DNA of 33,789 bases from an uncultured Alphaproteobacteria bacterium (lineage in GTDB: Bacteria; Pseudomonadota; Alphaproteobacteria; RF32; CAG-239): assembly GCA_944391725.1 (NCBI GenBank), contig CALXUQ010000016.1:1-33789 (forward strand), written 5' to 3'. Each line of letters opens with the position of its first letter. Position 1 is the stretch's first letter. This document shows, in pieces, positions 1 to 33,789 of this stretch. The notes beneath the pieces are model-generated. The model saw only the letters and a program-made list of their open reading frames with translations, did not search any database and was not told the DNA's origin. Both the position numbers and the translations under genes were made by a program.

Positions 1-153
1 TAGGAACACATACGTGTTTCACGTTAAAACATGTGATTGTTCTACTAACAATACAAGATTTATCATAGCACAAATTTGCCTGCTTCGCAAGCTTTTTGTG
101 TGCCTCAAAATCTTTATCGCTATTTCAAGCATATAGTGCAATTGTTAATAATA

Positions 154-193
154 GGTTAAAGCCGTCTTACTGTGGAAAAAAACGGCTTTAACC
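154..193 (-). terminator. Hairpin downstream of batD, probable terminator
   Basis: A perfect 12-bp inverted repeat (GGTTAAAGCCGT / ACGGCTTTAACC) with a 16-nt loop lies just past the batD stop. On the minus strand it is followed by an AT-rich run (TATTATTAAC) rather than a clean U-tract, so termination is likely but not certain. The first 150 bases of the window show no gene and only a very short hairpin near 83-93. Confidence 0.5.
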
Positions 194-208
194 TTCTTTC
201 GTGTGTGC

Positions 209-2002
209 CTACTTCTGATAAAGTTCCGGCAGCGGCTTTTTGAGCTTTTGCGCGCCTTTGGAGCGTTTATAGACTTTTTCAAAGGCCGCAATAAACGACT
301 CGGAATCCCAATCTTGAGCATTATCAGCATATAGCCCCTTCATTAAAGAGTTGATAGCTTGCTCAAAATCCTTATCGGGATTGAATTTAATTACTTCTCT
401 GAGATTCAGCACTTTTTGTTCCGGATGAGCTTGTTCGCACCATTCAAACAACCCGTCACGCAAACCCCGCAAATCTTTTTCCTGGGCTTTTTTGATAATA
501 TAGGCCCGAAAATCTTTAATTTCGCTTTTTCGGTCATCTTTAGGCGACAAGCGAGATTTTAATAACAAATAGCTAAACACAATCCCTAAGAAAAACGCCA
601 CCGCAATCATAAAATAAGTCTGATAATTGTTAGATTGACTAGGCGCCGAACTTGCGGCAAGAGGAGCGTTTGGGGTTGAATCAGTATTGTTGTTGACAGT
701 TGCTGAGTCTGCCCCATTAGGTGCGCCGCTGCTCAATTCCTCCGCCACAGAATTTTTACCGGCCGCTACTTTAATTGTGGTCGCAGGCAAGCTGGCCACT
801 TCCATGAGGTTGGTCTTTACATTAAACCACGGCACCCGAATTTCGGGCAATGTGATATTTCCCTCAGTGTTGGGGATATAGACATCAACTGCCTTTTGAA
901 TAGATACGATTTTATCATTATTTAAGCGGCTTTCAGAAATCGGCTTTTCCGGATATTGCTTAATCCCGTTGATGGAGGGGAACTTAATCTCGGGGAGCTG
1001 ATTTTCCACCACTCCGGTTGCCTTTAGATAAATGGTGCGGCTCACGGCCTCGCCAACCATAAATTTAGGATTTTGCGGCTCCCATTCCGAATATAGCTCC
1101 ACACTTTCTGCCGGCAGCCACCAACTTCCTTGGTTGCTTTCAGGAATTGGCTTGACCTCGATTTCAATTGGTTTGGTTGCCAAATTAACCGGATTTTGGG
1201 TTGCAAACATATCTGCAAAACCAAAGCCGCTTCCGGCGAGAGAGTTTCCGAACAAATCTTCAAACGGGTCATAGGCCACCCGATCTTGGGTCAGATAAAA
1301 ACCTCTAAAATAAGCTTGCGGCAGTTTGAGCTTACCGCTCTTTTGGGGGAATAAGGCATAATGGAATTTGATTTCGCGGATAGTTTTACCGTTAATGGTT
1401 TTGCTGTCCACGGTTGGCGCCGCCGCTGTTTTAATAATCCAGTCATTGCTGCCGTTATCTTTGAAATATGGAGCATCGCCTTGTAAACCGCCGGTGTCAA
1501 GAATGGTGACGGTATAGTCCACCTGCTGTTGCACATAAGGGTGAGGTGTGTTAACCTCTGCTTTCATGCTATAGCGCGGCTGAGCAGATTGTGAGGCGGA
1601 AGTATTGCCGCTTGCCGCCGCATTTTGGGCCGCTTGTTCAGCCGAGATAATCTTCATCACAATCGGTTTTGAGGATAGATTGCCGAGTTTAATCGCGGGT
1701 ATGCTGACCTCGCCGGTTTTGTTGGCAATTAGCCCGATATTCCATTGTTTGGTGTCCGAGCGCACTCCGTTAATAATGTTTATCTGGCTGGAATTGCTGA
1801 CCGAATATACGCTAAAATCATTTTCAAGCGGTTTCAAATCCGGCGAAAGCGAGTTATTTTGGGCTTCATCAAGAGTGAGAGTTAGAATAAAAGCCTCACC
1901 TTCTGGCACAAGATTGCGGTTGACCGTAGCGGTCAAGGTTTGGGCCAGAGCCTGAAAACTAAAACTTAATGCTAGTGCTAACGCTATCCCAAATTTTTTC
2001 AT
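209..2002 (-). CDS. batD: BatD family protein (oxygen-tolerance/aerotolerance operon)
   Basis: Predicted 597-aa envelope protein of the BatD family, a long beta-rich periplasmic protein anchored at its C-terminal half. An N-terminal signal peptide (MKKFGIALALALSFSFQALA) is followed by beta-sandwich-like segments. A Ser/Asn/Ala-rich low-complexity spacer lies at about residues 420-460, one transmembrane helix at about 463-485, and a soluble C-terminal cytoplasmic domain follows. The start ATG overlaps the stop of the BatB/C gene (ATGA), so translation is coupled. BatD is the last gene of the DUF4381-BatA-BatB/C-BatD operon and is followed by a hairpin. Family knowledge: Bat proteins were named for Bacteroides aerotolerance, but their biochemical role is not settled. 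Membership rests on architecture plus operon position. Confidence 0.9.
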   Translation of the reverse strand: MKKFGIALALALSFSFQALAQTLTATVNRNLVPEGEAFILTLTLDEAQNNSLSPDLKPLENDFSVYSVSNSSQINIINGVRSDTKQWNIGLIANKTGEVSIPAIKLGNLSSKPIVMKIISAEQAAQNAAASGNTSASQSAQPRYSMKAEVNTPHPYVQQQVDYTVTILDTGGLQGDAPYFKDNGSNDWIIKTAAAPTVDSKTINGKTIREIKFHYALFPQKSGKLKLPQAYFRGFYLTQDRVAYDPFEDLFGNSLAGSGFGFADMFATQNPVNLATKPIEIEVKPIPESNQGSWWLPAESVELYSEWEPQNPKFMVGEAVSRTIYLKATGVVENQLPEIKFPSINGIKQYPEKPISESRLNNDKIVSIQKAVDVYIPNTEGNITLPEIRVPWFNVKTNLMEVASLPATTIKVAAGKNSVAEELSSGAPNGADSATVNNNTDSTPNAPLAASSAPSQSNNYQTYFMIAVAFFLGIVFSYLLLKSRLSPKDDRKSEIKDFRAYIIKKAQEKDLRGLRDGLFEWCEQAHPEQKVLNLREVIKFNPDKDFEQAINSLMKGLYADNAQDWDSESFIAAFEKVYKRSKGAQKLKKPLPELYQK

Positions 2003-3723
2003 TTTTCATACCTCTTTTTCATATATTCTTTGTAAATAAATGCCTTGAGCAAACCGCCGGGGTTTTCGGGAATATCCCGATATTGGAGCGCTCGCGCTTG
2101 GGCTTGCTCGTCAAATTTTTCGCCTTCCTGTTCGGTTGCCTGTGTTGATGATGATTGTTGCTCCTGAGTTTCCTCTTGACCGGCTTGTTGTTTTTGCTGT
2201 TGCTCTTGAGCCGGGTCTTGGTTTTGCTCGCCTTCTTGCTCTTTGCTCTGAGATTGTTCATCTTGTCCGGCGGCAGATTGCTGTTGTTGCGATTGGTCCT
2301 GCTCTTGGGACTGAGATTGGTTTTGTTCTTGTTGTTTTTGCTCTTGGGCTTGGTCTTGATTTTGCTCCGAACTTTCCGTTTGCTGTTGTTGCTGGTTTTG
2401 TTGTTGGTCCTGATTTTGACTTTGATTTTGTTGCTGATTTTGCTGATTTTGTTGTTGCTGTTGCTTCAAATATTCGAGGTTAAACTTGGCATCTTCGTGA
2501 TTGGGCTCAAGTTTAAGCACTTCCTCATATTTCTTAATTGCTTCTTCAAGCTTGCCGCTTTTTGCCAAAGCATTTCCTTGGTTATAAAGTGCAGTCGGGG
2601 TTTGCTCTTGAGCAAAATTTTGTAGAGCCGCTGCAAAATTGCCTTGCCGATATTGCGCCGCCGCTTTCCATTGGGGCGAGGTAAACTTTTGCTCAGCGGC
2701 TAAGTAGTCCGCATTGTTAAAATCGCGCAATGCTTCTTGGTTGGAATTAAGAAAAAATCCTGCCTCGGCCGAGTTGGCAGATAAGATGATGACAACACTC
2801 CAAATAATCCCTTTGCGGAAGAAATATAAACAGCAAAGAAGCGGGATAATCAAAAGATAATAGCCATAATCTTGCCATTGGTTGCGCAAGTTTTCGCTGA
2901 GTTTGAAATTGCCGGTGCTTTGGTTGATTTTATCAGCCAAACGTTTCATATCGGCATCATTGGGTGTGGCATTAAGATAAATTCCGCCGCCGGCTTGCGC
3001 TATCAGCTTAAGCTTTTCGGAATCTGTGGCGCTCATATTTATTGCGTTTACCGCAAAATTAGCTTTATTAGCGGCTTTAGCGGCATCAAGTGCTTGGTCA
3101 AAACCTTGTCCGGCATCGGGCGCAAATATAATGATGTTACCTTCTTGGAAGTTGGCATTTTTGAGTTTTTCCACGGCAATGTCAATGGCGCGGTCCGGAC
3201 GGTCACCGTTTTCGGGCATAATATTGCGCGATATTTCGGGGAGCAGATTTTCCACAATCTTCACATCCGTAATCGGCGAGATAAGAAACGGCTCACTGCT
3301 GTAGACAATCAATCCGGCTTGCGAAGACTTGAGCATGGTCAGTAAGTCATCAATTTTGAACTTAGCCCGGCTCAATCGATTGGGTGACAAATCTGTTTCA
3401 TCCATGTCTGAGGATAGGTTAAGCAAAATAACTACCGGATTTTCTGGGCTAAACGATGGCACGGGAGTTTTTTTCCATGTCGGTCCGGCCATCGCGATAA
3501 CTGCGACCAACATCCCGATTAGCGCCGCATGGCCGATAAACTTGCGTTGTTTGGAGCTGCCGCGTACTAATAAGAAGTCAAGTAAATGCTTATCGCAGAC
3601 TTTCTCCCAAGAAGATTGATTTTTCACCCCGCGATAAAATTTCCAGTATATGAAAAGCGGCAATAAGAGTGCCAACAACCACCACGGACGCAGAAAATGA
3701 AAATTATTCCAAAATTCGCTCAT
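1999..3723 (-). CDS. batB: BatB/BatC fusion: VWA domain, TPR and Gln-rich tail
   Basis: 574-aa membrane protein. Transmembrane segments lie near residues 12-30 and 64-80, followed by a von Willebrand A domain (about 90-285), another membrane helix (about 295-320), a TPR region (about 340-420, with ALYNQGNALAKSGKLEEAI and KYEEVLKLEPNHEDAKFNL), and a 120-residue Gln/Glu/Asn-rich tract (about 418-536). The tail has the IPENPGGLL motif typical of BatC/TPR-type proteins. The start is placed at 3723: TAATG overlaps the batA stop and a GGGAG Shine-Dalgarno sits 8 nt upstream. A start 10 codons earlier is less likely. The MIDAS motif reads NLSSD instead of DxSxS, so the first metal ligand (residue 102) is Asn. 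Role inferred from family: a partner of BatA in a MoxR-type envelope complex. Confidence 0.88.
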   Translation of the reverse strand: MSEFWNNFHFLRPWWLLALLLPLFIYWKFYRGVKNQSSWEKVCDKHLLDFLLVRGSSKQRKFIGHAALIGMLVAVIAMAGPTWKKTPVPSFSPENPVVILLNLSSDMDETDLSPNRLSRAKFKIDDLLTMLKSSQAGLIVYSSEPFLISPITDVKIVENLLPEISRNIMPENGDRPDRAIDIAVEKLKNANFQEGNIIIFAPDAGQGFDQALDAAKAANKANFAVNAINMSATDSEKLKLIAQAGGGIYLNATPNDADMKRLADKINQSTGNFKLSENLRNQWQDYGYYLLIIPLLCCLYFFRKGIIWSVVIILSANSAEAGFFLNSNQEALRDFNNADYLAAEQKFTSPQWKAAAQYRQGNFAAALQNFAQEQTPTALYNQGNALAKSGKLEEAIKKYEEVLKLEPNHEDAKFNLEYLKQQQQQNQQNQQQNQSQNQDQQQNQQQQQTESSEQNQDQAQEQKQQEQNQSQSQEQDQSQQQQSAAGQDEQSQSKEQEGEQNQDPAQEQQQKQQAGQEETQEQQSSSTQATEQEGEKFDEQAQARALQYRDIPENPGGLLKAFIYKEYMKKRYEK

Positions 3724-4733
3724 TATTTCACTCTCCCTGCCAACGCACCCCAAATCAGCGCCGTTAAAAAGGCCAAAATCAGAGGAATATAATACCAGTC
3801 ATAAACTTCCTGAATAACCTGTCCCTCGCTTTGAGATGGTTCCAATGCATCAATCGCCTCATAGATTTTTTCAAGCGAAGCCGTGTCTTTGGCTCTAAAG
3901 TAACGCCCTTTGGTTTCTGCGGCAATTTCTTTTAAGCTTTCTTCATCAAGCCCCGGAGCGCCGCCCCCGATGCTAATCCCCAAAAACGAGGCACTGAAAG
4001 CCCGATCCGAGCCCACCCCGATAGTGTAAATTTTCACTCCTTCATCGCGCGCCAGTTTGATAGCTTGCGGCAAAGAAACGCTCCCATCATTGTTTTCGCC
4101 GTCGGTCAGCAGAATAACAATTTTGCGTTCGGGGTTGGGTGTGTCTTTAAGAGTTTTCAGAGCCAGACCGAGAGCATCGCCGATAGCGGTAGATTGTCCG
4201 GCCATTCCGGCATCGGTCTGCCACAAAATCTCGCTCACGGCCTTGCGGTCATAGGTGAGGGGGGCTTGCAAATAGGCATTGGTTCCAAACAAAATCAACC
4301 CCACACGGTCATCAACCCGCTTATCCATAAAATCTTGAGCCGTTTTTTTGACCGCGGTCAAACGGTCGATTCTTTGCCGTCCCAGTACAAAATCTGGTTC
4401 CAGCATCGAGGTTGAGATATCGGTTACCAAGAGAATATCGCGGCTTTCACTGCGCAGTTTGATAGGTTCGCCCACCCATTGCGGACGTGCCGCGGCAATC
4501 ACTAAGAGAACCCAAATCAGCCATAAAACAGCCGCCCGCCACGAAAGCTGAAACGAGGCTTGTCCGCCCAAAGGCTTGATTGCTCCTTGGGTTGAAGATA
4601 TTTTTTGCAAATCGCTCAAGAACGGGATTTTGAGTGCATCACCGTGCAAACCTTTGACCGCAGGTAAAATAACGCGCCAGATGAGTGGCAATATCAATAA
4701 CCAAAATGCTGAAATTTCTGCAAATCTGTTCAT
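3723..4733 (-). CDS. batA: BatA-like VWA-domain membrane protein
   Basis: 336-aa protein with the BatA layout: N-terminal membrane helices (about residues 8-26 and 68-82), a von Willebrand A domain, and a C-terminal membrane helix (about 315-332). The metal-site motifs are intact: DISTS at residues 105-109, a central Thr in APLTYD, and LLTDGEN. The domain can therefore bind a divalent metal, unlike the neighbouring BatB domain. The start at 4733 is chosen because its ATG overlaps the upstream DUF4381 stop (ATGA) with GGAG 8 nt ahead; nine earlier in-frame codons are probably not used. Family context: BatA works with a MoxR AAA+ ATPase and a DUF58 protein, neither of which is encoded next to this operon. 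Confidence 0.9.
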   Translation of the reverse strand: MNRFAEISAFWLLILPLIWRVILPAVKGLHGDALKIPFLSDLQKISSTQGAIKPLGGQASFQLSWRAAVLWLIWVLLVIAAARPQWVGEPIKLRSESRDILLVTDISTSMLEPDFVLGRQRIDRLTAVKKTAQDFMDKRVDDRVGLILFGTNAYLQAPLTYDRKAVSEILWQTDAGMAGQSTAIGDALGLALKTLKDTPNPERKIVILLTDGENNDGSVSLPQAIKLARDEGVKIYTIGVGSDRAFSASFLGISIGGGAPGLDEESLKEIAAETKGRYFRAKDTASLEKIYEAIDALEPSQSEGQVIQEVYDWYYIPLILAFLTALIWGALAGRVK

Positions 4734-5179
4734 AGATTTTCTCCAATCCAACTTTGGCAAAAACTGCGGAGATTGTTGACATCGACTTGACTAAAATTCT
4801 GACTTTCGGGGTTAATATAAGGTGCATCAATCAAAAGGGTAGCTGTTTTGCCGGCAATGGGGCTTTTGCTGTGAGTGTTAAGAAACTCAATCCAGTCTTT
4901 GCCAAAGAGTGCGGCCGCATTCGGATATTTCACCAAACAGATTCGCCGCAAAATTTCTGACATCTCGCGTGCTTCTAAGATAATATTGGCAGATTTTGCT
5001 TGAGCAAGGAGTAAGAGTGCATAGCGTTTTTTAGATTTTTGGCGGAGGATTTTAAATACTTCAAAAAGCACCACGGCGAGAATAATGGCTGCCAAAATCA
5101 ACCACCAACCATATGCCGGCGGAAAAGCCGAAACCCCATCGGGCAAATGAATATCACGCAACTCCGGCAAATTATCCAT
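4730..5179 (-). CDS. DUF4381 family membrane protein of the Bat operon
   Basis: 149-aa protein with a short periplasmic N-terminus containing the family-like LPDGVSAFPPAYGWWLI segment, one transmembrane helix (about residues 24-43), and a cytoplasmic helical domain ending in a conserved-looking RSFCQSWI. This matches the DUF4381 proteins that usually sit between DUF58 and BatA. The start is taken at ATG 5179, 6 nt after GGAGG; GTG and TTG codons just upstream are alternatives. The stop overlaps the batA start. It is the first gene of the operon; a possible promoter (TTGATA, 17 nt, TAACTT) lies at 5243-5215 on the minus strand. Function unknown. Confidence 0.82.
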   Translation of the reverse strand: MDNLPELRDIHLPDGVSAFPPAYGWWLILAAIILAVVLFEVFKILRQKSKKRYALLLLAQAKSANIILEAREMSEILRRICLVKYPNAAALFGKDWIEFLNTHSKSPIAGKTATLLIDAPYINPESQNFSQVDVNNLRSFCQSWIGENL

Positions 5180-5214
5180 CAACACCCTCCCTCAATTATC
5201 TCTTTCGGTATAAT

Positions 5215-5243
5215 AAGTTAAGATATCCTGATACAAATATCAA
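5215..5243 (-). promoter_or_regulatory. Candidate promoter of the Bat operon
   Basis: Minus strand TTGATA, 17-nt spacer, TAACTT, about 35 nt before the DUF4381 start. The same TAACTT -10 box appears in the candidate ileS promoter. Moderate match only. Confidence 0.35.
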
Positions 5244-5268
5244 GTCCGGAGTGAACATAAAAACAAAT

Positions 5269-5300
5269 AACCGGAAAAGCTTGCGTGAGCTTTTCCGGTT
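5269..5300 (-). terminator. Intrinsic terminator of the 5308-6404 gene pair
   Basis: 13-bp perfect stem (AACCGGAAAAGCT / AGCTTTTCCGGTT) with a 6-nt loop, followed on the minus strand by TATTTGTTTTTATG. It separates the unknown gene pair from the Bat operon, so the Bat operon needs its own promoter. Confidence 0.85.
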
Positions 5301-5307
5301 AAAGATT

Positions 5308-5892
5308 TTAGATTTTGACATTCTCGCAAACCCGCTTAATCAGGTTTTGATTAATCAGCGTCATTGCAGGAATGGAAGCCAAGCGCAAAAATTGTGCCTC
5401 GGCTAATTTGATTTGGCCTTGTTCTAATAGTTCCGTATCTCTCACCATAAAGAAGAGATAGTTACGGATAAGAATTTTGGCCAGGTTCAATAAAACATCG
5501 CTGTCCTTAAAAGGCGTCTCGCTAACTTTTTGAGCTAGCTCGCAATCTGGCAACCTCTCCAAATCATCAACTATGCGGAAATTATAATCTTCAATCATTG
5601 CTGAAGCAATTTCGCATAATATCAACTCCAAGAACAACTTAGCCTGTTTGTCTTTGGTTTCAGGCATATGCAGGTTAAAAATCTGCATCCTAAGCCTTGG
5701 AAGCTTGGGTAGCTTTAAGATTCGCACTTCCCAGTCGCTAGGTACCAGTAAGTTTATTTTTAGCTGTTCCAAAGCCGCTTGAACTTCCTCGGCATGCTCA
5801 CGATACCATTTAAGTGAGGTCAAAAAACGCCCCACATCTTGATTGGTGGCTGAAAAACGCTTGCATTCTTCAAGCCAAATAAACCTTTTCAT
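5308..5892 (-). CDS. Unrecognised helical protein, second gene of a coupled pair
   Basis: 194 residues, predicted mostly alpha-helical and soluble, with no signal peptide or clear membrane helix. I recognise no family motif. Visible features are a basic-proline patch (LKLPKLPRLRMQ, about residues 59-70) and a Leu/Ile-rich helical C-terminal half. The start ATG overlaps the stop of the upstream gene (ATGA), so the two are translationally coupled and probably act together. A strong terminator follows at 5269-5300. It is a real gene by coupling, terminator placement and the absence of a competing frame; the function is unknown. Confidence 0.75.
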   Translation of the reverse strand: MKRFIWLEECKRFSATNQDVGRFLTSLKWYREHAEEVQAALEQLKINLLVPSDWEVRILKLPKLPRLRMQIFNLHMPETKDKQAKLFLELILCEIASAMIEDYNFRIVDDLERLPDCELAQKVSETPFKDSDVLLNLAKILIRNYLFFMVRDTELLEQGQIKLAEAQFLRLASIPAMTLINQNLIKRVCENVKI

Positions 5893-6404
5893 CGCATTGG
5901 CTTAAAAAATTTACGTTCAATCTCCCGAAATTTCGCAGAAGAGATATACACGGTTAAATCTCTTTCGCGCACATGAGCAGGCTGCACCAAAATTGGCAGG
6001 GGGGCCGCAACACCCATTACCAGCGAGCTGGTGAGCGGGTGCAAATTTTCGGGCTGGTCATTCTTCCAAGCAATTGCCATGGTCAGGGCAAAATACTTCC
6101 AGTCCAACCACCTTTCATCATTGCCGCAAATCTCATCAATTTTCTCTTTTGGCAATGAGCTTAAATCGCCGCTTGGCCAAATTTTAATGATTTCGGAGGC
6201 CCATTCCAAAGCGGTTAATACCTCATTGAGGTACAAAAAATCAAATCCCTCAATGTTGGCCTGCATAAAAGCAATTCTGTGTTGGAACAATCTGGGAAGT
6301 TTCCCGATGCGCTCAGCAAAATCTGCCGCTTGTTGCTGATACTTCTGCTGTTTTAAGGCCTTTTTTTCGCCTTCTAAAAGTTCAATTTGTTTTTGTGCTG
6401 TCAT
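5889..6404 (-). CDS. Unrecognised protein, first gene of a coupled pair
   Basis: 171 residues. The N-terminal 30 residues are a charged, Gln/Lys-rich predicted coiled coil (EGEKKALKQQKYQQQAADF). The rest is a compact helical domain with several Trp residues (EWASEIIKIW, RWLDWKYF) and a more hydrophobic segment near 120-140 (SSLVMGVAAPLPILV) that is too short and proline-rich to be called a membrane helix with confidence. No family recognised. Its stop overlaps the start of the downstream gene. The 170-nt upstream region is very AT-rich and shows no clear Shine-Dalgarno. Confidence 0.72.
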   Translation of the reverse strand: MTAQKQIELLEGEKKALKQQKYQQQAADFAERIGKLPRLFQHRIAFMQANIEGFDFLYLNEVLTALEWASEIIKIWPSGDLSSLPKEKIDEICGNDERWLDWKYFALTMAIAWKNDQPENLHPLTSSLVMGVAAPLPILVQPAHVRERDLTVYISSAKFREIERKFFKPMR

Positions 6405-6530
6405 AATAATGTAATTTATAATTTATTAATTTTAATTTTTCTGCATTTTGTCTAACATATTTTTACGACCAGTGCAACAAAAATCGTACTTTGAGTTTCG
6501 TTTTATGCGTTTTTTCTTATATTAATATAA

Positions 6531-6556
6531 AAAACTCCGCCATTTAGCGGAGTTTT
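6531..6556 (-). terminator. Intrinsic terminator of tyrS
   Basis: Stem AAAACTCCGC / GCGGAGTTTT with a 6-nt loop, followed on the minus strand by a T-rich run (TTATATTAATA). It lies 22 nt past the tyrS stop. Confidence 0.88.
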
Positions 6557-6578
6557 CGTTAAGATTAGCTGGCCAAAT

Positions 6579-7835
6579 TTAGGCCACTTTGATAAGTCCG
6601 TGTTTCTTTTTGCCTTGCGAGAGCTTGATTTGCCCGTCAATCACATCTGCGGCCGAAAGCTTGGCATTTTCATCGCTGACCACTTGGTCATTGATTTTAA
6701 GGCCGGCTTGCTTAATCAAGCGGCGGGCTTCACCTTTGCTCTCTACAAAACCGATTTGCAAAAACGCCTCAATCACGCTGAGCCCCTCGGCATTGCTGAT
6801 AGTAATGCTGGGCAGTTCTCCGCCGGCAATACCTTGCTCAAAGGCCTTAATGGCGGTTTCTTGAGCGGCCTTGGCCTCAGCTTCTCCGCGGCAGATTTTG
6901 GTAGCCTCAAAGGCCAAGATTTTCTTTGCCTCGTTGATTTCTTTGTCTTTCAGAGCTTCCAAACGACGGATTTCATCTATCGGTAAATCGGTATAAATCC
7001 GCAAGCACTTTCCGACCTCGGCATCACCAATATTGCGAAAATATTGATAATAGTCGTAAGCAGGCAACTTTTCTTCATTAATCCATACCGCATTGCCTTC
7101 AGACTTGCCCATTTTTTTGCCGTTGGAATCTGTAATAATCGGACTGGTGAAACCAAACAGCTCCACATCATATTTGCGGCGCCCGAGCTCTGTTCCGGAA
7201 GTAATGTTACCCCATTGGTCAGAACCGGCAATCTGCGCCCGACAACCATATTTGCGGTACAAAACCGTAAAGTCGTACCCTTGGAGCAGCATATAGTTAA
7301 ATTCCAAAAACGACATCGGTTGCTCACGTTCCAAACGCGTTCTGACACTATCCATGGTCAGCATCCGGTTAACCGAGTAGCAAGTTCCGATATCGCGCAA
7401 GAAACTGAGATAATTAATATCCTTGAACCAATCCCAGTTATCAACCATCACAGCGTCGTTAGGCCCATCGCCGAATTTTAAGAATTTGGAGAAAGATTTT
7501 TTGAGCCCTTCAATATTGTGAGCCAAAGTTTCCTCATCCAAGAACGGACGCAGCTTGTCTTTGCCCGAAGGATCGCCGATACGAGCGGTTGCCCCGCCGA
7601 CCAAAGTCAGCGGCTTGTGTCCGCATTTTTGGAACCAGCGCATCATCATCAGCGGCACAATATGTCCCACGTGCAAGCTGTCGCCGGTTGGATCCGAGCC
7701 CAAATATCCCACAGCCGGTTTGCCCGATTTTTCGCACTCATAAAGATAAGTGTCAAAGCCTGTTTCGTTAGTGCATTGATTGTAAAAACCGCGCTCAACC
7801 ATAATGTTGAAAAACTGTGACTTAAATTGACTCAT
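6579..7835 (-). CDS. tyrS: Tyrosyl-tRNA synthetase
   Basis: 418 aa, the normal length for bacterial TyrRS. It charges tRNA-Tyr with tyrosine in the cytoplasm. The class I catalytic core has the HIGH-type motif HVGH (residues 55-58) within SDPTGDSLHVGH, and the KMSKS-type motif KMGKS near residue 239. The C-terminal region (about 350-415) looks like an S4 RNA-binding domain (EARRLIKQAGLKINDQVV). The DPTGDSLHVGH context fits TyrRS rather than TrpRS. The start ATG is preceded by AAGGAAAAGAA. It is monocistronic, ends at a hairpin terminator and is divergent from anmK across a 90-nt AT-rich promoter region. Confidence 0.97.
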   Translation of the reverse strand: MSQFKSQFFNIMVERGFYNQCTNETGFDTYLYECEKSGKPAVGYLGSDPTGDSLHVGHIVPLMMMRWFQKCGHKPLTLVGGATARIGDPSGKDKLRPFLDEETLAHNIEGLKKSFSKFLKFGDGPNDAVMVDNWDWFKDINYLSFLRDIGTCYSVNRMLTMDSVRTRLEREQPMSFLEFNYMLLQGYDFTVLYRKYGCRAQIAGSDQWGNITSGTELGRRKYDVELFGFTSPIITDSNGKKMGKSEGNAVWINEEKLPAYDYYQYFRNIGDAEVGKCLRIYTDLPIDEIRRLEALKDKEINEAKKILAFEATKICRGEAEAKAAQETAIKAFEQGIAGGELPSITISNAEGLSVIEAFLQIGFVESKGEARRLIKQAGLKINDQVVSDENAKLSAADVIDGQIKLSQGKKKHGLIKVA

Positions 7836-7926
7836 TTCTTTTCCTTGTTGTTATTAAATCTAACCAAATTTTAACGGATATTATCATAATATTTAGACAT
7901 TGCAATAGGGTTTGAAACGAAAGACA

Positions 7927-9036
7927 ATGGATTTAATCAAAAAAATAAGAGTTATGGGCCTCATGAGCGGCACCTCACTTGACGGAGTAGACGTTGCCGC
8001 CATTACTACCGACGGGGTTGATATCTATGACTATGGACGCGCTTATACCGTTCCTTATGACGATTCGCTAAGAGAAGATATCAGAAGCATTTTAGGTCAA
8101 AAGCCCGACACCCCCGAGCAACAAGCAAAAATTGCCGCGGTAGAAGATGAACTGACCCGCTTTCATGCCGAGGTTGTCAATGAATATTTGCATAATTATG
8201 ACGACAGCGTGGAGCTGATAGGTTTTCATGGACATACCATACACCACGAGCCTCAAAATCATTATACTCACCAAATCGGTAATTGCCAACTTTTGGCCGA
8301 TTTAACCGGCAAAAAGGTGGTCGGAGCTTTTCGCAAGGCCGATGTCTTGGCCGGCGGGCAGGGCGCTCCATTGGTGCCGGTATTTCATGTGGCTTTGAGT
8401 GCTGAAATGGAAAAGCCCTTGGCTATCTTAAACATTGGCGGTGTTGCCAACATTACCTGGATTGGTCGCAATGGCGAGGTTTTGGCTTTTGATACCGGCC
8501 CCGGCAATGCTCCGGTCAACGATTGGGTCTTAAAGCATAGCGGTCAGCATATGGATTATAATGGAAAATTAGCCATCTCGGGGCAGATTAACGGTAAAGT
8601 TTTGGCCTCATTGATGCGGCATAAATATTTTGCCAAATATCCGCCCAAATCAATTGATAGAAACATTTTTCACGAAAAATTGGAACATTTGGAAGGACTG
8701 AGCTTGGAAGACGGCGCCGCCACTGCCACGGCATTTTGTGCCGAAGGAGTGGCATATTCTTGCGCCATGTACTTACCCGAAATGCCCAAGGTAATGATTG
8801 TTTGCGGAGGTGGAGCCAATAACCCGACCATCATGCGCTTTCTGCGCCAAAGACTTCCGCAAGTTGAGATAAAAACTGCCCGCGATGTCGGTTGGAACAG
8901 CGATGCTTTGGAGGCAGAAGCCTTTGCCTTTTTGGCCGCCCGCCGATTATATGGGCTTCCCGCCACCTATCCCTCTACTACCGGTGTTCCCGAACCGATT
9001 ATTTGTGGTGAGATATACACTCCGCAAGCACAATAA
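7927..9036 (+). CDS. anmK: Anhydro-N-acetylmuramic acid kinase
   Basis: 369 aa from ATG 7927; a TTG at 7912 would add five residues. AnmK phosphorylates and opens 1,6-anhydro-MurNAc during peptidoglycan recycling, giving MurNAc-6-phosphate. Family signatures are clear: GLMSGTSLDGVDVA at the N-terminus, GFHGHTIHH, NIGGVANIT, and FDTGPGNAPVNDW with the expected catalytic Asp region. The length matches the family (about 370). It is transcribed alone, divergent from tyrS, and ends at a bidirectional terminator. No MurQ etherase gene is adjacent, so the next step must be encoded elsewhere. Confidence 0.96.
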   Translation: MDLIKKIRVMGLMSGTSLDGVDVAAITTDGVDIYDYGRAYTVPYDDSLREDIRSILGQKPDTPEQQAKIAAVEDELTRFHAEVVNEYLHNYDDSVELIGFHGHTIHHEPQNHYTHQIGNCQLLADLTGKKVVGAFRKADVLAGGQGAPLVPVFHVALSAEMEKPLAILNIGGVANITWIGRNGEVLAFDTGPGNAPVNDWVLKHSGQHMDYNGKLAISGQINGKVLASLMRHKYFAKYPPKSIDRNIFHEKLEHLEGLSLEDGAATATAFCAEGVAYSCAMYLPEMPKVMIVCGGGANNPTIMRFLRQRLPQVEIKTARDVGWNSDALEAEAFAFLAARRLYGLPATYPSTTGVPEPIICGEIYTPQAQ

Positions 9037-9040
9037 AAAA

Positions 9041-9071
9041 AACAGCATTCCCGATTATTAGGAATGCTGTT
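9041..9071. terminator. Bidirectional intrinsic terminator
   Basis: 11-bp perfect stem (AACAGCATTCC / GGAATGCTGTT), 9-nt loop, A-run before and T-run after. It serves anmK on the plus strand and the small membrane protein gene on the minus strand. Confidence 0.9.
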
Positions 9072-9078
9072 TTGTTAC

Positions 9079-9351
9079 TCATTTTCGAAAGGTTGCTAAA
9101 ATACAAGCAATACCGCCGCCCAGGCAGGCCAGCGTAATCACCCAGTTGGTATCTGGCGATTGAAAATTCCCCCAAGCAATTCCGATAAGAATTAAGCCGG
9201 CTGCAATCATCACCAAGCGGCTAAAAATCTTAATTACCCCGAGCAAAATTCCAAGCACCGCGCCTATCAACACAATTAAGGCTACAATTCCGGCGGTTTG
9301 GGCGTCCATGTAGTTTAACAAAAACTCTTCTAGTCGTTCCAAAATTTCCAT
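9079..9351 (-). CDS. Small hydrophobic membrane protein, unrecognised
   Basis: 90 residues. After an amphipathic N-terminus (MEILERLEEFLLNY) come two to three predicted membrane helices: about 19-41 (Gly/Ile/Leu-rich), about 45-60 and about 68-86, with a short loop (NFQSPDTNW). No family recognised. It is supported as a gene by continuous hydrophobic coding sequence, a start positioned right after the AT-rich upstream region, and a shared bidirectional terminator at its 3' end. No good Shine-Dalgarno precedes the ATG (TTGGGTT only). Confidence 0.65.
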   Translation of the reverse strand: MEILERLEEFLLNYMDAQTAGIVALIVLIGAVLGILLGVIKIFSRLVMIAAGLILIGIAWGNFQSPDTNWVITLACLGGGIACILATFRK

Positions 9352-9446
9352 AACCCAATAATTAATATGTTAATTACTAAAAAAATATTCTTTTGTGTCA
9401 GTACAATAGCCCGCAATTTTCAAAAGTCAAATCAAAAAAATAAAAC

Positions 9447-9475
9447 TTGACAATCAGTCCTTGCAGATATACGTT
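9447..9475 (+). promoter_or_regulatory. Candidate sigma-70 promoter for the 9482-9928 RNA
   Basis: TTGACA at 9447-9452, 17-nt spacer, TACGTT at 9470-9475. Two more TTGAC(A/T) boxes lie downstream (9525-9530 and 9557-9562), so the true start could be nearer 9590. No protein-coding gene follows on this strand until ileS, and a strong terminator intervenes. Confidence 0.5.
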
Positions 9476-9481
9476 AAGCCA

Positions 9482-9928
9482 GCTTTGAATTAGTCTATGA
9501 ATAATTATGCAAACGCGACCAAACTTGACTTTTTTAAATTTCAATAATTTAAGTTATTGACAAGCCGCGATAGTCATTAAAAAAAGAAAAGTTTGGCTCA
9601 TCGCCGTTTCTTTGGGCAAGCGTGCTAAAGCAAACGGATGGTTTTATCTGAAGTTCGGCATATGTACAAACCAGTAGCGACAAGCGAAAATTTGTGACGG
9701 AACCTGGGGAATAGCTTTTGTTTGAAAAAGTGACATTTCCGCCGTTAATATGCTGTTATGTAAAGGCGTGCTACATGACGAAACTTCCATGGTGAGTAAT
9801 GAAGAAGCGTGCCGCAAGAGTGTGCCATATCTTAATCTTGCTGCAAGAACCATGGGTCCTTTTACCTAAATTTTGCTTTGATAAGACAAAAAGCCTCTCT
9901 CCTCTAACGAGGATAGAGGCTTTTTCTT
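9482..9928 (+). ncRNA. Candidate structured non-coding RNA (about 340-450 nt)
   Basis: This non-coding stretch has a promoter-like element at its left end and a strong intrinsic terminator at its right end, with no convincing ORF between. Hairpins visible by eye: CCGTTTCTTT (9604-9613) pairs with AAAGCAAACGG (9627-9637, one bulge); GTTATGTA (9755-9762) pairs with TACATGAC (9772-9779, one G-U); and CCATGGT near 9788 can pair with ACCATGG near 9850. The motif GCGTGC recurs three times (9620, 9766, 9807): in or at the edge of the first two hairpin loops and inside the third enclosed region. I could not match it to tmRNA, 6S, SRP or RNase P RNA. The class is unknown and the 5' end uncertain. Confidence 0.45.
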
Positions 9929-9930
9929 TC
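9888..9930. terminator. Strong intrinsic terminator in the tyrS/anmK-ileS intergenic region
   Basis: Stem AAAAGCCTCT / AGAGGCTTTT with an inner CCTC / GAGG pairing and a TAAC loop, followed by TTTTTCTTTC. It has A-runs before and T-runs after, so it can work both ways; on the plus strand it most simply ends the candidate RNA, since no plus-strand gene lies between it and the anmK terminator. Confidence 0.88.
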
Positions 9931-9950
9931 GCAAATTAGAATATCAGCCC

Positions 9951-9979
9951 TTGACTCCGGTGGATTCTTGTATTAACTT
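9951..9979 (+). promoter_or_regulatory. ileS: Candidate ileS promoter
   Basis: TTGACT at 9951-9956, 17-nt spacer, TAACTT at 9974-9979, just after the terminator and about 170 nt before the ileS start. This implies a long 5' leader. Confidence 0.45.
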
Positions 9980-10008
9980 AGCACCAAGTTGAGTTAATTT
10001 ATCTTTAG

Positions 10009-10081
10009 ATACGCAAATGCAACACTCGTTTATACATCACATTCCTCTGATTATTATCCCCTAAGGGGATTCTTTGCGTAT
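10009..10081 (+). promoter_or_regulatory. Structured element in the ileS leader
   Basis: A 9-bp perfect pairing (ATACGCAAA at 10009-10017 with TTTGCGTAT at 10073-10081) encloses about 55 nt that contain a second hairpin, TCCCC-TAA-GGGGA (10057-10069). It sits between the candidate promoter and the ileS start codon. No T-box specifier or other known riboswitch signature was recognised. Confidence 0.4.
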
Positions 10082-10152
10082 ATCAAAAACATTTCTTTTT
10101 TTTAATCTGATTAATCATTTTAACCTTATAACATCTGTGGGTAATATCAAAG

Positions 10153-13100
10153 ATGAGCAAATACTATAAAGAAGTCAAAGCCAAAGCCGACTTTGTCGAG
10201 CTTGAAAAAGAAGTTCTCAAATTTTGGGAAGAAGATAAAACCTTTGAAAAATCGGTCACCCAACGTAGCGGCGCCGAAGAATTTGTTTTTTATGATGGGC
10301 CTCCGTTTGCCAACGGCACTCCGCACTATGGACATATAATGGTGTCTTATGTCAAAGACGTGGTCGCTCGTTTCCAGACCATGTTGGGTAAAAAGGTAGA
10401 ACGCCGCTTGGGTTGGGACTGCCACGGACTTCCGGCCGAGATGTCGGCTGAAAAACAGTTGGGAGTGTCCGGCCGCAAGCAAATTGAAGAATATGGGGTT
10501 GAAAAGTTTAATAACTTCTGCCGCCAAGATGTTTTGAAATATTCCAATATCTGGGTTGATATGTTCAAACGCATCGGCCGCTGGGTAGATTTCAATAATG
10601 ATTATAAAACCATGAACCTTTCGTTTATGGAAAGCGTCATTTCCAACTTCAAACAACTCTATGATAAAGGCTTGGTATATGAGGACTATCGGGTTTTACC
10701 CTATTCTTGGGCGGCCGAAACTCCGTTGTCAAACTTTGAAGTCAATCAGGGTTACCAAGATAAAACCGATAACGCCATTACCGTGATGTTCAAGCTCGAA
10801 AACGGCATGAATATTTTGGTCTGGACCACCACCCCTTGGACTTTGCCCTCAAATCTGATGTTGGCAGTGGGGTTAGATATTGACTATGCGATAATGGAAG
10901 AAGACGGCCAGAAATATATTTTGGCCGAGGCCTTGTTGGGTCGCTATAAAAAGCAGCTCGAAAAAGCCGTTAAGGTTGGTAGCATAAAAGGTCGTGACTT
11001 GGTCGGACTGAGCTATGAGCCGATGTTCCCTTATTTCAAACATCTCAAAGATAAGGGTGCGTTCAAGGTTTTGAGCGGCGAGTTTGTTTCAACCGAAGAC
11101 GGTACCGGCGTGGTGCATATCGCCCCTGGCTTTGGTCAAGACGACTTTGATGCTTGCCGTGCTTATGATGAGAATTTTCCGGTAGTTTGTCCGGTTGATG
11201 AGGCCGGTAAGTTTACTGCCGAAGTTCCCGACTATCAGGGTAAACAAGTTTTTGAAACCAACGAACCGATAATGCAGTGGCTCAAAGAAAAAGGCCTCTT
11301 GGTCAAAAAAGAGCAATACACTCACTCTTATCCGTTCTGTTGGCGTACGGACACCCCGCTGATTTATAAAGCCATGTCCAGCTGGTTTGTTAAGGTTACG
11401 GATTTCAGAGATGACATGGTCAAAAACAATCAACAGATAAATTGGGTGCCCGAGCACATTAAAGACGGCCGTTTTGGTAAATGGCTGGAAGGTGCGCGCG
11501 ATTGGTCCATTTCTCGTAATCGTTTTTGGGGTACGCCGATTCCGGTATGGAAATCTGACAACCCGCAATATCCGCGGATAGATGTTTTTGGCTCACTTGC
11601 CGAGATTAAAGAAAAAACCGGCATTGAGGTAAAGGATTTGCACAAACCCTACATTGATGAAGTGGTCTATCCCAACCCCGATGACCCCACCGGCAAGAGC
11701 ATGATGCGCCGTGTTGGCGATGTGTTTGACTGCTGGTTTGAAAGTGGTTCCATGCCTTATGCTCAGGTGCACTATCCCTTTGAGAATAAGGAGTGGTTTG
11801 AGAGCCACTTCCCGGCCGACTTCATTGTCGAGGCCATGGACCAGACCCGTGGTTGGTTCTATACCTTGACGGTGTTGTCAACCGCTTTGCACAATCGTCC
11901 GGCCTTCAAAAACTGCATTTGTACCGGCTTGCTGATGGCCGAAGGCGGACAAAAGCTTTCTAAACGCCTCAAAAACTATCCAGACCCGAATGAAGTTTTA
12001 GATAGTATCGGCTCCGATGCTCTGCGTTGGTTTTTGGTTTCTTCTCCGGTCTTAAAAGGTGGTAACTTAGCCGTCGATAAAGAAGGTAAAGAAATTGCCA
12101 AGGCTTCCCGCGTGGCTCAAATCCCGCTTTGGAATGCATATTACTTCTTTACTCTTTATGCCAATGCCGAGGGCTATCAGGCTAAAGAAATCAGCCAATC
12201 ATCTGAGGCCATTGATAATTATATTCTCTCCAAACTCAAACGCTTGAGCTTGGTGGTTAAAGAGGGAATTTCGAGCTATGATGTTTCCATGGCCACCAAT
12301 GAATTGGCCGCATTTGTTGAGGTGCTCAACAACTGGTACATCCGCCGCACTCGTGACCGTTTCTGGGAGGGCGATGTCAAAGCTTTTGACACTTTGTATA
12401 CCGTGTTGGTCAATGTCTGCAAAATCATTGCTCCGCTGATGCCGTTCTTGAGCGAATATATCTACAAGAACCTCACCGGATTAGAGTCTGTTCATTTGGC
12501 CGACTATCCGAGCTTGAGCGATATCAAACTTGACGAGGCTTTGGTTCAAGAGATGGATTTTGTGCAAGAGCTCTGCTCTGCCGGTAAGTTTATCCGCGAG
12601 GAGAAAAACCTCCGCAACCGTTTGCCTTTGGGTAGTTTGACCTTGATTGGTGAGCACTTAAGTCCGGCTTATCAAGAAATTGTTAAAGACGAGCTCAATG
12701 TTAAAGAAGTTCGCTTTGATGATTGCTTGGAGAACTATGCTAGCAAGACTATTTACCTTTACACTCCGTTGTTGGGTAAGGCTTTAGGTAAAAACATGGG
12801 ACCGGTCATGGGCGCCTATAAACAAGGTCAGTGGACCTTAAATGCCGATGGTACATTAAGTATCGCAGGACAAACCTTAACGCCGGATTTGTTTGAAGTC
12901 CGTCTGGAGATGAAACCAGGTGTTGCTGGCTTAGCTTTTGCTGATAATAAGGCGGTGGTAACCTTAGATACTAATGTCACCGACGAGCTCCGCCGTGAAG
13001 GTATGGCCCGCGACTTTGTTCGTTTGGTTCAAACCTTGCGCAAAGACAAAGACTTCAACATTTCTGACCGCATTGATCTGTGTTATCAAACCGACAATGC

Positions 13101-13242
13101 CGAATTGTCTTTGGCTCTAAGCGAAAACCAAAACTACATTGCCGAACAGGTTTTGGCGGTTAAGGTTGAAAATAGCTGCAATAGCGGCACCAAAGGAGAT
13201 ATTGAAGGAATTTCTATTTACTTTGATGCAAAAGTAGCGTAA
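10153..13242 (+). CDS. ileS: Isoleucyl-tRNA synthetase, type 2 (eukaryote-like)
   Basis: 1029 aa. It charges tRNA-Ile with isoleucine and edits mischarged valine. The HIGH motif reads HYGH (GPPFANGTPHYGH, residues about 50-62) and the KMSKS motif reads KLSKR within GQKLSKRLKNYPDP. The GWDCHGLP and DQTRGWFYTL blocks are also class Ia IleRS. The length and the KLSKR / YPDP signature fit the IleRS2 clade shared with eukaryotes and some bacteria, including Rickettsia, rather than the standard IleRS1. Family knowledge links IleRS2 with low sensitivity to mupirocin. No strong Shine-Dalgarno precedes the ATG. A hairpin terminator follows. Confidence 0.96.
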   Translation: MSKYYKEVKAKADFVELEKEVLKFWEEDKTFEKSVTQRSGAEEFVFYDGPPFANGTPHYGHIMVSYVKDVVARFQTMLGKKVERRLGWDCHGLPAEMSAEKQLGVSGRKQIEEYGVEKFNNFCRQDVLKYSNIWVDMFKRIGRWVDFNNDYKTMNLSFMESVISNFKQLYDKGLVYEDYRVLPYSWAAETPLSNFEVNQGYQDKTDNAITVMFKLENGMNILVWTTTPWTLPSNLMLAVGLDIDYAIMEEDGQKYILAEALLGRYKKQLEKAVKVGSIKGRDLVGLSYEPMFPYFKHLKDKGAFKVLSGEFVSTEDGTGVVHIAPGFGQDDFDACRAYDENFPVVCPVDEAGKFTAEVPDYQGKQVFETNEPIMQWLKEKGLLVKKEQYTHSYPFCWRTDTPLIYKAMSSWFVKVTDFRDDMVKNNQQINWVPEHIKDGRFGKWLEGARDWSISRNRFWGTPIPVWKSDNPQYPRIDVFGSLAEIKEKTGIEVKDLHKPYIDEVVYPNPDDPTGKSMMRRVGDVFDCWFESGSMPYAQVHYPFENKEWFESHFPADFIVEAMDQTRGWFYTLTVLSTALHNRPAFKNCICTGLLMAEGGQKLSKRLKNYPDPNEVLDSIGSDALRWFLVSSPVLKGGNLAVDKEGKEIAKASRVAQIPLWNAYYFFTLYANAEGYQAKEISQSSEAIDNYILSKLKRLSLVVKEGISSYDVSMATNELAAFVEVLNNWYIRRTRDRFWEGDVKAFDTLYTVLVNVCKIIAPLMPFLSEYIYKNLTGLESVHLADYPSLSDIKLDEALVQEMDFVQELCSAGKFIREEKNLRNRLPLGSLTLIGEHLSPAYQEIVKDELNVKEVRFDDCLENYASKTIYLYTPLLGKALGKNMGPVMGAYKQGQWTLNADGTLSIAGQTLTPDLFEVRLEMKPGVAGLAFADNKAVVTLDTNVTDELRREGMARDFVRLVQTLRKDKDFNISDRIDLCYQTDNAELSLALSENQNYIAEQVLAVKVENSCNSGTKGDIEGISIYFDAKVA

Positions 13243-13262
13243 AATAGACTAAAAAGGTGAGG

Positions 13263-13302
13263 CGGCAGTCCGACATTTGCTGTCTGACTGCCGTTTCTTT
13301 TT
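13263..13302 (+). terminator. Intrinsic terminator of ileS
   Basis: CGGCAGTC (13263-13270) pairs with GACTGCCG (13286-13293), with an inner GACA / TGTC pairing after one mismatch, followed by TTTCTTTTT. The next gene's AGGAGA Shine-Dalgarno begins immediately after, so read-through could also feed that gene. Confidence 0.85.
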
Positions 13303-13316
13303 AGGAGAATTAGCCG

Positions 13317-14333
13317 ATGAGCCGCAAAGAAGATTTAGAAAGCAAGATTCGCGATTTAGAAAGCCAAATCAGCGATATTAAAAGTCGTATCTCCGATCAA
13401 GAATATAAAAACGATGGCTATCGGGAACAGTTGCGGGTTATTGAAACCCAAATAAATGATTATCACGAACGCAATTATAATGAATGGATAAGCAATCAAA
13501 ACGAATGGCGCAATGATTTAGGCGAATATGCTAAAGAACGCGGCGAATATTGGGACAACCGTCAGCAAATACGTTTTTACGATAAAGAATTATCCGAAGT
13601 TCCTCGCAACAACCTCAAAGAAGGTGAACGCATCGTTAAAGATTATCGACGTGAGCTCTCCGGTCTTTATAGCGAACTCCATCAGTACGAAGATGAACTC
13701 GGACGCGCTCATTCTGACGAAGATGACGGGTATGAATATGAAAACTCATCTGCCGATGACGATTATGACAATGAGTATGATGAAGAGGAAGACGACTATG
13801 AAGATGACTATACTCCGCCACCTCCGCCTCCGCCCGCTAAAGAGGCTCCGAAAATTGTCATTCGTGTTGAAAAGCAAGATGCCTATACATCACGGCGCAA
13901 AGCTCTGCAAGATTATGCTCAAAGGCAAAATAAACCCTATAAAGAGTTGTATCCGGTAAAAGGCGGATATCGCGCCTCGGTCGGAGATACCGTGTATGAT
14001 TATCGCAATGTTGATGACCTGGTAATTACCAATTCCAAAGGAGTTCCGAGCTTAGATGATTTTAAGGCCATTTTGCAAGAAGAACGTCGCTTAGGGCGCA
14101 ATATCATGCCCTTGGGCGAAATCAGCAGTCTTGAGTATAAGGCACGTTTAGTCTTGGCTTGCGATGAGGTTGGTATCAAACCGATTGGTAACATTCGCAT
14201 CCCCAAGCAAGACTATGGCAAATTAGGACTTTTTACCAAAATCAAGTATCAAAAATTTATTGATAAATTGGATAAATCCTTAGCGGCCAGTCGTGCTGCT
14301 TTTGCCGCCGCTCAAAAGAAGAAAACCCGCTGA
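13317..14333 (+). CDS. Acidic coiled-coil protein, unrecognised family
   Basis: 338 residues in three visible parts. Residues 1-130 are a charged coiled coil (SRKEDLESKIRDLESQIS). Residues 133-166 are strongly acidic (runs of D, E and Y) and lead into a seven-proline stretch at about 167-173. Residues 177-338 form a folded, basic-ended domain (KIVIRVEKQDAYTSRRKALQ, then LACDEVGIKPIGNIRIP, ending AAAQKKKTR). No signal peptide or membrane helix, so probably cytoplasmic. The start ATG has a good AGGAGA 8 nt upstream. I do not recognise the C-terminal domain. The layout suggests a scaffold or partner-binding protein, which is only inference. Confidence 0.8.
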   Translation: MSRKEDLESKIRDLESQISDIKSRISDQEYKNDGYREQLRVIETQINDYHERNYNEWISNQNEWRNDLGEYAKERGEYWDNRQQIRFYDKELSEVPRNNLKEGERIVKDYRRELSGLYSELHQYEDELGRAHSDEDDGYEYENSSADDDYDNEYDEEEDDYEDDYTPPPPPPPAKEAPKIVIRVEKQDAYTSRRKALQDYAQRQNKPYKELYPVKGGYRASVGDTVYDYRNVDDLVITNSKGVPSLDDFKAILQEERRLGRNIMPLGEISSLEYKARLVLACDEVGIKPIGNIRIPKQDYGKLGLFTKIKYQKFIDKLDKSLAASRAAFAAAQKKKTR

Positions 14334-14358
14334 TTTCAGGATATGTTACCGATTAAAT

Positions 14359-14387
14359 TTGCAATTTTGAGGATAATGGTATATTAA
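14359..14387 (+). promoter_or_regulatory. Candidate promoter for the 105-aa ORF
   Basis: TTGCAA (14359-14364), 17-nt spacer, TATTAA (14382-14387). The -10 box is overlapped by the 12-bp inverted repeat at 14383-14416. Confidence 0.4.
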
Positions 14388-14416
14388 ACAAAATCAAATT
14401 AGATATTTTGTTTAAT
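14383..14416. repeat. Perfect 12-bp inverted repeat, candidate operator
   Basis: ATTAAACAAAAT (14383-14394) and ATTTTGTTTAAT (14405-14416) are exact reverse complements with a 10-nt spacer. Centre-to-centre spacing of the arms is about 22 nt, close to two helical turns. It overlaps a candidate -10 box and ends 17 nt before the next start codon. It lacks a U-tract, so an operator is more likely than a terminator. Confidence 0.5.
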
Positions 14417-14433
14417 CATTAATCTTTATTAAT

Positions 14434-14751
14434 ATGAATGAACGGAAAAATATGGTTATGGAAATCAGTTTTGTTACTTCCAATCAAGAAAAAGTCAAAG
14501 CCGTTGAGCGTTCTTTGGCTTATGCAGTGCAGCAGTTTGAACGCCGTGGCGACAATTTTGAGATAGCTTGTGAGCGCAAAGATATCGTTCACCCCGAGGC
14601 CTGGTCAGATTTGTGGCAAGTTATCTATCTGAAAAAATATGGCAAAATGCTCTGTGAACTTTCCGCTCAAGAGTTATTGGAATATACCGAGCAATCCGAA
14701 ACTTCCGGCAGTCTGCAACAATTTGTCAGATGGTTGGTGCAAACATACTGA
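14434..14751 (+). CDS. Small protein of unknown function
   Basis: Up to 105 residues; ATG codons at 14434, 14452 and 14458 are possible starts and none has a good Shine-Dalgarno. The protein is soluble and helical with a conserved-looking middle (HPEAWSDLWQVIYLKKYGK) and an acidic C-terminal half. The N-terminal ISFVTSNQEKVKAVERSL resembles the start of RdgB/HAM1 nucleotide pyrophosphatases, but the rest of that fold is missing, so no such activity is claimed. It ends 20 nt before a shared terminator hairpin. Confidence 0.6.
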   Translation: MNERKNMVMEISFVTSNQEKVKAVERSLAYAVQQFERRGDNFEIACERKDIVHPEAWSDLWQVIYLKKYGKMLCELSAQELLEYTEQSETSGSLQQFVRWLVQTY

Positions 14752-14770
14752 TATCTTATCCAAGGTATAA

Positions 14771-14803
14771 AAAAAGCAGAACTTTTGAGTTCTGCTTTTT
14801 TTT
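14771..14803. terminator. Bidirectional intrinsic terminator (copy 1 of a near-identical pair)
   Basis: Stem AAAAAGCAGAACT / AGTTCTGCTTTTT with loop TTTG, T-run after and A-run before. It lies between the convergent 105-aa gene and the Cys/Ser-rich gene. The same stem recurs at 16276-16308. Confidence 0.92.
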
Positions 14804-14815
14804 GCTTGATATAAT

Positions 14816-16087
14816 CTACATTGCACGTGGACAACATACACTCTTTGTTTCCGTGTGACAGTTACCATACGTATTAGTACAAGTATAGCGATAATTCGTA
14901 TCGCAATTACTGGTAAATCGGCAGCTATAACCATACTTATCACATCCCATATTAATAGTGCAAGATTGGTAACAATTCCACCCCGAATAGGTTGAACAAT
15001 CTGACCTCTGTCCGGTACAAGAATTGCACACCCAATTCGATCCAGATGGCTTACTGGAGTGCGTACAGGTCCTGACTTTACAAGTTTTGGGATTACATGC
15101 AGTACAAACCGAGGCACAACAATCAGTCTTAGAACTGGTTGTCTTACATCCCTCAGAACCGCAACTAACCGCAGTCGGACAAGTTACACTTGCGCAAGGA
15201 TCTTCTTTATCCACGCAAGTATAATGTGTTGTGCCCGAGCAGTCTTTACAAGAAGACTTCTGCGTTTGGTTGGAACCACATTTAGAAGTTTGTCCGGTAC
15301 AAGATGAACTACCTCCGGAGACGCAACTGTTCGAGCTATTTGAGCTATTTGAGCTGTTCGAACTATTTGAGCTGTTCGAACTATTGGAGCTGTTTGAACT
15401 ATTTGAACTGTTCGAGCTATTTGAACTGTTCGAACTGTTGGAGCTGTTCGAACTATTGGAGCTGTTCGAACTATTGGAGCTGTTTGATGAATTACTGCTG
15501 GAAGAAGGATAACTCGGTTCCGGATCTGGTTCCGGACAAGAGTCACAACAGGTCCGATAACCGCCGCAACCATCCCCGCAAGTATAAGTTCCGCAAGAAC
15601 AACCGGTTTCATCAGAAGCCGGATAGCAACAAGGCTGATAAGGGTAATAGCAGGTATCGCCACAACCATTTGAAGTCGAACCGCCGCAACCACCGGGGTT
15701 GGACTTAGAAGTTCCCGATGGGCAAGAACCGTCACAGCAAGCAATATATTTGCCATCACAAGATGCATAGCCTTTATCTTTTACGCGTTCATCACCCCGA
15801 TAAGGGGAAACACAAATATATTGGTATATTGCAGGACAATAACATTCAGATATATAGCGGTCATCATGAGCACAATATTCATCAAAAACTTTAGGCATAG
15901 GACAACCATCAGCCTTATGATAAATTAACTTTCCATTTTGATCCACGGCAGTTGAACATAAAGGCTCATCGCGTTTAAATTCCAAATCCGCATTTTGCCA
16001 ATCTGGCAAGAAGGTTGTTGCCGCATCTGCAGTTTTGAGCACCAGAGATAGTGCAGACGCTGCTAATAATAAAAACTTAATATGCAT
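14816..16087 (-). CDS. Secreted Cys-rich protein with (SSN)n linker, paralog 1
   Basis: 423 residues from ATG 16087, chosen because GGAG lies 5 nt upstream and a signal peptide follows directly (MHIKFLLLAASALSLVL...ADA). The mature protein has three parts: an N-terminal domain with about 22 Cys (blocks CPMPKVFDEYCAHDDRYISE, GYASCDGKYIACCDGSCPSG, NGCGDTCYYPYQPCCYP); a Ser-Ser-Asn linker of 17 nine-base units; and a C-terminal Cys-rich region starting SCVSGGSSSCTGQTSKCGSN. It was not recognised as a named family. The many cysteines suggest a disulfide-bonded extracellular or surface protein. It is closely related to the gene at 24970-26199 up to the region after the linker, then diverges. Tandem 20-nt repeats lie in its upstream region. 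Confidence 0.85.
   Translation of the reverse strand: MHIKFLLLAASALSLVLKTADAATTFLPDWQNADLEFKRDEPLCSTAVDQNGKLIYHKADGCPMPKVFDEYCAHDDRYISECYCPAIYQYICVSPYRGDERVKDKGYASCDGKYIACCDGSCPSGTSKSNPGGCGGSTSNGCGDTCYYPYQPCCYPASDETGCSCGTYTCGDGCGGYRTCCDSCPEPDPEPSYPSSSSNSSNSSNSSNSSNSSNSSNSSNSSNSSNSSNSSNSSNSSNSSNSSNSSNSSNSSNSCVSGGSSSCTGQTSKCGSNQTQKSSCKDCSGTTHYTCVDKEDPCASVTCPTAVSCGSEGCKTTSSKTDCCASVCTACNPKTCKVRTCTHSSKPSGSNWVCNSCTGQRSDCSTYSGWNCYQSCTINMGCDKYGYSCRFTSNCDTNYRYTCTNTYGNCHTETKSVCCPRAM
15330..15482. repeat. Nine-base tandem repeat tract coding for (Ser-Ser-Asn)n
   Basis: Seventeen consecutive 9-nt units of the type TTYGARCTR (plus strand), read on the minus strand as AGY-TCN-AAY. The units vary at synonymous positions while keeping the Ser-Ser-Asn pattern, so the peptide repeat appears to be under selection. 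Confidence 0.92.
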
Positions 16088-16136
16088 ATTTACTCCTACA
16101 GTTTTACACACAGCGCATCCAAAATCATCCTATTAG

Positions 16137-16176
16137 CTAGCATATAATAGTTACTACTAGCATATAATAGTTACTA
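16137..16176. repeat. Perfect tandem duplication of a 20-nt unit upstream of Cys-rich paralog 1
   Basis: CTAGCATATAATAGTTACTA occurs at 16137-16156 and again at 16157-16176 with no mismatch. It lies 50-90 nt upstream of the start codon of the minus-strand Cys-rich gene, where promoter or activator sites would be expected. Minus-strand reading gives TATTAT-like boxes in both copies. Confidence 0.9.
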
Positions 16177-16275
16177 AAAAATTAATCAATATCACTGCAT
16201 TTTTTTATTGTTAAGTGAGTTTTTCTTGAATTAAGTTATGTATTAGGTCTCAAATATAGTCACTGTTTTTAACAT

Positions 16276-16308
16276 AAAAAAGCAGAACTGTTGAGTTCTG
16301 CTTTTTTT
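16276..16308. terminator. Intrinsic terminator of flagellin (copy 2 of a near-identical pair)
   Basis: Stem AAAAAGCAGAACT / AGTTCTGCTTTTT with loop GTTG. It lies 24 nt beyond the flagellin stop on the minus strand and gives a T-run in both directions. The stem is identical to the one at 14771-14800. Confidence 0.92.
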
Positions 16309-16332
16309 GACTGATATTTATTAAGATAGACT

Positions 16333-17715
16333 TTAGAATAATTTGAGCACTGCTTGAGCCGCTTGCGAAGCCAAGCTCAAAGAGTTGACAGCCAATTGCT
16401 GTCTGGTTTGCAATGCCAGCATATTTGCCGATTCTTCGTTCATATCAGCCAAGACCAATTTGTCGGAACCTTCTTCCAACACATTGACCAAGTTTTCCGT
16501 AAAGTCCTCACGGCTTTGAATAATTGAGTAGTTAGTACCAAATTCAGAAGCCATTGTTCTCAAAGTATTAATAGCATTTTCAACTTGGCTCATTGATGTT
16601 TCCAAATCGGCGTCTTTTTGCCAATCTCCCACAGCCTCAGACATTTGCAGCCCTTTGGTCGATGCATCCTTGCCTTCCACAATCAAATCAGAAGTTCTGT
16701 ATTCATTGAAAATAACTTTCAGGTCATTTTCTTGCAAGAGGTTAACACCTTTATAACCGGAGTCTTGAGCCAGCTGATCAATCTGCACCAAAATTTTGTT
16801 AAACTGTTCAGCATAGCTAACGCGCTCTGCCACAGGCTCATTTGCATTTCCTGATTTACGGCTGTCTGCCATATTGAGTTTATCGGCAGCATCTCCGGCC
16901 ACCACAAACTCTTTTCCTTCCGCCATAATGGTAATTTGGTCGGCATTCACCTCAACCGTAGCGGTTGTCCCCAATCCGGTAGTCAGTTTTGCGGCCAAAG
17001 CAGCAGAGCTTGCAATGTCAGCTGCCTCTAATGTAACGCTTTTTGCGGCGGTTGTTGCAGTTCCGATACCATCAGTTCCATCATTAATCCAATAGATATC
17101 CGAACCGTCTTTGGAACGAACCTTTATCGAACCCGCAGCATCACCATTTTCTACAATCAAACCTAAAGCTTGCAGTTTAGTTTTAGCGTCTGCGGCAGCC
17201 TTGGCAGCATCGTTGGAAGTTGTTTCCAATTCCACTTCATGAGCTTCTCCGTTGACATAGACATTAAACTTTTTATCTGCATCAGCAGCGCCGAAAGTGA
17301 GAGTAAACTCGCTCATGTCTTCGCGACTGTCCACAATCAACACATCATCGGCAGCCAAACCGGCAGTACTAACATCATTAGAAGTGATGGAATATTTATC
17401 ATAATTGCTGGGAATATCTCTTGCCGAGTTAACAATAGCTTTAGCTTGTTCGGCAAAAGACGTAATTGCTTCAATACCTTCGTTTGCCGCCTGAATAGTT
17501 TGGATTGCTTGTCCCATACTATCGAGCAAAGCATTCAAATCGCTTGCGCGGTTAGTCAACGAACGAGAAGCGTAATAAGAAGAAGGGTTATCGATTGCGG
17601 AGTTAACCTTTTTTCCGGTGGAAAGGCGCTCTTGGGTCATATCCATCAAAGATTGAGTGTTCTGCAACGATAAGAGGTTGGAACGCATACTTGCGGTTAA
17701 TGAAATATCAGCCAT
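16333..17715 (-). CDS. fliC: Flagellin
   Basis: 460 aa. Structural subunit of the flagellar filament, exported by the flagellar type III system and therefore without a signal peptide. The conserved N-terminal D0/D1 helices are clear (LTASMRSNLLSLQNTQSLMD, then STGKKVNSAIDNPSSYYASR), as is the C-terminal helix (RQQLAVNSLSLASQAAQAVL) ending in Leu-Phe. The variable middle, about residues 130-300, is Ala/Thr/Asp-rich and forms the exposed domains. GGAGAT precedes the start. It is the next gene downstream of flbT on the same strand but separated from it by a terminator. Its roughly 115-nt AT-rich upstream region has no sigma-54 match. Confidence 0.95.
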   Translation of the reverse strand: MADISLTASMRSNLLSLQNTQSLMDMTQERLSTGKKVNSAIDNPSSYYASRSLTNRASDLNALLDSMGQAIQTIQAANEGIEAITSFAEQAKAIVNSARDIPSNYDKYSITSNDVSTAGLAADDVLIVDSREDMSEFTLTFGAADADKKFNVYVNGEAHEVELETTSNDAAKAAADAKTKLQALGLIVENGDAAGSIKVRSKDGSDIYWINDGTDGIGTATTAAKSVTLEAADIASSAALAAKLTTGLGTTATVEVNADQITIMAEGKEFVVAGDAADKLNMADSRKSGNANEPVAERVSYAEQFNKILVQIDQLAQDSGYKGVNLLQENDLKVIFNEYRTSDLIVEGKDASTKGLQMSEAVGDWQKDADLETSMSQVENAINTLRTMASEFGTNYSIIQSREDFTENLVNVLEEGSDKLVLADMNEESANMLALQTRQQLAVNSLSLASQAAQAVLKLF

Positions 17716-17831
17716 TTTATATCTCCAAAAATTGGACTTTCAAGAATTCTGGCTTTAGGTTATTAAAAAAAATTAATAAGTGTAAATAAAAAATTAAATT
17801 TTATTAACAGAAAGTTAAAGAAAAATACAAA

Positions 17832-17857
17832 AAAACATCGCCCAAAGGCGATGTTTT
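17832..17857 (-). terminator. Intrinsic terminator of flbT
   Basis: Stem AAAACATCGCC / GGCGATGTTTT, loop CAAA, followed on the minus strand by TTTGTATTTTTC. It isolates flbT from the downstream flagellin gene. Confidence 0.88.
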
Positions 17858-17878
17858 AAAAACTTAGCTTAAAAAAAA

Positions 17879-18277
17879 CTATATATTTCCGCGCAAAGCC
17901 TCGCCAAACAGTTCATCTTCTTTGGCTACCAACTTGCCGGCTTCTTTAATTGCGGCATAATAGTCGTTTTTCAAAATATTTTCGTTTACGGGTTTAATAT
18001 ATGGAATCAAGCTCGGAGCGGCATTTTGCAAATCGCGCACATATTCCAAGTACAAATCTTGAAGTTTTCTTGGATCTCGCGACAAATACATTTGCTGAAC
18101 CACAAAATACACTCGTTTGCTTGGCGTATTTGCTTCTTTCTCGCGCAAAATAAACTTTTCACGCAAGATTGGTACGTTTCCGTCAATATAAAAACGAGTC
18201 CTTTCCCCATCATTGGTAATCAGCGATTCGCCGATAATAATACTTTCGTGGGGTTTAAGTTCAATTTTCAGAGGCAT
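17879..18277 (-). CDS. flbT: FlbT, post-transcriptional regulator of flagellin
   Basis: 132 aa, normal size for FlbT. In Caulobacter, FlbT binds the 5' untranslated region of flagellin mRNA and limits its translation until the hook is complete. Family-like stretches are visible: PLKIELKPHESIIIG at the start, RFYIDGNVPILREKFIL, and YFVVQQMYLSRD in the middle. The start has GGGAG 5 nt upstream. It sits directly upstream of the flagellin gene on the same strand, which supports the assignment. FlaF, the usual partner, is not beside it. It is divergent from the gene at 18403 across an AT-rich region. Confidence 0.92.
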   Translation of the reverse strand: MPLKIELKPHESIIIGESLITNDGERTRFYIDGNVPILREKFILREKEANTPSKRVYFVVQQMYLSRDPRKLQDLYLEYVRDLQNAAPSLIPYIKPVNENILKNDYYAAIKEAGKLVAKEDELFGEALRGNI

Positions 18278-18402
18278 ACTTGCTCCCTTTCACTAATTTA
18301 ATTAAGAACATCTTTTTTTATCATATAATAAAATTATTTTTTTGCAAATCTTTATTTTGTCTGCTATAACCGATTCAAACAAATTTGATGGGAAGAAATC
18401 TG

Positions 18403-18819
18403 ATGAACGAACTTAGCACAACCTGGACAGAAGTAGAAAAACAGCTGTATTTGACGGCTTTACAATATGTTTTAAACATTGATAGCGCAGACAACCCCAC
18501 CAAAAAAGAGTTTATGAAAATCAAGGCTCGCGAACTTGGGTGTCCGCTTTCCAAGATAAAAAAAGTTCGTTCTTCTGCCGAATTGGTAAAGCTGCTGCTC
18601 CCGATTCCATCGGTGCGTACCAAACGTTGTCTCCTGCGCGATATGATTTTGCTTTCTGCCGCCGATCATGATTTGAGCGATGAGGCTATCGGTGAGATTT
18701 ATGAGATTGGCACCAAAATTGGGATTAAAGCCGAGAAGATAGATGACTTTTTCCTTTGGGCGGCTCGGGGTTTAGAATGGCAGGTTGACGGCAGCAGATT
18801 GATTGATGAAGATATTTAA
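18403..18819 (+). CDS. Small helical protein, TerB-like in outline
   Basis: 138 aa from ATG 18403, which has GGGAAG 7 nt upstream; TTG 18385 and ATG 18388 are alternatives. All-helical, soluble protein: EVEKQLYLTALQYVLNIDSA near the start, LLRDMILLSAADHDLSDEAI in the middle, and a C-terminal helix ending in DEDI. The pattern of an acidic helix-loop (AADHDLSDEAIGEIYEIGTK) resembles TerB-type helical bundles, but the similarity is by eye only. It ends 2 nt before the Uup-like ATPase gene, so the two are probably co-transcribed. Confidence 0.7.
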   Translation: MNELSTTWTEVEKQLYLTALQYVLNIDSADNPTKKEFMKIKARELGCPLSKIKKVRSSAELVKLLLPIPSVRTKRCLLRDMILLSAADHDLSDEAIGEIYEIGTKIGIKAEKIDDFFLWAARGLEWQVDGSRLIDEDI

Positions 18820-18821
18820 CA

Positions 18822-20645
18822 ATGGCCGAAGCTCCGATTTATACCTTAAAAGGTGCCGCCCTTAGTTTTGGCACCAACCAGTTGTTTTCTAATGTAGATT
18901 TATATATTAACCGCGGCGATAAAATTTCGTTGGTCGGCCGCAATGGCTCGGGCAAATCCACTTTGCTGAAGGTCATTGCCGGCGAAATTGAGGCAGATAA
19001 GGCCGAGATATTTATGCAACCCGGGTTGCACATTGCCTATATGCCTCAAGAACCAAATTTTGAAGGTTACGCCACTTTGCGCGATGTGGTAAAAGCCGGT
19101 TTACCCGATGACGATGGCAGCAAAGATTATAAGGCCGATATTTTAATTGAGAAATTTTCGATTGCGGCCGATAGTGCACCGGCTCAGTCTTCCGGCGGTG
19201 AAAGACGCAAAGCCGCACTCGCACGCGCCCTGATTGGTGAGCCCGATATTTTGCTGTTAGATGAACCGACCAACCACTTGGATATGCCCTCCATTGAGAT
19301 ATTGGAACAAATCATTGCCGATTTTCGGGGCGCCGTGATAGTTATCTCTCATGACCGAATGTTCTTAAGCCACGTATCTCAAACCATGTTTTGGCTTGAT
19401 AGAGGAATTTTGCGTCGCAACAACCGCGGTTTCAAGTATTTTGAGGAGTGGCAAGAACAAGTTATTGAGCAAGAGATCATTGAGCAAAAATACTTAAACA
19501 AAAAGATAGAAGAAGAAACCGAATGGCTGCACAAAGGCGTCACCGCCCGCCGTCGGCGCAATATGGGAAGATTAAGAAGGTTGCAGCAATTGCGCCAAGA
19601 ACGCAAAGAGCAAATCAAGCGTATCGGTAGTGTTGACTTAGAAATTGCCGAAGGCGATTTCCGCTCCAAGTTGGTTATTGAGGCCAAACATATTTATAAG
19701 AGCTATGGCGATAGGGAGCTGATTAAAGATTTCTCGATTCGCATTATCAAGGGCAATAAAATTGGTATTGTCGGCCCCAATGGCGCCGGTAAAACTACAC
19801 TGATTAAACTCTTGACCAAGCGTATTGAGCCAGATAGCGGATTTGTGCGCTTAGGCAAGAATTTGGAAGAAGCCTACTTTGACCAAAACCGCATCACGCT
19901 TGACCCCAAAAAGACTTTGTGGCAAACCCTGTGCGGCAAAGGCGACCATATTTGGGTGCGTGGGCAATATCGTCATGTTGTGGCCTATCTGAAGGACTTT
20001 TTGTTTCGTCCCGACCAGGCCCAATGTCCGGTTTCTGCCCTATCCGGTGGTGAGAAAAATCGGCTCATGCTGGCAGTGGCATTAGCCCAGCCGTCCAACT
20101 TTTTGGTTTTAGATGAGCCCACCAACGACTTGGATATGGATACGTTAGACTTACTGCAAGAAGTTTTAGATGATTATAGCGGTACGGTGCTTTTGGTCAG
20201 TCACGACCGCGATTTTATCGACCGTGTGGTCACCTCGGTAATTTATATGCCCGGCAACGGCACGGTTTATGAACACGCCGGAAGTTATAGCGATTTGCTC
20301 GCCAAACTTTCCGAACACAAAATTTCTGCCGGAGTAGGGGTGGCTAAAAAGGCGACCAAAAAAGAACCCGAAAAAACAACGTCAACCCCCTCAACCAAGG
20401 CTGCACGTTTGAGTTACAACCAACAACGCTTATTAAATGTTTTGCCAGATGAGATTGCCGCGCTGGAAACTAAAATCCATCAAACCGAACAAGCTCTTTC
20501 CAATGCCGATTTGTATCTCCAAAATCCGGATGAATTTGCCCGTTTGAGCCAAGAGTTGGCAACATTAAACCAACAAAAAGATGACAAAGAAAACCAGTGG
20601 CTGGAGTTGCAAATGCTCAAAGAAAGCTTGGAAAAAGCCGATTAG
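18822..20645 (+). CDS. uup: ABC-F family ATPase, Uup-like
   Basis: 607 aa, two ABC ATPase domains and no membrane segments, so it is a soluble ABC-F protein that acts on ribosomes or DNA-linked processes rather than transport. Domain 1: Walker A GRNGSGKS (39-46), signature SSGGERR (about 123), Walker B LLLDEPTNHLD (about 144). The linker (about 205-265) is Arg-rich (RRRRNMGRLRRL). Domain 2: Walker A GPNGAGKTT (about 318), signature LSGGEKNR (about 407), Walker B LDEPTNDLD. Residues about 540-605 form a charged coiled coil, the feature that favours Uup over EttA. It follows the small helical gene by 2 nt. Confidence 0.92.
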   Translation: MAEAPIYTLKGAALSFGTNQLFSNVDLYINRGDKISLVGRNGSGKSTLLKVIAGEIEADKAEIFMQPGLHIAYMPQEPNFEGYATLRDVVKAGLPDDDGSKDYKADILIEKFSIAADSAPAQSSGGERRKAALARALIGEPDILLLDEPTNHLDMPSIEILEQIIADFRGAVIVISHDRMFLSHVSQTMFWLDRGILRRNNRGFKYFEEWQEQVIEQEIIEQKYLNKKIEEETEWLHKGVTARRRRNMGRLRRLQQLRQERKEQIKRIGSVDLEIAEGDFRSKLVIEAKHIYKSYGDRELIKDFSIRIIKGNKIGIVGPNGAGKTTLIKLLTKRIEPDSGFVRLGKNLEEAYFDQNRITLDPKKTLWQTLCGKGDHIWVRGQYRHVVAYLKDFLFRPDQAQCPVSALSGGEKNRLMLAVALAQPSNFLVLDEPTNDLDMDTLDLLQEVLDDYSGTVLLVSHDRDFIDRVVTSVIYMPGNGTVYEHAGSYSDLLAKLSEHKISAGVGVAKKATKKEPEKTTSTPSTKAARLSYNQQRLLNVLPDEIAALETKIHQTEQALSNADLYLQNPDEFARLSQELATLNQQKDDKENQWLELQMLKESLEKAD

Positions 20646-20648
20646 AAC

Positions 20649-21242
20649 TTATTTGCGATTATCTGGTTTGTAGATTAGTTCGCCCGACAAAATTTCTGCC
20701 ACGGTTTTAAGATGCGGCATCACCATTGCAATTTCACCTTCACTGACTTTGAAAGTCCGATACATTTGGGCTTGCTCTTCCATTAATCTTTCAATGGTTG
20801 CGCGGAGTTCGGCGTCTTTGGTTTGTTTTAGCTGGAGTTTCAGGCTTTCGGAGGTTTGCTCTGCCAAAATTTTCAAGCGGCAAGCCTTGACAATTGCGTT
20901 TAGTCTTTGCCCCACATAAAAAAAGCGTTCCACATCCCAGTCGTGATTTTTAATCCACTTTTGAGCCCGTCCCGAAAGTTTTTGGTTGGGCAGATTGTGA
21001 GTATCCAACAAAGCCGGCATATTAGGTGTAGCAAAATCTTGCTCCAAAAAATCTGACCACAGGAACAAAAAGTCATCCATCTCCTGAAAACTGATAATAC
21101 TATTTTGCGGCTGCAGTTGTACGGATATGCGGCGCGGCATCGGATTGTCGCCCACTCCCGGATAATACATCGGCCTGGTAACAAAAAAAGCCAAGCCGAT
21201 AAACACTAAGCCGTTGATAATTTTTTTGTGTGCCCGTTTCAT
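20649..21242 (-). CDS. Membrane-anchored protein of unknown function
   Basis: 197 aa. Basic N-terminus, then one membrane helix (about residues 10-24, INGLVFIGLAFFV), so probably a periplasmic or extracytoplasmic domain on a tether. The rest is helical with a Trp-rich stretch (FLFLWSDFLEQDF) and a coiled-coil-like region (about 130-165, LKLQLKQTKDAELRATIERL). No family recognised. It starts 1 nt after the HAD-like gene stop (TGA-g-ATG), so the two are co-translated. It ends 3 nt from the convergent uup stop with no obvious terminator between. Confidence 0.75.
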   Translation of the reverse strand: MKRAHKKIINGLVFIGLAFFVTRPMYYPGVGDNPMPRRISVQLQPQNSIISFQEMDDFLFLWSDFLEQDFATPNMPALLDTHNLPNQKLSGRAQKWIKNHDWDVERFFYVGQRLNAIVKACRLKILAEQTSESLKLQLKQTKDAELRATIERLMEEQAQMYRTFKVSEGEIAMVMPHLKTVAEILSGELIYKPDNRK

Positions 21243-21243
21243 C

Positions 21244-22110
21244 TCACCACCTGAGGTTAGAAATCACATAGTTGGGGTAAGCATCATAGTTATTAGACAT
21301 TTCGCGGGTTTTGGCCACATCGGGAATATAGCCCTCACCGAGATAATTGATATGCACGCCCTTAGAGATCAGCACGCTGTCAATCTTTGCGAGGTTAGCC
21401 CCCTTAATGTCGGTAGTGATATTATCTCCGATAAGCAATATTTTATCAAGAGATATATCGCCCATTCCCTCCAAGGCATAAGCCAAAATTTTAGGATCGG
21501 GCTTACCAACGGTAATAATTCTGCCCCCCAAAGCTGCATATTGTTCAGCCACGGCTCCGGCAGAGATACAAATTTTTCCGTTGACAAAGCTGGAAGTATC
21601 GTTACCGGCACACACGAGCGGAACGTTCATACTGGCTGCAAATTCCAAAATTTGCATATATTGATCAATCGTAGCCTCTTCTGAAACGGCATTTCCCATA
21701 AACAAGAAATCTGCTTTTCCGAGTTTGTCCACTGGCACATAATCCAGTCCCGAAAAAATGGCGGCATCATCTTTTTGGCCCAAATTATAATATGTGGTAC
21801 CGATGGTTGCAAAATCGCCTTGCCGATATTTGAACATATAATGCAAAATTTCTCCGGCCGAAATAATATTATCAAAGACCAGCGGCGGCACCCCGTTATT
21901 TCTCAACAATTCCACGATAACTTGCACTCGGAGCGGAGAGTTGGTGAGCAACACCAAACGCATACCGAATTTTTTCATTTTAATCAGCGCATCTTTAGCC
22001 TCAGGTAAAACAACCCCACCTTCACTGATAACACCTTCCAAACCGCAAACCACCAGTTGGTAGCGGTCGAGAATTTTAGAAATGTTAACAATCGGCTTAA
22101 TCATTTTCAT
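21244..22110 (-). CDS. HAD-superfamily IIA (NagD-like) protein lacking the nucleophile
   Basis: 288 aa with the order of motifs of HAD subfamily IIA phosphatases: motif I region LVVCGLEGVISEG (residues 19-31), motif II LLTNSP (54-59), motif III Lys in GKPDPKI (about 200), and motif IV LIGDNITTDIKGA with its two Asp (about 224-236). The cap domain lies between II and III. Motif I should be DxDGx or DxWGx; here the nucleophile position is Gly (residue 23) and the +2 position is Glu. The usual phosphoaspartate cannot form, so it is probably inactive as a phosphatase or does another job. It is coupled to the membrane-anchored gene downstream. HAD membership is firm; the reaction is unknown. Confidence 0.88.
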   Translation of the reverse strand: MKMIKPIVNISKILDRYQLVVCGLEGVISEGGVVLPEAKDALIKMKKFGMRLVLLTNSPLRVQVIVELLRNNGVPPLVFDNIISAGEILHYMFKYRQGDFATIGTTYYNLGQKDDAAIFSGLDYVPVDKLGKADFLFMGNAVSEEATIDQYMQILEFAASMNVPLVCAGNDTSSFVNGKICISAGAVAEQYAALGGRIITVGKPDPKILAYALEGMGDISLDKILLIGDNITTDIKGANLAKIDSVLISKGVHINYLGEGYIPDVAKTREMSNNYDAYPNYVISNLRW

Positions 22111-22203
22111 TTTTAGCAGCGCCTCAAATCAGAAAAATTTCTCGCAATTTAATTAAAAACCATTGTAACCGCAATAGATTAAATAAGCTTTAACACCAAA
22201 AAA

Positions 22204-22228
22204 AAGCCCGATAAAAATTATCGGGCTT
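22204..22228 (-). terminator. Intrinsic terminator of the hydF-hydG operon
   Basis: Stem AAGCCCGATAA / TTATCGGGCTT with a 3-nt loop, followed on the minus strand by eight T residues. It lies 5 nt beyond the hydG stop. Confidence 0.9.
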
Positions 22229-22233
22229 AATTT

Positions 22234-23661
22234 TTAGAAGAACAAATCGCGTTTTCCGGCTTTTACCTGTTCCAATCGTTCCAAAAGGGTTGCTTTTTGC
22301 GGATTGTCGTCCGGAATTTGCTTAATTTCGCGCTCAATGGCGGCCATACCTTTTTGTTTGGTATCAGGTGAGGCATAGTCCAAAAGATATTCGGTGAGTG
22401 TCAAAATTGCATTAGGAGTGCAAAAACGTTTCACAAACCCCGGTTTGGCAAATTCCATAAAGTGCTCACCGGTCCGTCCGAGTCGATAACAACCGGTGCA
22501 GAAAGACGGTAAGAAATCTGCTTCACACAGCTCGCCGATAACCTGATCCAAACTGCGGTTGTCACTTAATACAAATTGGCTCTTTTTGTCGCTGGAAACT
22601 TCATCTTCCTGGGCATAAGCTCCCACTCCGATGTCAGAACCGGCATCAATCTGACTGATACCATATCCGATTGCCTCGTTGCGAAGTTTAACCGGCTCGC
22701 GAGCCGTTAAAATCATTCCGGTATAAGGCACGGCCAACCGAATAACCGCAATCATCTTCATAAAGTCTTCATCTGAGGTCTGATAAGGCGGATGGTTGGC
22801 ATAATCGGTACCGATTGCCGGTTCGATTCGAGGGAAGGAGATGGTGTGCGGACCGACCCCGAATTTTTCTTCCAGATGAATGGTATGATAAAGCATGGAC
22901 AGTGCTTCAAACTTGTGATTATAAAGCCCGATAAGCGCCCCCATACCCACATCATCAATACCGGCTTCCATTGCCCGGTCAAAGGCAAACAAACGCCAGA
23001 GATAGTTAGCTTTGAGCCCTGAGGGGTGCACTGCACGATAAGTTTCTTGATGATAAGTTTCCTGAAAGACTTGGAATGTGCCGATACCCGCCGATTTAAT
23101 TTTGCGAAAACCCTCCACATCAAACGGAGCCGCATTAATGTTTACTCGGCGGATTTCCCCATTACCCGATTTTGTACCATAAACGGTGCGCACCGTGTCA
23201 TAGATAAAATCGGCATCATATTTTGGGTGTTCGCCATATACCAAAATCAGGCGCTTATGACCGCGATTTTCTAGTGTGGTCACTTCTTTTTCAAGTTCCT
23301 TCATGGTAAGGGTTTTGCGTACCACATCAAGGTTAGATTTCCGAAACCCGCAATAAGTGCAGTTGTTGATACAGTCATTACCGACATAAAGTGGGGCAAA
23401 CAACACGATTCGGTTGCCATAAATACGCTTTTTTAGAGTGCGTGCTCCTTCTTTAATTTCTTCCACGATTTCAGGGTCATCGGCATTGAGAAGTGTCGCC
23501 ATCTCATCGGGGTTGAGGCGATTCTTGTCCAGCGACTTAGCAATAATCTCGCGCACTTTTTTAATGTCGGTAGTTTTTTTGCTTAACAGTTCTTGAATTT
23601 CGGCTTCCGGAATAAACGATTCCAAGCCTTCCACATCTAGTTTTGGCAGTCCGCTGCTCAT
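22234..23661 (-). CDS. hydG: [FeFe]-hydrogenase maturase HydG (tyrosine lyase)
   Basis: 475 aa radical SAM enzyme. It cleaves tyrosine and supplies CO and CN ligands on iron for the hydrogenase H-cluster. The radical SAM cluster motif CX3CX2C is at C97, C101 and C104 (CINNCTYCGF). The C-terminal auxiliary-cluster motif CX2CX22C is present (CTGCYRLGRTGEHF... to FC, about 387-413), which separates HydG from ThiH and HydE. The length matches HydG. It is second in an operon with hydF, 4 nt apart. HydE and the hydrogenase itself are not in this window. Confidence 0.96.
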   Translation of the reverse strand: MSSGLPKLDVEGLESFIPEAEIQELLSKKTTDIKKVREIIAKSLDKNRLNPDEMATLLNADDPEIVEEIKEGARTLKKRIYGNRIVLFAPLYVGNDCINNCTYCGFRKSNLDVVRKTLTMKELEKEVTTLENRGHKRLILVYGEHPKYDADFIYDTVRTVYGTKSGNGEIRRVNINAAPFDVEGFRKIKSAGIGTFQVFQETYHQETYRAVHPSGLKANYLWRLFAFDRAMEAGIDDVGMGALIGLYNHKFEALSMLYHTIHLEEKFGVGPHTISFPRIEPAIGTDYANHPPYQTSDEDFMKMIAVIRLAVPYTGMILTAREPVKLRNEAIGYGISQIDAGSDIGVGAYAQEDEVSSDKKSQFVLSDNRSLDQVIGELCEADFLPSFCTGCYRLGRTGEHFMEFAKPGFVKRFCTPNAILTLTEYLLDYASPDTKQKGMAAIEREIKQIPDDNPQKATLLERLEQVKAGKRDLFF

Positions 23662-23665
23662 ATTA

Positions 23666-24877
23666 TTATCCTTTCTTTGTGTTCTTATAAACTTTCAATG
23701 CCTCGGGGAAAGGCTCCAAGATTCTTTCTAACACCCCTTTGAGTTCCGAAATACAAATTCCGTAATTGGTAATCGGCACATTGAGAGCTTGACACTTGCT
23801 GATACGCGCCAAAATTTCTCTGCGTCCAAACATACACCCGCCGCACTGAATAACCAGTTTATATTGCGCTAAATCTGTCGGAAAATCACGTCCGGCCGCA
23901 AAATCAATTTGGAGATTTTTGCCGGTTTTCGCCTTGAGCCAACGCGGAATTTTGACCTTGCCGATATCATCTTCAATAGCATGATGAGTGCAGGCCTCGG
24001 CAATCAGCACTTTGTCACCATCGCTAAGGCGAGATATTGCGGCTGCTCCGGCCGTTAAAACGGTCATATCGCCTTTAAGGCGTGCAAACAAAGTTGATAA
24101 GGTCGTGCATTTAACACCTTGAGGAGTTTCTTGCACCATCTTATCCACCACTTGAGAGTCGCATACTACCAAATCAGGTTGTTTTTTAAGATTTTGCAAA
24201 GCAGATGCATAAGCGTTTTCTTTCACAATCACCACGGTTTGATCAGCATCCAAGGCATCGCGAATACTTTGCACTTGGGGCATAATCAACCGCCCTTTGG
24301 GTGCTTCATAATCAATCGGCACAATCATCACCACAATACCGTCTTTGGGGACCAAATCACCCAAAATCGGCGGTGTCTTGATAAATTCCTCGGGGCAAAT
24401 TTCAAGCAATTTGCTTTTAAGCTCATTAAGCACCCGATCTCGGGAAGAAAGATCAAGCGAGTTGACGGAGATTGCATCGGTTTCAATCGGATATTCATCG
24501 GCTTTGGTATAGATTTTGATAAGCGGGATTTTTCTTTTCTCCACCTCATCAATCACTTGTTGTTCTTCGGGCTGGAGAGTATCTCCGTTGAGCAACAAAA
24601 CAATAACATCTGCCCGATCAAAAATTTGGCGAGTTTTAGCCAGCCTTTTTTCGGCCAAGATTGTCGTATCACCTAGCCCGGGAGTATCCAGCCACGTAAT
24701 TGGTCCGATTGGGAGCAGTTCTTGGTTTTTTTCGACCACATCTGTAGTTGTTCCGGGTTCACCGGAAGTCACAGCCACACTTTGCCCGCACACCAGGTTC
24801 AAAAAGCTTGATTTGCCAGCATTAACCCGGCCCATGAGAGCAACTTGCAACCGCATGGATTTTGGAGTTGTATTCAT
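23666..24877 (-). CDS. hydF: [FeFe]-hydrogenase maturation GTPase HydF
   Basis: 403 aa. It acts as the scaffold on which the two-iron subcluster is assembled and delivered to apo-hydrogenase. The N-terminal GTPase domain has P-loop GRVNAGKSS (16-24), the switch II motif LDTPGLGD, and TKAD. A middle dimerisation domain and a C-terminal cluster-binding domain follow, with CTHH (about 296) and QCGGC (about 345), which fits the CxH...HCxxC-type ligand pattern with Gln in place of the His before the CxxC pair. GAGG lies 10 nt before the ATG; Met8 is an alternative start. A short palindrome (24913-24925) lies in its promoter region. Confidence 0.95.
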   Translation of the reverse strand: MNTTPKSMRLQVALMGRVNAGKSSFLNLVCGQSVAVTSGEPGTTTDVVEKNQELLPIGPITWLDTPGLGDTTILAEKRLAKTRQIFDRADVIVLLLNGDTLQPEEQQVIDEVEKRKIPLIKIYTKADEYPIETDAISVNSLDLSSRDRVLNELKSKLLEICPEEFIKTPPILGDLVPKDGIVVMIVPIDYEAPKGRLIMPQVQSIRDALDADQTVVIVKENAYASALQNLKKQPDLVVCDSQVVDKMVQETPQGVKCTTLSTLFARLKGDMTVLTAGAAAISRLSDGDKVLIAEACTHHAIEDDIGKVKIPRWLKAKTGKNLQIDFAAGRDFPTDLAQYKLVIQCGGCMFGRREILARISKCQALNVPITNYGICISELKGVLERILEPFPEALKVYKNTKKG

Positions 24878-24901
24878 TTGATTATTACCTCATCTTTGGA
24901 A

Positions 24902-24925
24902 AATATACTCCCATTGCAAGGCAAT
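24902..24925 (-). promoter_or_regulatory. Candidate hydF promoter region with ATTGC-N3-GCAAT palindrome
   Basis: A minus-strand TATATT box (24907-24902) lies about 25 nt before the hydF start. Five nt upstream of it on that strand is the perfect palindrome ATTGC-N3-GCAAT (24913-24925), where a repressor or activator could overlap the promoter. It does not match the FNR consensus TTGAT-N4-ATCAA. Confidence 0.35.
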
Positions 24926-24969
24926 CAGTCACACCAAATTAATTTTATCCCCAAAAAAGTATGGTCTAC

Positions 24970-26199
24970 CTAGCATCCATTAGCTGAGTTTCGAGATAAA
25001 CATGAATGATAATTATTATCTGCAGCCATTCCGCATCCTCCAGCAATTTGTTCTGGGCTACATCCACTTAATGTGTTTTGTTTTATTGCATTACAGTCTT
25101 CACATTTGCATTTCACGCACACCGACTTACAGCAGCTAGTTGCTGTTGAATAAGAAGCACATCCAGCAAAACAACTTCTGCCTTTTTGGCAGCTGGCATT
25201 AGCGCAAGGGTCTGATTTACAAGAGGTACAAATACTTGAGCACTGGCTGTCATAAGAGGCGCACCCAAAATTGCAGCTTTTGCTGGTTTTTCCCGCACAA
25301 GGATCGCTAGCTTTGTTTTCACAGGTATAACGAGTAGTGCCAGAGCAATCTTTACAAGAGGATTTCTGAGTTTGATTGGATCCGCATTTGGAAGTCTGTC
25401 CAGTACACGAAGCGCTACCGCCACTTACACAAGAATTCGAGTTGCTAGAGTTAGATGAACTGCTAGAGTTAGATGAACTGCTAGAGTTAGATGAACTGCT
25501 AGAATTAGATGAACTGCTAGAGTTTGATGAACTGCTAGAGTTTGATGAACTGCTAGAGTTAGATGAACTACTTGAGTTTGATGAAGAACCGCTTGACGAC
25601 GGCTCAGGATCTGGCTCTGGGTCTGGGCAAGAAGAACAGCAAGTTCTATATCCGCCGCAACCATCGCTACAAGTGTATGTACCACAAGAGCAACCATATT
25701 CATCAGAAGCCGGATAACAGCAAGGTTGGTATGGATAATAACACGTATCACCACATCCATTATAGGTTGAACCGCCGCAACCGCCTGGGTTAGATTTGGA
25801 AGTTCCACTTGGACAAGAACCATCACAGCAGGCGATATACAACCCATCACAAGATGCATAACCGTCCTTTTTTACTCTTTCATCACCACGATATGGTGAT
25901 ACGCATTTATATTGGTAATGAGCCGGACAATAGCACTCCGAGATATAGCGGTCGTCATGAGCGCAATATTCATCAAAAACTTTAGGCATAGGACAGCTAT
26001 CTGCTTTGTGGTAAAGTTTGTTTCCAAACTGATCCACCGCCTCAATACACAAAGGCTCATCACGATTAAAATTGCCTTCGTTGTTTTCAAAATTAAGCCC
26101 TGTATTTTGCCAGTCAGGTAAAAATGTGGTTGCCGCTTGAGCGTTACTGATGCAGCTAACGACCAGAGTTGAAACTAATAAGATGTACTTAAAATTCAT
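24970..26199 (-). CDS. Secreted Cys-rich protein with (SSSSSN)n linker, paralog 2
   Basis: 409 aa with a signal peptide (MNFKYILLVSTLVVSCISNA, cleavage near AQA). The N-terminal domain is nearly the same as in the 14816-16087 protein: ATTFLPDWQN, CPMPKVFDEYCAHDDRYISE, GGCGGSTYNGCGDTCYYPYQ and the Cys spacing all match. The linker differs in its unit (SSSSSN, 18 nt). After the linker the SCVSGG...CTGQTSKCGSNQTQKSSC block is shared again, then the C-terminal ends diverge (here PCANASCQKGRSCFAGCA and CKCEDCNAIKQNTLSGC). Probably an extracellular disulfide-rich protein. No terminator follows. Paralog by descent; function unknown. Confidence 0.85.
   Translation of the reverse strand: MNFKYILLVSTLVVSCISNAQAATTFLPDWQNTGLNFENNEGNFNRDEPLCIEAVDQFGNKLYHKADSCPMPKVFDEYCAHDDRYISECYCPAHYQYKCVSPYRGDERVKKDGYASCDGLYIACCDGSCPSGTSKSNPGGCGGSTYNGCGDTCYYPYQPCCYPASDEYGCSCGTYTCSDGCGGYRTCCSSCPDPEPDPEPSSSGSSSNSSSSSNSSSSSNSSSSSNSSSSSNSSSSSNSSSSSNSSSSSNSSNSNSCVSGGSASCTGQTSKCGSNQTQKSSCKDCSGTTRYTCENKASDPCAGKTSKSCNFGCASYDSQCSSICTSCKSDPCANASCQKGRSCFAGCASYSTATSCCKSVCVKCKCEDCNAIKQNTLSGCSPEQIAGGCGMAADNNYHSCLSRNSANGC
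25445..25588. repeat. 18-base tandem repeat tract coding for (Ser5-Asn)n
   Basis: About eight consecutive 18-nt units of the form CTAGAGTTAGATGAACTG (plus strand), with a few substitutions in the later copies. Units 1-3 are identical, which suggests recent slippage or unequal exchange. The unit length and codons differ from the 9-nt tract of paralog 1. Confidence 0.92.
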
Positions 26200-26223
26200 G
26201 TTTTTTTACCCCATAATGATACC

Positions 26224-26244
26224 GCTAATACATTATATATTAGC
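26224..26244. repeat. Inverted repeat upstream of Cys-rich paralog 2
   Basis: GCTAATA (26224-26230) and TATTAGC (26238-26244) are exact inverted arms with a 7-nt spacer, 25 nt ahead of the paralog 2 start codon. AT-rich and without a T-tract, so more likely an operator than a terminator. Confidence 0.4.
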
Positions 26245-26278
26245 ATTATTTCGTATAAAAATAAATAAAATTAATTAA

Positions 26279-27046
26279 TTAGTGCTTAATTTCACAAATT
26301 TTTAATATTACTTTATTAGCAATTGTGAGGCCAAAAATTGCCGTAATTGTAGGTAGTGAACCAAGTGTGTTGCGCACTCTTCCCTGACGTCCTGCGCTTA
26401 CTTCTGTATTAAGACTATCCTCGTCCAAAAATATGGCATTTTCAGGTAATTGAATTTGTTCATCAGAATAAACACATTCAATTTTAGAGATATCAATTCC
26501 TCGCTTTCTGAGGCGCTTGCGAATAAATTTTGATAGGTTACAATTTTTTGTTTGACTAAGTTTTCCGGTCTTAATTGCTGCCGGATTAGTCTTAAGAGCC
26601 GCCCCCATAGATGAAATAAACGGAATTTGACGTTTGTAAAGCTCTTCCATTAAACAACATTTGGGGTTAAGTGCATCAATCGCATCAATAACCATATCGG
26701 CCGGATGAGCAAGCAGTTCAGCAATGGTGTCGCTGTTTACAAACAAGGAGATGGTTTCTACCTTGCAGTTAGGGTTAATCTCAAGCACGCGTTTTTTTGC
26801 CGCCTCAATTTTGGGCTGACCGAGCGTGGAGGAGAGAGCTAAAATTTGCCGATTGATGTTAGTTTCTTCAACCACGTCAAAATCCACCAAAATCAGATGC
26901 CCAATGCCCGAGCGCGCCAAAGCTTCCAAAGCATAACCTCCGACTGCACCTAATCCCACAATCATCACCGTTGCGGCTTGGAGCTTGTCCATAGCCTCTA
27001 CGCCTAAAAGAGCCTGCGTGCGTATCAATCTTTTGTTTTCACTCAT
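26279..27046 (-). CDS. tcdA: tRNA threonylcarbamoyladenosine dehydratase (TcdA/CsdL type)
   Basis: 255 aa E1-like (ThiF/HesA fold) enzyme. TcdA uses ATP to cyclise t6A to ct6A at position 37 of tRNAs that read ANN codons. The nucleotide-binding glycine loop GLGAVGGYALEALARSGIG (about 31-49) is followed by LVDFDVVEETNINRQ, the E1 signature with Asp and Arg contacts, and VIDAIDAL. The overall layout matches TcdA better than MoeB or ThiF, which carry zinc-binding CxxC pairs that are not seen here. The start ATG overlaps the tatD stop (ATGA). Confidence 0.87.
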   Translation of the reverse strand: MSENKRLIRTQALLGVEAMDKLQAATVMIVGLGAVGGYALEALARSGIGHLILVDFDVVEETNINRQILALSSTLGQPKIEAAKKRVLEINPNCKVETISLFVNSDTIAELLAHPADMVIDAIDALNPKCCLMEELYKRQIPFISSMGAALKTNPAAIKTGKLSQTKNCNLSKFIRKRLRKRGIDISKIECVYSDEQIQLPENAIFLDEDSLNTEVSAGRQGRVRNTLGSLPTITAIFGLTIANKVILKICEIKH

Positions 27047-27795
27047 TTTATCAGTCCTGCAATTTTAAGAGAGTTTTGATATACCTGTGCGGCCAATGTT
27101 TCTAAATCAACACCGCGTATTTTAGCAATCTCGGCCGCAATTTCGGGTAGATATCGGGGCAGATTTGGCTGCCCTTTGACAGGCGACATATAGGGAGCAT
27201 CGGTCTCAAACAAGATTCTATCTGCCGGAACATAACGCAAAATTTGTTGTGCGTCCCGATTCTTAAAAATAGCAAATCCAAAAGCCGCATATCCGCCATG
27301 GTTGAGTAGTTTTTTGAGCATATCCATACGCCCGCCGAAAGCATGAAACACACTTCGCTCCGGAAGAAACTTCCAAAAATCCTCCAGCCATTCGGCCGCT
27401 TTTACGGCATGAATAAGCAAACTGCGTTGATATTTTCGTGCCAGTTCCAACTGTATACTAAATATTTCTCTCTGGGGAGCAAATTCCGGATTCTTAATTC
27501 TATCCAAGCCACATTCTCCGACCAAGGCCTGAGGGTTTTGCAACAGCAAATTCTCCAATCGTTTTCCCCACCCATCGCATATTTGCCCAATGTACCAAGG
27601 GTGAATGCCAAGAGCCGGAATAATTTGGTGAGGATAGCTTTGAGCCAGTTTAAGTACATCTGTCCACTGACCTTCCGTGGAGCTGACCGCAATAAATTTA
27701 TCCACGCCGCAAGCCTCGGCCGCTTGGATAATCTCCGTTGTATTGTTTGCATTATAATCTTGCAAATGAATATGGCTGTCCATAAACTGTATCAT
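27043..27795 (-). CDS. tatD: TatD family metal-dependent DNase
   Basis: 250 aa from ATG 27795, preceded by AAAGGTAG; an upstream in-frame extension of 37 codons lacks family features. TatD proteins are metal-dependent hydrolases with 3'-5' exonuclease activity. Metal-site residues are visible: HIH in MDSHIHLQD at the start, Glu in GECGLDRI, His in LLIHAVKA, FHAFGG and Asp in FETDAPY. The length is close to E. coli TatD. Translation is coupled to tcdA. The start lies only 39 nt from the divergent alr start. Confidence 0.93.
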   Translation of the reverse strand: MIQFMDSHIHLQDYNANNTTEIIQAAEACGVDKFIAVSSTEGQWTDVLKLAQSYPHQIIPALGIHPWYIGQICDGWGKRLENLLLQNPQALVGECGLDRIKNPEFAPQREIFSIQLELARKYQRSLLIHAVKAAEWLEDFWKFLPERSVFHAFGGRMDMLKKLLNHGGYAAFGFAIFKNRDAQQILRYVPADRILFETDAPYMSPVKGQPNLPRYLPEIAAEIAKIRGVDLETLAAQVYQNSLKIAGLIK

Positions 27796-27834
27796 AAAAA
27801 AACTACCTTTGTTATTGTTGGAGCATAATGAACA

Positions 27835-28923
27835 ATGAGCATTTTGACAAGACCTGTTTTTGAAATCAATCTTCCGGCTGTGCTGCAAAATTATCAAGAA
27901 CTGCAAAAATTAGCCCCCCATTCGATAGCCGCTGCCGTGGTCAAAGATGATGCCTATGGCTTGGGAGCGGCCAAAATTGCCGACTACTTGTACCGCCATG
28001 CTTCGTGCCGTCACTTTTTTGTTGCTCATGGGGTAGAAGGCGCCAAAGTCCGCGCCGTTGCTCCCGAGGCCGCAATTTATGTTCTGCAAGGTATGGGTGA
28101 AGACAGTTTGCCCTTGTTTGAACAGCATAAGCTAACGCCGGTTATCAGCTGCTTGGAACAGTTCAGATATTGGCAAAATCATCCAATTGCGGGTATCAAG
28201 CCGGTTATCCATATTGAAACCGGCCTCAATCGCTTGGGCTTCCGCGAAAATGATATTAAAGAATTGAGTGCCGAAGAAAGAGGTGGTTTTTCTCTTGTTA
28301 TGTCGCACTTGGCTTGTGCTGATGAGAAAGGACATTTTATGAATGCGCACCAGCTGTCGGAGTTTCAAAGATTGCGGAATAGATATTTTCCGGGGCTGCC
28401 GGGCTCGCTTTCTGCCTCTGACGGTGTGTTCTTGGGGGAAGAATTCCAGTTTGATATGGTTCGCTTAGGGGCAGCCATGTATGGTATTAATACGGCGCCC
28501 TATCGCCAAAATATCATGAAACCGGTGGTCAAACTCACTGCGCCGGTTTTACAGTTGGCCGATTTGCCGGAAGGAGATTTTGTCGGCTATTCTGCCACCT
28601 ATCGCGCCAATTCTCCCCGTCGCCTGGCGATTGTATCAATTGGCTATGGCGATGGCCTGCCTCGTTCACTGTCTAACGTCGGCAAAGTCTATTTTGCCAA
28701 AGACGGTTACCGTGGAGAAGGGCGGGTTTTAGGCCGTGTTTCGATGGATAATTTGATTGTTGATGTCACCGATGTCAAACCTATAGAAGTTGGCAATATG
28801 GCGATTCTTTTAGATGAAAAATATACCCTTGATGACATGGGGCGCGATGCCGGCACCATTGCTTATGAAGTTGTTTCGCGCTTGGGTAAAAATCCGCGTT
28901 TTGAGCGCCGATATAAGGAATAA
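27835..28923 (+). CDS. alr: Alanine racemase
   Basis: 362 aa PLP enzyme that converts L-alanine to D-alanine for peptidoglycan. The PLP lysine is K37 in AAVVKDDAYGLG, and the opposite catalytic tyrosine lies near residue 250 in VGYSATYRA. RLGAAMYGIN and SIGYGDGLPR are also family blocks. The length is typical. It is divergent from tatD over 39 nt, so promoters of both genes must overlap each other's 5' ends. The stop lies 1 nt from the stop of the convergent Cys-rich gene, with no terminator visible. Confidence 0.95.
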   Translation: MSILTRPVFEINLPAVLQNYQELQKLAPHSIAAAVVKDDAYGLGAAKIADYLYRHASCRHFFVAHGVEGAKVRAVAPEAAIYVLQGMGEDSLPLFEQHKLTPVISCLEQFRYWQNHPIAGIKPVIHIETGLNRLGFRENDIKELSAEERGGFSLVMSHLACADEKGHFMNAHQLSEFQRLRNRYFPGLPGSLSASDGVFLGEEFQFDMVRLGAAMYGINTAPYRQNIMKPVVKLTAPVLQLADLPEGDFVGYSATYRANSPRRLAIVSIGYGDGLPRSLSNVGKVYFAKDGYRGEGRVLGRVSMDNLIVDVTDVKPIEVGNMAILLDEKYTLDDMGRDAGTIAYEVVSRLGKNPRFERRYKE

Positions 28924-28924
28924 C

Positions 28925-29602
28925 CTATTTTTCGACGCACACCCCGCCCGAGCACTTGAACCCGTCTTTACAAGCCGGACAACACTCGTCTTTACCAATG
29001 CAAAAGCCCAAGCATTCTTTTTGTCCGGTCGGACAACCGCATTGACAGCATCTCCGCCCGAGCTGACTGCTTACTCCCTGATATGGAATGCATTTTTGCC
29101 CTTTCGGACACAGATTTTCCGGCACACCTTTGGTACACTTATCATGGCACACATAGCAAGTTTCGCCGCATCCATTATAGTCGCGCTCACTATGGATTTC
29201 TTCCAACCCTTGCTCTTCACAACTCATGAGAGTTGCATAAGGATTTTTGCAAATCAGATTACAGCATTTAGCGTACTTCCCGTCACATTTAGGCCCCACA
29301 CCGCGCAAGCCGTCTGTCTCCAAACATTCTAACTTATATTCTGGACGGCAGATACATTTGCTCACATAGCTGGCATCGGCGCGGCACACACTTTCGGGCA
29401 TATAAGGATCCGCGCAAGTCAGCAGTTTGTATCCAAAACCGGTGCAATATTCTTTGCGCTGTTCCAAAGACATTGCTTTAAGTTTATAATCCGGCAGCCC
29501 CACATTGGCCGCATCTACTGCAAAGGTAATATCGGCTTTGGCCATCGCCGCATAACACGAAAGCCCCAAGCCCAATATTAATGATAGGATACATTTTTTC
29601 AT
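28925..29602 (-). CDS. Secreted Cys-rich protein, distant third family member
   Basis: 225 aa from ATG 29602, which starts a signal peptide (MKKCILSLILGLGLSCYAAM, cleavage near AKA) and has GTAAGA ahead of it; an earlier ATG at 29647 adds 15 non-signal residues. Cysteines are spread along the whole mature chain. The blocks YVSKCICRPEYKLEC, CDGKYAKCC and YNGCGETCYVC echo YISECYCPAIYQYIC, CDGKYIACC and NGCGDTCYY of the other two Cys-rich proteins, so it is probably a remote relative without the Ser/Asn linker. The C-terminal half (CPKGQKCIPYQG, CPTGQKECLGFC, CSGGVCVEK) resembles small knotted Cys repeats. Function unknown. Confidence 0.8.
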   Translation of the reverse strand: MKKCILSLILGLGLSCYAAMAKADITFAVDAANVGLPDYKLKAMSLEQRKEYCTGFGYKLLTCADPYMPESVCRADASYVSKCICRPEYKLECLETDGLRGVGPKCDGKYAKCCNLICKNPYATLMSCEEQGLEEIHSERDYNGCGETCYVCHDKCTKGVPENLCPKGQKCIPYQGVSSQLGRRCCQCGCPTGQKECLGFCIGKDECCPACKDGFKCSGGVCVEK

Positions 29603-29676
29603 ATTCTTACTTTCCAAGCCACATAGCGATATTTTAATAAACTGCATTCAAAATTCAAGTTTTTTTATAATATCAA

Positions 29677-29706
29677 AAAAACTCCGGTCGCAAAACCGGA
29701 GTTTTT
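29677..29706 (-). terminator. Intrinsic terminator of accB-accC
   Basis: ACTCCGGT (29681-29688) pairs with ACCGGAGT (29695-29702), extended by flanking A/T pairs, and is followed on the minus strand by T residues. It lies 14 nt past the accC stop. Confidence 0.9.
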
Positions 29707-29719
29707 ATTTTCATCGCAG

Positions 29720-31075
29720 CTATTCTTTATTGGCCGCTTCTTTTTGTTTCATAAATTTCTCCAGCCAATGAATATTGTATTGACCATCAATAAATTCGGC
29801 TTGAGAAATAATTTCCTGATGCAGAGGAATAGTGGTTTTGACCCCTTCAATAACAAATTCCTCCAGCGCACGCCGCAAGCGCATCAGTGCCGCATTACGA
29901 GTTTTGCCATGTACGATTAGTTTGGCAATCATACTATCATAAAACGGCGGGATAGTGTATCCGGAATAAATCTCGGAATCCACACGAATACCCAGTCCGC
30001 CCGGAGCGTGCCATTCGGTAATTTTGCCCGGACAAGGCGCAAAAGTTTCCGGATCTTCGGCATTGATGCGGCATTCAATTGCATGACCGCTAAATTGAAT
30101 ATCATCTTGAGTGTACCCAAGGGTAGCGCCGCTGGCAATACGGATTTGCTCACGAACGATATCAATACCGCTGATAGCCTCGGTAATCGGGTGTTCCACC
30201 TGCAAACGAGTGTTCATCTCCAAGAAGTAAAATTTGCCGTCCTCATACATAAATTCGAGAGTGCCGGCATTGGTATAACCGATTTTTTCAATAGCCTTGC
30301 GGACAATCTCGCCGATTTCCTCACGTTGCTGTTGGTTCAGAGCCGGAGAAGGGCATTCCTCAATCACCTTTTGGTGGTTGCGCTGAATGGAGCAGTCGCG
30401 CTCGCCCAAATGCACCACATGACCATATTTATCGGCCAAAATCTGCATTTCGATGTGGCGGGGTTTTTGCAAATATTTTTCCATATAGACCACATCGCTT
30501 GGGAAAGCAGCTTTTGCTTCAGCCTTAGCCATGGTATAAGCTTCTTCGATTTCCTCATCGTTAAAAGCGGTTTTCATACCTTTACCGCCGCCGCCGTCTT
30601 TGGCTTTAATAATCACCGGATACCCGATTTTGTTAGCCCATTCTCTGGCGTGTTCCACGCTTTCGAGCGCCGGACTACCGGGGGTCACCGGCAAACCGGC
30701 TTCCATCGCAGCTTTTCTGGCCGTAATTTTATCGCCCATCAGGCGCATTTGCTCGGCAGTAGGGCCAATAAACGTAATCCCGTGAGCCTCCACCATCTCG
30801 GCAAAATCGGCATTTTCCGACAAAAAGCCAAATCCGGGGTGAATAGCGTCAGCACCGGTAATTAAGGCCGCCGAAATAATAGCCGACTTATTAAGATAAG
30901 ATTCGGAAGACTTCGCCGGTCCGATACACACCGCCTCATCGGCCAAACGCACGTGCATGGCATTAGCATCGGCCTCGGAGTGGACGGCAACGGTACGAAT
31001 ACCCATCTCGCGACAAGCCCGATGGATACGCAAAGCAACTTCACCACGATTGGCAATTAAAACTTTTTCAAACAT
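29720..31075 (-). CDS. accC: Biotin carboxylase subunit of acetyl-CoA carboxylase
   Basis: 451 aa ATP-grasp enzyme that carboxylates biotin on AccB with bicarbonate and ATP, the first step of fatty acid synthesis. The N-terminus FEKVLIANRGEVALRI is diagnostic. The glycine-rich ATP loop KDGGGGKGMK is near residue 160, and EMNTRLQVEHPITEAISGID carries the catalytic Glu/Arg region. The length matches bacterial AccC (about 450). It lies 27 nt downstream of accB on the same strand and is followed by a terminator. Confidence 0.97.
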   Translation of the reverse strand: MFEKVLIANRGEVALRIHRACREMGIRTVAVHSEADANAMHVRLADEAVCIGPAKSSESYLNKSAIISAALITGADAIHPGFGFLSENADFAEMVEAHGITFIGPTAEQMRLMGDKITARKAAMEAGLPVTPGSPALESVEHAREWANKIGYPVIIKAKDGGGGKGMKTAFNDEEIEEAYTMAKAEAKAAFPSDVVYMEKYLQKPRHIEMQILADKYGHVVHLGERDCSIQRNHQKVIEECPSPALNQQQREEIGEIVRKAIEKIGYTNAGTLEFMYEDGKFYFLEMNTRLQVEHPITEAISGIDIVREQIRIASGATLGYTQDDIQFSGHAIECRINAEDPETFAPCPGKITEWHAPGGLGIRVDSEIYSGYTIPPFYDSMIAKLIVHGKTRNAALMRLRRALEEFVIEGVKTTIPLHQEIISQAEFIDGQYNIHWLEKFMKQKEAANKE

Positions 31076-31102
31076 ATCGTAATCCTAAAAATTAGTCCCT
31101 GA

Positions 31103-31594
31103 TTACTCAATCACAATAAGAGGTTCGCCATATTCAACCGGATCACCGCTGGCCACCAAGATTTTAGTAACTTTTCCGGCACGATGAGCCTTAACGGGAT
31201 TAAAAGTTTTCATCGCCTCAATCAAGCAAACGGTATCCCCCTGAGCCACGCTGTCGCCGATTTTTACATAATCGGGGCTATTGGGGTCAGCAGAAAGATA
31301 CACCACGCCGACCATAGGCGACTTCACGGCACCCGGATGGTTGGAATAGTCATCATCTTGGCTGGCCGGAGCCGCAGGAGCTGCAGCCGGAGCCGGAATT
31401 TGAGCGGGCATTGGAGCCGGAGCCATTGGCGGAACCGGGGGCAGGGGCGCATAAGCCGGAGCGGCCGGACGTCCGGCATCACGAGTTAGGCAAATTCTGC
31501 AGCCTTCATCTTCATATTCGAGTTCGGTTAAGTGGTTTTTATCCAAGATTTCAGCAAGTTTACTGATAACTTTCGGATCCAAGGGGTTTGACAT
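31103..31594 (-). CDS. accB: Biotin carboxyl carrier protein of acetyl-CoA carboxylase
   Basis: 163 aa. The N-terminal helical segment (1-37) is followed by a Pro/Ala/Met-rich flexible linker (about 42-78) and a biotinyl domain (about 88-163). The biotin attachment site is K129 in EAMKTFN; Thr-Phe replaces the Met-Met of the E. coli motif but the Lys context is intact. SPMVGVVYLS is the start of the domain. It is the first gene of accB-accC. AGAAGG precedes the ATG. Confidence 0.95.
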   Translation of the reverse strand: MSNPLDPKVISKLAEILDKNHLTELEYEDEGCRICLTRDAGRPAAPAYAPLPPVPPMAPAPMPAQIPAPAAAPAAPASQDDDYSNHPGAVKSPMVGVVYLSADPNSPDYVKIGDSVAQGDTVCLIEAMKTFNPVKAHRAGKVTKILVASGDPVEYGEPLIVIE

Positions 31595-31686
31595 ACTACC
31601 TTCTCACTTTCTAAATTTAATATATTTAACTAACAAAACAGGATTTATGAATACCCCCAATTTTCATAAAAAACAACAAAAATATT

Positions 31687-31728
31687 CCATTTTTACATAT
31701 TTTTTGCACTAAAAAAGGTAAAAAATGG
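31687..31728. repeat. Imperfect inverted repeat in the flgE upstream region
   Basis: CCATTTTTAC (31687-31696) is complementary to GTAAAAAATGG (31718-31728) with one bulge, and the inner ATTTTTT / AAAAAA also pair. It lies about 100-145 nt upstream of the sigma-54 promoter, the distance at which enhancer sites often sit. It could equally be an AT-rich structure with no role. Confidence 0.4.
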
Positions 31729-31830
31729 GTAATTTTTAGCAATTTACAGAATCATAAAAATAGACTTTTGCTTCCAAAATAAGTTTCAATTTGTGGTATA
31801 AGCAGCCGTGTTATAAGTTCTTATCAAATT

Positions 31831-31846
31831 TGGCATATATTTTGCA
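31831..31846 (+). promoter_or_regulatory. Sigma-54 (RpoN) promoter of the hook gene
   Basis: TGGCATATATTTTGCA matches the -24/-12 consensus TGGCAC-N5-TTGCA in both boxes with exact spacing (GG to GC). Transcription would start near 31857, leaving a roughly 28-nt leader with GGAGAG before the ATG. Sigma-54 control of hook genes is known in Caulobacter. Confidence 0.85.
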
Positions 31847-31884
31847 TTTAAACACGCAAGGAAAAATTTTTTCGGAGAGTAACC

Positions 31885-33090
31885 ATGGCTCTAAGTATAT
31901 TCACTCCCTCTTGTACCGGCATGAGCGCCCAGTCTCAGGCTTTGGAAACTGTTTCAACCAACATTGCCAACTTGCGCACCACCGGCTATAAGGTCAGCGA
32001 AACCATGTTTTATACCTTGCTTGGCAGTCAGCCGATTGTCAAAGGCAACCAGTCGGGCTTGTCCTCGTCGCATACCGATATCGACGGGGTTGGCTACTAT
32101 AACCGCAATCTGATAGACACCCAAGGTGTGGTCACCTCCACCGGCAACAACTATGATGTGGCCATTAACGGTACCGGCAATGCCTTTTTTATGGTCAAAG
32201 ACGGTGAAGACGTATATTATACACGCGCCGGTGATTTTGAAACCCGAACGGTTGATGGCAAAACTTACCTCATCACCTCCGGCGGGCTTCGGGTTCAGGG
32301 CTTTCCGGCATTAGAAGACGGCGGCTTTGGCACCACTCCAGCCGACATCGAAATCATCAGTCCGGAAACCATTCCGCCCACCGCCACTACCGAAATGAGC
32401 ATCACCGCCAATGTTCCGGCCGATGAAACATCCAGCAGCTATGCTCTAACCGTATATGGCGAGCAATATGATGGCCGCACCATGAATATGAAGTTTGATA
32501 AAGTTGAAGGCCAAAACAACATTTGGGATGTTTCTTTTGTGATAGAAGACGGCACGGTTACTACCGCCGAGCCGGTTGAAGTACTCTTTGACGGCAATGG
32601 CCAGTTGGTCACCCCCAAAAACATTGATATAAATATAGCTTGGGAAGATGGCACCTCGCAAACCGTTAACATTGATATCAGCAATATGACCCAATATGCC
32701 GGCGACAACGAGCTCACCAACGTAACCCAAGACGGTATGCAAAGCGGCCGCTTTAGCAAGAGCTGGATTGATGAAAACGGGGTAGTGCAGGCAGTATATA
32801 GCAATGGCAAAACCTTTAACAATGCCAAATTGACTTTAGTTGGCTTTACCGCGCCCAACAATCTCTATCCGGTTTCCGGCACATTGTTTGAGGCCTATCC
32901 CGATGCCGGCGAAAGCACCTATCTTGAAACCTCCGGGCTGATACAATCGCAAGCTTTGGAATCTTCTACCGCCAATGTTGAAGAAGAGTTCAGCACCATG
33001 ATGATTGTGCAACGAGCATATTCGTTGAACGCTACTGCCTTTACCACCAGCGATGAAATGCTCCAAGAGCTGGTCAACTTAAAAACGTAA
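31885..33090 (+). CDS. flgE: Flagellar hook protein FlgE
   Basis: 401 aa. It forms the flexible hook that joins basal body and filament. The N-terminal rod/hook motif is present (ALETVSTNIANLRTTGYKVS, a form of the SNNIANANTTGFK block), as is the C-terminal coiled-coil end (EEEFSTMMIVQRAYSLNATA, then TSDEMLQELVNLKT). The middle is Thr/Gly/Asp-rich beta structure. GVGYYNRNLIDTQGVV and AINGTGNAFFMV are further FlgE-type blocks. The length fits hook rather than rod proteins. It is read from a sigma-54 promoter at 31831 with GGAGAG before the ATG. Confidence 0.93.
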   Translation: MALSIFTPSCTGMSAQSQALETVSTNIANLRTTGYKVSETMFYTLLGSQPIVKGNQSGLSSSHTDIDGVGYYNRNLIDTQGVVTSTGNNYDVAINGTGNAFFMVKDGEDVYYTRAGDFETRTVDGKTYLITSGGLRVQGFPALEDGGFGTTPADIEIISPETIPPTATTEMSITANVPADETSSSYALTVYGEQYDGRTMNMKFDKVEGQNNIWDVSFVIEDGTVTTAEPVEVLFDGNGQLVTPKNIDINIAWEDGTSQTVNIDISNMTQYAGDNELTNVTQDGMQSGRFSKSWIDENGVVQAVYSNGKTFNNAKLTLVGFTAPNNLYPVSGTLFEAYPDAGESTYLETSGLIQSQALESSTANVEEEFSTMMIVQRAYSLNATAFTTSDEMLQELVNLKT

Positions 33091-33105
33091 TTCCGAATAT
33101 CTGTA

Positions 33106-33134
33106 TTGACAAAATTATGCTTTTTGTGTATATT
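33106..33134 (+). promoter_or_regulatory. Sigma-70-type promoter for the right-edge gene
   Basis: TTGACA (33106-33111), 17-nt spacer, TATATT (33129-33134). This is the closest match to the vegetative consensus in the window. It begins 16 nt after the flgE stop, so the next gene is not dependent on the flgE transcript. Confidence 0.75.
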
Positions 33135-33160
33135 TTGACATAAAGGTGGAGAACGCATTT

Positions 33161-33789
33161 ATGACAGAATTACAACAACGGCCGGAATATACGCAAGTTT
33201 TGGTTTCCATTTCCAAATTGTTATCGGAATATTTTGCAGCCAACAACATTAGCAACGAGTCGCAAGCCAAATATTCAACCGAGCGCGAAGTCATCGCCGG
33301 TTTTTATCCTATGTTGAAAGCCTATGCTACTGAGTTGGAGCTGTTTTATAATCTCAAAACCGAACCACTTGAAATTTCTGACCGAGCCGAAGCTGCCTAT
33401 TGGTTAGCAGATGAGCTTAGCGGCCGCATTGCCGAAAATCCCCAACTCCAAAATGTCGGCAGTCTTAGAGAATTTGATGTTTACAACTCCACTAAGCCGC
33501 TTCAAGCCGCGTTTAATTGGGGCGAGGGCTTATCTTCTGCCGAAGATCGCAGCCGTTTTTTTAGCTGGGCATTGTTTTTGTGCCATATAACCGATTCTTG
33601 TTTGGATACTCTGGCCAATCAATGCAAAAAAGACATTTATTACCAAATTGAGAGCCGCGACATCGGTAGAGCTCTGGCATTTTCGTTTAGCAATAAGCAA
33701 AATTTGGATGACAACATTGACAAGCTCAATGACATTTTGTATGACAGCTGCATTTATTATGCCGAGAATGGAGATGTTCCCAGTCGCGA
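33161..33789 (+). CDS. Unrecognised protein, cut by the window edge
   Basis: At least 209 residues with no stop before the window ends. The ATG has GGTGGAG upstream and a strong sigma-70-type promoter. The protein begins MTELQQRPEYTQVLVSISKL and appears helical and soluble, with acidic, Tyr/Trp-bearing helices (YWLADELSGRIAENPQ; RFFSWALFLCHITDSC). No family recognised; it has its own promoter and so need not be a flagellar gene. Confidence 0.7.
   Translation, partial: MTELQQRPEYTQVLVSISKLLSEYFAANNISNESQAKYSTEREVIAGFYPMLKAYATELELFYNLKTEPLEISDRAEAAYWLADELSGRIAENPQLQNVGSLREFDVYNSTKPLQAAFNWGEGLSSAEDRSRFFSWALFLCHITDSCLDTLANQCKKDIYYQIESRDIGRALAFSFSNKQNLDDNIDKLNDILYDSCIYYAENGDVPSR

Follow-up and report, generated by a model that had tools for sequence, protein, structure and literature searches.

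A candidate fast-evolving small RNA gene in the anmK-ileS spacer of an uncultured alphaproteobacterium

What does the long stretch of DNA between anmK and ileS hold, if it holds no protein gene? The DNA analysed here (the window, 33,789 nucleotides in full) comes from the 1.57-Mb genome of an uncultured Alphaproteobacteria bacterium, where it makes up contig C16; in it, anmK is followed by a 90-aa reverse ORF, the candidate RNA and ileS (Table 1). An earlier note, made from the letters of this DNA, had drawn attention to a long gene-free stretch at this place and had proposed a new structured RNA with a promoter-like element, hairpins, a strong terminator and a repeated GCGTGC motif. The gene-free stretch itself was borne out, as no credible gene was found in 9352-10152. 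From the sequence comparisons described here we lean towards reading it as a candidate small RNA gene that stands free in the anmK-ileS spacer, evolves fast and probably acts in trans.

The two ends of the candidate unit are marked by signals. From the promoter at 9447-9475, transcription would be expected to start near 9482, which is where the earlier note had placed the beginning of the RNA, and to stop at 9888-9925. The RNA so produced would measure about 445 nt and consist of a hypervariable hairpin region on the 5′ side, a slower 3′ half and, at its end, a U-tailed terminator hairpin. The only close relative matching across the stretch is G003 (uncultured Alphaproteobacteria bacterium isolate BRZ_CI__bin121, contig CALXTR010000004.1). 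It is the sole homologue with similar sequence, and a scan of the genome contigs with exact patterns returned G003 alone. The ACTTGACAA box is identical in the window and in G003, where the promoter reads TTGACA-N16-TATAAC. The promoter-like element of the earlier note is a TTGACA plus TACGTT pair just upstream of the start, with a counterpart in the relative. The strong terminator was also confirmed at its place. Its stem is retained in G003, and the internal C-T mismatch of the window is a T-A pair there. Terminator-like sites in the region number five, against 1.2 expected. A promoter of its own together with a Rho-independent, U-tailed terminator is the arrangement looked for in Hfq-dependent sRNAs, recognised here at the level of sequence, and Hfq is encoded in the genome of the window (G000; PF17209 match, E 1.1e-26).

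Table 1. Positions of the features discussed. Coordinates are those of the window except where another locus is named; an empty cell means that no value is given.
Feature	Position	Strand	Remarks
anmK	7912-9036		Name from Pfam and NCBIfam
90-aa reverse ORF	9079-9351		After anmK
Predicted sigma-70-like promoter, TTGACA-N17-TACGTT	9447-9475	+	TTGACA 9447-9452, TACGTT 9470-9475
Candidate non-coding transcript, about 445 nt	9482-9925	+	No reading-frame conservation, no Pfam, no Rfam
Hypervariable 5′ segment	9514-9598	+	Long hairpin in window, arms 9519-9539 and 9576-9596 (inverted repeat I1)
Hairpin with GCGTGC copy 1 (9620-9625) at loop	9599-9640	+	z -1.8 in window, -3.4 in G003
3′ half, slowest-changing part, with GCGTGC copies 2 and 3 (9766-9771, 9807-9812)	9698-9887	+	5.3% substitutions to G003
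Predicted intrinsic terminator AAAAAGCCTCTCTCC...GGATAGAGGCTTTTT	9888-9925	+	Strong, U-tailed; inverted repeat
Predicted separate ileS promoter, TTGACT-N17-TAACTT	9951-9979	+	TTGAC-type promoter in family
Predicted ileS leader peptide MQHSFIHHIPLIIIP-stop	10017-10064	+	5′ arm of hairpin 10004-10086 (inverted repeat I8)
ileS	10153-13242		Name from Pfam and NCBIfam
Second-genus stretch, G100	L206 1221-2070		
Second-genus stretch, G071	L207	reverse	
Second-genus stretch, G020	L208	reverse	
Second-genus stretch, G086	L210		
Second-genus stretch, G094	L211		

Could the stretch be a protein gene after all, or an RNA of a known family? The differences between the window and G003 across the candidate RNA include 1-nt indels and have no codon periodicity, which speaks against a protein gene, and the plus-strand frames of 9482-9925 gave no Pfam match. 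A decayed or overlapping protein gene in 9600-9870 (...SNEEACRK.VPYLNLAAR.MG) was considered and rejected on account of its stops, indels, missing codon periodicity and lack of a family match. A mobile origin was rejected as well, since searches of phages, plasmids and viral contigs returned no match. At gathering scores Rfam 15 had no match in the window; a permissive search of the window gave only matches far under the cut-off, none of them convincing, and the units of the sister species described below had no Rfam match either. The large housekeeping RNAs able to fill a gene-free stretch, namely 6S RNA, RNase P RNA and alpha-tmRNA, were discarded as identities because all three were located in other parts of this genome, with scores over the Rfam cut-off. 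The earlier view that this is not a known RNA has therefore withstood the check. In the literature searched we found no small RNA from the anmK-ileS spacer.

If the stretch encodes an RNA, then we can ask: How well does it fold, and how quickly does it change? Taken without the terminator, the window transcript is no better folded than its dinucleotide-shuffled versions (full core, z +0.22; 9596-9885, z +0.82). The value for the G003 RNA treated in the same way is -1.07, and the consensus fold of the window and G003, a comparison of two sequences, contains no pair changed on both sides. The hairpins of the earlier note do exist, both as the inverted repeat 9519-9539/9576-9596 and as the hairpin 9599-9640, and they fare differently in the relative. 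The fold of the inverted repeat (9519-9596) has a z of -3.3 in the window versus +0.47 in G003, where the sequence at 9514-9598 is unrelated (37% substitutions) and folds no better than chance. The stem at 9599-9640 is retained despite 19% substitutions, through a one-base slip and not through clean compensation. As to rates, 9447-9697 differs from G003 by 14-37%, the fourfold sites of ileS by 20.4%, and the other aligned spacers of the window by 1.8-21.7%, with the short nearby ones at about 2.6-8.5%. Measured against these values the 3′ half is slower than fourfold sites without being slower than ordinary spacers in its vicinity; the 5′ half changes faster than such spacers do.

The GCGTGC copies are present where the earlier note had seen them, at 9620, 9766 and 9807 (three in 447 nt); as a signal, they fail the shuffle and conservation tests. 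Had GCGTGC been chosen beforehand, three copies of it would be rare (about 0.0003 of shuffles), but at least one hexamer with four or more G/C attains that number in 5.9% of shuffles, and at least one hexamer of whatever composition in 96%. Across the entire window there are 13 copies against 16 expected. Copy 1 reads GCGAGC in G003, and none of the sister species other than G003 has the motif. Given the hexamer frequencies in shuffles, the altered copy and the absence from the other sisters, the repetition is most likely a coincidence. These results bear directly on the proposal that the copies are binding sites in a CsrB-type sponge, where they would titrate a protein. The comparison came from the earlier note. 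CsrB/RsmZ-type sponges lie in the same length range and have several hairpins, and two of the three copies are indeed in or near loops of predicted folds. However, CsrA (PF02599) is absent from all seven genomes of the genus, in a search whose controls responded, which excludes a CsrA sponge. The 447 nt contain four GGA triplets and two ANGGA, where many such motifs in hairpin loops would be looked for, and GCGTGC is not conserved, its count being accounted for by the word having been picked afterwards. Already refuted for CsrA, a sponge of this type has become hardly credible for the window.

Does the RNA belong to ileS as a leader? In that case it would be a cis-acting riboswitch or attenuator, and 9888-9925 would control read-through into ileS or, in G003, into a lipoprotein ORF. 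The terminator is directed at ileS, about 228 nt downstream. Pairing between the 5′ end GACGGTTTTT and the terminator arm AAAAAGCC would be possible in group B (four sister species, see below), and a U-to-C change in G006 is compatible with it; in the window such pairing is not evident. The gene also has its own signals. TTGAC-N15-19-TANNNT is the regular ileS promoter in the family; in most of the 67 family genomes listed, a TTGAC-type promoter precedes the leader motif by about 95 nt, and the ending motif ATTATCCCYTRRGGGGAT of the leader peptide was found in 67 of the 70 family genomes examined. Compared with G003, 9930-10003 has 5.4% substitutions and the ileS leader region 1.1%. The sequence of the leader (10004-10090) suggests that it is likely an isoleucine-sensing attenuator of ileS; an ileS leader CDS of Caulobacter is mentioned in PMC4117421. 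Because this promoter and leader peptide lie downstream of the terminator, the candidate RNA is not simply an ileS leader. The genes downstream of it vary between species, and neither an Rfam leader family nor a T-box was matched. We therefore hold a cis-acting role to be quite improbable.

Are comparable units present in other species? A covariance model of the window RNA (R1) gave weak matches in 13 other genomes, and those inspected were led by the terminator hairpin. Matches in G006 and G001 drew attention to the spacer before ileS; G004 and G005 were added on inspection. These four species of the genus of the window (group B) have a unit of about 350 nt before ileS, built on the promoter-terminator plan seen in the window, with the promoter ACTTGACT-N16/17-TATAA and a terminator of the same type, AAAAGCCTCTTTCC.... 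Their identity to the G004 copy is 73-81%, and both indels and conserved blocks are seen. Their core has the nested helices TTTCGAACC/GGTTCGAAA, TTTATGC/GCATAAA and GCTGCC/GGCGGT, plus a CGTC/GACG hairpin, and in three of the four it folds better than shuffled sequence (z -4.2, -4.1, -2.5 and -1.4). Seven pairs changed on both sides versus 4.2 in shuffles, the covariation score was reached in 5 of 500 shuffles, and 94.9% of cells are paired, a share that falls to 37-45% on sliding the partners. The covariation is modest, coming as it does from four sequences. In the covariance analysis with relatives that the earlier note had proposed, the window and G003 showed no pair changed on both sides, and this modest signal was seen in group B, whose units may be homologous to the window RNA.

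By BLAST and covariance model the group B unit is limited to four of 152 family genomes. A model of its core (R2) was strong in the four group B genomes only and found nothing credible in the window. No unit of group B type was found elsewhere in the window genome or in G003, and no unit of window type elsewhere in the group B genomes. On the left, the window and G003 have anmK with the 90-aa ORF as neighbours, and group B has different reverse ORFs. Similarity among the versions of the window, group B and the second genus described below is not convincing, as the pairwise alignments fall within or near the shuffled range. The fourfold divergence of ileS between the window and group B is 57-59%, and at such a distance a fast RNA could lose all similarity. 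Position and plan make it plausible that the window and group B units are orthologous, and the units of different species would then be descendants of one gene. In the incomplete genome G002 (61% complete) a protein gene lies directly before ileS instead.

The second genus (g15) is represented by G086, G094, G020, G071, G100 and G034. Its anmK-ileS spacer has a non-coding stretch with TTGACA at its start and a terminator at its end. Hairpins capped by CTYGTGARAG (a GUGA tetraloop) or a close variant number two to six in five of these genomes, and their copy number differs between species. Among the variants are one GAGA cap in G086 and one GCGA cap in G020. The last capped hairpin is the terminator in G086, G094, G020, G071 and G100, and a stretch of about 620 nt in G100 contains five exact matches to GCTYGTGARAGY, compared with three in the rest of its genome. 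Alignment with shuffles gave no significant similarity between the g15 stretch and the window. Group B and the second genus have a CTCTTT(T)CCATA block in common, which is too short to prove homology.

Differing lipoprotein-type ORFs (signal peptide ending in cysteine) were seen between the RNA stretch and ileS in G003 (L006 3547-3996, minus strand), G071 and G100, with a truncated remnant in G020; for genes of this type the anmK-ileS spacer looks like a hot spot.

Is the unit then an RNA gene, or the product of a restless spacer? The promoter and terminator may come from a decayed or exchangeable cassette in a turnover-prone spacer, the remainder having no function as RNA. The main support for this explanation is that the spacer takes up genes, as the lipoprotein-type ORFs or remnant in four genomes indicate. 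The 5′ half, hardly alignable between the two closest species, the chance level of the overall folding and the missing RNA unit in G002 are also in its favour. Against it, G003 retains the promoter and the terminator with its stem intact, four sister species have structured, covarying units at the same place, and the 3′ half changes below the fourfold rate. We consider such a functionless cassette unlikely, though it keeps appreciable weight.

The same three observations argue for a small RNA gene, the sister units being of one plan and the 3′ half differing by 5% where ileS fourfold sites differ by 20%. This reading is further supported by the lack of coding constraint, by Hfq in the genome, by the second genus, in which anmK and ileS likewise enclose a non-coding unit running from promoter to terminator, and by the promoter and leader that ileS has of its own. 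In G003 the lipoprotein-type ORF stands between the terminator and the ileS promoter, which makes the RNA unit separable from ileS. Counting against it, the window RNA folds no better than shuffled sequence outside the terminator, R2 misses the window and the alignments across groups stay within or near the shuffled range. The 3′ half is no better conserved than spacers nearby, the 5′ half changes faster than these, a homologue of similar sequence exists in G003 only, and G002 has a protein gene at the site. The proposal of a new, unclassified non-coding unit is nevertheless supported by the promoter, the terminator, the absence of an Rfam match and the comparable units in four sisters.

If the small RNA gene is real, it would most likely act in trans, as a regulatory RNA whose pairing with other RNAs Hfq would assist. 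The Hfq-associated trans-acting sRNAs of Alphaproteobacteria, such as AbcR1/2 of Sinorhizobium, are alike in being free-standing intergenic genes with their own promoter and a U-tailed intrinsic terminator in genomes with Hfq. They differ from the window RNA in belonging to a shorter class, for which about 445 nt is long, and in having no Rfam relationship to it. A wider proposal is that one orthologous RNA gene occupies the anmK-ileS spacer family-wide and evolves so quickly that nothing but place, promoter and terminator is common to its versions. Four species would have a multi-helix RNA and two the window form, and the second genus would have a conserved 5′ domain and, behind it, arrayed hairpins (up to about six) capped by CU(C/U)GUGA(G/A)AG. 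We regard this proposal as doubtful; if it were true, the capped array of the second genus would suggest a sponge for an RNA-binding protein.

If transcribed, the unit would add a small RNA without a class to an uncultured lineage that has been little studied, and its locus would allow a test of the idea that, within one genus, the position and signals of an RNA gene can persist through the turnover of its sequence. It would also illustrate that such genes may escape notice when Rfam, BLAST and covariance models are the only means of finding them. Without transcription, it would exemplify a cassette of promoter and terminator lying in a spacer that varies.

Two minor observations concern the neighbourhood of these units. 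In G004, two Rfam matches to WsnRNA46, a Wolbachia sRNA, lie close to each other at L097 107-216 and 304-495, well under the gathering score; they precede the group B unit by about 1.0-1.2 kb. In G034 of the second genus, the anmK-ileS spacer has, in place of the hairpins, a tRNA-Ile(GAU)-like gene (L054 1164-1236, corresponding to about 1749-1820 of L209) that scores 54.5 bits in Rfam and is without an encoded CCA end.
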